Positions 1 through 64,000 of a stretch of 64,000 nucleotides of DNA are shown piece after piece. The DNA is taken from assembly GCF_026210795.1 (NCBI RefSeq), contig NC_089436.1, positions 4,774,001-4,838,000 on the forward strand. Direction: 5' to 3'. The position numbers and the translations under genes were made by a program. The notes beneath the pieces were generated by a model. It was not told where the DNA came from. It was given only the letters and a program-made list of their open reading frames with translations, and did no database searches. Numbering within the stretch: position 1 is the first letter of the stretch; the number at the start of each line of letters is the position of its first letter. This DNA is from Rhizophagus irregularis (lineage: Eukaryota; Glomeromycota; Glomeromycetes; Glomerales; Glomeraceae).

Positions 1-165
1 CGGTCCAGTCCCAACCCGTTTTTTCAGTCCAGGTTAGATTTATAATCTGAAACCGGACCGGGCCGGATCAAATATTTTGGTCCGGGTTGAAGCATCAACC
101 CAGACTGGACCAATCTGAATTTTCGGTCTGGGTTGCTGGATTAGAACCGACCCGATTAGAGCTTT
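1..165. mobile_element. Terminal fragment of GC-rich hAT-type repeat (right end)
   Basis: The first 165 bases are rich in CCGG/CCCGACC-type words, unlike the AT-rich surroundings, and end in GAGCTTTA. The same ending closes the elements at 55,710-56,582 and 28,663-38,163, whose interiors next to the terminus are also filled with ACCGGAACCG-like words. I read this as the right end of such an element whose left part lies outside the window. Confidence 0.5.
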
Positions 166-1302
166 AGTATTTGCACAAGTTTGAAAATGTTTTGTTGTAA
201 TATAAATGCCCTAAAAATACATTAAAAAAGGATGTTACATTACTTAGGTATAGTTTTCACAGGTCGAAATGCTAAAAATCGGCAAAAAAAATGGCGCGAA
301 AAGCAGTGGCTATTCTTGGCTATTCTTGGCTATTCTTGGCTGTTTTTGGCTATTTACGAATTAACCTATACTATTTGTAAATAGTTTATACAAATTTGCG
401 AATAGTTTATGCGATTTGCACCATTTTTTTTGCCTATTTTTGATCATTTGACGTGTGTTTATAAAACTGGTAAAACTAAAACATTGCCAAAAAAAAAAAA
501 ATTTATTTTATTTTATTTTTTTTTTAAACATTATTTTGTTAATTTAAGCAAGAATATACCATATATTATATAATAATTATACTTCTCCGCTAATTAATTA
601 TGTCGTATTTCGGCGAACGGACCAATTCACTATTTATTATAAAATTACTATGAATTAATTACGTCTGTCAAAATACATTACGTCTGTCAAAATAAATTTA
701 ATTAGTATTTTGTCATTTTGACGAAAAGTATAATAATAATACAAAAAAACCTTGTAAAATTTGCAAAATTCGCGAATAATTGGTGTAAAGTTACCTAAAA
801 TATGAGCTGGAATGGTGACTTCCTCCAAAGTAAACTCTTTAAATTTTATAGCAAACGAAAAAAAAATTTTTTTTTTGTGACATATTCACGTTTTGCATTA
901 TTGATTGGTAAAGTATGGTTACATTAAGCATGACTTATGTAGGACAAAATCAGAGTTGAAATGTGCCGATCGACGTCATTCATATAAGAACTTGCGACGG
1001 ATCTACTAATCAATTTTGTATCGTTAAGTGGCGGATTGGCAATTAATTTTATTAAGATCAAAATTCAAATGATTGTCACTGATATCACGTGATTCCCTTA
1101 TTTGTTTATTTGTTTATTGTTTACGTGATAGCTGTAAAAAAAATCTTTTCCCCCTTTTTTCCCTTTTTTTTCAAAAGTACAAACTAACACATAATAAACT
1201 CTTTTAACTCAGTTTTTATTACTTGTTCTTGTAAATTTATAATATTTTATATAATATATAGTACTTTAATTTCTTCTTTTACTTTTGTATTTTTATTTTC
1301 TA
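166..1302. other. Gene-free AT-rich stretch
   Basis: No coding region is seen. Positions 301-347 hold a short tandem repeat based on GGCTATTCTT. A weak inverted pair sharing TTAGGTA lies near 244 and 796 and may bound an old MITE, but I find no target duplication. Confidence 0.5.
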
Positions 1303-1800
1303 GTTTTGAAGCGTAATTTCACACATAATCTCACCACTTTGGCCAAATGAAGCTATCTTTTATGAAGCAAAGTTGTCCAGCAATGTTAAATTATACTTAT
1401 TTCATATGCATAGGTATGATAATTATAGAGGAAATCATGATTTTTTATAATAGTACTGGTTTTCAAAATTTTCATTTTTCTGTTTTAAACTTCAGAGCGT
1501 AATTTCACCACTTTCACCAAATGAAATTACCCTTTTGTGCTTAAGTAAAGTTGTTCAATGAGGTCGAAATTACTTGTAATTTAGATTTTCATAAGTGTAG
1601 GTACAATATTTGTAGATAAGTTGCATTTTTTAATTGAATACTAATTTTTGAATTTTACTTTTCTATTTCCAACTTTAAAATGTAAGTTCATCACTTTATT
1701 CAAATGAAACTACTCTTTTATGCTTAAGTAAAATTATTCAGCAAGGTTAAATTTACTTGTATCTTAATTTTAATGAAAGTAGATTATAATATTAGTGAAG
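1303..1800. repeat. Three tandem copies of a ~185-bp repeat
   Basis: Three diverged copies start near 1,303, 1,490 and 1,670. Each contains in order TCACCACTTT or a close variant, CAAATGAA, CTTTT-TG, AAGTAAA-TT, CAGCAAGGTTAAA-like text and ACTTGTA. No open frame runs through them. From 1,801 to 2,374 I see no gene. Confidence 0.7.
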
Positions 1801-2374
1801 CATCCCTATGAAAACACAATTTCCATAAAATGTATGTAAAAAAATGTTATTTGACCATATATTATTCGAAAAATCATTATTTGTTTATAATTTAAACATA
1901 ATTTTATTTGATATAATATTAAATATTCGTAAGTTGTATTGTAAACAAAAACAAGCATTAACTTAACGTACAAATAATGTTCAAATAACATGTTTAAACA
2001 TGCAATCATTACATAATAAGGTCAATTTCGTATAGTAAATTCCTATTGTAAAATTTATGACTTTTATTATTTCCTTTTATATTGCCATTTTTTGACAGGT
2101 TTGCTTGAATTATTATCTTTTCCAACATTTGTCTTTTTACAAGATGATCTACGAAGTACAAAAATTTCGGTCATGTGACTTTGGCTTCGAAGTATAGCCG
2201 GCAATGATTATCACATGTATATGTGATAATCTTTTTAAACTTTTTTTTATTTAATTGATACGGGTTTTAGATAAAGTTTCATTTCGCTTCGAAACTTTAA
2301 AAAAATGTTTTTAAAGCTTTTGCTTTGAAACTTCTATATTAAAAATTTTTTATTTTTTATTTTTTTTTTCCTTT

Positions 2375-3336
2375 TATTTGTTTCAGTCCTTGGTGTTAGA
2401 TAGGTGAGTTTCGAATAACACTTAATTGGAAACTTTGTAATTTTTTTTTAAAAAAATAATTTTAGTTTTTTTTCTATTTCGTAAGTCATAAGTTTCGGCT
2501 TTGGTTCTTAGACTTTGGATAGGTGAGTTTCGAAGATTTTGCTCAAAACTTTTTTATTAAAAAAAAATTTATTTTTTTTTCTTTTTTTATTTTGTAGGTT
2601 TTAGCGGTTCTTGGGTGTTGGATAGGTGAGTTTCATTTCGAATAACACTTCGAAACATTTTTTTTTTTAAAAAAAATAATTTAATTAATTAATTTTTTTT
2701 TCTATTTGGTAGGTTTTAGCTCTGGTTCTTGGAAATTGGATAGGTGAGTTTTGTTTTGAATAACACTCAAAACTATTTTTTTTAAAAAAAATAATTTAAT
2801 TAATCTTTTTTTCTATTTTTGTAGGTTTGGCTCCAGTTTTTGGCGTTAGATAGGTGAGTTTCGAATGATTTTTTTTTTATTTTGTAGGTTTTCGCTTCGG
2901 TTCTTTGGTATTGGATAGGTGAATTTCATTTCGAACAACACTTTGAAACTTTATTTTTTTTTTAAAAAAATAATTTAATTTATCAATTTTTTTCTATCTT
3001 GTAGGTTTTGGCTCTGGTTCTTGGGCATTGGATAAGTGAGTTTCGTTTCAAATAACACTTCGAAACTATTTTTTTTAAAAAAAAATAATTTAATTAATTA
3101 ATCTTTTTTTCTATTTTGTAGGTTTTGGCTCCAGTTCTTGGTGTTAGATAGGTGAGTTTCGAATAACACTTTGAAACTTTATTATTTTTAAAAAAAAAAT
3201 TTAATAAATTTTTTTTTTCTATTTTGTAGATTTTGCTTCAGTTCTTGGGTGTTGGATAGGTAAGTTTCGTTTTGAACAACACTTTGAAACTATTTTATTT
3301 TAAAAAAATTTAATTTATTAATTTTTTTATGGACAG
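2375..3336 (+). repeat. Tandem array of exon-like units with splice-site-like borders (array 1)
   Basis: About nine units of roughly 100 bp. Each has a T-rich tract ending in CTATTTTGTAG or similar (like a 3' splice site), a 28-33-base core such as TTTTGGCTCCAGTTCTTGG, then GATAG followed by GTGAGTTTCG (like a 5' splice site). Cores vary more than borders. The last unit is followed at 3,337 by a stretch reading as 29 codons of plausible protein (VEYHLAYELDKV...) ending in TAA near 3,424, preceded by GGACAG. Whether the units are spliced cannot be seen from DNA alone. Confidence 0.65.
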
Positions 3337-3888
3337 GTTGAATATCATCTTGCTTACGAACTTGATAAAGTAACTTATATGTTGGGAGTGCATGATGCAT
3401 TTGCTATAGACCATTGTGTAGATTAAAACGTGATAGATAAGGATGTAGATTATACGGATGATGAATAATAGAATGGGTTATATACTGTAGCATAGCGGAC
3501 ATGCTTATATCACCATGCCGATCATTTTGCTGATCATATATATTTTTCAAACTTCAATAAACAATATCTCGATATTCAGTCATCCAATTTTGATAAAGTT
3601 GTGCTCATTGGATTCGCCTCATCGAGACGAGTCAAATGGTGGTATTTTCATTAATTTTGGATCACTAGATGCCAAGATATTCACGATTTTGTATTTCTAT
3701 TATGAATTATCACATTATATAAAATCGGCCGATCTGGCTTGGCTACACCGATATACATTCAGCCGGGCTATAAAAATTGATAAATTTAAGTTTTTTAACG
3801 ATATAGAATAAAATAATAAACCTTTTTCATTACTAAAATTGATATTTATTAATTTTATATATAAATTTTTAGTATTTAATTAGGAAAT

Positions 3889-4230
3889 TTACTATTTTTA
3901 GACTTTAAAACTTTGTACAAAGCCACAGACTTTTAAGCCAACTCTGAAATTTTCATCATATATTTGTTAACCATTTAGAAATATATGGTGAAAAAATGGC
4001 ATCCTAATTCGCTTGAAACCAAAAGTTACCTATATACTATATTTAGTCAATTTTAATAAATTTGCAATTTTTAGACTTCAAAGTTTTGTACAAAGCCACA
4101 GACTTTTAAGCCAACTTTGAAATTTTCATTATATATTTGTTAACCATTTAGAAATATATGGTAAAAAAATGGCATCCTAATTCGCTTGAAACCAAAACTT
4201 ACTTATATGTTATATTTAGTCAATTTTAAG
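3889..4230. repeat. Two tandem copies of a ~168-bp repeat in the transposon leader
   Basis: Two nearly identical copies, both containing TTTGTACAAAGCCACAGACT, TTGTTAACCATTTAGAAATA and ATGGCATCCTAATTCGCTTG, stand in direct order upstream of the transposase gene. Subterminal direct repeats often bind transposase, but that role is inferred here. Confidence 0.75.
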
Positions 4231-4467
4231 TAATATATGATTATTTGATTTTAAAACTTTATATATTTTCTAAAATTTATTTTTGTTTACTATTTTAAAA
4301 ATATAAGATAAAATTAATTATTTTAAAAGTTTTCTATGTGTTATATTTAATCAGTTTTTTTATAAATAGACAAAAAAATTGCTTTAGCAAAATTAGAAAA
4401 TCCAATCCAATTTAAAATAAAAAAACAATATTTTTTTAAATACTTTCATAATTTTTAATTATAAAAA

Positions 4468-7400
4468 ATGGATAACACTTCTACTTTTTCAAATATTTGC
4501 AATTTTGATTCCATTGAATGTAATGGAAGAATAAAGCCAATCACTTATAACACTAAAATACCAAAATCTACTGAATTAATTATTTCAGTTGGAATGTATT
4601 TATGCCAAATACATTACAATCAATTTATTTTAAATGAAACTAGAAATATTAATTATAATAAGAGTTGTGAGCATCCAAAACATGATGAATATAAAAATCA
4701 ATCAAAAAATACAAAAAAAAAATCAAGCAAACTTAATCTTAAAAAGGTTCCAAAAAAGATTAATTGAAGTTTTAGAATTAAATGAATCTTCAGAAATTTG
4801 TAGTATGTGTAGAAATAAAACTGATAAAGATTCTGAATATTTACAAAATGAAAAATACAAAGCACCTATTCCAATTAAAAAAAACAATTTAAATGATAAT
4901 GATAATTTACAAGATGAATCAATAGAAACTATACAAGATGAACTAATAGAGGCTATACAAGATGAATCAATAGAAGTTATACAAAATGAATCAATAGAAG
5001 TTATACAAAATGAATCAATAGAAACTAAACAAATAAAAACTTGTCAACATCCAAAACATGATGAATACTTAAATCAATCAAAAAATACAAGCAAACAATT
5101 TAGTCTTCAAAAAGTTCCAACAAGATTAATTAAAGTATTAGAATTAGATGAACTTGCAATGATTTGCAGTATGTGTAAAAAAAAAACTGATAAAGATTCT
5201 CAATATTTACAAACTGAAGAATATAAAGCACCAATTTCTAGAAAAAATAATAATGACAATATATCAAAAATAGGAAATCATACTTATTTATTTAGAAAAG
5301 ATATCTTATATACTGGAGAAGAATTACAACAATTTGAATCAGATTATCAAGAAATTATGACACAATTAAAAATTTCAAGTGAAATTAAATTAAGTAGTAA
5401 AATAATAAAAATGTCTAATATTCTTTATAATAATCAACATAGATTAAATCTTAAACCTATTTATGATCCAATAGCTTTTAAAACTATGTTAGAAACAGCT
5501 GATAAAGATTTAATTGGATTTTTTGATGAATTATATGCTGGAACTAATCCTAATACTAAATCTGAAACAACAAATAATAACAACAAAAAAAAATTAGTTT
5601 CTTTATGTTATTTTTTAGCTAGCATTAATAATAAATATATTAATGGAATTAAAGTTGATATTGGATCATACTTGGAAACTTCTGGAGCTTCTTCTTCTTC
5701 TATTGATACATTGGCAAATATAGGAGTTTCAGTAACAAGAAAAACAGTAAATCGTAAAAAAAATTTTATTTCAAATGAACACCAACAAACTGTAGATAAT
5801 TATTGTTTACAAAATATAGAAAATATGTTTATTCTTAATATAGATGATTACCATAATATTTATAGGCGTAATCAACCAACATTGTTACAAACTCACAATA
5901 TTTATCATTTTGTAACAATATTATTGAATACAAATACTAAAATTCCAAAAATACCATTTTATTCATTAAATAATTTTTCAATACATAATCCTAAAGGAAT
6001 TGATTCTGGATTAATTATTAATAACATTAAAAATAATTTTATGAATCAATTAGGTAAAAGTTATTATATGCAAAAAGAATTATGGAAAAATTTTTTAATT
6101 GAAGATTCTTATGAAAATAGAGTTGAACTACTTAATATTCATAATTATGATGGTAGAATTCAAAATTACCATGAATTAAGATCAATGTCTAATAGCAAAT
6201 TAGTAGACTTTATTTTGCACCCTTTACATAGTACTAAGGATTATATTGAATGTTTAGATTATGTATTTAAAGCATTTGAAAGATTAGAAAATATTGAAGA
6301 AAATTATTTAAATAATTTTATCATTCCTGTAATTGCTGATTGGCCAGGACAAGTAAATATAAGAAGAGCTATAACACTTAGAATTAAGAAAGGCATTAAT
6401 TCTGGAGTTCCAGAGCAAGTGTTAAATTTAATTCCTATGATAGGTCCACTTCATGTCTCTTTAAACAGCAGAGAAATACTATTTCAAACATATCATTTCT
6501 TTTTTGAGATGCTATATCATAACTTATTTGGAGATAAAAAAATATTATCTCAAAAACCAAAACAAACAGTAATCAATCTTATTTTACATTTAACTTATCA
6601 TGGATGGAAAAATATTCGTGATATTGTTACAAAAAGATTTGGAAATTTAAAAGATGCAGAATATCAAATGATGATAGATTTATTAGATAATTCTATTCCA
6701 CTTACTTTGGATATATATGCAATACTTTTTAGAAGTGGATTTTTTGAAGGATATTTAGAAAGTACTGTAAAAATTTGGATATTATTTCAAAGATTGAGAA
6801 GACATAATTATAATAAAGCACCACTTATGTTTTTAAGTGATGTATTTTATTGGACTTCAAAAAATCATCCAATAATTAATATTTTAAAAAATAATTTACC
6901 AATTTTTAATGATTATTTTGTTGAAAATTTTCATAGCTCTTTAAGGCATCAAACAGCAGAATCAAATTCAGAGTTACAAATTATACAAAAAGCAAAAATT
7001 ATTGATGCTGAAAGAAATAATAATCCTTTTAAAAATTCTTTTGTTAATTTGAGAAATCCAGCTAAGTCTCAAATTAAAGAATTAAAATCTTTAGAAAAAA
7101 AGGTTTCATTATTTTTATTCTCAATATTTGATAAGATTCATCAGAATATAGGAAATACAAAACAAATTAATAATGATAGATATCCAAAATTTTATCTTCC
7201 AAGTTTTGATATTGAAGTGGATGTAAAGGTACTTCCTTTAGGCTGGAATACACAAAAAATACCAGCAGATGATAAATTTTGTGATGCAAATAATTGTTTA
7301 TTATCAAATAGTATAGATTTATCTAATGGAATTGTTTTACTTTGTGGACACAGTTTTCATAAAGAATGTTTAAGTACTTTATATGATGATAAATGTAATT

Positions 7401-7633
7401 TTTGTTTTGATTATTTATCATCTGGAATTGAGAAAAATATTAAGAGTTTGGATCAAAGATTGTCGACATCATTAAAAGAAAATGAAATCCCTTTATTTGA
7501 AAAGGAAAATAATAATGATGATGAAAATGATGAAGAAGAGAATATTGAAAACATATTAGAAAGAACAGAATGTGATGTAGAAAATCAATATGATATAATG
7601 TATCAACAATGGTTAAATTATAATGATATATAA
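4468..7633 (+). CDS. Predicted DDE-type transposase with zinc modules and C-terminal RING finger; one frameshift
   Basis: This is the only long gene of the 3,489-8,042 transposon. A single frame is open from 4,634 to the TAA at 7,633 (999 aa). The natural start is probably ATG 4,468, because that frame begins a Cys/His module (CEHPKHDEY) that continues in the other frame after an extra A in the A-run near 4,750. The same module follows intact about 130 residues later (CQHPKHDEY ... ICSMCKKKTDKDSQY), so the N-terminus is a tandem pair of CxxH...CxxC modules. Candidate catalytic acids lie in LNIDDYHNIYRRNQP (around residue 400 of the 999-aa frame), IPVIADWPGQ (around 565) and YFVENFHSSLRHQ (around 762). 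Near 7,281-7,410 comes a RING-like pattern: C-x4-C, CGHSFHKEC, CNFC. The DDE reading is inferred from spacing and the flanking inverted repeats. The gene is close to intact. Confidence 0.7.
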
Positions 7634-8051
7634 TTAGTATTAATATAATAATTTTTATTAAATTGCAAAAGTCACTTTATTGAAATTTTTTAATAATAAA
7701 AATTAATATTTTATTTTGATTAATGAAAATTAATGAATTATAATTGTATAATTACTCCAACTAATAAGATAAATTATATAATAAAATAATTAGAAGATTC
7801 CGAATGCAAATATCTCAAGATATATAACTCCAAATTTTGTAAAATAAAGATGATCGGATTCATCAAGTCCTAAGCTTTCTAACAAGCTAAAAATCATAAA
7901 ATTCTGATCACTGGATGCTGAGATAACTGAGATTAACTTTAAAAAAAATCTAATATTAAATGTGATATGATAAAATAGTGATCAACAAATGATCGGCAAA
8001 TGATCGGCAAAATTGTGATAAAATAGGGATGTCCGCTATGCTATATACTGT

Positions 8052-8591
8052 ATATACTACTAGTGAATAGTACATTTAATAAGCAAATAATTTACATTTA
8101 GATTACAAACATAAAACGGATGGGCTCATTTTTCCGTATATTTAACATTTAAAATACATATATAAAATGGTTAATTACTAGACATCTATATAACCGTTAT
8201 TTATCAATTATTTACTATTACATTTTACGGACAATTAATTTTTATAGGGCATATCGTATTAATTGATTAATTTATAATAAAGTTATTGTTTTTATTATAT
8301 AATAAATAGTCTATGACTCTATGATTTTTATTGTTATGCTTTTAATTTGAATAAATAAATACTAATACTGCTAAAAAAAACTATAAAGTAAATCATATAA
8401 GCAAATTACTTATTTATGAATAATCAAAATTTGGACAAATGACGGACAAATATATGGCAAAAACCGGATGAATTCCTTATTTATGAATGTCCAGAATATT
8501 GCAATATTCCGGATGTTTATAGATCCTGTTTTTGTCCGGAAAATATAGGCGGTCAATTTCTGAACAAAAACTGGACATTTTTTTTTTATAG
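8052..8591. other. Gene-free stretch with MITE remnants
   Basis: AT-rich, with no coding region. TTTTTATAGGG occurs near 8,240 and 8,585 and resembles the terminus of the MITE at 18,132-18,380. Words containing CCGGA or GGACAAA between 8,430 and 8,580 suggest one or two decayed short elements, with no clear boundaries. Confidence 0.4.
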
Positions 8592-9427
8592 GGAGAAGAT
8601 GAGACTGAGAGCGTTTATAACAAAGAAATCAATAAGATCGGAGTCATTGATAATGATAAAAATGATGTTAATATTAAAATTTCTTTTAATGCTAAATCAG
8701 ACGTTATGATACAAACAAATTATCCTTTATCAAATATCAACAATATACCATTTGATACTATTGCTTTGAATATGCGTAAGAACTATTTATATATTAAGTC
8801 AATCTTATTACTTAATTTATGATCTAACATATTTGCTACCGAATTCTAAATACAATAATAGATACTTCTTCCACACAATCAATAGAGTATTGTCTATTAC
8901 TATGAAATAACAATTTCTTCGAATCCGAATAATGATAAAACAATAATTGCTATTGGTCTTGCCACGAAAAATTATTCAATTAACAGGTATTTATTTCTAC
9001 AAAAAAATTTTAATGATCAAATTAAACGATTCCTAAAATTTCTTTTTTTTACTTTAAGATTGCCTGGTTGTGATACACATTCTGTTGGTTTTCATTCAGA
9101 CGAAGGTAAAAATTCCACAATGAAGGATATACTGGTACAAAATATGCTGAAAAATGGGGCAAAGTAAATGATGTAATAGGTTGTGGTTATTGTCCAAATA
9201 CTGGACAAATTTTCTTTACAATGAATGGTAAGAATTTGGGTATCGCTTATACCAGTCTATTTTATAATTGGTATCCTACAATTGGTTCTAATGGATTTTG
9301 TAGTTTAAATGTTAATTTTGGCCAAAAAGAATTTAAGTATAAAGAAGCTAATGGTATGAGCGTTGCTGGTATAATTTCTCAAGAATTATTAAATAAGATA
9401 GAAAAAGAAATTATTAATGTAGAATAG
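8592..9427 (+). pseudogene. SPRY-domain protein gene, decayed
   Basis: Three exon-like blocks with GT/AG borders read as a SPRY (B30.2) domain of the RanBPM type. Block 1 (8,592-8,775) is acidic and low in complexity. Block 2 (about 8,850-8,988) holds YYEITISSN and IAIGLATKN. Block 3 (from 9,060) holds GCDTHSVGFHSDEG, then DVIGCGYCPNTGQIFFTMNG and WYPTIGSNG, and ends at TAG 9,427. Two single-base frameshifts break it: an extra base in TGTCTATTACTATGAA near 8,895 and one in the A-run near 9,110. SPRY domains bind protein partners; RanBPM-like proteins are often E3-ligase scaffolds. No upstream LisH part is visible, so the 5' end is probably lost. Confidence 0.75.
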
Positions 9428-10967
9428 TAATATCATTATTTCTAAATTTCAACTATTAGTATAGCTTGTTTAATAAATATACTTTATTTCTTTTTGCGAT
9501 CATAAGTTAGTTTATATATGGTACTAGACGCGATATTTTAAAATCAAATGGTCATAAGTTGATTCATTAAATCAATACCTGACGATAAAGCATTCGTAAA
9601 AATAATAGTGTATAAAAAATTAACAAAATAACTGAAATATAATTAATTTTTGACATTTAAATACAAGTTAAATTCATATTTATTTCGCGTAACTTAATAA
9701 ACGCTACTCATTGAAATCATAACAACTAAAACAATTAGTATGAAAATGTTTATATTCCAAAGTAAGACCTTTTTATTGAAAATACTTTTATTTTATTAAA
9801 GACGCTCATCCGGTCCTGCAGTTTTAATCAATCTTTGGAAATTTCTGAAAAAATGGAGTTGCGCCTCTAAATTTTGTGGTGCAGTAGAATAGGTTGTAAA
9901 ATTTGGTTTTTAATCAATCAGCCAATTCAATACTAGATTAGTTTCTATGACCAAAAATCTATTCGACTCCAGCGTAACCTGTCAAAGCATTACGCAACTT
10001 GATTGAAATTAAGTGTGGCTCACATGTGACAGATAGTAAAAATTGCGAGGAAGATCCGTAATGAAAAGGTTACGTGATTTTTCAAGAATTTTTTTTACAA
10101 ATATCTTGCCAATCCCTGATTTATATAATGTAAAATTATGATTATTTCGAATTTCTATTTCAGAGTATTTATTTTTTTTATAATTACTAGGAAAAAAATC
10201 ATTTCCAGATCCTTTATTAAAAGAGAAATAAAAGGTTCATTTCTTTTTTTTTGAAAAAAACTTTATTAGTAATAAATAGATGCAAAAGTAATATAGTGTT
10301 GATTTTAAAATTAATTTTTAAATTGAAGTGCCAAATATTTAATTTATACCAGATCTGTGACCCAAATTATACACTATTTCTTTGATTTAAAAAGGTAAAT
10401 TTAAATTAAATTTATATACATTACTAGATATTAATTCGATTAATACAATTTCAAAATTAATGTAAAGAGTGTTATTTAATTATTACACCCATTATTATTA
10501 TAATCACAGCCGCTTTCGACATAACGAAGTTGCCGTCAACCGTGATGGCAATTTATTGTAATCTTTATCGCGAAAAATTTGAAAATTATGATAATTATGA
10601 TTGACAATCAGTACACAAGACAAATTTCTATATTATATTGATCCAATACTTTTATTTAACGTTGTAACTTGTAAGCTATAGTTCAATTTTTTTTAAAAAA
10701 AAGTGAAAAATAAATAAATCAATAAATAAGATTTAACATATCTTCTACTTTTTAATATGACATTAAAAAAGTAACAACAAACTTTGCCGCAGCCTTTTTG
10801 CGGTAGGACCAATTATTGTGGAATTATCGTAATGTAGTATGAAAAACTTTTGACCCACTACTCATTATATTCATTTATTACTTAGCTGGTTATTTAATAT
10901 ATCAAAACATATTAAAATAAATAAAGTTTGCTTTATAATTGTGATTTACCCTAAAAACAATCAGAAT
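9428..10967. other. Intergenic AT-rich DNA
   Basis: I see no gene, RNA gene or bounded element. Stop codons are dense in all frames and there are no notable repeats. Confidence 0.5.
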
Positions 10968-11104
10968 TTATTTTAAGGGTTTTGTCTATCGTACCCGCGA
11001 TATGTCACATGGGTCACGCCACCGAATTTTATTGGTGAAAATTTTGTGCCACCCATTTTGCGGTGCAAAATGTAATGCGATTTTTTTTTGTTTTTTAATT
11101 CTTT

Positions 11105-11900
11105 TTTTATTTAGGAACGGACGTTCGGCTTTGAACTTCAGATTTCGGATTGGTGAGTATTTTTTTTTTTTGTAGTTTTTTTGATTTAGGAACGCTACTA
11201 ACATTCCTTTTTCTTCTTTTTTTAGAGACGTTTCCGCTCGGCTTTGGACTTCCGTATTGGTGAGTATTTGCATTTTTCTTTGCATTTTTTGCTTTGTTTT
11301 TAAACTTAAACTTAGGAACGCTATTAACGTTCCTTTTTCTTCTTTTTTTTAGGGATGTTTCAGACCAAAACTTTGGCTTTGGACTTCGGAAGGGTGAGTG
11401 TTTAGACTTTAGCGTTCTTTTTTTACGTTTTTGTATTGTTCTTTGACCTAGGAACGCTATTAACATTCCTTTTTCTTCCTTTTTTTTAGGGACGTTTCTG
11501 GATCAAGACTTCGTCTTGAGACTTTAGAATGGTGAGTATTTTGTGATTTTTTTGTGTTTTTGTATAGTATTTTAATTTAGAAACATTCTTTTCTTTCTTT
11601 TTTCTTAGAAACGGTATTTCAGGAATTGGTAAAGAGGAAAGAGAATAGTAGTAAGAGAAAAAAAGAAAGAGGAGAGGAGTGAAAGATGAAAAAAAAAGAA
11701 GAAAAAGAAGCCAAGAAAAGAAGTCAAAGAAGAGAAAATAGACTTCGGCTTGGGCTTCAAAATTGTAAGTGGGGGATTTGTTTTTCTTTGATTTAGGAAC
11801 ACTACTAACGTTCCTTCCTTTTTTTTAGGACATTGAAATCGTAAGTATCTTCTCTTTTTAGGAACGGCATATTTTGACTCCAGATTTTGACTTGGACTTT
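11105..11900 (+). repeat. Splice-flanked tandem array (array 2)
   Basis: About six units. A T-rich tract ending in TTTTTTTAG is followed by an exon-like core of 35-50 bases with CTTTGGACTTC or similar, then GGTGAGTATTT or GTAAGT. Units are separated by a spacer containing TAGGAACGCTA-TAACGTTCC. Core lengths and sequences differ while the borders are kept. Long frames on the opposite strand here are byproducts of the A-rich complement. Confidence 0.65.
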
Positions 11901-11984
11901 GAAATTGGTGGGTTAGTTTCTTTGTTTAATTTTCTTTCTGTTTTTTTTTTGATTTGGAACATTACTAATATTTTTTCTCTTTTT

Positions 11985-12310
11985 TTATTGGACTTTGGGA
12001 TGTGATTACTCTCTGATGTATGTTGTTCTTATGGTTCTTAATCTTTACGTTCTTTATTTTTGGATGTGATTACCCTTTGATACTGTCCTTGATCTTTGTA
12101 TTCTTTGTCTTTACATTCTTGATTTTCGCGTTCTTTAACTTTGGGATGTAATTAACCTTTGATACTATTCTTGATCTTATGTTCCTTGTCTTTGTGTTCT
12201 TGATTTTCGCGTTCTTTAACTTTGGATGTAATTACCCTTTGATGCTGTCCTTGATCTTTGTATTCTTTGTCTTTGTGTTCTTGATTTTCGCGTTCTTTAT
12301 CTTTAGGATA
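11985..12310. repeat. Tandem repeat inside the transposon
   Basis: About four imperfect copies of a unit containing CTTGATTTTCGCGTTCTTTA, CTTTG-GATGTAATTACCCTTTGAT and TGTCCTTGATCTT. It is non-coding and restricted to the centre of the 10,977-12,739 element. Confidence 0.65.
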
Positions 12311-12748
12311 TGTCTATCTTTACAAAAAAGCAAAAAAGAAATGTTAAATCAATAAAAACCATAAAAACACTTACACTTCTCCCTAATTATAAAGTCAAAG
12401 CCAAATTTTATATCCAGAAACAAAGAGGAATGTTACATCCCAAATCAAGAAAAAAAATTAAAAACAAACTAAAGTAAAAAACTACCTACTAATCTCAAAG
12501 TTTAGGTTTAAGTTTAACAAAAAACCAAGGTGCTTCTAAAAAAAAAAAGAAAGAGAAGACGTTTCCAAAACAAAAAAAACTAAAAACAAATGAAAGAAAT
12601 TACAAAGTTCAGAACCGTTTCTAGAAAAAAAAATAAAACATTATTTACTGTGCCGCAAACGTGGCACAAGATTTCCACCAATAAAATTTGGTGGCGTGAC
12701 CCATGCGACATGTCGCGGGCGCGATAAAAAACAAAACCCTTATTTTAA

Positions 12749-13254
12749 TATTTTTTTCATTGATAAATGTCTAGTTTCTTAGATGATAATAATTAGAGAA
12801 TTTTAATATCAAATTAATCAATAACTAACTGAATAACAAATTAACTATAATTATTTTAGAAAAATGCAAATATTGATTTTTTAATTTTTTACTTTATTAA
12901 AAGTTTCTTTTAACAAAAATTTCAAAATTTTGCCATGGTTAACATCAAATCAATATTATTTTGTTAACATATTTAAATTTTGCGATCAGTATTTTTTCAA
13001 CTCTGGCCAAAATTATAAACCGGCATTTTATAACTCTGGCCAAATTTTTGATCAGAATTAAGTGAGATAACGACATTAGAAAAATCACGTGTTTAATAGT
13101 TATGTGATTGGCGGACAGTGCATGACTGGTTTAACGCAGATAATTATAAATTGGTCCATTAAGATATTGGACGCCACAGAATCGATTATTTGGTATCTGA
13201 TTAAATAATCAGATAATTATAGTCTGTAAAGATAATGTCTAAAATCCGCCTTAT
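12749..13254. other. Intergenic AT-rich DNA
   Basis: No gene or bounded element is seen. Short direct repeats (TATAA and CTCTGGCCAAA words) occur near 13,000-13,040. Confidence 0.4.
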
Positions 13255-13748
13255 CCGTTTATCCGTGATTAACACTAATATTGAAATCAAGTTTTACCAC
13301 CGTTTAAAACTTTTTGAACTAGTTCCAAGTTCTAAATAACATTTCGTTCCATACATAAAATTTATGAGAATGAAAGTTCCTAAAGGTCTATAATAAACTA
13401 AATTAATACTTTTTGTTAAGGTCAATAAATCATACAGTATAGTTAACATAAAAAACGTTTCCTGTGCGCTTGTATTCATCGTCTAAATTTGAATATTGGC
13501 AGTGTTCATTGTAAAGAAACTTCTAGTGAGGTAATAGTAGCTCTTCCTGTAAAACTTCCAATTTTTTAGTAGTAATACCAATCGTAATTACAAAAGGAAA
13601 TTTATTGGTTTGCTAGATAGAAATTTACATATCAGATAACAAACAAAATAAAATAACGCTTAACTACAAATATATTAATTGTTACACTTAATAAATTTAA
13701 TAATGTTATACTAATGTTTATACGGTAATATCAAGAAATCTATATTAT

Positions 13749-14940
13749 CTAAACTTTATTGTCAGCTTTATCATTGATTTTATTATTGTCTTTTACCAAT
13801 AAATTCAAAAAATAAGTATCAAGAAAATATTCTTTAAGCATATTTTCAATATTTTGAACGTGTTCTTCCAATGTAACATTTTTGGTCCTTCCATCAATGA
13901 ATGGAATTGGTTCGTATTTATTTTTAAGTTTCCTTAAAAGTTTTCTTTGATATTCTGTACATAAGTAACTAAACACATATGTTTGTAAAAATCCCCTATC
14001 AAAAGAAATTAAATATTATAAATACTATAATTACAAATTGTATAAAATCATTTTTTAACTTACCATGGCGCTAACTTAGTTGCTCCAAATAAAAATACGA
14101 AAACTCTTGACAAAAAGCTAAAGAATCCACCGATTCTTGATAAAATTGAGGCAACTAAAGAGAAAAAAGGAATAAAGATTTTAATTTTTATTTTTCTAAA
14201 ATTAAAAAAATCAATTGATAGTTACGATCATGATAAAATTCCTCTTGTAAAAAATATCCTTTGATACTGGTCTTAATATAAGCATTGTTGTATTTGGGTT
14301 GATAAATTTGTTAATATATGATCAGTATGTGCATTAAAGTTAATGAATTCTTCTTCCAATCCGCCTACCAGACTGTAAACACACTTGCTAAATATACGTC
14401 TGTTGATTATAGGTGAATAATATACGATTGCAGCTTGCTCGTTCAGAATAAATAAAGGAATAATAGAAATCAAATTAAAGCCATCCATCTAAATAAGCTC
14501 CAGTGATATTGGGAGTTACATATTACTATTCTATTCTCCATCAGCTAATCAAAAGTATAGTAATAAATTTCGCCGCCATTTTTACAAATATGAGGGACTT
14601 AACGATTTATTATAGGCCCAGTTATTTCGCATTGCTTTGGCTCAGGTTAGTGTAGTTAAGATTTGAATTAAAATTAACATAAGCAATGGACAAAATATTA
14701 GAAGAATAACTGATTACAATTTATAGGAATTATACTACAAATTCTGATAGCATAATTTATATGTTTTATACTTGAAATTAGGTTTGGTTTAGTAGTCGAA
14801 ATAGAAAATTCAGTTTTGATAACTGATTATCGTTATAAGTATAAATAAGAATTGCAATTACAAGTGAGAGAGAGAGCATAATCTCTTTAAAAAACAAAAG
14901 AAAAAAGGTTCAGTTGATGGTTAGCTTCTGGAAATATCAT
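13749..14940 (-). pseudogene. Decayed duplicate of the right-end membrane-protein gene
   Basis: The block from about 13,255 to 15,060 aligns collinearly with 60,258-62,460. It keeps the three-exon layout of the intact gene at 60,755-62,199: an exon 3 equivalent (13,749-13,998, still open), an exon 2 equivalent near 14,080-14,160, and an exon 1 equivalent ending at ATG 14,940. Exon 1 contains several small indels and stops; for example the ATGGATGGCTTTAATTTG region and the 14,640-14,780 region are broken. Splice borders CTTACC (donor) and CCTATC (acceptor) remain recognisable. This copy lacks the two MITEs found in the other copy, which gives empty-site evidence for both. Confidence 0.85.
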
Positions 14941-15236
14941 TTTGAATTTATTTCATATTTTAAAAATAAACTGTCTATGCAGTATTATGTATTATTGATC
15001 AGTCGTCCAGTTCGCATTTTTGATCGATGAATCACCCAGCTCTGATATAGGTGTAATTCCTATATTGATCAAAATATTTAAATAATATTAAAATAAAGTC
15101 AATATACTTACAAATCTTGGTTTTCCATTCTTCAGAAGCCCACCCACAATACAAACTAAATACAATCAGCTATTGAAATAAGTATAACAAATTTTACATT
15201 ATTAATTTTTAATTTATGTATTAGAAATGGGTTTAT

Positions 15237-15476
15237 ATACTTATTATTTGATAATTTATAATAAAAAAGATTTATTTAAATTACAAACTAAGAAATTTGT
15301 AAAATATTTACTACTCTAGTCCTAGTGTTTAAATAATTCCAAGAAGAGAATACTTATATTTAATATTTGATAAAATATAAAAAAAGGAATTATTTAAATT
15401 ACAAACTAAGAATCTTTAAAATATTTTACTACTCTAGCCTTAGTGTTTAAATAAATCTAAAAAGAATAAAGTAAAG
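15237..15476. repeat. Two tandem copies of a ~125-bp AT-rich repeat
   Basis: Two direct copies contain ATTTATTTAAATTACAAACTAAGAA or a close variant, and CTACTCTAG-CTTAGTGTTTAAATAA. They lie just downstream of the kinase gene and are non-coding. Confidence 0.6.
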
Positions 15477-15635
15477 AACAATTTTTTGTTAAATGATATC
15501 AAATATTACAAAAAAAAGCTATATCTTTTTAAAACACAAATAATTGGTTAATTTTCATTTGTTTTAATATCTAAATATTAAATAAATAAATTAATTAATT
15601 TGTAAATTAATTTGTTTTATATTATACCAGCTATA

Positions 15636-17806
15636 TTATATACACTTTACATACCTAATTATACATTCATTCAAGTCTTCGCTTACTAGCATTTCACTCA
15701 CTTGTACACTAGTTTGTGAATTTTTACTTTCAAGAATTTCATTCAATTGTTTACTAGTAAAATTAAGTAAGCGACTTGTACAATAAGCTTGTGGGTGAGA
15801 TTCAGTAACAAGATTGTTATGCCCAATTGGTGCATTTATAAATTCCATAATATTGCATTTTAATTCTTCACTAATGTCTTCAATTTTATTACTATAAGGA
15901 AGAGAAATCCATTCATTAATAATTTTTGAAGCTTCCTTAGAAGATGGCCTTTTTAATGGATCTTCATCTCAACATTTTTTCATCAAATCAACATAGCATT
16001 GTGGAGTATTTTCAATAATTTCAGGACGTTCACCTCCACAAATACTTAAACTAAGTTGAATATCATGTGCTCTATTATTAAATGGTGGTATTCCAGATGT
16101 AAATTCCCACATAATCATAGAAAAACTATATATATCACTAGCTGGAATATAAGGTTTGCCTCTTAATACTTCAGGTGCCATAAATGGTACAACACCATAA
16201 ATATTATGTTCTTCCAATAATGATTTTACAGGTTGACATAATCCTAAATCACTAATAAAAATTTTACTCTCATCATGATTTAAAATATTGCCATCATGAA
16301 AATCATGATGAATAAGATTTTGATTATGTATATCTTGAAGTCCAGAAATAATTTCATACAACATGCATAATTTTTGATCCCAACCACTTTCAACTATTTT
16401 TATTAAGTTTCCTCTTAAATCACCTTTGTTTGCATAATCCATTACCGCCATATATTTCAAGGTATCTGGATTTTTTGTAAATCCATAAAAATAAATAATG
16501 TTATATGAACCCAAACAACTTTCATGATATTTCCACTATAAAAAATAATAATATGTTAATATAAGTAAATAATAATTTAAATTAAAAAAATAATATACTT
16601 CATTTAAAAATTCATTTAAATTTTCATTTAAATTATTATGACATTTAAGAATTACTTCTCTATCTCTATTTTCATATGACCAAATAGCTTTGTGTATAGT
16701 ACCAAATCCTCCTTTATTAAGATATTCAACATTTTTAAATTTATAATAAGGAATCCATTTTAACCTTTTTTCAAGAATAAATTTATCTAAGATTTTGTTT
16801 CCACTTTTTCCAAAACTATAAATTTAAATAATTAAATTATGTAAAAGTTTATAATAAAATTTACACTAAATTTAAGATTAAAATTATCACTTACTCTAAA
16901 ATTTAAATAGGAATTTAAGGTCTTAGTTTTTGTATAAATATATATAATAATAAGCAATATTTCATAACTTACCAACTAAAGTAATAGAAATTTTAAAATA
17001 AAAGAATACAGTTAGCAAATAAATATTATATAAATATACAACAATAGAAATAAAAAATAACTTACAAGCTATATTATTTAAATAATTTTTTGAATAAAGA
17101 ATTTGGTTAGTTTAAATTATATGTAAATATTATAACAATAAGTAATAATAGAATTTAATAAATAACGTACCATCTATAAAATAATTTTTTAAATAAAGAA
17201 ATTTAGTTAGCTTAAATTGTATGACAATAGAAATATAGACATCATATAACTTACACCCTAAATTATTATTAATTTTTAATTAGTTAAATATAAATATAAT
17301 AGAAAGATATTCACTACAAATTGAATATATTACTTACAATCTATTTATTTAAATTAAGAATATAATTAGTTAAATTATATTAAAATATTAATAAATAAGT
17401 ATAATATTAAATATAACATTCTAAGTATTATAACTTACCAGCTGTAATATAATTAATTAGTTATTTAAACAAAGAATTTAGTTATTTGAATATTATGTAA
17501 AATAAATAGTAAAAAAACTAAAAATTTAAATAACTGATAACTTACAAACTATAGTATTTATTAATCATTAAATAAATTATTAAGTTACATAGAATATAAT
17601 GAAAATAATAATTAATTTCATTATCTAGTATTATTTAATTTTATTTAATTGTAAGAAAACCTATTAACTTACGGGCTATATAATTTTTATATAATATAGT
17701 TAGTTTATATTTGCAAAATTGTTTAAAAAGTTTGATGGGATAATTCTAATTTTATATTATATATTTATGCTGTATTATTACCTTTATGATCCATTACTTG
17801 ATTCAT
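15636..17806 (-). CDS. Protein kinase-like gene (TKL type) with microexon chain; one nonsense codon
   Basis: Twelve exons are proposed: 17,806-17,782 (ATG), eight of 3 nt, one of 1 nt, 16,815-16,599 and 16,535-15,636. Joined, they make one 389-codon frame. Kinase landmarks are the glycine loop KGGFGTIHKA (residues 51-60), Lys74 in VILKC, LIHHDFHDGNIL with Asp167 (HHD in place of HRD), ISDLGLC with Asp185, FMAPEVLRG and SDIYSFSMIMWEF. The style matches the expanded tyrosine-kinase-like kinases of Rhizophagus, which are soluble signalling proteins. A TGA at 15,971-15,969 (codon 278) stands where this subdomain normally has Trp (KKC-stop-DEDPLKRP); the frame then continues 110 codons to TAA at 15,636. 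It may be a recent pseudogene or a truncated kinase lacking the end of the C-lobe. The upstream ATG choice is tentative, since CCAATTAG just before it could be another splice acceptor. Confidence 0.7.
16895..17675 (-). other. Chain of eight 3-nt and one 1-nt candidate microexons
   Basis: On the minus strand, a 3' splice site (TATAG, TTTAG or ACAG) is followed after exactly 3 nt by a 5' splice site (GTAAGT or GTACGTT) at 17,675-17,673 (CCC), 17,548-17,546 (TTT), 17,441-17,439 (CTG), 17,340-17,338 (ATT), 17,257-17,255 (GGT), 17,173-17,171 (ATG), 17,068-17,066 (CTT) and 16,975-16,973 (TTG). At 16,895 a single A sits between TTTTAG and GTAAGTG. The introns would be 77-124 nt. Adding all nine to the first exon (phase 1) gives codons for ALSDWYAFD and reaches the kinase exon in the only frame that is open there; skipping the 1-nt unit would run into a stop. 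Many of the introns share CTAAC followed by ATTCTTT-like text, as expected of a branch site. Confidence 0.6.
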
Positions 17807-18131
17807 TACTATATCAAATTCTTCCTAATTGGAAAGATAAAGTAAATATGATAAAGTAATTATCTTTTTTTCTTTTTTTTTATTATTTATCTTAAACGCC
17901 TTATTAGTACAGATAAATATGGTAATAATATTTATGCAAAACACATTGTATACAAAATGTTGATCACAAGTACAGGTATTGCATGTATGACAAACAAATT
18001 ATGCATGACCGGAATGCATGTCAATCATCTTATTGTTACGTATCAAAAATTACAAAATAGAGAAAATTTTCTTAATACATATTAAATATATAAATTTTTT
18101 AAAAGTCATTAAGATTATGTTTGGCTACTTT

Positions 18132-18380
18132 CCCTATAAAAAAGGAATATTTAGAATATATACATAAAATATACAATATACATAAAATGTCTATAGAATG
18201 TCCATAAAATATATAAAAAATATACAAAATAGGCTCACTGTATATAAAATGTACAAAAAAGTATGAGTCCTCTTTGCATATATCCTATGTATTCTATGGA
18301 CATTCTATAGACATTTTATGTATAATGTACATTTTATATTTATTTTATGTATGTTTTCTGAACATTCCTTTTTTATAGGG
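18132..18380. mobile_element. MITE with CCCTATAAAAAAGGAAT inverted repeats
   Basis: The left end CCCTATAAAAAAGGAAT and right end ATTCCTTTTTTATAGGG are perfect inverted repeats. Most of the 249 bp folds back on itself, with ATGTCTATAGAATGTCCATA on the left and its complement on the right. The target duplication is unclear (T-rich flanks, possibly TTT). It is non-coding. Between the kinase gene and this MITE I see only promoter-like AT-rich DNA. Confidence 0.75.
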
Positions 18381-18509
18381 TTTGCAAGTTTACTTAGAAT
18401 GACAGAACAGCAAAGATAGTTTTAATTATCACTTTTGATTTTTCATTAAAACTAACTTGAAAATGATCGATCAGCATATACTTAATTTTTTTTTTATTTA
18501 AATATTTAA

Positions 18510-21500
18510 TTGCTGATCCGCATGTGATTGATAGAACAGATATAGTAAATTACGGCGTTATGTTTAATAGTAAAAAAAAATGCATTTGAAATCTCTTTTT
18601 CCCCATGTCAAAATCCCACATTACTCCAGGAAAACTTGTTGCAACTGGTAGTATTGTGCCAGAACTTCATTATGGTCCATATTTACGTGACTGGTGGATT
18701 TTTTCTAAAGAAAAAACTCAAGAAAAACAAACATATTATCCTATTCCTTTACGCTTAGGACTTGAAATTATAATCCAACTTAATAATAACCCATTTATTA
18801 TACGTATAGTTCGTAATGTTCATAGCTCTCTACAACCTGGCTATATTTGTGAAGGAAAAGGACAAAGTAGTGGTATTAATACAAGTGCTTCCGCGGCTAT
18901 TACTTCTGTTTATCAATCTGTTTTTGGTAGTAAAATGAAATATGCAGGACTCTCTTATTTAGGTATAGACCAACCTGAAACAGCACAAAAACTATTAGAA
19001 GGAGTCATATTTCGTCCTTTTGTTGTTGAAGTAGAAAATATCACAGTTTTTGTTAGTTGTCTTGGTAAAATTACTATATCAAAAACAAATAAAATTGGCC
19101 ATAATTATGCAGCATCATTATTTCATAAATACAAAAGAGTACAATCAGTTTTTTATCAACACGTTGATAAAAATTCTTTTTTAATTACAATATATCAAAA
19201 CAGTCAAATCATTGCTGAATATATAGATATTTCATCTAACGCTGTTTGGAAAAAAACTGGAGTTTTGACATCTATATTAGGCGAAACTTTATTTGTTATA
19301 AATCATTCTCTAACTTTAGATAGAATAAACCAAGCACGTCAAGAACTTTATTCAAATAAATTGCCTAATGAATGCACACTTGCAGATTGGAATAACGAAA
19401 TAATTATGGAGCATTTATATGAATTGTATTTAAAAAGAAATATTAGACGATCAGTTGAATGGCATCAAATATTTCAAAATTGGATACAACAAAAAAGTAG
19501 CATTATTGAATTATATACCCATCTTGATGATATATACGGTATAGATTATGAATTTCAAGAAAGAGAATTGCGGGCGTAGTATACTATGCTTCGTGCTACA
19601 GGATGTACAAATATTACTCCATATAACAAAAATATTTCTTGTGTAAGTATAAATACATATATGGTGTTATTGATATTGTAAAATTATAATATTAATACTG
19701 TACTATCTGTAAATCTGTACATTTATAGAAGGAGTTTTGGACGAATGCATCTGAACCTGAAAAAGATTGTGAAACAATTGCCAAATTATATGCAGAAGGA
19801 CTTTTGTATGTAACTTCACCAACTCGTGCATTATGGGATTGTTTTCGTAATAGTTATAATACAAATTCCAAAGGAATAGATGGTAAAACACGCATATTAT
19901 CAATAATTGCAGAAAAATTTACATATAAGGAGATAATTGAAGAGTTAAAGGTAGTGTGAAATTTTTGATATATTATAGAGACATGTATATAATATTTCAT
20001 TACTCATTAGTATAATTATTTAGGTTTCACCTAATTCAGTTAATGCAGCACGAAAACATTCCAGAATTAATGGATCTGGATGTCCTATACTGGAAAAGCC
20101 AGTTATTGTTCGTTCAAAAATGTCAGAGATCAAAGAAAAAGAATTCCAACTATTTTTTGCAGACAAAGCAAATGTAAACATGAGTTCTTACAAAATAGAC
20201 GCAAAAACACAATTACCAATACTTTATTTGAAAGATCAAAAAAGTGCTCTTTGGGAAAAATTTTCTGCTACTTATCCTGATGGAATGAAACGTACTTCTT
20301 TTATGTCCCGTTTACAAAATAGCCACTTCAAATATAGAGAAGATTTGGGAGGGTTGTGTATAACTTGCAATGATTATGGGTATCAACCTTTTGAAAATTT
20401 GATTGAATTAGCGACTATAAATTTTTCCAATAAAATTCAAAGGGTTAGTATTATTGGTTGAATTTTTATTTTCTTGTTCAATCTAATTATATTTACATAT
20501 AATTTCTTTGTAGGATCAGTTAATCCATGAACTAGAATGTTTACGTCATCATTTAAAGCGAAATTACGAAAGGGAATTATTTGTACATAAGAGTGGTACT
20601 ACCGATCATGTGGATTGTATTAATCATTGTTTATTATTTGCATTTGGAGAATGCACACAACAACATTTTTCACGGTGTCAAGAGTGTGACAAAATGTTTA
20701 TTTTATTTAAAGATCTTACTAATCAACTTGACGTTATCCATCATCCAAAACTCTTAGAATATCAAGAACAACTAACATGTTATTTGGCTCATCAAACTCG
20801 TAAAGCATACCTAAATGCTCAATTTAATTCTATTTTATGTGAATTAGATGACCATGAAGCCATTATTGTAGTTGATTACAAAATGCGAATTTTACCTGCA
20901 ACAGCTTGGGAAACAAAGAGTGAATTTTTTGGAAAGCGTGGATGGACTCTCCATACGACTCTAGTGTTTCAAAAAGACAAAAATAATTCCAAAAAATTAG
21001 ATATTCAGGCTTATGACCATTGGAGTTCTGATACCAAGCAAGATGCTTGGTTTACAGCGTCATGTTTTGAATCAGTATTTATGACAATTAATCCTAAACC
21101 TCTCTGGATTAAAATTATTTCAGATAATGGAGGACATTATCATAATTCAGAACTAATGGCAATCATTAGTCATTGGTATGACTGGTATAATGTAGAAGTA
21201 CGTGGATGGATTTTTCTTGAACCAGGAGAGACGAAAATAACAGTTGATTCACATCACGCAATGGTAAATAATTATTTTGATGTAATTTTTATTTTTTTTC
21301 TCATTTTATGTTAAACAATTATAGATTGCACATGCGATCAAAAGATATGTTAGAATTGGATGTGATCTTACTGAAGGCGAAAATATTGAAATGGCACTTC
21401 AAGATCTAAGCGGGACATCAGTATCACACATAGAACCAAATCGGGATATAGAAACATTAGTTGATCAAGAAAATTTAGATCAAGAAAATTCGAGGTAAGT

Positions 21501-23111
21501 TTATTTTCAATTATCTCAATAAAATAAAGATATAATCGAAAATAGAATGATAGATCTATAATTTTATAATAGATCAAGAGTGTAATTTTATTGTGAAATC
21601 TTATTTGTAATAAAAAATAATAATACGTAGTAAAACTATTTATAATTGAAAATACAATAAATAGAACACTAAAACTAGTAAAACAAAAATAAAAAATAGA
21701 ATCATTAGGTTTATAATTTTATATTAGATCAAAAGTGTAATTTATTTTGATTTTATTTATAAACAAAAAAAAAATACAACTATACCGGTAAAATTATTTA
21801 TAATTGATGAAAATACAATAAATAGAATACTGAAACAAAAAATTACTGGTAAAACTAAATAAAAAATATTGTTCATAAATAATGGAGCGTAATAAAAATG
21901 ATAGAACGCTAGCAAAAAAAAAAAATAATATCAATTATAAAATTACATAATAGGGATAATCAAAAACCAAAAAATACCAAAAATACCAAAGAAAAAAAAT
22001 TTAAAACTATACCCGGCATCTCAAAGTGGTTTGAGTGGAGTTGGCCTGTAGCAGGTCAATTTGCTGGATACGTTCGTGCACGCTCTCTTCCACATATTGG
22101 CAAATGGATCGATTTCTCTCCTGCGCAAATTGCTAACCTTTGTGGTACAGTTTACAGACCCTCCCCAACAGTTTCAGAGCCAACTGAGCCAAATACTCCT
22201 TGGATAATGCCGAATCCTAGTATAAAAACAGGTTGTATAATTATTTATTGCTGCAAATTTGAAATCATGGAAAACTAAATAATTACCTGTAATTATTTAT
22301 AAGATTCGGAGTTTCCAATAAATGAGGTGATGAATGAAATCGTTGAGAGCCAAGCTATAAGGTAATATCGCCATGAATTTTCGTCTTATTTTATACTTAG
22401 CAAAATACTAACGCTAAGTAACTAAATCTTCAGCCTTGAACAAGAATTTCCTCTTAAAAAAGGATGAGCCTTGAAGGAAAATCTAAAACTTGGTAATAAA
22501 GGTGGAGGTAAACGTATATCAAAAAAGGTTGTTCAGTATTTACAAGGTTATTTTTTGGCTGGAAATCTGAGAGCCACGGATCGCTATTCACCAGAAAATA
22601 TGCACACCTGTTTAGAAGAATTGGCTGCAGAGGGAGAACTTACCTTGGAAGAAATACCAACAGTAAAAACCATCAAAGGATGGATAGGAAGGTATAGTGC
22701 TAATTTCAAAAAGGAAGCATCAGAGAAGGCGCTGGTTGAAAATATGGAAAGTAATCAAAGTGGAGCAGTTGCGGAAAGTAGTATTAGGCCCAATAAACGC
22801 CAAAAAAAAGGTTAAAAACTTATAGAGAGTGTTTTGTTAGAGTAGAAATTAGCGGACTATATCAATAAAACTATTATGAAATCTTCCTTTCCCCTATATA
22901 AAACTTCGTAAACTGCAATATAATAAATGGTTTTTTTTTTACAATTTGCTTTTTGAAGATCCTCATCGCACAATTGTAATAGTAAATTACGCAATCTTAT
23001 AACAAATAATTGGTGATTTATTTAATACAAAATGATCAACAACATTATTATATATAAAAATTGCGCCATATTTTATTATAGAAACTCTATCGATCACATG
23101 CGGATCGGTAA
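18510..23111 (+). mobile_element. DDE-type DNA transposon, copy A
   Basis: Inverted termini are TTGCTGATCCGCATGTGAT on the left and, read inwards from the right, TTACCGATCCGCATGTGAT. TTAA stands directly outside both ends (18,506-18,509 and 23,112-23,115), and the same is true of copy B. The element is 4.6 kb and contains one spliced transposase gene. TTAA duplication together with the transposase motifs would suit a Kolobok- or piggyBac-like group, but in such AT-rich DNA the tetranucleotide alone is weak evidence. Superfamily is therefore left open. Confidence 0.75.
18605..22815 (+). pseudogene. Transposase of copy A: eight exons, two nonsense codons
   Basis: Exons 18,605-19,642, 19,729-19,950, 20,024-20,443, 20,514-21,263, 21,325-21,494, 21,954-22,231, 22,304-22,361 and 22,434-22,815 join into one 1,106-codon frame with matching phases. 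Candidate catalytic residues are Asp in IIVVDYKMRI, Asp in IIISDNGGHYHN and Asp in ETKITVDSHHA; between them lies WFTAS preceded by a conserved DTKQDAWF. A Cys/His cluster (CINHCLLFAFGEC ... CQECDKMF) precedes the core. The C-terminal exon is basic and helical (GYFLAGNLRATDRYSPENM). Only two nonsense codons break it: TAG at 19,577 and TGA at 22,465. Copy B has Trp at both places. No frameshift is seen. The protein would cut and reinsert the element in the nucleus. I do not recognise the family by name. Confidence 0.8.
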
Positions 23112-23115
23112 TTAA

Positions 23116-24000
23116 TGCTTATAAACTATTATAAATCAAATAATTTAATGAAATTATATTTAAATTCATATTGTTAAACAGAAGATAATGACATATTGTT
23201 TTTTATTAAACATTATATTAAAATTATTTACAATTAAGTATACGCAAAATTTTTTTGAAATAAAACTGGAAAATAAGCTTAATTCATGTTGATCAGTAAA
23301 ATTCGTAAATAATAAGAATCTGCTGTCACCACAAAGACAAGTCATTTTTTTAACTTTTATCAGAAGGAAAATTAATAATGCATTCAAAAGCTGTAGTTTT
23401 TCTGCTATAAAATACTATGTAACATTTTCATTTTGTTGCACTGGATGCAGCGATACTTTACAATAGTAATTTTTACTGATTTATAGCCAGATCTTAAATT
23501 AATTATAAAAATATTTAACTTTGAAATGTAAGGGTAAAAATTTCTAGGTAATATTGGGAAAATCCACCTATACGATCAACTAGTATTTATATATATTCTT
23601 TTTTTTTGTCAAAATTGTGGGATAAAGAATAATGCAGATTCTAATAAATAGTCATATGATTTTTTTCTAACTGCTTATTTTTGATTACTAATGCTAATCT
23701 TTTTTCTTTTTTAAATTTTCTTTCTTCTTTTTTTTAGTATTGCTTGGCCTAATTTTTTTTTTTTGAAAAAAAAGCAATTCAAAAAATTATTCATTTTTTT
23801 TCTTTAGATTCAGTTGGAGATCTTTGTACAAGCATGCCATGACAAATCAGTAGATACAGGATTTTTTACCCTTTTAAATTAATTATTAATCAATTTTTTT
23901 ACTCAAAAAAACCAATTCTAAACAATAAGGACAATCATTCTGTCCAAAATTTTTGCGGAAAAAAAAATATGTTTTACGAAAGAGTTTACTATTAAAACAC
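23116..24000. other. Intergenic AT-rich DNA
   Basis: No gene, RNA or bounded element is seen. There are T-rich tracts near 23,700-23,810. Confidence 0.4.
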
Positions 24001-26170
24001 TCAAAAATAATCACAAAAATGGAGTCAGCATATACAGTAACTTTACAGAATATAGGTATAAGTTTCTTAAGGAAAGTAAGGAGTCATTTCGTGCTGATTC
24101 CAAAGGTTCAAAGTTTGTAGTAGAAAGAGCGCAAAGAAACAGTGAGCTTACGGGAGTAAAAAATACGTTTCTAGAGTTGATAAGACAAGACATTGTACAC
24201 AAAAAATAAATATAAAAGACATAATATTAAAGTGTACCAGTATATCTTATAAAGTCTATAGAAAGGAAATAAAAAGACTTTCAAGAGAAATTTTTGACCT
24301 TGGATATTAGCTGTGGGAGGCGCAGCAGCAAAACAAAGAAATGTCACATAATGTGATTAAAAAAGTTAAAGAGGCTGAACAGAGGGAACAAATTATATTA
24401 GAGAAAAATGAGAAAATTAGGAAAGTATCTCAAGAAGTTAAATCAATAAGGTTGGAACTTAAAAAAGCAAAGTCAAGCACAAAAAATAACCGTAAAGGGA
24501 AAGGTGTAAATAGAACCCGCTTACTTATAAGATAGGTCACCCCAAGGCCTAAGATAAAAATCATATATAAAATTCTTTGCAGATCCTACTATAAAAGGAA
24601 ATTTTATGTTACATTGTTATGATTTTTTTCCTTTTTAGCTAATTAACCAATAGAATTTAAGAAAAAAGTAAAGTAAAAACTATTAGTAAAGGGCCAATTT
24701 TCTACAGTGACCTATATTATAAGTAAGCAGGGTTCTATGTAGATTGATAGACTAAAATTCAAGTTGATCAACTACCAATTGAAAAAATTGATATATCATT
24801 ATACAGTGATACGCCAATTGAGATGCTTGTGTATGACATTCCAGCATAATGGAAGGAAGATAAAATTATTACCATTTTTAAAAACTTGGGCTTGGTTAAA
24901 AAGATTTCAATCAAAAATCAATTCAAGTATAAGTCAGTTAAAATGGTAATTTATTTGAAAGTTAGGACAGGAAAATGTGAAGTGAAGAAGCAGAAATAGC
25001 ATAAATTTGCTGATTGACAAAAAAATGTATTAGTTCCATTAGTTTCCAGCTTCTAAAAAATTATCAGAAATTAGGGAGATGTTTAAGTTTGTAACCTATA
25101 AAGAGATTAAGGAAGAATTAAGAAATCATTCAGATGAAAAAATTAAGGAGTTTTATAAAGATCAAGGATGGTTCTTCGCCAAAATAATCTTTATCAAAGG
25201 TAAAAGGTTTATTTACACATATTTTGCTGATCAGAATAAATTGGAAGAAGCAGTTACTAATAGTTTAGTTACAGGACATATGGAAGATGTTTGGATTATT
25301 TCTTAAAAGAAAAAAAGTTTTAATACATTTATTTCAAGCGGAAATGATAATCCAGGTCTTACACAAGAAAGGATTTTTGTTGGGATGTTCATGAGTAGTG
25401 AAAGTAAGGAAAAAAGAGGTTTTGAGTTTATATATATGGAAAGATATAGGGGAGATTGTGGCAAGAGCAGTTGAAGCCACTTGAAGGACATATTAAAGAA
25501 AAAGAAATGATTAAAGATAATGTCAGTCAAAGTGTGAGAAAGTTATGTAAAATGATGGATTTAAGGTTGGGTACAATTAATTTCAGTGCTAGTAATGTAA
25601 ATAAAGATAAACAAAACGCAAGTTTTGTTTGAAGAAATACAAAAAACTAATGTTGAGAAAATAGTTACACAGAAAATTTTGAAGTCTGCAACAGTAGTAA
25701 AGAGTGTGAATGAAGAAGAAGTGGTAGATATTATGAACAAATATTGAAAGGGTACGTCATCAGTTTATTTTCTTGAAAAAGGGTCAGATATGAATGATCA
25801 TATGACTCCAGATAAAGTAATCGACATCACTAACAATAAGTAAAAACTGGAGAAGTACCAGTTTCTGAAGAGGATATAAGTCTATACAATAAGGTAAATC
25901 AAGTTTGTTCATCACGTCTGCCTGAAATTAAAAATGAAGAAATTTTAGAAAATAAAATTGGTAAAAGCGATGTAATAAGAAGAAATTAAGTAGGGGATCA
26001 TTTAGTAGTAATGAAACTGATGAGGAGATTGGATCAGAAAATATTCCTACAATAGTGGCGAAAAAAGAAAAATCTGCTCAAAGGGAAAAGGTAAGAAAGG
26101 TGGGAAATCAAAGAAAAAGAATAAGAAAAAGTGGTAAATTTGTTGGTAAAGTATCTATCATTAGTAATAG
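24001..26170 (+). pseudogene. Decayed ORF1-like (gag/RRM) region of a non-LTR retrotransposon
   Basis: Broken frames on the plus strand read in order: a coiled-coil-rich basic segment (24,341-24,535), then across frames a segment like VYDIPAYWKEDKI followed by IFKNLGLVKKISIK (24,810-24,930), reminiscent of an RRM fold in LINE ORF1 proteins, then 25,079-25,306 (FVTYKEIKEELRNHSDEK ... FADQNKLEEAV), and a Lys/Glu-rich tail to about 26,150. Many stops and indels separate them. No reverse transcriptase follows. The ORF1 reading is an inference from layout and composition. Confidence 0.4.
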
Positions 26171-26179
26171 TGGGTATTA

Positions 26180-26689
26180 GCATTGTTAACCGATTTGGTA
26201 TGTTGAATAGATTAACTATGATTTGCAGTCAGGGAAATTAAGTACGTTTAACTATGACTGAAATCCAATCAAATAAGACACACTTAAAATAGGAAGTTTG
26301 TTTATAGTGTAAAAGGTTATACTTTATTATAGAACTTTATAATTACAAGAATAGAACTAATGCGAACTGAAAGAACTAAAGGAATTAAGGTGAACTGAAG
26401 GAACTAAACTTATAACGAAGGAAAATACCAACATTATTTATATAAAAGTTACTACATATAGATATAATAAATATAGTAAATATAATAAATATAAGAAATA
26501 CAACTAATATAATAAATATAATAAATAAATTAAATATAATAAATAAAATAATTATATCATTTATATTAAATATAATTAATATAATTAAATATAACAAAAA
26601 TAATAGGCTATATAGGCTATGGCTAAATTGACTTAGCACAGTTGGGCACAGTAGATCCTAATTTTCCACATGATCTTCTGGTGTAGTAA
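26180..26689. other. AT-rich low-complexity DNA
   Basis: It contains repeated ATATAATAAATA words (26,450-26,600) and a short GAACTGAAGGAACTAAA repeat (26,355-26,410). No gene is seen. Confidence 0.5.
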
Positions 26690-26697
26690 GTTGTAAC

Positions 26698-28337
26698 TAG
26701 TGCTCTATACGAGCCAAGCTGGCTCATGAGCTGGCTCAAGCTTTTCAAGCTGAGCCAAGCCAAGCCATGATTAAATTGGCTTGGTGGCTCACGAGCCAGC
26801 TTGGAAGAGTTCGGGCCAGTTATTATGCTCAGCTCAAAAAGCTCGAGCCTGTAACAGACTTGGCTCAAAAAGCTCGAGCTGGCTCACGAGTCAAATGAGC
26901 TATTATACAAAAAATATTGCGAAATATTTTTATATAATAATGCATGCATAAACGAAACATTTTTGCAACTTTTTTTCATTGTTTATTAAAGAACGTTACG
27001 AAAACATTTATTTAAGTTTTTACATGTAAAATTGAAAAAAAATGCCAGAACTAATGATTCTGGCATTTTTACATGTAAAATTGAAAAAAAAAATGCCAGA
27101 ACTAATGATTCCGGCGTTTTTACATGTAAAATTGAAAAAAAAATGCCAGAACTAATGATTCTGGCGTTTTTACATGTAAAATTGAAAAAAAAATGCCAGA
27201 ACTAATGATTCTGGCATTTTTACATGTAAAATTGAAAAAAAAACGCCAGAACTAATAATTCCGGCGTTTTTACATGTAAAATTGAAAAAAAAACGCTGAA
27301 ACTAATAGTTTTGGCGTTTTTACATGTAAAATCAAAAAAAACTGCCGGAACTAATAATTCCAGCATTTTTACATGTAAAAATCAAAAAAAATGCCAGAAC
27401 TAATGATTCTGGCATTTTTACATGTAAAATTGAAAAAAAAATGCTGAAACTATCAGTTTCGGCGTTTTTACATGTAAAATCAAAAAGAAAAATGCCGGAA
27501 CTAATGATTCTGGCATTTTTACATGTAAAATTGAAAAAAAAATGCTGAAACTAATAGTTTTGGCGTTTTTACATGTAAAATCAAAAAGAAAAATGCCAGA
27601 ACTAATTATTTTGGCATTTTTACATGTACAATCGAAAAAAAATGCCGAAACTATCCGTTTCGGCATTTTTACATGTAAAATTAAAAGAAATACGCCAAAA
27701 CTATCAGTTTCGGCATTTTTACATGTAAAACCAAAAAGAAATACGCTAGAACCAATTATTCCAGTACTTTTACATGTAAAATCGAAGAAAAACGCCAAAA
27801 CTATCAGTTTTGGCATTTTTACATGTAAAACCAAAAGAAAATACGCCAGAACCAATTATTCCGGCACTTTTACATGTAAAATCAAAAAAAATGCCGAAAC
27901 TATCAGTTTTGGCATTTTTACATGTAAAACCAAAAGGAAATACGCTGGAACCAATTATTCCGGCGCTTTTACATGTAAAATCGAAAAAAAATGCCAAAAC
28001 TATCAGTTTCGGCGTTTTTACATGTAAAATCAAAAGGAAAAATGCCGAAACAAATAGTTTTGGTGTTTTATATAAATATAAAAGTAAAAAACGTTTTGCA
28101 ACATTTTTTTTAATAATTTAAAGTAAAAACGTTGCGAAAATGTTTTTATGATAAAGCTCGAGCTAGCTCGAGCCCAGCTTGGCTCAAGCCAGGATTTTCA
28201 TAGCTCAGCTTGGCTCGAAATGAGCTGAGCCAAGATTTTTTGTAGTTCAGCTCATTTCAGGCTTGGCTTGGCAAAGATCTTCAAGCCGAGCTAAACCAGA
28301 CTGTAGTTCGGCTTGAGCCGGCTCATGTAGAGTACTA
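26698..28337. mobile_element. hAT-type non-autonomous element with internal minisatellite
   Basis: The ends are TAGTGCTCTATACGAGCC and, inwards from the right, TAGTACTCTACATGAGCCGG. The 8-bp direct repeat GTTGTAAC flanks them (26,690-26,697 and 28,338-28,345), which with TAGTGCTC-like ends is characteristic of hAT transposons. The subterminal 200 bp on each side are packed with GAGCCAAGC/GCTCGAGC words able to form hairpins. The centre is a 21-unit tandem array. No transposase is encoded. Confidence 0.85.
27015..28075. repeat. 21-unit hairpin minisatellite, period ~50 bp
   Basis: Each unit has TTTTTACATGTAAAAT, a run of A, and an inverted repeat such as TGCCAGAACTAATGATTCTGGCA. The palindrome ACATGT recurs at 27,022, 27,071, 27,122 and so on to 28,020. 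The hairpin arms drift between units, yet pairing is largely kept (TGCCAG/CTGGCA, CGCC-/-GGCG, GCTGAAA/TTTTGGC). Frames through the array on both strands are consequences of the repeat. Confidence 0.9.
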
Positions 28338-28879
28338 GTTGTAACCCTACATGTGACTAGAGGTAACAGGTTCCTCCTCTTAATTTGCAGCTCCTGCAAA
28401 AATCAATAAATAATTCCTAAGTCTCCTTATCTGAAGTCTGGTAATTTTTCTAATAACCTGGATGTTTAGTTTCTTCGTCCTTAAGATTTGTTTTGGAAAA
28501 AACTCAAAAATATCAAAAGTCTTTTTTACAATTGTTGCATAATGTAATGACATTTTATGCTTATATTTCAATCATTCGCTAGGAGTTGATAGTTGGTCTA
28601 GAAGTTGTCCTAAATAGAAAGAGTTAATCATTGCCAATTGTATGTCTTTTAGTCGTATTGACTAAAGCTCTGAACAGTTCCGGTTCTATCTGAAAACTGA
28701 ACCGGAACCGAACTGAAAATCCGTTTCGGTTCTAAAAAATTTTAATCCAAAATTTCCGGCTCGGTTCCGGTTCCGGTTTGGTTTATTTAATAATCTGACT
28801 CGGGAACTGAACTGGAAACCAGTGGAACTGATGAAAAATTTTTTTTTTATTATTATTTAAGACCAGTGTTTCTCTTTTT

Positions 28880-29250
28880 CATTCTTCCTTTAGGTTCTTG
28901 GTTCCTTGCGGCTCTTCGTAAAAAGCAGGTGTCATATATCTTTTTTTTTGTTTTTTTTTCGTTCATTCTCCTTTGCTAATTTCGTCCACTTTTTATTTAG
29001 GTATTCAGTTCTTTGCAGTTTTTTATGGGTGGGCAATGGTTAGAATCATTCTTTTTGCTTCTTTCATCTTTCATTCCTTGCTAATTTCATTCTTCTCTCC
29101 TTTAGGTTTTCAGTTCTTGTTGCTTTTCGCGAAAAGGTATGTGTTTAGAAAAGTTTTTTGTTATTTTTTCCGTTTCTTTCATATTCTTTTGCTAATTTCA
29201 TCCTTTTTTCTTCAGGTATTCTGTTCTTTGCGAGCAAGAAAATTTTGTAA
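28880..29250 (+). repeat. Splice-flanked tandem array (array 3)
   Basis: Four units of about 105 bp, each with TCCTTTAG or TTCTTCAG, then a 30-40-base core such as GTTCTTGGTTCCTTGCGG, then GTGTCAT or GTATGTG. The cores resemble those of array 4 in complement, so the two arrays face each other across the element. Confidence 0.6.
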
Positions 29251-29302
29251 CGCAGAATAATTTGGGGGAAAATAGAGATAAAGGGAAGTTTTAAGGCGGA
29301 TG

Positions 29303-29429
29303 ACGTATCAGTAGAAAAGTAGTGGAAGTTATAAATGATTTGAGATCAGAAAATCAATCAACTCCCACGCAACAAAGTATCGATACAGAATCGGAGGAGA
29401 GAGTCACAAGAACAGTCTTAGGTATATGT
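29303..29429 (+). other. Short open stretch of coding character, unassigned
   Basis: Directly after the last unit of array 3, about 42 codons read as RISRKVVEVINDLRSENQ followed by a Thr/Glu-rich run, ending at TAA 29,429. It could be a terminal exon of a transcript crossing array 3, or chance. I do not recognise it. Confidence 0.2.
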
Positions 29430-32078
29430 AAAGGATAAGATAATACGATTAATGAAGAAGGTAAACTGAGGGAGGATAAATTAATATTTTTTCTTTTATT
29501 TTACGTGTATTATTGTTTGAATCTATAGTGTAGTTTAAAAGGTTAATAGATTAGTTAGGTTAATAGTTTTAAATTAGACTTAGGCGAAATCCACAAAAGT
29601 AGGGAATTAAAATAAAAAAAAAATAAAACTAAAATAAAATAAAAATGAAATTTACAATTAAGTTGCGAAGTTGTTGCCACAGTATATTTATTATTTTAAA
29701 AAAATCTTTTCGAAATTAAGCATCATGTAATTGTAAGAAAAATTCGGATGAATTTTTCTTAATTTACAATTATAAGTTGCCGCAGAAGCTTATATAGTAT
29801 ATAAAAAATAATTAATAATTTACCAAGATACAACTATACGATAAATGCTAATAATTTACCATAAAAATACATTTTTTAAATACTAAGCTAATTTGAATTT
29901 TTATATTTTATCCATGCTTTTAAACACATAAGTTTTCGAATTGTTTCTGGATCTAAGCTGCATCATCTTTGTGTAATGAAATCTGTACCACTGGAAAATA
30001 CTCGTTTAACTGGAACACTTGTACCTATTTAAAATAGCAAATTAATGATTATATTGTAAATTATTATTAAATAATTAAAGTTAAATATACCAGGAATTGC
30101 TAAAAAATCTCTAGCCATTTTTGACAAATTCGGAAATTTATTTTCATGAACCTATAAAAAAATTAAAAATTTAATAAACTTCCAAATAACTGATATGATA
30201 AATAATATCATGTATTTGTTATTTACCTTCCAAAATGCTAAAATATCCATGTCAAAATTTGCTGGTGGTTCATTAAGATATGCTTTAAGCTCATCAGAAT
30301 AAGAAGTTTTTCGCTTCTTAAACATATGAGCTGCAAGAGAATTTTGATTAATATTTTGATTATCATTTTCATTATTTTCTGGTTTATATTTGGTTACCCA
30401 TAATTCTTTAATTTGATTTTTATATGCAATAATATAGTCTTCTTCAAATTCATTATCAGTATAATATTGGAGTTTATGTCATGGATCAATTACTATTAAA
30501 TAAATAATTTAATTAATAATTTTACAGTAAACAAGCAATTATTAACTAAATATATATATTACATACTAGTTGCAATTATATAAACAAGTCCATCTGAACT
30601 CGGATAATATTGTTGTAACTTATTTTTGGCATTATTTGTGGCATTAACAACATCTTCTGATTTTGTATCAGTTTCTTCATCAAGAAAATCTTCAATCTTA
30701 TCAATTAAATAATTATATATTGGCACAGTCTGGCCGAGTGTTGGAAAATATGATGAACTCATCTCTAAGGTTGCTTTTTCAAAACACTAAAAATTAATTA
30801 AAAATTAATATAATGTAAAAAATTTAATAGCAATTATATAAATTATATATTTACTGTTAATAAACCTTGTATTTCTTTTATTTTCTTCCATTCTATATCA
30901 TTTAATACATAAGATAAAAGTTCTTTATCTGTTACAGCAAAATTATATAGTGGCTAATAAATAAATACTAATAAGTATTAATATATATGATATATTTTTT
31001 ATATACTATAAAATATTTTTACCTCGCGTAAAATAATAGCCCTTTCTATCATATTATGTGTAGAATTCCATCTTGTCTTGACATCAGGGATTAATTCTAA
31101 TGGCTTTATATTTAAAGCAATACATTGTCTTTTAAATTTTTCTTTTTTTTGAGGAGATACTCTAATTTTTATTATTAATGTTCGAAGCTATTAATAAAAA
31201 TGTAATAAATTCATTAATATAATTATTAATAATTAATAATTTATTATAAGTAAAATTAATTATAAATTATATAACTTACTTTTGCAATAACTCCTAATGT
31301 ACTTGTAGAAGTATTTTCTTGTAAAATTTCATTTTCATTTTCAGGAGCTTCTTCGTTTAATGTTTTAAGTATATTTTGTACTGTTAAATTAATTATATGA
31401 GCTAAACAACGAACACGTTGATTTTTAGCAATAAATTCAATTCCTTCATATTCACAAATACTTTCAAATTTACTAAACATCTTATTTATATTAGACGCAT
31501 TGTCGGTACTAATACCTAATATCTAATGTATTTCAAAAAAAATTAAAATTAAAAAATTTATTAAATAAAGTATTTAGCAATATTTACTTTTTGTAAAAGT
31601 TCAAATTCCTTCAAAACTTCAAACAATTTGGATGCAAGATTCTCTCCTGAGTGTGGTCCTTCTATATGAGAAAAATCAAGAGTAGTGTTTTCAAGTTTCC
31701 AATCATTTGTAATCCAGTGAATAGTTATTCCTAAAAAAGAAATTTGATTCTTTGACGTCCATGCATCTAGTGTAATAGAAACTTTGCTTGGTATTTCCTA
31801 TAAATTTATAAAATAATATATTAAATAAAATATTTGTAATAATAATTTAATATATTTAAATACATAACAAACCTGTAATTTTTTTTTTATAAATTCTTTT
31901 TCATCTTTAAAAATTTTTATAATATCATTATGAATTGTATCAGCTGAAGGTATTTTAACTTCAGAATTAAGACGTATTATCATTTTTTGAAATAATAAAT
32001 TTTGAACTATGGTAAAAGGCTGATCATCACTAATAATCCAATAAACTAAATCATTACGAAAAGATTCCTGTGTAAATG

Positions 32079-32575
32079 TTGTGCCTCAGATCGATTCTTG
32101 CCTCAGATTGAAGCTCACGCACCTCACATTGAGATTGTCACCTGACACACCTCATTTGAATCATTCAATAAAGTCTGTTATAAGTAAACTTTTTTTCTCA
32201 TTAATTAAACCACTTTTTGTAATATAAACAAACTTGTGCACCATAATGAGTTACATGTTTCCTGAAATTTTTATGTAAATCCGATTTATATTGAAGTTTA
32301 TATTTGTGTTTTATCTGAAAAATCATTAAATTTTAAGTCATTTTTCAAATGAAAAGATTTAATAAGTATGATTTCAATTAATCTGAAATTATAGGATTGT
32401 ATACTTAAAATAATGATAAATAAGTTTACTTAGTACTTAAAAATACATTAAAAATTGGAAATTTTGATGTTTAATTATAGCACATTTTTATTAGCAATTG
32501 AGGTGCGTCAGATGACAATCTCAATCTGAGGTGCGTGAGCTTCAATCTGAGGCAAGAATCGATCTGAGGCACAAC
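32079..32575. mobile_element. MITE with ~60-bp inverted repeats in hAT intron
   Basis: The left end TTGTGCCTCAGATCGATTCT and the right end are near-perfect inverted repeats extending about 60 bp, with internal inverted copies of CACGCACCTCA and TTGAGATTGTCA. The middle is AT-rich and non-coding. The target duplication is not clear (flanks AAAT and ATAAAT). It sits in the first intron of the hAT transposase gene. Confidence 0.8.
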
Positions 32576-32618
32576 ATAAATATCTATAATATAATTGGTT
32601 TAATTAATATCAGATATA

Positions 32619-33955
32619 CAGTCAACTCCCTCTATAGTCACTCCCGTTATAGTCACATTTTACTATATAGTCACACCAGTTGAATGTTCAAAACACTTTA
32701 TTATTAAAATCTATCCTATATAGTCACAATCTATCTATAGTCACTATCACACCTATCCTCAAAAATCTTATATTAAAAAGAACTGTTTATAATCACAGTT
32801 ATATAAATAATATATTAAATAACTTGGCATCTAATAATCGTACAAAGATGTATCATAGCTTGTTAGAATCGTCTCACTGAGACAAATCGAATGGTGGTAG
32901 TTTTATCCTTTTCTGATCACTGGCTGACGAGTTATTCAACAAAATGTTAAACATCGGCATTATAATATTTCTTGATTTACGTTTACTGCGCCATTTAACA
33001 TTTTGCTAGATTTCTCGGTACCTAGTGATTGTAAAAAGACGATTTATAGCTCGTTGGAATCGCCTCATCGAGACGAATCGAATGGTGGTAAGCTCATCTC
33101 TCTGTGATCAATATTAACGGAGTTATTACTTAAAAACCATTTAATATTTTTTAATTTCGGAAATTGATCTAGTGATTGGATTTCGATGTATCTTATACCA
33201 TTAGATTCGTCTCATCAAGACGAATCGAATGGTAGTAAGATCGTCTTTCTAGGATCAATATTGGCAGAGTTATTACACAAAAACCATTAATATTTTTTAA
33301 ATTTTGGAAATTAATCTAGTGATTGGATTTCGACGTATTTTATACCATTAGAACCGTCTCATCAAGACGAATCGAATGGCGGTAAGATCATCTCTCTACG
33401 ATTAATATTGGCGAAGTTAGGCCACTCCAATTTAATAGTTTGTTTAACGTACCCCACCCCCCTCATTTTTGAAAATTTTTTAAAAATAAACAAACATATG
33501 TTATATCACGTGACTTATAATAACATCACCGATCTGTATAATATTTAAAAGAATTTCTTTCCAGTGTATTTGAATCTACCAAAGAAAATGGTATAATTAA
33601 TAAAAGTAATATATGTAAACTTATTAATTGCATTATCTGTAATAAATTAAGATGTATTTTTAGTAAAAATGCATTGAGTAATAAAGAAAAAACTATGTTT
33701 ATTTTTAAATGTTTACTTAATTTGACCCCCTCCCCCCCCTCAATTTTTATATAAAGTTAGGACGTTAAACAAACTATTAAATTGGAGCAGCCTTACGATA
33801 CAATAAAGTTTTAAGTATAATTCTGGCTAAAATTATGTTAATTTTTGGCCGGAATTATGATATACAAATATAAGAAATTTTTTATATAGTCACATCTCTT
33901 TATAATCACCAAATATGGACTGTCCCAAATGTGTGACTATAAAGAGAGTTGACTG
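32619..33955. mobile_element. Pogo/Tigger-like non-autonomous element, TA target
   Basis: The ends CAGTCAACTCCCTCTATAGT and, inwards from the right, CAGTCAACTCTCTTTATAGT are inverted repeats flanked by TA on both sides. Next to the left end the word TATAGTCAC recurs several times. CAGTC- ends and TA duplication suit the pogo group of Tc1/mariner. A second copy at 41,136-51,796 has the same ends and interior. The interior carries four copies of the GTCTCATCGAGAC-type motif. No transposase is encoded. Confidence 0.85.
33420..33792. mobile_element. Harbinger-like MITE, TTA target duplication
   Basis: The ends GGCCACTCCAATTTAATAG and CTATTAAATTGGAGCAGCC are inverted repeats, and TTA is duplicated (33,417-33,419 and 33,793-33,795). 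The sister copy of the host element has the uninterrupted sequence GCGAAGTTACGATAC at 42,930-42,945, a direct empty site. TTA duplication with GG(C)C-starting ends is typical of PIF/Harbinger. Both inner flanks carry C-rich runs (CCCACCCCCC; CCCTCCCCCC). Confidence 0.9.
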
Positions 33956-34439
33956 TATTATAAAATATAAAATAATAAATTAAAAATAAAATAGTACTAC
34001 ATACCAATGGCTCTGAGATTTCAAGTTTATTTAATGCACTGGTTAATTGACTTATTTCTGAATATATATCATTATGTTTAGTTTTAATATGCTTCCATAA
34101 ACTAGATGTTGAACCATCTTTAGCTATTTTATAATTTTTATTACAATACTTGCAATCATATCGATTGTATGTATTATTTAAAGTAAAATAATCATGAACT
34201 ACAGATTTATAGTTTCTACTACTCTACTGTGGAATATCTTCTGGTTCGCTAATATGAGGTGTTGCATCACGTGATATACCATTATCGGATAAACTTTCAG
34301 AATCTATATCAATATTACTCATCTGAAGTATTTGAAAAGAAGAGGGGTAAAATGGATCAAAGAAATTTTTTTATTTAATGTAAAAATAATTTTTCTTTTT
34401 TTTTTTCTCAAAATCTTTTTTTTAAATGTATATTATACA

Positions 34440-34650
34440 CCATTTAAATAGAAATATTTACTAAAAAAATTGGGCAATATCAATCGGCAATATGGCAATA
34501 TCAATCACAATATTTAATCGGTAATAATCAATCAGAATAATTGGCAATATCAATCAAAAAAATTGATCGGTACAATGTCTTGGCAAAAAAAATTGATTGG
34601 CGCAATGTCTTGGCAACATCAATCAAAATTGGCAATATCAATCAAAAAAA
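34440..34650. repeat. Short-motif repeat GGCAATATCAATC
   Basis: The word GGCAATATCAATC and variants recur about nine times upstream of the hAT transposase start. It is non-coding and could be subterminal transposase-binding repeats, which is an inference. Confidence 0.55.
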
Positions 34651-35285
34651 AATTTTTTTTATTGTTAGAAATTAATTTTCGTACATTTTGTATAATTGAA
34701 TGTTTTATATAAGAAGATAAAGAATACGATCTTTACACATTACACGCGCAGCTATTTCTAATTTTAATTAAAAAAAAACTATAAAATAAAAAAAAAAAAT
34801 TAAAAATATGCTTGGCAAAATTTCAGTTGCACAGTCCTATGCTTCAGCAACATAGTTAATATAGTTAATGGCCACTTTTATGCTAATCTTTTCGCCATTT
34901 ATATATTAAAAAAAAGAATTTGGACGTTAAAAATAATATTGGGTGGTTCATTTATATTGGCGCATGAACATGTGACATGACAGTTTTTTGATAGGGAATT
35001 AAAAAAATATTATAAAGTAATTGTTAATATTAGTGATGTGGCGGACAGAGAAAAAATAAATAAATAATAAATTAAAGAAAATTAAAGGGAAACTACCTTA
35101 TCCGTGAGTCCATAAAGATCATTAGAAATGAAGACTACAGAAAAGTAGGTGGTTCAATTTTTTTTTATTTTTTGTTTCATTTCGTATATTTCCTTTATTT
35201 CCTTTGTTAAATTAATTCATTGCTTCTTTTAAAGTGCAAAAAAATTAAGATCTAAAAAAGAAAAAAAAGAGAATGACGAAATTAG

Positions 35286-36140
35286 TAGTGCTCCTACCGG
35301 GTCAGATTCGGTCAGGTTTGGAGAATATATCCGACTCGACCCGGCAAAAATAGAAATGATCCGATTTTAACCCGACCCGAGTATATTTAATTCGAATAAC
35401 CCGGGTTAAACCCGAAATTTTAGTAATTTTCATTGCTGTATGCTTAGTAATATATCAAAAATATTTTTTCAAACATAATTTCTTCAATAACGCAAGGTAA
35501 TTGATCTAAAAGATGATCATATAGGTCACACAACTTTTTATTATTAAAATTAAAGCTAAGCACGAATTTAAAGATATCTTCAATTCCTGTTTATTTATTG
35601 CTTTATATTTGAACTATAAAATCGAAATTGTATCACTTGCTTTAACAGAAATTTGACTATATTTTATGACTGCCAGGACTCTAAACACATGCATGCTCTA
35701 ATTGTATCTGCTTTAAGACTACATCTTTTTGCAGCTATCAAATCAGTTCCATCAGCAAATATTCTTTCTACTGGAACGCTGGTTGCTTTATTAATTATCA
35801 AAATAAACTTATTAGCTAATGTAATATTAATAATTAATAATAATTCATACACATATCTGTAATTGCAAGGTGTCTTTAGCAATTTTCGCTATACTACCTC
35901 ATTCATCTAACAAAATTATATAAAATTAATTAATATTAACGCGTAATCAATATGTGATCAGTGATTTTAATGATTATCCGAGTCTAATTCGGGTCAAAAC
36001 CCGAGTCAAGGAAATGAATAACCCGACCCGACGGGTTGGGTCATGCGGGTCACGGGTTACTAAAATTGTTAGTACCGACCCGATTTAAAATTCACTCAGG
36101 TTGAATTATCCGGGTTAGACCCAAATTTTGCGGAGCACTA
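35286..36140 (-). mobile_element. hAT deletion derivative, 8-bp target duplication
   Basis: The ends are TAGTGCTCCTACCGGGTC and, inwards from the right, TAGTGCTCCGCAAAATTTGG. The direct repeat GAAATTAG flanks them (35,278-35,285 and 36,141-36,148). GC-rich CCCGACCCG words lie inside both ends. The centre keeps only the C-terminal end of a hAT transposase. The insertion lies in array 4, and its target repeat GAAATTAG is part of the array unit. Confidence 0.9.
35664..35850 (-). pseudogene. hAT transposase C-terminal fragment
   Basis: The minus strand reads ATSVPVERIFADGTDL and then AAKRCSLKADTIRACMCLES, the conserved end of the hAT dimerisation domain. It parallels the last exon of the transposase at 29,888. 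The rest of the gene has been deleted, and the fragment is recognisable but non-functional. Confidence 0.8.
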
Positions 36141-36299
36141 GAAATTAGTAAGGGAACAAAAAAATAATACGAAGAAAGAAAAAAATGATAAACATACATT
36201 TTCTGAAGAGTACAAAGAATCAAAATCCTAAATTTAAGAAAACACACGAAATTAACAAAAGAGAATGAGAAAGAAAACAAAAAATACAGAAAATAAAAA

Positions 36300-37600
36300 A
36301 AATAAACACCTGTATCCTCAAAGAATCGCAAAGAACCTAAAGGAAAAGAAAAGAAGGACGAAATTAGCAAAGGATAAAGAAGAAGACAAAAAAATTATAT
36401 CATAAATACCCACCTTCTCATGAAGAGCCGCAAAAGAAGCAGAAGCCTGAAAGAAGAGAAGGACAAAATTAGCAAAGGATAATGAATAAACAAAAAAAAA
36501 AAGAAAGAAAAATATCTTACCTGCAAAGAAAGAAAATCTATAAGAATTGGTGAAAGGAACTAAAGATCCTTGAAATAAAACTAAAGAAAGCCGCCTTTGG
36601 TGTTGTAGACCAAATCAAACCATGTCTGCGGTCTAGAAATTTCGAATACTACAAAGTCATAGCCCAGGCGACAATACAGGTGATAATACAGGTGACAATA
36701 CAGATGATAATACAGGTGATAATACAGGCGATAATATGGATGGTGAAGTAATAATACCACCAACTGATCTAAAATATCTTCTCGCTGGTGCGATAGCTGG
36801 TGCGGTAAGTCGTACTGCAACAGCTCCATTTGATAGACTTCTACGAAGAACTGCAAGAATTGAAAACTTAGAGAAAGATGGAATTAGTAAAGGAGAATGA
36901 AAGAAATGAAAAAAGAGACGTGATGGAAATACTCTAACTATTTACCTTCCAATGGAATCGCAAGGAACCGAAATCCTAAAAAAAAAGAGAGGAAAGATAA
37001 AATTAACAAAGGATAATGGAAACAAAAAAAAAGGAACTGAAATAATAAAATACAAAAATACACACCAGCCATTGCATGATGAACGGAAACCTAAACAAAA
37101 AAAGAGGAGATGCGTACAAAATTAGAAAAGGAAATCCCAAAAAAAAAGAAAAAAAAAAAAAAAAATACACTTACATTTCTGTGAAATGCAACAAGGAACC
37201 GAAACCCTTCGCAAGGAGAACTGCAAGGAACGGAAATTTAAATGAAAAAATAAAAGAGGCATACAAAATTAGAAAAGGAATCTAAAAAAAAAAGAAATAA
37301 AAAGAAAAGAAATACTTGCCATCGAAGCCCTCGTAAGAAGAACCGCAAGGAACGGAAAACCTAAATGAAGAAAGAGGAGAGGCGTACGAAGTTAGAAAAG
37401 GGATCCAAAAAAAAGAAAAAAAAAACTTGCCTTTCCAAGGAACCGGAACCTTTCGCAAGGAGAACCTCAAGGAACGGAAAATCTAAACGAAGAAAGAAGA
37501 GAGGTGTACAAAATTAGAAACGGAAACCAAAAAAAACCAAAAAAAAGTAACACCTTCTTTCTGTGAAGAGTTGCAAGAACTGAGATCTAAAAGAAAAGAA
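36300..37600 (-). repeat. Splice-flanked tandem array (array 4)
   Basis: About nine units on the minus strand. A T-rich tract ends in TTTAG, a core of 25-45 bases contains GGTTCCTTGCGGTTCTTC or similar, and GTGTTT, GTGGGT, GTAAAT or GTGTGT follows (GCAAGT in some units). Examples are 36,343-36,312, 36,448-36,413 and 36,978-36,944. Because the hAT transposase gene runs the same way downstream, a transcript started near the right end would cross these units before the transposase. Confidence 0.6.
36661..36900 (+). pseudogene. Captured fragment of a mitochondrial carrier gene
   Basis: A plus-strand frame reads an Asn/Asp/Thr/Gly repeat (DNTGDNTGDN), then IIPPTDLKYLLAGAIAGAVS and RTATAPFDRL, after which it runs into array sequence (LRRTARIEN) and stops at 36,900. 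The LAGAIAGAVSRT-TAPFDR text is the start of the first repeat of mitochondrial carrier proteins, closest in style to the calcium-regulated ATP-Mg/Pi (SCaMC/Sal1) group, where PPTDLKYFLAG precedes transmembrane helix 1. Only this one exon-sized piece is present, opposite in direction to the array around it. It looks like a gene fragment captured by a transposon. Confidence 0.75.
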
Positions 37601-37914
37601 ACGTATAAATTTAGCAAAACGGAATGCAAAAAGGAACGAAAAGAAACAATAAACTAAAAAAAAAATTCTAATCTTTCGTGAAAAAATGCACTTTAAAAGA
37701 AGCAGATGAATATTTTTTTTTTTTTACAAAAAAAATCGATAATCTTTTGATTATCTAATTAAGAACTGAACTGTAATTTCAGTTCGATTCAGGTTAAAAA
37801 TTCGGTTCCGGTTCCGGGTCAGGCTTAAATCCAAAGAACCAAACTGGAACCAGAACCGAATGTCAGGCCGGTTCTGGTTCCTTACTAAAACCGAACCAAA
37901 CCGACCCGTTCAGA

Positions 37915-38149
37915 CAGTGTTGTACATTTTTGATGTCTGCAGCTTTTTTTGGTTGTCCCAGACATGTCCGCGCTCTGTCCATACTCTTCTGTAACTTAAA
38001 ATTCTTTACAAAAATTATATTTATTTATGCATAATTGGATGCTAAACATTTTTGCTAAGTATTGAACAAGGTTATCATAGAAAAATTTTGAGGGGTTATC
38101 ATTTCTTTTTTGTGTAACATGTCCCAGACATTGTCCCGTGACAACACTG
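37915..38149. mobile_element. hAT-type MITE, 8-bp target duplication
   Basis: The ends CAGTGTTGTAC and GTGACAACACTG are inverted repeats, with GTCCCAGACATGTCC-like words inside both. CGTTCAGA is duplicated (37,907-37,914 and 38,150-38,157). The duplicated target is part of the right terminus of the larger hAT-type element, so this MITE split an existing terminus and is younger than it. Confidence 0.9.
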
Positions 38150-38186
38150 CGTTCAGAGCTTTAATAACGAGTATACTTTAAAAGAA

Positions 38187-38640
38187 TTGATTGGAAGAAT
38201 TCTATTAAAATACGAGCAGAAAATAAAAAAGGAACAAAAAAATGATAAAATAGAGATTTTGAATAAAATTAATATTAGTTTTATAAATATTTTTGAACGA
38301 GAAATCAGAAATTTTGATAGGAAAAGAAAAGATATGGGAATTAAATTAATTAGAGGGGTTTATAATAATAAATTTAATAATTTAACAAAGTTTAATAGTA
38401 AGGAAGTTAGATTAGTCATTTATGAATTATGGGAATTTTGTTATGATAGGATGAGAGAAGAATTTTAGATGAAACGATATGTAGAGGTGAATGAAATTGA
38501 AAAGATTAGGGATCAGTAGATTAGATAAGAGAGAAAAAAGGAAAGTGAAAGATAGGGAAAAAGATGAAGAATTAGAATTAAATAAAAATGAAAACAAGAA
38601 AAAATTTAAAAATGATGATAAACAAAAAAATAGAGAAAAT
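38187..38640 (+). pseudogene. C-terminal remnant of a non-LTR retrotransposon ORF2 (tentative)
   Basis: An open frame (38,187-38,468) rich in Lys, Arg and Asn contains NFDRKRKDMGIKLIRG and VRLVIYELWEFCYDRMREEF, then TAG, after which the same frame reads MKRYVEVNEIEKIR before further stops. Composition and position suggest the tail of a LINE protein of another lineage than the one at 43 kb. I am recalling this style from Rhizophagus repeats and cannot check it. It is wedged between the hAT-type element and copy B. Confidence 0.35.
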
Positions 38641-41430
38641 ATTATTAATTAACGATCCGTTTAAAATCGGCACGGTTTTACGATCATTTTATAATAAATT
38701 GCGGGGTTAATAACGATAATAAAAAAAAGCCATTTTTAAATCTAACGCGTGTAACAAAATTCCACCCCACTACATAATGAAAACACACTACCCAGTAATT
38801 ATTTCTCTTGTTTCGCCAGGAATACTTGTTGAGAGACTTCATTATGGCCCATATTCACACTATTGGTGGCAACTTTCACCTCTTTTACCTGCTGAATCTA
38901 AAAAAGATGAGAAAAATACATATTTTCCCATTCGTGTGAACCAAAAAACCAAGGCAACTCTTAACAACCATGAATTTACTACAACAATAGTTGTTGGCAA
39001 CAAAGATAACAATAATTTTTTACCAGGTTATGTGTGTCAATGTGAAGCTATTGTAGAAATTGCAAATGATCCAACTACTGCTATTTCTGAAGTTTATTCT
39101 AAAGTTTTTGCAACAGAAACACGCTATTCTGGTCTATTAATTATGGGATGGAACAATGAAAATATAATAAAAGAACTGTGTGATGATGTTTCTTTTATTT
39201 CTCAATCGTTTTTACTTGACAAAATCAAAATATTTGTTTATGGAACGGGATATTCATCACACACAGATTGGTTTCATGCTGGACCAGGATATAAATCTTC
39301 TCTTCTTTATAAATTCAATGAAAATAAACAGGCATTATTTGTTTCCAAAATTGAAGAAGACTTTTCGTGTATTCTCAAAATTTATCAAGATCAAATACTC
39401 AAAAGTACAATTAAAGGCAAAAATCCAATTGATGTATGGAAAACTTTGGGTTTGATAAAAAAATTCAATGGAAATCAACTTTTTGGCGTTGAAAATTATG
39501 TAATACAGTCTCTAAATAAAAAGCAAAAAGTGCTAACTTGTTCACCTCAAGAATGGAAAAATCCCTCTATTATGGAATCACTTTTTGATTTTCACCTAAA
39601 ACGAAGAACAACAGTAAATATTGATTGGTATCAATTATTTGTAAAATGAGACAAACAAGAAAGTTCTCTAATCAAACTACATAATGAATTGCAGATTATG
39701 TATACTGAAAATTATAAATTCAATATACGAGAATTGAGAGCATGGAATGCTTTTCTTCATGCAGTTGGCGCTCATAATGTAACTCCTTGGTCAAATGATG
39801 ATGAATGTCAGGTAATTTTTTGATATTATTACTAAAAATAATTTTACAAACAAAACTAATTATAAATTTTATTATTAGTTTCAATTTTGGTCAAAATCCA
39901 GCCATCCAGAATAAGATCATGCGTCACTTACCCAATTATACAAGATGGGATTTCTCGTCAAGGATATTTCAATGCCTCTCAAAAATTCAACTCAAACTTT
40001 TTGGCGATGTTTTAATCTTGCATTAGAGAATAATAAAAAAAATTATGATGGAAAAAGACGAGTATTATCAATTATTGCAGAGGACTTTACCTATGAAGAA
40101 TTACAAAAAAATTTAGGAGTGAGTATTCAACATAAATTCTAATGTTATAAGAAATACAAAAAATAATTCAACAAATTATTTTTTAAAAGGTTGGACGACA
40201 TACCATTTCAGAATCACACAAACATACACGAACAAATGGTTATGGTGCACCTTCACTGAATAAACCAATTTTCCATCGAATAAAACTCATCACTGAACAA
40301 TTACAGCAATTTGAATTGTTTTTTTCTATAAAAGAACACGTTAATATGAGTTCCTATAAAACTGACAGTGCAAGTGGATTACCTGTACTTTATTTGCAAG
40401 ATCATAAACAAGCATTATGGGAGAAATTTTATGAACAATATCCTAATGGAATGCATAGAACTACTTTTATGACGCGATTAGATGGTAAACGTTTTGTATA
40501 TAAAGAAGATTTAGGTGGACTTTGTTCAGAATGCAATGAATGTGGATATCAAGTATTCGCAAATATTGAAGAACTAATAAATATCAATATTACAGACCTG
40601 GTACTTCAGGTAAAATTCATACAATTCAAATAAATGTAGTATTCAACTTACAATTTTATTTTTTTTTGTAATATATAGAATGAATTAATTGTTGCAGCTC
40701 AAAATTTACGACGTTATCTCAGAAAAGATTATTCAAAACAATTGAATGTAACGCAAGATGGAATTGCAACACATAATTCTTGTATATCACATTGCCTTCA
40801 ATATGCTTTTGGCAATTGCCAAGAAATACATTCCAACACCTGCACCAATTGTAAAAATCTATTTGTTTTTTTCAAAAAATAAAAAGAATATTTGCCATCA
40901 AATAAGTATGAAGATCTTGATAAATATCAAAGACAATTGATAGCATTTATGTCACATCATGCACGTAAAACTTACCTAAATGCACAATTGCCTGCCACCC
41001 TTGCCCAACTTAATTCTGATGAAGCTTTGATTATTGTAGATTACAAAATGCGCATTAATCCAAAAAAAGCAAGAGAAACAAAAGATGAATGGTTTGGTAA
41101 ACGTGGATGGACTTTACATTCTGTTTTGTTATATACAGTCAACTCCCTCTATAGTCACTCCCGTTATAGTCACATTCTACTATATAGTCACACCAGTTGA
41201 ATGTTCAAAACACTTTATTATTAAAATTTATCCTATATAGTCACAATCTATCTATAGTCACTATCACACCTATCCTCAAAAATCTTATATTAAAAAGAAC
41301 CGTTTATAATCACAGTTATATAAAGAATATATTAAATAACTTGGCATCTAATAATCATACAAAGATGTATCATAGCTTGTTAGAATCATCTCACTGAGAC
41401 GAATCGAATGGTGGTAGTTTTATCCTTTTC

Positions 41431-42413
41431 CTTTGCTAATGTTTACGGCCAGACCACCCATTGCCTCTTATGAGACTAATCTCGGGTCTGTGTCCTATCA
41501 TCTTCAATGGGCAACCATTATACCGAGTACTTAATTCCTCAGGTAACAGCACCACTATAGAAGACATCCCCCATCGGGCCATTATAGGCTGATCAGAAGC
41601 TAGGTACACGCCGCCTACTCATCCTATACCCATTGCATGATACTGATACTCAATTTATTTAACAACCTTTAGAGAGCATCTACTTTCATGGAAGACTTTC
41701 GACAGGTAACATCAACCATCTAGTACCCTTCCATACCACCATTTTAGGTACTAAGTCTCACTCAAAGGCCACTACAGCCCGCGATTACCTAGCACCGATA
41801 GTACAGTTGTTTACCCCAAGTGGTATACTTTGTAGTGACCACTCGGACAGGAAGTAGCAGGCTTCTGTCCAGGATCACCCCTTATGGTGGGTATCAACCA
41901 CCAGAGATCACCAACCAGGACCCAAGAAGTGGGAAATCGAACCCCATAACCATGCTACCTGTTCTGTGCACGAACACCTTGGTTGGTCTAAGACCTAACA
42001 GAAGGTCAAACTACCACTAAGACATTGCACCCTCAGCTTTACCATCTAGGATGACCATCTAGCCATTACTGACCCCAAGTGGTATCGTGGAGTGACCACC
42101 TGAACAGGAAGTCCCCCCCAAGGTATAGTAGTAACCTCAAGGACAGGACTGCGCACATACCAATGGCCTCATAGGGAACGTTAGAAGGACACCATGACCC
42201 TTAGTTGAAATGTGCGGCCTAACCGTACACACTAATTCACCATGATGCAGTCCAACTACACTAATCCCTGTACCTTCACGCTATTGGTTGTAGCGTCCGC
42301 AGTAAAATTCTTTTTATTTCCATGGTCATGGGAATTGAACCTGCGACCTCACCATACTCAGGCTTAATGAGGGTCTCAGTGACTAACCACTGAGATAGGG
42401 TGACCAACCCTTT
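41431..42413 (-). mobile_element. tRNA-derived SINE-like retroposon 1 (minus strand)
   Basis: It is flanked by the 16-bp direct repeat TAGTTTTATCCTTTTC (41,415-41,430 and 42,414-42,429). The sister copy at 32,890-32,930 has the empty site. On the minus strand the head contains a pol III A-box-like CTCAGTGGTTAGTC and, about 45 bases on, a B box GGTTCAATTCC (42,400-42,330). A second, weaker tRNA-like module (CTTAGTGGTAGTTTG ... GGTTCGATTCCC) lies near 42,030-41,930, so the unit looks dimeric. There is no coding capacity; it depends on LINE machinery. Confidence 0.75.
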
Positions 42414-43205
42414 TAGTTTTATCCTTTTCCGATCACTGGCTGACGAGTTATTCAACAAAATGTTAAACATCGGCATTATAATATTTCTTGATTTACGTTT
42501 ACTGCGCCATTTAACATTTTGCTAGATTTATCAGTACCTAGTGATTGTAAAAAGACGTTTTATAGCTCGTTGGAATCGCCTCATCGAGACGAATCGAATG
42601 GTGGTAAGCTCATCTCTCTGTGATCAATATTGACGGAGGTATTACTTAAAAACCATTTAATATTTTTTAATTTCGGAAATTGATCTAGTGATTAGATTTC
42701 GATGTATCTTATACCATAATACCATTAGATTCGACTCATCAAGACGAATCGAATGGTAGTAAGATCGTCATTCTAGGATCAATATTGGCAGAGTTATTAC
42801 ACAAAAACCATTAATATTTTTTTAATTTCGGAAATTAATCTAGTGATTGGATTTTGACGTATTTTATACCATTAGAACCGTGTCATCAAGACGAATCGAA
42901 TGGCGGTAAGACCATCTCTCTATGATTAATATTGGCGAAGTTACGATACAATAAAGTTTTAAGTATAATTCTGGCTAAAATTATGTTAATTTTTGGCCAG
43001 AATTATGACATACAAATATAAGAAATTTTTTATATAGTCACATCTCTTTATAATCACCAAATATGAGGATCATCGCAACTCTTTCCTGAATTTTTGAAAA
43101 TACTAATAAAATTTATTTTTGAAATTTTTGTTCGAAAATTTCTAAGTGCTCGTTCACAATACTAATATTTCCACAGTTGCTTTCCTCTTTACTGAGCTTT
43201 AAACT

Positions 43206-45329
43206 ATGACTACACCTCCAGCTCCTTCTGTTATTAACCCGGATATCCCGCTGCCACCGCGTCCTGTTGTTTCTACTCCCTCTGGAGACCGACCTTTATC
43301 TCCCACTAGTACCGCTGGCGCACCTAATAAACGTACACGTACTGTCTCTGATGACGCGATGAATGTTGATATAACTTCGCCCCCAGCTCCTTCTCCCACC
43401 CTTACTTCTACTGTTCCTTCTGGTCTTCCTGTCAACAAAGTCCAAGTGATCATCCCTCCTCTTAATACTACTACTCCTGTTGAAACTGTTGACGCCTCTA
43501 TTCACGCTCCCTCTAACACCGGCGGCAAAGGCAAAGCTGTTGCTTTTGACATCCCAGAATGATGACCATCTCCCGATGGTAATGCTGCTGCTATCAAATC
43601 TGCACCTTCTCGCTATCATGCTGCGGCCTACCTACGCGACGTGCCTGATGCGTTCAAAACTAAATTCACCACCAATCGCTCCATGTGTGACGAAGTGGAT
43701 TGTTCACTCTCCCGATATCCTTCCTATGGTGCCCGCGCACGCTGCGATGGCTCAGGAGATAACAAAAAGATCCTTGTCTTCTTTAATGATCAACAGGATT
43801 TTACTGATTGTGTCACCTCCCCACGTGCTGATCTTCTCAATTTAGTCTTCACCCATTATTCCCCTGCAGATGCCAAACTCAGCGACGAAGCGAAGTTTTT
43901 GTTTGTCACTGATATCCCACTTTTCCTAACCGAGACTCAAGTCCGTCAGGCATTTTCCCGATATGGCACTGTAATTAAGTGCAAACTTACTCCTAGGAAG
44001 CATTATTATAATGGACATATACAGTTTTCCTCCGCGGATGCAATTACCCAATTTAATGATATTTGGGCGATCATTTGCCTTGGTAACTCTTTACGTGTCT
44101 GCCCGGCATCATTTTCGAAATCCCAACGCGATAGCCGCAAAGAACATGTTGCTATCCTTGCCGGCATTCCAAAGAATATTAAAGAAGCTGATCTGCTTGA
44201 AATTGCTACCCAAGTTAATGCTAAGGCCCTTAACATTCCTCTATCTATTAATTCCTACAAACCTAAACCCTATGTATATTTGAATTTCTCCTCATTCGAA
44301 TCTCTTGAAGCTGCCAAAGAAATGACCATGGCTTTCCGCGGCAAAGGATTAACTTGGCACCCTCCTAATGAAGCACAAACTTTATGCCACGTTTGTGGGC
44401 GTCCTGGTTGTTCCCCTTCTGTGTGTAATCCTCGTACCACACGGAAAGTAGACGATCGCCTTAACAAACTTTATTCTCGCTTTAATGCTGGCCCTAGACG
44501 TGGACGTCAGGATTCGTGTCAATCACGTGACAATTCCACCTCCCGTTCACGATCGCGATCCAATTCTAGATCCCGCAATAACAATTCCTCTTCACCCCGT
44601 TCCAATAACAATAACAACAACAACAATTACACTAACACTTCCCGTCCTAATACTTCTCGAAGCAGTAACCGGTCCAACAATAATAACAACCCCCGGAACA
44701 ATGGTAATTCCTCCGGTCTCACTCAATCTCCAGACCAACCTCATCCTATCAGTTCTACACCTACTTCGCCATCTGACAGCCCTGCTCATGTACTTCCTCA
44801 ACATGTTATTGATGAATTAAAGGCGCAGATCAAAGAGATTGCTACTACCCTTAAATCTCTCGATGCAACTGTTTCCTGGATGCAGGATACTATTACAAAT
44901 CATGATTATAGAATATCTGAACTCGAATCAATGATGAATTATGATAACAATAATCTGGGTGATTCAGATTTGTACCCACCTCATAATGATCATGATAACC
45001 ATTCTTATAATAATGGATGGGATGATATCCAAGCCAATGACCCGAATTCTGGATTCAATCTTCCTCCTCATACTTCACCTTCTCTTATGGACACTTCTCC
45101 AGATGCTTCCTTTTCAACTTTGGATCCTAACTCTGTCCTATCGAGACGACATGTCCCCTTACCTAATTCTCGACCTACTATTATTGCCCCTGATGCTAAT
45201 TCTTCCCGTCTACAATCAGAAATCTTTAATGTTACTACTACACAAAAGAATCTTTCTGCCCAACTTGGTTCGATTATGGAAAAATTGGACTCCTTCTCTC
45301 CTTCAAAACCCTCCCCTTCCAATGATTGA
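43206..45329 (+). pseudogene. LINE ORF1 protein (RRM, zinc knuckle), two adjacent TGA stops
   Basis: The frame runs 708 codons from ATG 43,206 to TGA 45,329, interrupted only by TGATGA at 43,560-43,565 (codons 119-120). The N-terminus is Pro/Thr/Ser-rich. Two RRM-like folds follow (FLFVTDIPLFLTETQVRQAF and VAILAGIPKNIKEADLLE). Then come the knuckle CHVCGRPGCSPSVC, an Arg/Ser and Asn-rich linker, and a predicted coiled coil near 44,800-44,940. ORF1 proteins bind their own RNA and escort it to the target. The stop overlaps the ORF2 start (ATGATTGA), so ORF2 is probably reached by reinitiation. Both stops could come from CGA by C-to-T change. Confidence 0.85.
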
Positions 45330-48300
45330 ACACCAATTTATATCGGGTGTATTACAGGGATTTCACCCCCCTAATAGTGCGATTCCTAATTTTAATAATC
45401 CTAATAATCTCTCTTCTCCTTCTTCCCCCCTTATTAATTTTGAACAAATCAATGTCAATGGTTTGTGTTCTCCTGTTAGACAACTGCATTTGTTAAATTA
45501 TTTTCTCCATTCCTCCTTTGGCGTTTTATCCTTAAATGATACTTGCCTTACTTCTTCTGGTGCTAACTTTATTTATCAAAATGAACATTCCTTATATAAC
45601 TTTAAGTCCTATTGGGCTCCTTCCCCTTGTAATTCACGACCACATGATGGTGTTAGTCTCTTGCTTCGCCATCCTTTACATAAACATGTTCAGAAAATCG
45701 ATCCTTGGAAAGGTCGTTTATTAAAAATAGATCTTTTTTTTCATCAAACAAAAATTTCTATTATTTCTGTTTATATTCCTCCTTATCATTCTATTCAACA
45801 AAGAACGTGATACTATTTTTGCTCAGTTGAATTTATGGCTTGATAAAGCCCGCGCTAATAACTATCACGTAGTTATCCTTGGTGATTTTAATGCAGACGA
45901 AATTTCATATTCACATCTTCCTCAACATCATTTAAAAATTTTACGATCACTTTCTTCTCGATATTTTATGGATCATCAATCCCATATCTCTTCAATTTCA
46001 GGTCCTAGCTCTACCTTTTATTATCAAAATGGTTCTTCAAGACTTGATTATATTTGGTCATCCCCTGGATTTCCTGCTCCTGGCCTTTTCTCTCATGTTG
46101 AAACTTGTCCTAAGCTGAATGATAATCAATTTACTGATCATCGTGTACTTATAACGGCCTTTGATTTTAGCTCATGTTTCGCTATTTTATCCAAAGCTCG
46201 ATTAAAGCAGAAAAGCGAACAACGCACCATCTTTCTTTACAAAAATTTGAAAGATGACACTTGGGACAAATTTTCCAATGAAGTAAACTCACGTCTTGAG
46301 TTATACTTGACCACACACCACCCTTCAGTATCTTCACTTTCAGCTCTTTCATTGGACAAACTTTGGCACGCTCTTAAACGTTCTATTCTTGGTGGTGCCA
46401 TTGATTCTCTACCATTCCAACATGTATCCAATACTCATCACCATAAATATCCTCCTGAACTTACCATGCTTATTGCTGTAAACAAATTCTTGGATAGATT
46501 ATTGTTTAAATTGACCACATCTAGGCCTGGTCGTCCTGCTCAACTTTTACAAATGATTAATTCTTTACCAACCCAATTAATCCTCCTTAAGTCTCTTTTA
46601 ACAGATTATACTATACCTTCTTATAGTACAACACCACTTCCTACTTTTGTCAAATTTTTACGTTCACAAAAAGCTTTGGTCTCAGCTTATCTTTCCACAC
46701 AATTTCATCAGCATCATGTAGATTCCATTGAATATTATACTGCTCTTAGAGATGAACATTTCTCTACATCCCCGGGCTCTTTTATTTTCTCAGCCCTATC
46801 AGTGGAACATCGTTCTATCGTCCTTGATAGAGTTTTGGTTGTTATTGACTCCAAACCCACATTACTTACTGATCCTTCAGATATCAAACAAGCTGCTATT
46901 AAACACTTCCAATCGGTTGTCACTCCTCCTTTGGTCCAGTATTCTTCTACGGATTCATTTCCTCCACGATGGCAACGAGCTTATACTCCTCTTCCAGATA
47001 TTGATTCGTCCTTATATAACTCGGTTATGTCTCCTATTCTGGCCGATAAATGGAAAAACATTTTCAATTCTATGCCTAATAATAAAGCCTCTGGTCCTTC
47101 CAAGATCTCTTATGAGATGCTCAAACATTTAACTGGAGAAACTTTCAATTTGTCCCTTGTACTAGCCAATGCTTGTCTCATTCATGGAGATATTCCTGCC
47201 GATTGGCGTGAAGCGCTTGTTTATCCCATTCCAAAGCCTCATGAATTTGACGCCCAATTGAAGAATACGCGACCTATCACTCTATTGGAAACAGTACAAA
47301 AATGTGTGGTTAAAGTCGTTACAACTCGATTATCAAAAATCCTAGCCGACAATCAAGTGCTCCAAGGTGGTAATTTTGCCGGATTACCAGGCGGCTCCAC
47401 TGACATTCCTATTAAGATGCTTGATGCTATTATTCATCAACGACGCTTTGATAAAAGCGATGACCAAGAACTATGGGTTGTTTCTCAGGACATTTCTAAG
47501 GCCTTTGACTCAATTGATTTGAACATGCTTAGACTGGCTTTAATTCGTCTGCATATTCCGTCTTTATTGATCAAATTTATCATTAACCTTTTTACAAGGC
47601 GTAATAATAAAATTATTACACATCATGGTGATACTTCTGGATATAGAGTTAGAATTGGTATTGACCAAGGTGAAATCATCTCTCCACTATTATGGATTAT
47701 ATACTTGGATCCATTACTTACCACACTTAATCGAGAAGCTTGTGATCCCTTTATTTTGAAATCTTCTGCATTATTGGATTATTCTCCAATTGAATATGAA
47801 CAACATAATCTTCCTGTTTCACATATTACATTTATGGATGACTCTACTTTGATTGCTTCATCTAAACAAGGAATTGAAGATCGCCTTTCCATCACTGCTG
47901 AATTTTACACTTTAAATAATACTCAAGCAAATTCAGCAAAATATATCCTTCTTTCTTCTGAACTATTTTCTCAAACTATTGTATTTGATCTATTCCCATC
48001 CTCTTTAAATACGATTCATACCCTTACTTTAAAGGCGTTAGCCTTATCTACATCTTTTCGGTTTTTAGGTGTTTGGTTTAACCTTTCGGCTTCTTCTCAT
48101 TTCGTTCATAACCAAACTGTTTCCATGGTCAAAGACATGGCCGCTCTACTCAGTCCTAAAAAACTTTTAGCACAACATATAGCTTATCTTTATAACGTTG
48201 TCCTACTTCCAAGGCTCGAATTTCGCCTACAAACCACATTATTTGCAGAATCCACCATTAATCGCATGGTTTCTCCAATGCTTTCTCTTATTCGTCAGAA

Positions 48301-50620
48301 GGCTGGTTTGGCCTCAGTCACTCCTCTTTCCGCACTCTTCACACTGTTACCTTTCTCTATTCAACAAGCGTTTGGTCGATTTCTATCATCTCATGTGGCT
48401 TCATGGCAGAAAATTTTCTCTCACCCTTCATATAAGCTCTTTGCTAATTATATGATTACTTATCTCCAAGGTTTTTTGGACTGTGATGTCTGCCCTTCTA
48501 CTATTGACCTGGAACCATGGTCCCATACCCTTTCTTTGCGAACACATTCTTTATTTAATTCTTTATTGTTCTCTTCTCGTTTAAATATCACGTGGTCTTT
48601 ACTGTTCTGACCTCTGAGGAAAGATTTACGTCTGGCGATTCCACTCCGGTCTATTTTACCAAAAGATTTATTTACTTCCATGAAAAATGTTCGGAAAAAT
48701 TTCTGCACTCATTTTCTTGCTCAATTGATTACACCGTGTGGTTCTCGCCTTCTGTCATGGAAAGATTTACGCTTTCTTAAACGAGTATCGAACAAAGGAT
48801 CTGTGCCTGCTTGGTTTAATTATTTGTTCAATCTTATTGTTATTCCTAATTCACCTTCTTTTTTTATTTTACAACAATTTAGAATTCCTAGTTCTCATAC
48901 CGTAGCTTCTATTTCCTTTATAGATATTAGTCGAAATTATTGGTTTAACCCTCAATGGGCCATTTCTTTTAATCGCAATACTAACTCTTTCCTCGTTGGC
49001 CGTGTGATTACTACTTATCCTGCTCCACGTAATGAAGCTCTTATTTCACATTGGATTGCGTCATTGGTTGATGATTTACTTTCTGAATTTACTGCATGCC
49101 AAGGTTGTGCCTCTGCTATTCCGCGATCCTCTACCTCTAAGACTTTGATTAAACGATGTCCCTCTGAAGGATGTTTCTCTTATGTTCCGTTATCAAGTTT
49201 GATCCGTTATCCCACGAAACCTCGTACTTATATACATGCGGATACTCGTTCGGTTTCACTTTCTGCCTCGTTAGGCTATGCCAAATCTCTTTTACTATTT
49301 CATCTTTTTGCTCCGGTTCGCTTATCTCCTATGAATGAACTAGTGCTTAGGATTTCTGATATCCAACTTCCTTCTTCGGTGTTTACCCTTTATATTGATG
49401 GTTCCTTCCTTTCTCCTCCTAGTCATCCGGCATCCTCGATGGCTTATGCATGGACTGCTATAGATCCTGATGGATTTATTTTGGAATCCCATTATAATAT
49501 CATCTCTTCCATTTTTCCTTCTGCTTTACGTTCAGAAGTTTTTGCTTTATTGCACGGATTGGACTCCCTTCCTCGGAATTCAAAGATTACTGTCACCACT
49601 GATTGTGCTCAATTACTTTCTTTATGGTCTTTATATGTGGATGCTCCTTTTATTTCCAGAATGCTTAAAGAATCCAACCACCTTTTGTGGTCCTCCATAC
49701 GCACTATTATGTTGCAAAAGAATCTGGATGTTACCTTGATCAAGGTTCCTGCTCATGCTGACGACCCTTTGAATAATCATGTGGATGCATTAGCCAAAGC
49801 TGCTCATACTGACTCACATCTTTCTTCTTGCCCACCATTGGAATTGATGGTTCCTTGCATTTTACAATTTAATTCCTTATCTGTGGATATGAATATCCGG
49901 AAATTTATTAGAAATATTTTTGACGCCAAAAGTCTTTTAACTCTTGCTGTATTACCAAGATTTAATTCCTATTCTTCAACTTCTGATATTGATTGGGCTT
50001 GCACCAAATTTTGTCTCAATAACAATAAGCATTTTGTCTCTCATCGGAATGGCCATTCCGAGTTTTGTGGTTTCCGTATCAAGTTACTTTTAGATATGCT
50101 TCCAATGCTTACAACTCTTCAGAGACGAAAGCCTCATCTTTATAATCCAAATTGGCTTTGTCCTCAATGTAATTCCTTTCCTGAGACTTTAGACCACTTG
50201 TGGACTTGTCCTTATATTTTACCGGAATTTAGCCCTTTACAAACTTTTAAAACACTACTATTGGCTCTTCGGACTACTTATCTTGATAATTTCCTTTCCG
50301 CGTCATCTTTAATCCCTTTACTGGACTCTTTTGCTGCTGAATTTATGGCTCTTAATTGTTGGGATTGTGACCCTCCTTCAATTTCCTGCCTGCGACTCAC
50401 AAGAGGACTTATACCGATATCTTTGACAGAATTTCTTGGAATTTATTTTTCTTCACCTACCATATGGTCTATCTTAGATACACCTTTGCACGACTTTCAT
50501 TTTGACCTTTATGTTCAAATCTGGTTGTGCCGATCCATTTTCTTTCATCATTGGGAATTAGCTCAAGGCATTACAAAAAAAATGAAATCGTCAGCTCTTG
50601 GGCCTTCTTCTATTCTTTGA
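45322..50620 (+). pseudogene. LINE ORF2: endonuclease, reverse transcriptase, RNase H
   Basis: It starts at ATG 45,322. A single-base shift near 45,797-45,803 moves the frame (SIQQRT-stop becomes KERDTIFAQL), and one TGA at 48,608 interrupts it before it continues in the same frame to TGA 50,620. Apurinic-type endonuclease motifs: VILGDFNAD, SRLDYIWSS, TDHRVL. Reverse transcriptase: VSQDISKAFDSID, GIDQGEIISPLLW and FMDDS at 47,831-47,845 (Met in place of the usual Ala/Val before DD). RNase H: LYIDGS, LRSEVFALLHGL, TTDCAQ, HVDALAKAA. The C-terminal zinc motif is CPQCNSFPETLDHLWTCP. With three lesions in the two ORFs, this copy is recent but inactive as it stands. Confidence 0.9.
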
Positions 50621-51077
50621 CCTTCCTCTAACATTCCTCTTGACTCTTCGACACCTTCCTTGGCGACAGCTTCCTTGGATTCCTGGGTTTTTTGGGTTTC
50701 CTCTTCTATAATCCGTGGGGGATCTTGGATTTCGCATTTGGATTTTTGGCGCCGCTTAACAGTTTAGCCTCTACTTAGGATTTCTTTTTGGTAACGGATT
50801 GGATCTTAGGACATGCTGGATAGTTGACTCACACTGGCCTTCGGGTAAAGATGGGGTATGCGTTTCTGTAATAGTTTAGTTTTTCTTTACTTAATTTTAT
50901 TTTGTTTAGATTTCTTTACTTGTATGAATCGTGAAGCTAGTTTTTTTTTATTTTTTATGTTTAATTTTCTATATTTTATTTGTAATATTGTTCGATTTGT
51001 GTTTTGTACTTTTCGCTTAAAAACTTATAATAAAAGATAAAGTCATAAGACTGTTTGCTCATAATCACCAAATATGG

Positions 51078-51742
51078 TCAGTAATGGCTAGATGGTCGTC
51101 CTAGATGGTAAAGCTGAGGGTGCAATGTCTTAGTGGTAGTTTGACCTTCTGTTAGGTCTTAGACCAACCACGGTATTCGTGCACAGAACAGATAGCTTGG
51201 TGATTGGGTTCAATTCCCTTCTCTGATGGGCCCTGGTTGGTGATTCCTGGTGGTTGATACCCACCATAAGGGATGATCCTGGGTAACACCTACAAGCTTA
51301 CTGTCCAGGTGGTCACTACAAAGTATACCACTTGGGGATTACAACTGTACTATCGGTGGTGGGTAATCGCGGGCTGTAGTGGCCTTTGAGTGAGACCTGT
51401 TACCTAATATGGTGGTATGGAAGGGGTCTAGATGTTTGAAGGTTATCTGACGAAAGTCCTCCGTGAAAGTAGTAGTGGTGAGGGGTTATAATAGTAGCCA
51501 TTACAGTATCATGCAATGGATTAAAGGACGAGTAGGGTGGTGTTCAGCAGATTCAAAGGCCTTCGGGTCCCTGGGATATGTCCTTGCGCTTTGGTTGTGG
51601 TGTTGAATTGTCCCTGTTAAAAGGTGGCGGGGATGGTTACATCATGGCTTAGTGAGGATGATGCAATGAACAAACTACCTCCATAGCCTTCAATAGAGGG
51701 TGCGGAAAGTAGTGGCCACTACACTTACAAAACACTTGTAAA
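51078..51742 (+). mobile_element. tRNA-derived SINE-like retroposon 2 (plus strand)
   Basis: It is flanked by ATAATCACCAAATATGG on both sides (51,061-51,077 and 51,743-51,759); the left copy is also the right target duplication of the LINE. It contains an A-box-like CTTAGTGGTAGTTTGA near 51,130 and the B box GGTTCAATTCC near 51,208, and it matches the distal part of SINE-like element 1 in opposite orientation (CAGTAATGGCTAGATGG onwards). It lacks the first tRNA-like head of element 1. No coding region. Confidence 0.75.
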
Positions 51743-54042
51743 ATAATCACCAAATATGGACTGTCCCAAATGTGTGACTATAAAGAGAGTTGACTGTACT
51801 AAAGATCAAAATACCAATAATATCAATGTCAATGCTTTTAATCACTGGAGTAGAGACACCAAGCAAGATGCTTGGTTTAAGGCATCTTCATTACATGGGG
51901 TAATAGAAACACTTGAAAGAAAACCTAGCTATGTAACTATTATATCTGATAATGGTGGACATTATCACAATACAGAGCTAATAATAATATTATCACATTG
52001 GAAAGAATGGTACAATATTTGCGTTAATAAGTGGATTTTTTTAGAAGCTGTTGAGGCCAAAACAGCGATAGACTCTCATCATGCCCAAGTAAATAATTTA
52101 CTTTACCTTTTCTATTTATATTATAATTATGAAATTCATTTGTAATCAAGAATTTTATATTAAGATTACACATGCTATCAAGCGATATGTCAAACTTGGT
52201 TATGAAATTGCTTCTGGCAAAGATATAGAAATGGCCATCAAAGATTTATCTGGTACTCATGTAGCAAATCTCCAACCAAATCGAGAGCAAGGTAAATATT
52301 CTTTTGTAATAATGCTATAATTTTTGAAAATAATAATTTTTTTTTTTCAGTTCAAACAGAAAATAATATTAGTAAAAAAGAAAAACAAAAAATAGGAACA
52401 ATTGCAGGAATTCAAAATTGGAATGAATTTACTTGGATATATGATGGCGAAGAAGCTGGTTATATTTGTGCACGACCTCTACCAAGATTTGGAGAATTGA
52501 ACAAATTTTCCCCCTGTAAAATCCAAAAAATTATTAAAGACCAGATAATTACACAACCCAATCCTATTATTTCAACACATTCAAATCCTCAAAAACAATG
52601 GATCATACCAAGGATTGACCATCAAGGTACTAGCTGTATCTTTTACATAAACGTCCAAATAATAAATTTATAATTTATTTTTTGTTTGTTGAAATAGATT
52701 CTATTGAAAATATAGAGGATCAAATGAGTAAATTGGTAGGTTTGGTTATAAAATATAATAATTCTAATCAATAATAATCATAAAAAATAAGTTATATAAT
52801 AATGCAAAAACTTACAGAGAAAGAAGAGAAGGAAGAAGAAGTGGTAGTTGATTTGACAAATGAGACGGAAGTGGAAGTAGATCTGGAATGCAAAAGGTAA
52901 GAAACTGCTGAATACAATTTTTAGAATAAATTTGTAAACTTACCAGTATTTATTTTTTTATTTAGTTTGGAAGTTTTTATTTCTGGCTGGGCATTGCAAC
53001 AACATCAAAAAACTAGATAGCCGGTAAAAAGAATTCCTATACACATCAAGCAACTTCTTGAAACCATGTTTCATGCAGGAACTGCAAATCCAAGGAAGAA
53101 AATGATGGCAGTAGAAATGAAAAGTGAGCTAATGCAGCAAGTGCAGGAAGGAGAAATAGAAGAGGAGGACGTACCAAAGGAATCTACTATAGCAAACTGG
53201 ATAAATTCCTTTTCACGGGGTTGGAAACATGCAATGGCACTTCAAGCAATTGAAGCAGCAGAAAGTAATTTAAATGTATAGGAGAGCCCTTGTAAACAAC
53301 TTAGAAGGCTAAAATTTATTTGTTTATGGTATAAATAATATAATAAATACAATAAACTTCGAAATTTAGCTATTTTTGAGGTATAAATCTGATGCGCGTA
53401 CATACCAAACTCTTAATTTTACATAGGAACGTATAATTTTTTTTTACAAATTTCATTTTTTCAGGTATTGTTTCACTATAGTATGTGATTTTCATTTAAA
53501 GTTATTGTGTAATCTATTGAAATTTCTTTTATGGAATGTTTGAATTAATGACGTAACCGTTAAATTTAACCCCGTTTTTGTATATGAAAATCATGCCGAT
53601 CTTATCCAAATCATCAATTAAATTAGTAACTAAAGATGTTTTAATTGGAAATATACAGAAGAATTTAGAATGCCCTTATGGTCCGTAACAATGAAATTAG
53701 TATAGATTAATTAGATATTTAATAGATAGTTTAGGTTTGATTACTTTAGTTATAAAGAACAAATTTTTAATTTGTTTTTTAAGTGTTTATTTAAAATTTT
53801 TTGTAATCGATTATGTATTTTTGATTCTAATTTTAATAAACGCGTTACTAATTTTTTTTAAAAAAAGAAAAAGAAATTACATTTGCGAACTCACACAATT
53901 AATGCACACGATTTAATTTTTGCGCGCGCACATGATTTAGATAAATGATACTTGAATCAAGCACTGGCATAGTAATACAAATTTAAAGACATTATTCTTT
54001 AATTAGAGATATACAATTATTAATTTTTTTTGTTGGTGTAAC

Positions 54043-54286
54043 TAAGGTTGCTTGTCTAAACCTCTTCAAAATCCTACGATTAGTTTCGTCAAAATTTTAC
54101 TATAGATTTATTATAATTTCGGCAGAGTTTCGGCAGTTTCGGCATTTATAATAAGTTTCGGCAGTTTCACCTTTCTCCAAAGTTTCGCCAGTTTTTTAAT
54201 ATAACTTTAATATAGTTTCGGCAGAATTTCGCTTTTCGGCGAAACGCCATCTTGTCTAAACCCCTAGGTTTCGGCAAGCAACCTTA
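54043..54286. mobile_element. hAT-type MITE, 8-bp target duplication
   Basis: The ends TAAGGTTGCTTG and CAAGCAACCTTA are inverted repeats. GGTGTAAC is duplicated at 54,035-54,042 and 54,287-54,294. The interior repeats TTTCGGCAG several times. It is non-coding. The DNA between copy B and this MITE (53,622-54,034) shows no gene. Confidence 0.9.
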
Positions 54287-54414
54287 GGTGTAACCCATTT
54301 TTAACCTATGTTAATTCAATTAATTATCCTTATATGTTAATTACATATTATTTGTGAAGAATTTTTTTTTTTTTGACTAAATTATCTGTTTAAAAAAAAA
54401 ATTTTTTTTCAACT

Positions 54415-55260
54415 CTATCTAGAAAGTACATCAAGAATAATATTAAAGTCGATTATAGCACCACATCTTAATCTTAGATGAAGATTCCAGTTAATTATAT
54501 AATAATGTAGAGTGTAGGTTACGTCCCAATGAATGAGATATGGTGCAAGTTGTGGTCTTCTGTTCTGTCCAGTCACAATTGCAGGCATCGAAGGTGCTCC
54601 AGAAAATGGGTTCAGCCAAAAAGTATTATAAGTATGAGGTATAGCGATCCTGACGTATTCTACGTTGAGGATACCATTCAAGTTATTCTGAAGAGAGTCA
54701 ATTTTCTCTAATGCATTTTGGCAGTCAGGGTCTCTGTTATAGAAGACCTGCAGGGATTCAAATATATTCAACTAACCATTACACAAATAAAAATTAATAT
54801 AATAAGCTAATAACCTCAATCCAAATATCAGGTGGTAAGCACAGACTCTTAAGAGGCATAATCCGTTCCTGTTTTGATGGCCATTAGAACCAGATTCCAA
54901 TATCAGATCGTCAGTCATCGTTACCAATTACACAAATTACATTTGATTCTGTATACCAAGTTCCATTTTGATTTTCGAATGACATTACCAGTTTACGATG
55001 TATTCGTTGTTTATCCCCTCCATCATACTGATATAAAAATTAGATAAGAATAATAATATCATATGCAAGTGTATATGTAGAATAAATCTTACTTGGATTA
55101 TAAGAAGTTCATAATTGATTATTTCAGCTTTATAATATGAGTGTATCGCATTGCGCACGTTAAGACTATTAAGTTTACCATCTGGAAATTGAAGCTTGAC
55201 AACTACTTGATCCTGTCTTCTTCTCACTGCCTTTTCTATTTGTTCAAGAACCTGATATGG
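54415..55260 (-). pseudogene. Unrecognised decayed gene, three exon-like blocks
   Basis: On the minus strand, block 1 begins after an acceptor (CATATCAG) near 55,252 and reads VLEQIEKAVRRRQDQVVVKL to IINYELLIIQ, with donor GTAAGAT. Block 2 starts near 55,031 (YDGGDKQRIHRKLVMSFENQ ... WYTESNVICVIGNDD) and contains TGA in DD-stop-RSDIG and TAA in WF-stop-WPSKQ before reading MPLKSLCLPPDIWIE. Block 3 (to 54,415) reads VFYNRDPDCQNALEKIDSL and IAIPHTYNTFWLNPFSGAPS. Block joints look like normal introns. No known domain is recognised. The first stop falls where Trp would suit. The 5' part appears cut off by the MITE at 55,453. Confidence 0.5.
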
Positions 55261-55452
55261 TTGTTTGTCATTATTTCACTTTTCATTGTTTTACAGTAAA
55301 AATCACAATACCTTGCGAGCTTCTACAGTTTTACTGGTCTGTTGGGTTTTTCATGTATCATATCAATATATCTTATTGAAAACAAACTTGTTTGACAAAA
55401 AATCATACCTGTACTTCGGATTCTTTGTAACCAATTACTGTAACCTTCATAT

Positions 55453-56612
55453 CACTGGTAAAAAAATGGTCTATCCTACACATATCCTACACATATCTTA
55501 CACATATTGGGTACTCGAAATGTAGAAAATCATACACAAATAATACACATATCATATACATATCGGGTACTTATATATATAGTATACCTATCAGGTACCT
55601 GATATATGTATAATATATATATTAGTACCCGATATGTGTATGATATGTGTATTATTTGTGTATGATTTTCTACATTTTGAGTACCCAATATGTGTAAGAT
55701 ATCTGTAGGTAAAGCTCCAAACGGGTCGCTTCAGTTCGGTTTTTTTGCGGTTCGGGTAGAACTGAAAACCGAAATGGAACCGAACCGGAACCGTCAGGTT
55801 CGGTTCAGTTCTATCCGAAATTAAGAAAAAATGCGAAAAAGCGAATATACGACTATCCAGTGATCGTACAAGGACGAGCCATAGCTCGTTGGAATCTTCT
55901 CATCGAGACGCGTCGAATGGTGGTAAAATCAAGTCTCTAGCATCGATAGATCACGAGATAGCACATGGTGAGTGTTTCTTAAAAAATTTGCATTAGAAAA
56001 CGATCCATTGATGCTAGAGACATGAATTTACCACCATTCGACGCATCTCGACGAGACGAATCTAATGAGCTATAATTCGTCTTTTTACAATCACTGGATG
56101 GTCATGTATTCGTTTTTTCGCATTTTTTTTTAAATTTTCGAACGTCAAAAATTAAAATTCCGATACAATCGATTAAACGCCATCTATTGATCACACAAAG
56201 ACGAATTTTGGCTCATTGGATTCGTCTCACTGAGACGAGTCGAATGGTGGTAAAATCAAGTCTCTAGCATTGATAGATCGTGAGATAGCCCATGGTGAGT
56301 ATTTCTTAAACAATTCGCATTAGAAAACGATCTATCGATGCTAGTGACATCATTTTACCACCATTCGACGCGTCTCGATGAGAGGATTCCAACGAGCTAT
56401 GGCTCGTCCTTGTACGATCACTGGATAGTCGTATATTCGTTTTTTCGCATTTTTTCTTAATTTCGGATAGAACTGAACCGAACCAGACGGTTCCAAGTCC
56501 AAAACCGAACCGAGAACCGAACCGAATTTTTTGCCAGTTCCGGATTAGTTCCCGGTTCAAACTGGAACCGTTCGGAGCTTTATGTGTAGGATAAATCATT
56601 TTTTTACCAGTG
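55453..56612. mobile_element. MITE with CACTGGTAAAAAAATG ends, split by a hAT-type element
   Basis: The ends CACTGGTAAAAAAATGGTCT and, inwards from the right, CACTGGTAAAAAAATGATTT are inverted repeats flanked by ATAT on both sides (weak duplication). The left part forms a long internal palindrome built from ATACACATAT and GGGTACT words. A second element (55,710-56,582) is inserted near its right end. Confidence 0.75.
55710..56582. mobile_element. hAT-type palindromic MITE with GC-rich ends
   Basis: The ends TAAAGCTCCAAACGGG and, inwards from the right, TAAAGCTCCGAACGGTTCC are flanked by TCTGTAGG/TGTGTAGG (8 bp, one mismatch). The interior is a double fold-back: four copies of a segment with AGCTCGTTGGAAT, CTCATCGAGACG, CGAATGGTGGTAAAAT and AAGTCTCTAGCAT alternate in direction (near 55,880, 56,030, 56,215 and 56,370). 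No gene is present. Confidence 0.85.
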
Positions 56613-56616
56613 ATAT

Positions 56617-57300
56617 TTGTAAAGAATCGGAGTTGTCAGAAGAAAGGAGAAAAACTATGAGGGAGAAAAATCAAGATTTCTGCAGATAATCTGATTCATT
56701 TGAGTATAAAATCAAATTTGGAAAGTATCAGCCGACAGGAAGTCCCTAAAATTTTAGAGGACATTTATAACAAATCACTGTCATCCAATAAATGAATGAA
56801 TAATAACATTATGCATTACATCATTTGATCCTTACATCATATATAACCGCGCGTAACTACTAATGAAATTCTAGGATCAGGTGTAACATTATTAATTTTT
56901 TTGGCATATTTTTGCAAGTAAAAAAAGAAATGGTTTTCCAATAATAAATATACGATAATAATTCTATTCAAATTTTTTTTTCAAAATTTATTAGTCAAAA
57001 AATTTTTTTTTACTTTTCTATTGCATTAAATTTAATGATTAGATAGATTTGTTTTATTAATAATTTATTTAAATAATAAGAATAATTTTTGTATCGTATT
57101 GTATAATTATAATAATTATGTCGACTTTCAACTAAATGTTTTTTGATGCGTAAGTAATAAAATACAATTATTCGGTGGCGTAAATCCATATCTGTAACAT
57201 AATAGTATAGAATATTGGTCAAATCAGTTAAATTGTTCAGAGTATTACGTGGACTTTGCCTCATTTTTTCTCGATGTGTGACACGAACGGTAACTAATTT
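56617..57300. other. Gene-poor stretch with one uncertain minus-strand ORF
   Basis: An 84-codon minus-strand frame (57,264-57,010) reads RQSPRNTLNNLTDLTNILYY and ends Tyr/Asn-rich. It has no recognisable domain and could be an exon or chance. Otherwise the stretch is AT-rich and without features. Confidence 0.25.
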
Positions 57301-60230
57301 TTTTCTAGAAATATTTTCATATGACCAACGAAGCTAGAAAATCTAGTATGTGGAAAAAAATTGCGTGTGCAAACTTCCATGTGATTAACGCATCGTAGGT
57401 CATAAATCTAGGCAAAGCCTACAAAGTAAATCTTTTGATCCTATAAATATATTTCCCTTAGTTAGTTTGTTGTACAAATACGTGGTATTCGCAAAGACTA
57501 TTTTGAATGTCATTCTACTACATTGGAAGAAGGTAGACAACATCACAAAGGAACATCCATTTTTAGTTTGTAAGGGATTATCTCAGAAGTATATCTTGAC
57601 TAATTTTACTTAAATATAACATATCCACGACATTACATATCACGAAATTAATGTAAGGCGAGCCCTGGGATAATAAAAAAATATCCCTAAATGGTGTCCT
57701 GAGGTACGATTATTGCCATCGAAATAAGGGTATTTTATTTAACATCATTAGAGGGTACGACCAGTCAGAACTCACTGTTGTCGACAAATAGTACGCTATT
57801 CTTATTTCTGTGTTTGTGCCCTATACTATAATGGTCTTTGATGTTATTCATTCTATTAATATCTACGTTCTCATATTTATTCTTCGCAAACCTTGCTATG
57901 CTACGTTAAATGTCTTTCTCTTATTATAAATTCAGAGATTAAGCTACATGCCTATATACATGATCACGTTCCTAAACAAAAGATGATGAAAATAAGTATT
58001 TACTATTTAGACTCTACCGTTGTATGGCTATTCTGATAACCATTTTTTCCATTATTCTTTACTATATCTTCCTTATCCATAAATAATTTCGTTTCTTCTT
58101 TGAAAATCTCTAAGTGAGATTAACATTGTATCGAATTTTAATCGTACACGAATGACTTTGAGCGTAGAGAAGAAGACACTATTAGATATTGCCGTATTTA
58201 TCCTTCACTTCTTTGGACTTCGCCCAGTCTCCGACTGAAGGCCCCATGGACTAATTTCACTAGATTCCATCTAGAACTGGATTAACCCTCTGGGAAGGGA
58301 TGTTTCCATTAATTGGTTATCAATAACAATCATTTCTACGTTATGACCTCCACTTCCAAAGGAAGGTCCATAGACTAATTTTATGGAATGGACTATTTCT
58401 TTGAAAGGCTACGCCAAGCCTCCTCGTTCCTTGAAAAATCATGGAGACTTTTTTGTCAACATTTGTCTATTATTCATCTACGTAATTGATAATGTTTGTA
58501 ATTAGTAAAAAATGCTCACCATTATCATAAGACCGAAGGTCTTATTTAGTTAAAGGTTTTAGGAGATATGCTCCTAATGGTTGAGCGGCAAGACGCTCGG
58601 GCCAAAGGCAGTCCCACTGCAAATATGGAATCAAAAATTACTAATAAGTAGAGTGCGATTTTTATATAAGAATTTTTGTTTATCATTGCCCTCTCGATAT
58701 TTAACTAACAATCACATTTTTTCATTATTTAGTGATATCATTTGGATAGTTCTTTCAGAGCCAAAGGAATCTTTAACATTATTACCGTATCAAGGGTATA
58801 CAACTCATGCTAACAGTGATTAAGAATAGTTGTTGGTGAAACAAAATTGTTCGTTGTGATTTGTTGGTTATCCTCTATGTATACACTCTAATATATCTCA
58901 AAGGAAAACGAAAACAAAAATATCAGGAAAAATATCTTTACATCTACTGCACAATCTGAAGTTGATGTAAAATAGAAACACTGTTGATCACGTAACTAAG
59001 GTTCTTGAAATAATTTGTGTTAGAGAGGAGTTAGCGACAAGTTGATATCTGACCGTCTTACCGCTCAACCACGCTCTTTTCATTAACCGAATCATACAAT
59101 TTCATGGCAAACGTCCACTGTAATCAAATAACATACAAAACGTATACGGAAAAATTTTCACTTCCCATAAAACCAAATGTTTTATAATTCGAGAGGAAGT
59201 TCTAGAAACTACGTTTCTAGTTCGGAAGGACCTATGGGCTGATTTTTCGAGAAACGAGGAGGCATTTGGCCTATTCCATGAAATTATTATGAAGCGAAAT
59301 TATACAGGTCATATGATCAAAAACAGATTACAGTAATATGTACAATACTAATATTAAATCTATATTCATAGACAGCTTAGATAAAAAATACCAACGATAA
59401 AAATCATGCAATTTAGTCATAATATATTGGTCATGTGCCCCTCCATGTTTTTCTGAGGAATGAAGAAAATCACTTCCTTCGGAAGGTCCATAAATGGACT
59501 GGAGATTATTTTGTACACAATCTGTCTATTAACCATCTACAGTAAGCATTTGCGTATCAATTTGTATACAAGAAACAATTCTGTATGAATTTCGAGCGAA
59601 GTGAGAGGCTTGGCGTAGCATTTCGAAGAAATAGCCCATTCCATGAATTTATACAGGGGCAGTCTCCGACTGATATCGATACCTGAAAGACCCATCTCAT
59701 GTGTTCTTTGAAGTATTTTCTGAAAATATGATTGACGCAGATGCTTCAATAAGGTACTCGCTTGATTGCTAAAGGGAATAAAGGATGGCCTTTGGCAAAA
59801 GACGTGTAAATTTATAAAAATATGATGATGATTCTCAATATATCAATGGAAAATTTTACCAACTAAATCTATATATTTTCGTTTATGTAGAAAATACAAT
59901 CGAAGAGAATAAAAATAGAAAATGAAATAATCTCGATGTTTCCAATTTTCTACAATGATGACGCAAGCAATATGATACCGACTGCAGATGTCACTAGGTA
60001 GATGATAACGTGGAAAGAATATGAGTGGACAACAGGGAAGGGGATAATGTGAGCAGGGATAATGTAAACAACAGCGCTTTCAGATTTTGTGTACAATAAA
60101 AATAGATAAGCGGTGAGATTTAATATCTTTAAAGTTAGCAGCAGTATCATAATTTACCACGTATGTTTTTATTACTTGACATTAGTAAGATATATACTAC
60201 AACAATAAAATTAAAATTTAAATCATATTC
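57300..60230. other. Gene-poor region with short dispersed inverted repeats, possibly organelle-derived
   Basis: The texture differs from the rest of the window: less homopolymeric, with recurring words such as GGAAGGTCCATA, CCGAAGGTC, CAGTCTCCGACTGA and ACGCCAAGCCTC. A ~39-bp segment at 58,384-58,422 recurs inverted at 59,605-59,643. Two D-arm-like words, GGTTGAGCGGCAAGACG (58,579, plus) and GGTTGAGCGGTAAGACG (59,070-59,054, minus), resemble the front of tRNA genes, but I cannot fold a complete tRNA at either. Short hairpin repeats of this style are common in mitochondrial genomes of these fungi, so a nuclear copy of mitochondrial DNA is possible. No long coding frame is present. Confidence 0.35.
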
Positions 60231-60754
60231 CATACTATAATTCTAAAGAAATAACTGATGACGATTTATCCGTGATTAACACTCTAAGTTTTACCAGTTG
60301 ATTAACCGTTTAAAACTTTTTGAACTGGTTCCAAGTTCTAAATAACATCTCGTTCCATACACGAAATTTATGAGATGAAAGTTCCTAAAGGTCTATAATA
60401 AACAAAATTAACGCTTTTTGTTTAAGGACAATAAATCATACAGTATAGTTAATATAGAAAGCGTTTCCCGTGCACTTGTATTTATCGTCTAAATTTGAGG
60501 TTCGGCAGTGTTCATTGTAAAGAAACTTCTAGTGAGGTAATAGCTCTTCCTGAAAAACTTCCAATTTTTTTAGTAGTAATAACAATTGTAATTACAAAAG
60601 GAAATTTATTGGTTTACTAGATAGAAATTTACATATCAGATAACAACAAAATAAAATAACGCTTAACTACAAATGTATTAATTGTTACGTTTAATACATT
60701 TAATAATGTTATACTAATGTTTACTATACAGTAATATCAAGAAATCTATACTAT

Positions 60755-62199
60755 CTAAACTTTATTGTCAGCTTTATCATTGACTTTATTATTGTCTTCT
60801 ACTAATAAATTCAAAAAATCAGTATCAAGATAATATTCTTTAAGCATATTTTCAATATTTTGAACGCGTTCTTCCAATGTAACATTTTTGGTCCTTCCAC
60901 TAATGAATGGAATTGGTTTGTATTTATTTTTAAGTTTCCTTACAAGTTTTCTTCGATATTCTGTACATAAATAATTAAACACATATGTTTGCAAAAATCC
61001 CCTATCAAAAGAAATAAAATATTATGAATAATGTAAGGCCATACAAACTTGATTTTATGGTTTTCATAATATAAAAATTTCATCAATAACCCGGCAACCC
61101 GGCTTTTAATTTTTTTTTTCTAAAATTTTATATGCAAAATTTTTTTTCAATTTTTAAAAAATTCTCACCCGGCATAGTAATAATATAAAAAATTTTTTTT
61201 TAAGACTTAACAAAACTGACCCGGCCGGACTATGAAAACCATTTTTACCACTTTGTGTCGCCTAATTACGAATTGTATAAAATTATTATTTAACTTACCA
61301 TGGCGCTAACTTAGTTGCTCCAAATAAAAATACGAAGACGCCTGACAAAAAGCTAAATAATCCACCGATGCTTGATAAAATCGAGGCAACTAAAGAGAAA
61401 AATAGGAATAAAGATTTTAATTTTTATTTTCCTGAAAATTAAAAAAAAAAACAAGATAGTTACGATCATAATAAAATTCCTCTTGATACAAAATATCTTT
61501 TGATACTGGTCTTAATATAAGCATTGTTGTATTTGGGGTTGATAAATTTGTTAATATATGATCAGTATGTGCATTAAAATCAACGAATTCTTCTTCCAAT
61601 CCACCCACAAGACCGTAAACATACTTGCTAAATATACGTTTGTTGATTATAGGTGAATAATATACGATTACAGCTTGCTCATTCAGAATAAATAAAGGAA
61701 TAATAGAAATCAAATTAAAGCCAGAAGATGGATAAACTTTGTCTATTTTAAAACCATCTAAATAAGCTTCAGTGATATTGGGAATTATTACTATTCTATT
61801 CTCCATCAGGTAATCGAAAGTATAGTAATAACTTTCACCGCCATTTTTACAAATATGAGGGACATAACTATTTATTATAGGCCCAGTTGTTTCGCATTGC
61901 TTTGGTTCAGGGTTAGTGTAGTTAAGATTTGAATTAAAATCAACATAATCAACGGACAAAATATTAGAAGAGTAATTACAATTTATAGGAATTATACTAC
62001 AAATTCTGATAGCAATATTGCCGTAATTTATATGTATTATACTGGAAATTAGGTTTGGTTTAGTAGTCGAAAGAGAAAATTTTGAAAACTGATTATAAGT
62101 ATAAATAAGAATTGCAATTACAAGTGAGAGAGAGCATAATCTTTTTAAAAAAATAAAAGAAAAAGGTTCAGTTGATGGTTTAGCTTCTGGAAATAACAT
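60755..62199 (-). CDS. Membrane protein with glycosylated-type loop, three exons (357 aa)
   Basis: Exons 62,199-61,464, 61,389-61,299 and 61,001-60,755 join in frame to 357 residues. The introns have GTAACT/TTTAG and GTAAGT/GATAG borders. The N-terminal ~28 residues are followed by a hydrophobic helix (LCSLSLVIAILIYTY), a loop of about 200 residues with at least five N-x-S/T sites (NYS, NYT, NIT, NLS, NTT) and four to six Cys, then a hydrophobic segment made by exon 2 (ILSSIGGLFSFLSGVFVFLF) and a basic, helical tail (YRRKLVRKLKNKYKP ... VQNIENMLKEYY). This predicts a plasma- or endomembrane protein with an outside loop and both ends inside. No family is recognised. The intact reading, against a decayed duplicate at 13.7 kb, suggests selection. 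Intron 2 has been lengthened by a MITE. It is divergent from the gene at 62,886. Confidence 0.8.
61037..61262. mobile_element. Harbinger-like MITE in intron 2, TAA target duplication
   Basis: The ends GGCCATACAAACTTG and, inwards from the right, GGCGACACAAAGTGG both continue to ATGGTTTTCATA. TAA is duplicated (61,034-61,036 and 61,263-61,265). The duplicate gene at 14,010-14,040 lacks it, giving an empty site. It contains CCCGGC/GCCGGG words near both ends. Confidence 0.85.
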
Positions 62200-62294
62200 T
62201 TTGAATTTATTTCAAATTTTAAAAAGTAAACTGTATAGTATTATGTATTATTGATCTGTCGTCCAGTTCGCATTCTTGACCGGCTCTGATATAG

Positions 62295-62452
62295 GGCGGG
62301 GCGTCCTTAACGTACAGTAGGGGTGTATGATATTAACGTACGAACTGGCCTGAGTTTGGGAGTTATGCACTTGCACGTGATAGCGTTAACGTTAATTCCA
62401 GTCAGTTCGTACGTTAATATCGTACATCCTCACTGTACATTAAGGAACCCCC
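62295..62452. mobile_element. hAT-type MITE, 8-bp target duplication
   Basis: The two arms share CCTTAACGTACAGT/CCTTAATGTACAGT and GATATTAACGTACGAACTG, covering nearly all of the 158 bp. TGATATAG is duplicated (62,287-62,294 and 62,453-62,460). The duplicated locus at 15,040-15,050 keeps the single, empty site CTCTGATATAGGTG. The element sits about 95 bp upstream of the minus-strand membrane gene. Confidence 0.9.
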
Positions 62453-62832
62453 TGATATAGAACTTCCGCGACTACTGTGAACTAGAATCAGGAATGAGGC
62501 TATGTTTCGCGGATAGTTACATCATAATCGCAATCCGAATTGGATTATATAAATTTCTTTTTTAGATTGGCTGTGCTTTTGTTTGTGGCTTTTTAATATT
62601 AATTAAAATTTAATTATTATAATCGAAATTACAATTAATCTACAGTAGTTTGCTTTAGTAACCCTCTGAGCTGATCAAATAAACTCGAGTTATTTGACTC
62701 ACTTGATTATTTAATGCAACGAGTTTTAACCCGTCGAATTAGCTTCATATCTTTGTTTGATTTGAGTATTCATATTTAAATGGCTCTACCCGGATATTAG
62801 TATCCGAATTATGGAGATCATGTGATATTACC

Positions 62833-62840
62833 TATATAAA
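62833..62840 (+). promoter_or_regulatory. TATA-like box of the 62,886 gene
   Basis: TATATAAA lies 46 bp before the ATG at 62,886 within an otherwise non-coding interval, and is a plausible core promoter element. Confidence 0.4.
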
Positions 62841-62885
62841 CAAATAATAATACAATCCTTGAATTGCAAATTCTAATTTTTAAAT

Positions 62886-63985
62886 ATGTTAAGCGTTAGA
62901 AATTTAAGAATACTAAATTTTTTATTGATTATTATAATTATTTCCGAAACTGTTGTTATTATCATTTACCCTTTTTATATTACATTCCAGATAACTTCGA
63001 CATATTCATTATGGATCACAACTCCATTCGTTCTTTCTACTGGATTATCTGCAGTCTTTTATAAAACCATAATGCATTTTATAGCATTTTTAATTGTAAA
63101 TCTTGCTCCAATTGCGATAGCGCTTTGTAATATTTTCAAATTTGATTATTTTCTTGGTAAATATTTTTAAGAACTGCGTATACGTAAATATTAATTGTAA
63201 TTTGTAAATAGTTTAGTATTTAATTTTGACTTTACGTCTTTAAATAATTTCAATAAGAATTTGGAGGACAAATTTTAATTGAATTAAGCAATGGAGCGGT
63301 TAGTAAGTATATAGAAGAAATCAACAAATTATACTTAAGGAACATTATCGACCCTAATTATAAAAGTGAAATAGACAAGGTTAAGGATGAAATAAATGAA
63401 ATTTCATCAAAATATTATATACGCGAATATATACCTTTGGTGATAATTTTAGGAATATTTCAATTTACCCTTATACTAATTTGTGTTTCACTGTCAAGGT
63501 AATTATTAATAATTATTTTCTTCTATATTTTTAATATAAACTAAATTATTATTATCATTAGATCTTGGAAGTGGATTAGGAAGTCTAAATTGAATGATAA
63601 TCAGAGAAGTAAGATTTTTTATAAGTTTAATTTCACTATCATCATATTAATCTGTCTTCTATTAGATATCAATATTATTTATCAACTTGAGAGGATTTTG
63701 CTTCTAATTTCAGTTTCATTTACTGGAATTACGGTATCAATACCATTTATATATGGGATTCATATAAATAAAAATTTCAATAATATAATTACTACAATCA
63801 TAAGAATATATAGTATTATTGTAATTATTATAATTTCAAATGTTTTCTTAGTGATACGAAAATGTTCTAAAAATCTTTATGCTTTATTTTATCTTGCAAT
63901 TACAATCGAAGTAATATTAATACTTTTAGTTTTAATTCGGTTTAATAATCATAATCATGATGGTAACCAAATTATTTTTTTCTAA
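62886..63985 (+). CDS. Polytopic membrane protein, three exons (311 aa)
   Basis: Exons 62,886-63,156, 63,258-63,498 and 63,562-63,985 join in frame (phases 1 and 2) to 311 residues ending at TAA 63,985. Exon 1 encodes three hydrophobic helices (NFLLIIIIISETVVIIIYPF, a middle helix, MHFIAFLIVNLAPIAIALC). Exon 2 encodes a charged, probably coiled-coil segment (VSKYIEEINKLYLRN ... KVKDEINEISSKYY) and one helix (IPLVIILGIFQFTLILICVS). Exon 3 adds about four more (ILICLLLDINII, LLISVSFTGITVSIPF, IIVIIIISNVFL, LFYLAITIEVILILLVLI). The first acceptor (CAATAAG) is weak but gives the only consistent phase. No transporter or receptor motif is recognised. An ATG after a TATA-like box and no lesions suggest a real gene, transcribed divergently from the 62,199 gene with about 690 bp between their starts. 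Confidence 0.72.
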
Positions 63986-64000
63986 ATGATTTAAAATATT

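Follow-up and report, generated by a model that had tools for sequence, protein, structure and literature searches.

Can a gene be read through a long series of exons of one codon each? This question is raised by a protein kinase gene of Rhizophagus irregularis, located on contig NC_089436.1 (RefSeq assembly GCF_026210795.1) within a stretch of 64,000 nucleotides, positions 4,774,001 to 4,838,000, which was analysed as a whole and is here called the window. Coordinates of the gene are those of the window. The preliminary description of the locus had proposed serial segments of three bases, and one of a single base, each enclosed between splice sites. Reading and parsing of the minus strand found all of them in place: eight units of the type AG-NNN-GTAAGT and one unit AG-A-GTAAGT lead from a short exon 1 to the kinase exon, as follows.

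17782 to 17806, minus strand: exon 1, ATGAATCAAGTAATGGATCATAAAG, phase 1 at its 3' end, followed by GTAATA
17673 to 17675, minus strand: microexon 1, CCC, 3 nt, sites of YAG/GTAAGT type parsed
17546 to 17548, minus strand: microexon 2, TTT, 3 nt, sites of YAG/GTAAGT type parsed
17439 to 17441, minus strand: microexon 3, CTG, 3 nt, sites of YAG/GTAAGT type parsed
17338 to 17340, minus strand: microexon 4, ATT, 3 nt, sites of YAG/GTAAGT type parsed
17255 to 17257, minus strand: microexon 5, GGT, 3 nt, sites of YAG/GTAAGT type parsed
17171 to 17173, minus strand: microexon 6, ATG, 3 nt, 5' splice site GTACGT
17066 to 17068, minus strand: microexon 7, CTT, 3 nt; kinase arrays end most often in CTT-TTG
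16973 to 16975, minus strand: microexon 8, TTG, 3 nt, sites of YAG/GTAAGT type parsed
16895, minus strand: microexon 9, A, 1 nt, changing phase 1 to phase 2
16599 to 16815, minus strand: kinase exon, N-lobe, FGKSGNKILDKFILEKRLKW..., at least 151 matches in the genome
15636 to 16535, minus strand: kinase exon 3, C-lobe and tail, in-frame TGA at 15971-15969, then open to TAA at 15638-15636

The kinase gene of the window

At its 3' end exon 1 is in phase 1; the kinase exon, for its part, is open only if its first base completes a codon started upstream, that is, from phase 2, so the single A of microexon 9 fits the frame. The computed frames thus agreed with the phases proposed earlier and with the shift assigned to the 1-nt exon. 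The joined reading, MNQVMDHK-ALSDWYAFD-FGKSGNKILDKFI, contained no stop and spelled ALSDWYAFD as anticipated (frames computed, join made by hand). Elsewhere in the window only two 3-nt sites of the form YAG-NNN-GTA[AC]GT were found, at 62406 on the plus strand and at 62344 on the minus strand, both of them TTC.

A protein kinase domain lies 3' of the array, since the segment 15975-16535 matched Pfam PF00069 (1.5e-25) and PF07714 (1.8e-24). We take this kinase to belong to the TKL-like subgroup. The in-frame TGA of kinase exon 3 (context KKC*DEDPLKRPS) lies just past the Pfam match, and position 15636, where the preliminary description had ended the gene, is the next stop after it; a GTATGT near 15652 marks a possible earlier end of this exon. 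Given the TGA, the window copy may be decaying, a pseudogene, or a gene for a truncated kinase. That it is a dead relic, whose array would be uninformative on function, comes slightly short of an even chance. The position of the TGA is occupied by TGG in 13 paralogous loci (33 other loci were searched, and the stretch was not found in 20), which favours a relic, while the frame of the window array and its junction phases are intact and the class to which it belongs extends through the genome, so that at most the window copy would be decaying. A search of the genome with exon 1 and its splice site, allowing up to 3 mismatches, matched the window exon itself alone. Just 3' of the kinase gene, at 15236-15465, there is a repeat of about 1.9 copies of a 118-bp unit.

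Occurrence of arrays in the genome

The genome (146.7 Mb in 32 contigs) was searched with a strict pair pattern of two 3-nt units 71-101 nt apart, and the reversed pattern served as control. Adjacent pairs of 3-nt units numbered 2,734 (1,428 + 1,306) against 58 (2 + 56) with the reversed pattern. By this count, and by the presence of only two other sites in the window, the window array is not a product of chance; it is among the smallest of the genome-wide class. Assembly error was rejected as the source of the arrays, because they occur on many contigs.

For closer analysis we took the best 20 of the at least 151 matches to the kinase exon, one of them the window's own, together with 1.5 kb of sequence to either side (L011-L030), and arrays were present in all 20. 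A further set, L041-L051, was picked for known arrays, with L050 chosen for holding one of the two stop exceptions described below. In total 927 units in 57 gap-free segments were parsed from 31 loci treated as kinase-type, among which L051 was counted without an identified kinase exon. Parsed units per locus averaged 29.9 with a maximum of 66, many of the 31 loci being cut short. The parser accepted unit spacings of 55-140 and allowed relaxed 5' splice sites (one mismatch) only inside gaps; because it takes only near-consensus sites, units with poor 5' splice sites were missed and the arrays were split into the 57 segments. Three loci with other arrays (L052-L054) were left out of the stop, unit-number, GC and divergence counts, and these together with L044 were left out of the intron anatomy. 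The strict pattern was met by 363 of 870 parsed joins; extrapolated from this chosen sample, the total for the genome may be about 6,500 joins.

The length of the units was held at three. Among 310 GTAAGT sites in L001 and L010-L030, a count within which L001 and L010 overlap, the nearest upstream YAG was 3 nt away at 277 and 1 nt away at 17; the remainder had it at 0 nt (2 sites), at 7 nt (2 sites), or further off or not at all (12 sites). Genome-wide, 4-nt units beside 3-nt units were found at chance level (3 against 7 in the control), and 6-nt units beside 3-nt units 38 times against 4. By eye, some of the 38 matches resembled 3-nt units with a doubled AG. Other frame-keeping unit lengths may thus occur, though rarely.

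Reading of the triplets

In the kinase frame, set by exon 1 and the kinase exon, each codon would draw its first base from the end of one triplet and its other two bases from the start of the next. A last base T before a triplet starting with AA or AG would then form a stop. T was the last base in 924 of the 2,734 genomic pairs, and was found before AA- or AG-starting triplets in only 2 of 400 cases (another base in 398), compared with 922 of 2,334 before all other triplets (Fisher P ~6e-75); these genome-wide counts pool all arrays and include the repeats within arrays. The parsed kinase-type arrays without L050 gave no T before AA, AG or GA triplets (0/125) against 240/730 before the others, and when pair types were counted once per gene, 0/90 against 202/583 (P 8e-16, likewise without L050). 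T was common before AT and AC triplets (65/246). A cause at the level of splicing was considered and rejected, as an intron of about 97 nt separates the two parts of the avoided combination, and T is often found before AT or AC.

The joins between neighbouring units contained no stop in 855 cases when L050 was left out, while joins skipping one unit gave 28 stops in 799 and joins skipping two gave 38 in 743, also without L050. With L050 included, the 31 loci had one stop in 870 neighbour joins, against a mean of 32.2 and a minimum of 20 in 2,000 within-segment permutations; skip-one joins had 28/813 (permutation mean 29.6), skip-two joins 38/756, and the other shifted phase 131/870. The first 20 loci behaved in the same way, with 0/414 at neighbour joins (within-gene permutation mean 9.9, minimum 3, 2,000 runs) and 62/414 in the other shifted phase. 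Triplets read by themselves were nearly stop-free too, with 2/462 in the first 20 loci and 4/927 in all 31, because TA-starting triplets are hardly used: the kinase-type loci have four, within L044 and L045. It is consequently the pairing test, and not a simple stop count, which singles out the reading frame.

Only two strict pairs in the genome had T before an AA or AG triplet, one in L050 (C4:4278500-4282700), which has TAA in its joined reading, and one at C13:347101-347204. Both pairs possibly lie in decaying genes. An apparent TAG in L017 (TTT followed by AGA) was discarded, since a further unit, ATG, whose 5' splice site GTGCGT is weaker, intervenes and removes it.

From these counts the triplets look translated in joined form, and every microexon seems to be included, in order. 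Stops avoided at neighbour joins and random at skip joins point to selection acting on the fully joined product. This bears on combinatorial alternative splicing, by which varying subsets of triplets would give many peptide isoforms from each gene. With internal units almost always 3 nt long, the frame would be kept whichever subset is included, as such a scheme requires. We nevertheless consider it very unlikely, since stops at joins skipping one or two units occur at the random rate and the isoforms are not selected to be open. As far as selection is concerned, usable skip products of the kind made by cassette microexons were not found by this measure. The restriction of stop avoidance to neighbours argues against skipping as a functional mode and is compatible with skipping as noise.

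Structure of introns and flanking exons

The parsed units had a complete 3' splice site, an exon and a 5' splice site in series. Introns between triplets were 68-128 nt long with a median of 97 nt. A plausible branch site, CTAAC, was present in 482 of 807 introns compared with 14 of 855 shuffled ones (slightly narrower stretch), and stood 37-43 nt before the 3' splice site in at least 293 introns. The 5' splice site was GTAAGT in 777 of 911 units, a form which the parser favours; the ordinary kinase intron of the same genes, identified in 19 loci, had GTATGA in 18 of them. Triplets had a GC content of 38.9% and intron bodies of 9.1%. The entropies of exon positions 1 to 3 were 1.86, 1.36 and 1.99 bits, positions 1 and 3, unlike position 2, lying above all 50 intron columns compared (highest 1.64 bits).

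A short ATG exon before the array, with no other coding exon in view, was seen in L011, L012, L017, L024, L027, L029 and L042, out of 16 loci inspected, and separately in L050. It ended in phase 1 in all eight (computed for six, by eye for L017 and L024), so that a transcript lacking the array altogether would have its kinase out of frame. In L014 the upstream exon is longer (EFEGSSTKEFEGS...) and has the same phase at its end. A short palindrome, CACTGGGGTGATGATTACCCCAGTG, is inserted in an array intron of L010 at 2412-2436 and may be a small mobile element.

Repeated, AT-rich units with many near-identical flanks are also what one would expect of untranslated intronic satellite DNA, in which motifs resembling splice sites arose by chance and from which no triplets reach the mature RNA. 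This reading is highly unlikely when stops are avoided at neighbour joins only, GC-rich triplets stand between introns of 9% GC, the unit length is held at 3, and exon 1 and the kinase exon are out of phase without the extra 1 nt. The fixed length, the stop avoidance at neighbour joins and the GC-rich triplets in AT-rich introns extend the earlier reading of serial 3-nt exons beyond the window.

Predicted peptides

Where the array start was seen, it read AL[S/N/D/K][D/N]W or the remains of this, and the array usually ended with F, followed by [E/D]-FGKSGN and the kinase domain. The stretch between was variable, rich in R, D, F, Y, N and W, and from a few to about 60 residues long. The pair ATT-GGT, giving DW or NW in the peptide, was found near the array start in 16 parsed loci. 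The intron within this pair had a mean likeness of 77% between genes (120 pairs), compared with 72% for random array introns of different genes and 59% after shuffling; part of the agreement in the first triplets may thus stem from shared descent of the units, and it was not counted as proof of coding.

The preliminary description had placed a stretch FKNWTSGN..IDKFI in related Rhizophagus kinases and had suggested that the microexons contribute its conserved Phe. The stretch does occur in unsplit kinase exons of the same genome, where FKNWTSGN...DKFI had at least 150 matches (two were read). Aligned by eye, the Phe given by CTT-TTG and that of the unsplit exons are both five residues ahead of SGN, in keeping with the suggestion. 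A genome search for a retrocopy of the joined junction, with up to 2 mismatches, gave no matches. Judging from its variability and its position, our guess is that the variable peptide serves recognition or specificity.

Divergence of triplets and introns

Triplets diverge far more than the introns around them. In 1,068 pairs of units from the same gene whose flanks were less than 5% different (mean 1.8%), the triplets differed at 31% of bases. When all 47 of 47 flanking bases were identical (455 pairs from 18 genes), the triplet was the same in 246 pairs and differed at one base in 120, at two in 40 and at three in 49. Unit pairs are not independent, hence the comparison of flanks and triplets is given without a P value. 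Point mutation at a single rate fails to explain the gap, which could come from diversifying selection on the codons, from homogenisation of the introns, or from introns inserted between old codons.

The last of these possibilities leads to introners, which are repeated mobile introns, near-identical, found at many genome sites and scattered through ordinary exons. The arrays resemble them in having near-identical introns at many places in one genome, and the arrays may have arisen from an uninterrupted coding sequence into which introner-like introns were inserted behind each codon, the triplets being that old sequence. Different triplets in 209 of the 455 flank-identical pairs, 49 of them at all three positions, agree with this, as does the frequency of identical neighbours (119/870, 13.7%), only slightly above that in all same-gene pairs (10.6%); in addition, the peptide of an array at an AIG1 locus, described below, looks like ordinary protein. 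Why hundreds of units should be spaced by exactly 3 nt is left unexplained by insertion, and we know of no counterpart to this spacing among introners. The same triplet was found in 246 of the 455 flank-identical pairs, and blocks in L042 and L052 are repeated together with their triplets, both of which speak against it. On balance such insertion is unlikely; it concerns the origin of the arrays and is compatible with their stepwise splicing. At least some of the growth of the arrays would come from duplicated units and blocks, and with triplets so much more divergent than their introns the architecture would act as a store of exchangeable single codons.

Arrays in other genes

Arrays were not confined to genes of the window's kinase type. 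About 69 3-nt units with intron sequence unlike that of the kinase arrays were found at C1:1723.7-1731.4 kb (L055, L052 and L056; C1:1721500-1734500), upstream of a coiled-coil protein with a Pfam AIG1 GTPase match (PF04548, 3.4e-18). One frame of this array was open, MDERLWEELEESLKGLLPPTIPPPPPLPGRLPLG... / MDERLWEELEESLKGLLPPTIPPPPPLPGRLPLGTKIPSPPPLPGRLP..., and the other two had 3 and 6 stops. The open frame is in a different phase from that of the kinase arrays, and its peptide is proline-rich, with PPPPPLPGRLP. Nine of the 70 units in this parse were relaxed; one, a TTA that follows AAA by four bases, is certainly spurious, and a gap of 243 hides a unit. A 5-nt exon CATTA, seen by eye, might link the array to the GTPase exon. 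The joined peptide gave no match, in a search of uncertain sensitivity.

At C3:1574000-1578500 (L053), 31 3-nt units precede a gene of another kind, whose reading frame following the array had no Pfam match. Two of the three frames of this array were open, and by eye one of them fits the next exon. Its joined peptide matched its own exon and two related exons, but the aligned part lies downstream of the microexons and therefore does not bear on them. A further array, at C7:1813000-1818400 (L054, L057), lies downstream of another kinase gene.

Discussion

The sequence evidence makes it highly probable that the arrays are complete short introns separated by one-codon exons, removed stepwise with all units kept in order. 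Each intron would be removed singly by intron definition, one after another. At each step three nucleotides would fuse to the growing exon, which would then present the next GTAAGT, a process resembling recursive (ratchet) splicing in which three bases are left each time. The preliminary description had supposed that unusual splicing machinery is needed; this is not required, because stepwise removal of single introns would suffice. The predicted product is a kinase starting with AL[S/N/D/K][D/N]W, followed by a hypervariable stretch, usually F-[E/D]-FGKSGN, and the kinase domain.

Among known gene families, the schistosome MEG genes are a fast-evolving family with many successive small exons. 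The exons of these genes, as well as those of the aphid bicycle genes, are longer than one codon; in the arrays, by contrast, internal units almost without exception measure 3 nt, and the introns are mutually alike. The bicycle genes are described as having many successive small exons, almost all of one phase, with a relative of more than 100 microexons (PMC9168663). As in both families, to the extent of that description, the arrays string together many short exons, and their family is variable and expanded (31 loci). Isolated tiny exons of 1 or 3 nt are reported from Arabidopsis APC11 (PMC4674806), Fusarium CYP621A (PMC12940212) and Drosophila homothorax (PMC7392893), and these, as presented there, share with the arrays their position between complete introns. 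For the 1-nt exon of APC11 the authors propose intron definition with recursive, one-by-one removal (PMC4674806). The exons of APC11 and CYP621A, in these accounts, are isolated ones in ordinary genes, whereas here 8 to 66 one-codon exons follow each other between repeated introns. Small microexons of plants are flanked by introns with strong signals, as are ours, and these introns are seemingly removed successively, often the downstream one first (PMC8831610). About half of the plant microexons are multiples of 3 nt, and the adjacent pair exemplified in that account has 5 and 12 nt (PMC8831610).

Among the best matches of a search of the open-access literature there was nothing on exons of 3 nt in series or on microexons of arbuscular mycorrhizal fungi, although this does not prove absence. 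We know of no kind of gene that combines one-codon exons, repeated introns and hypervariable triplets, and for this reason we rate the array genes as a new class; alternatively, they may be an extreme form of microexon gene. Several thousand one-codon exons, constitutive, in order, and with codons outpacing introns, would amount to a dedicated diversification system for the recognition segments of signalling proteins, a proposition for which the arguments are evenly balanced at present.

Should this splicing be borne out, a constitutive exon can consist of a single codon even where dozens of such exons follow one another, and a fungus makes thousands of them accurately. The minimum size of a constitutive exon and its handling by the spliceosome become directly testable, and the arrays would lend themselves naturally to the study of stepwise splicing. 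Recombination between introns could change the protein residue by residue with the frame intact, and in a large kinase family the variable part has then probably escaped gene prediction.

Recursive splicing is described as the use of adjacent 3' and 5' splice sites for stepwise removal, with the 5' splice site rebuilt at each step (PMC8605326). Ratchet points in that description leave no bases (PMC8605326), while the fungal arrays would leave three per step. The zero-nucleotide AG/GT junction characteristic of such points was present at 2 of the 310 GTAAGT sites, against 277 with 3 nt. Of these two AG/GTAAGT junctions, the one in L021 lies downstream of the array; the other lies within the array of L022 and could be a true ratchet point.
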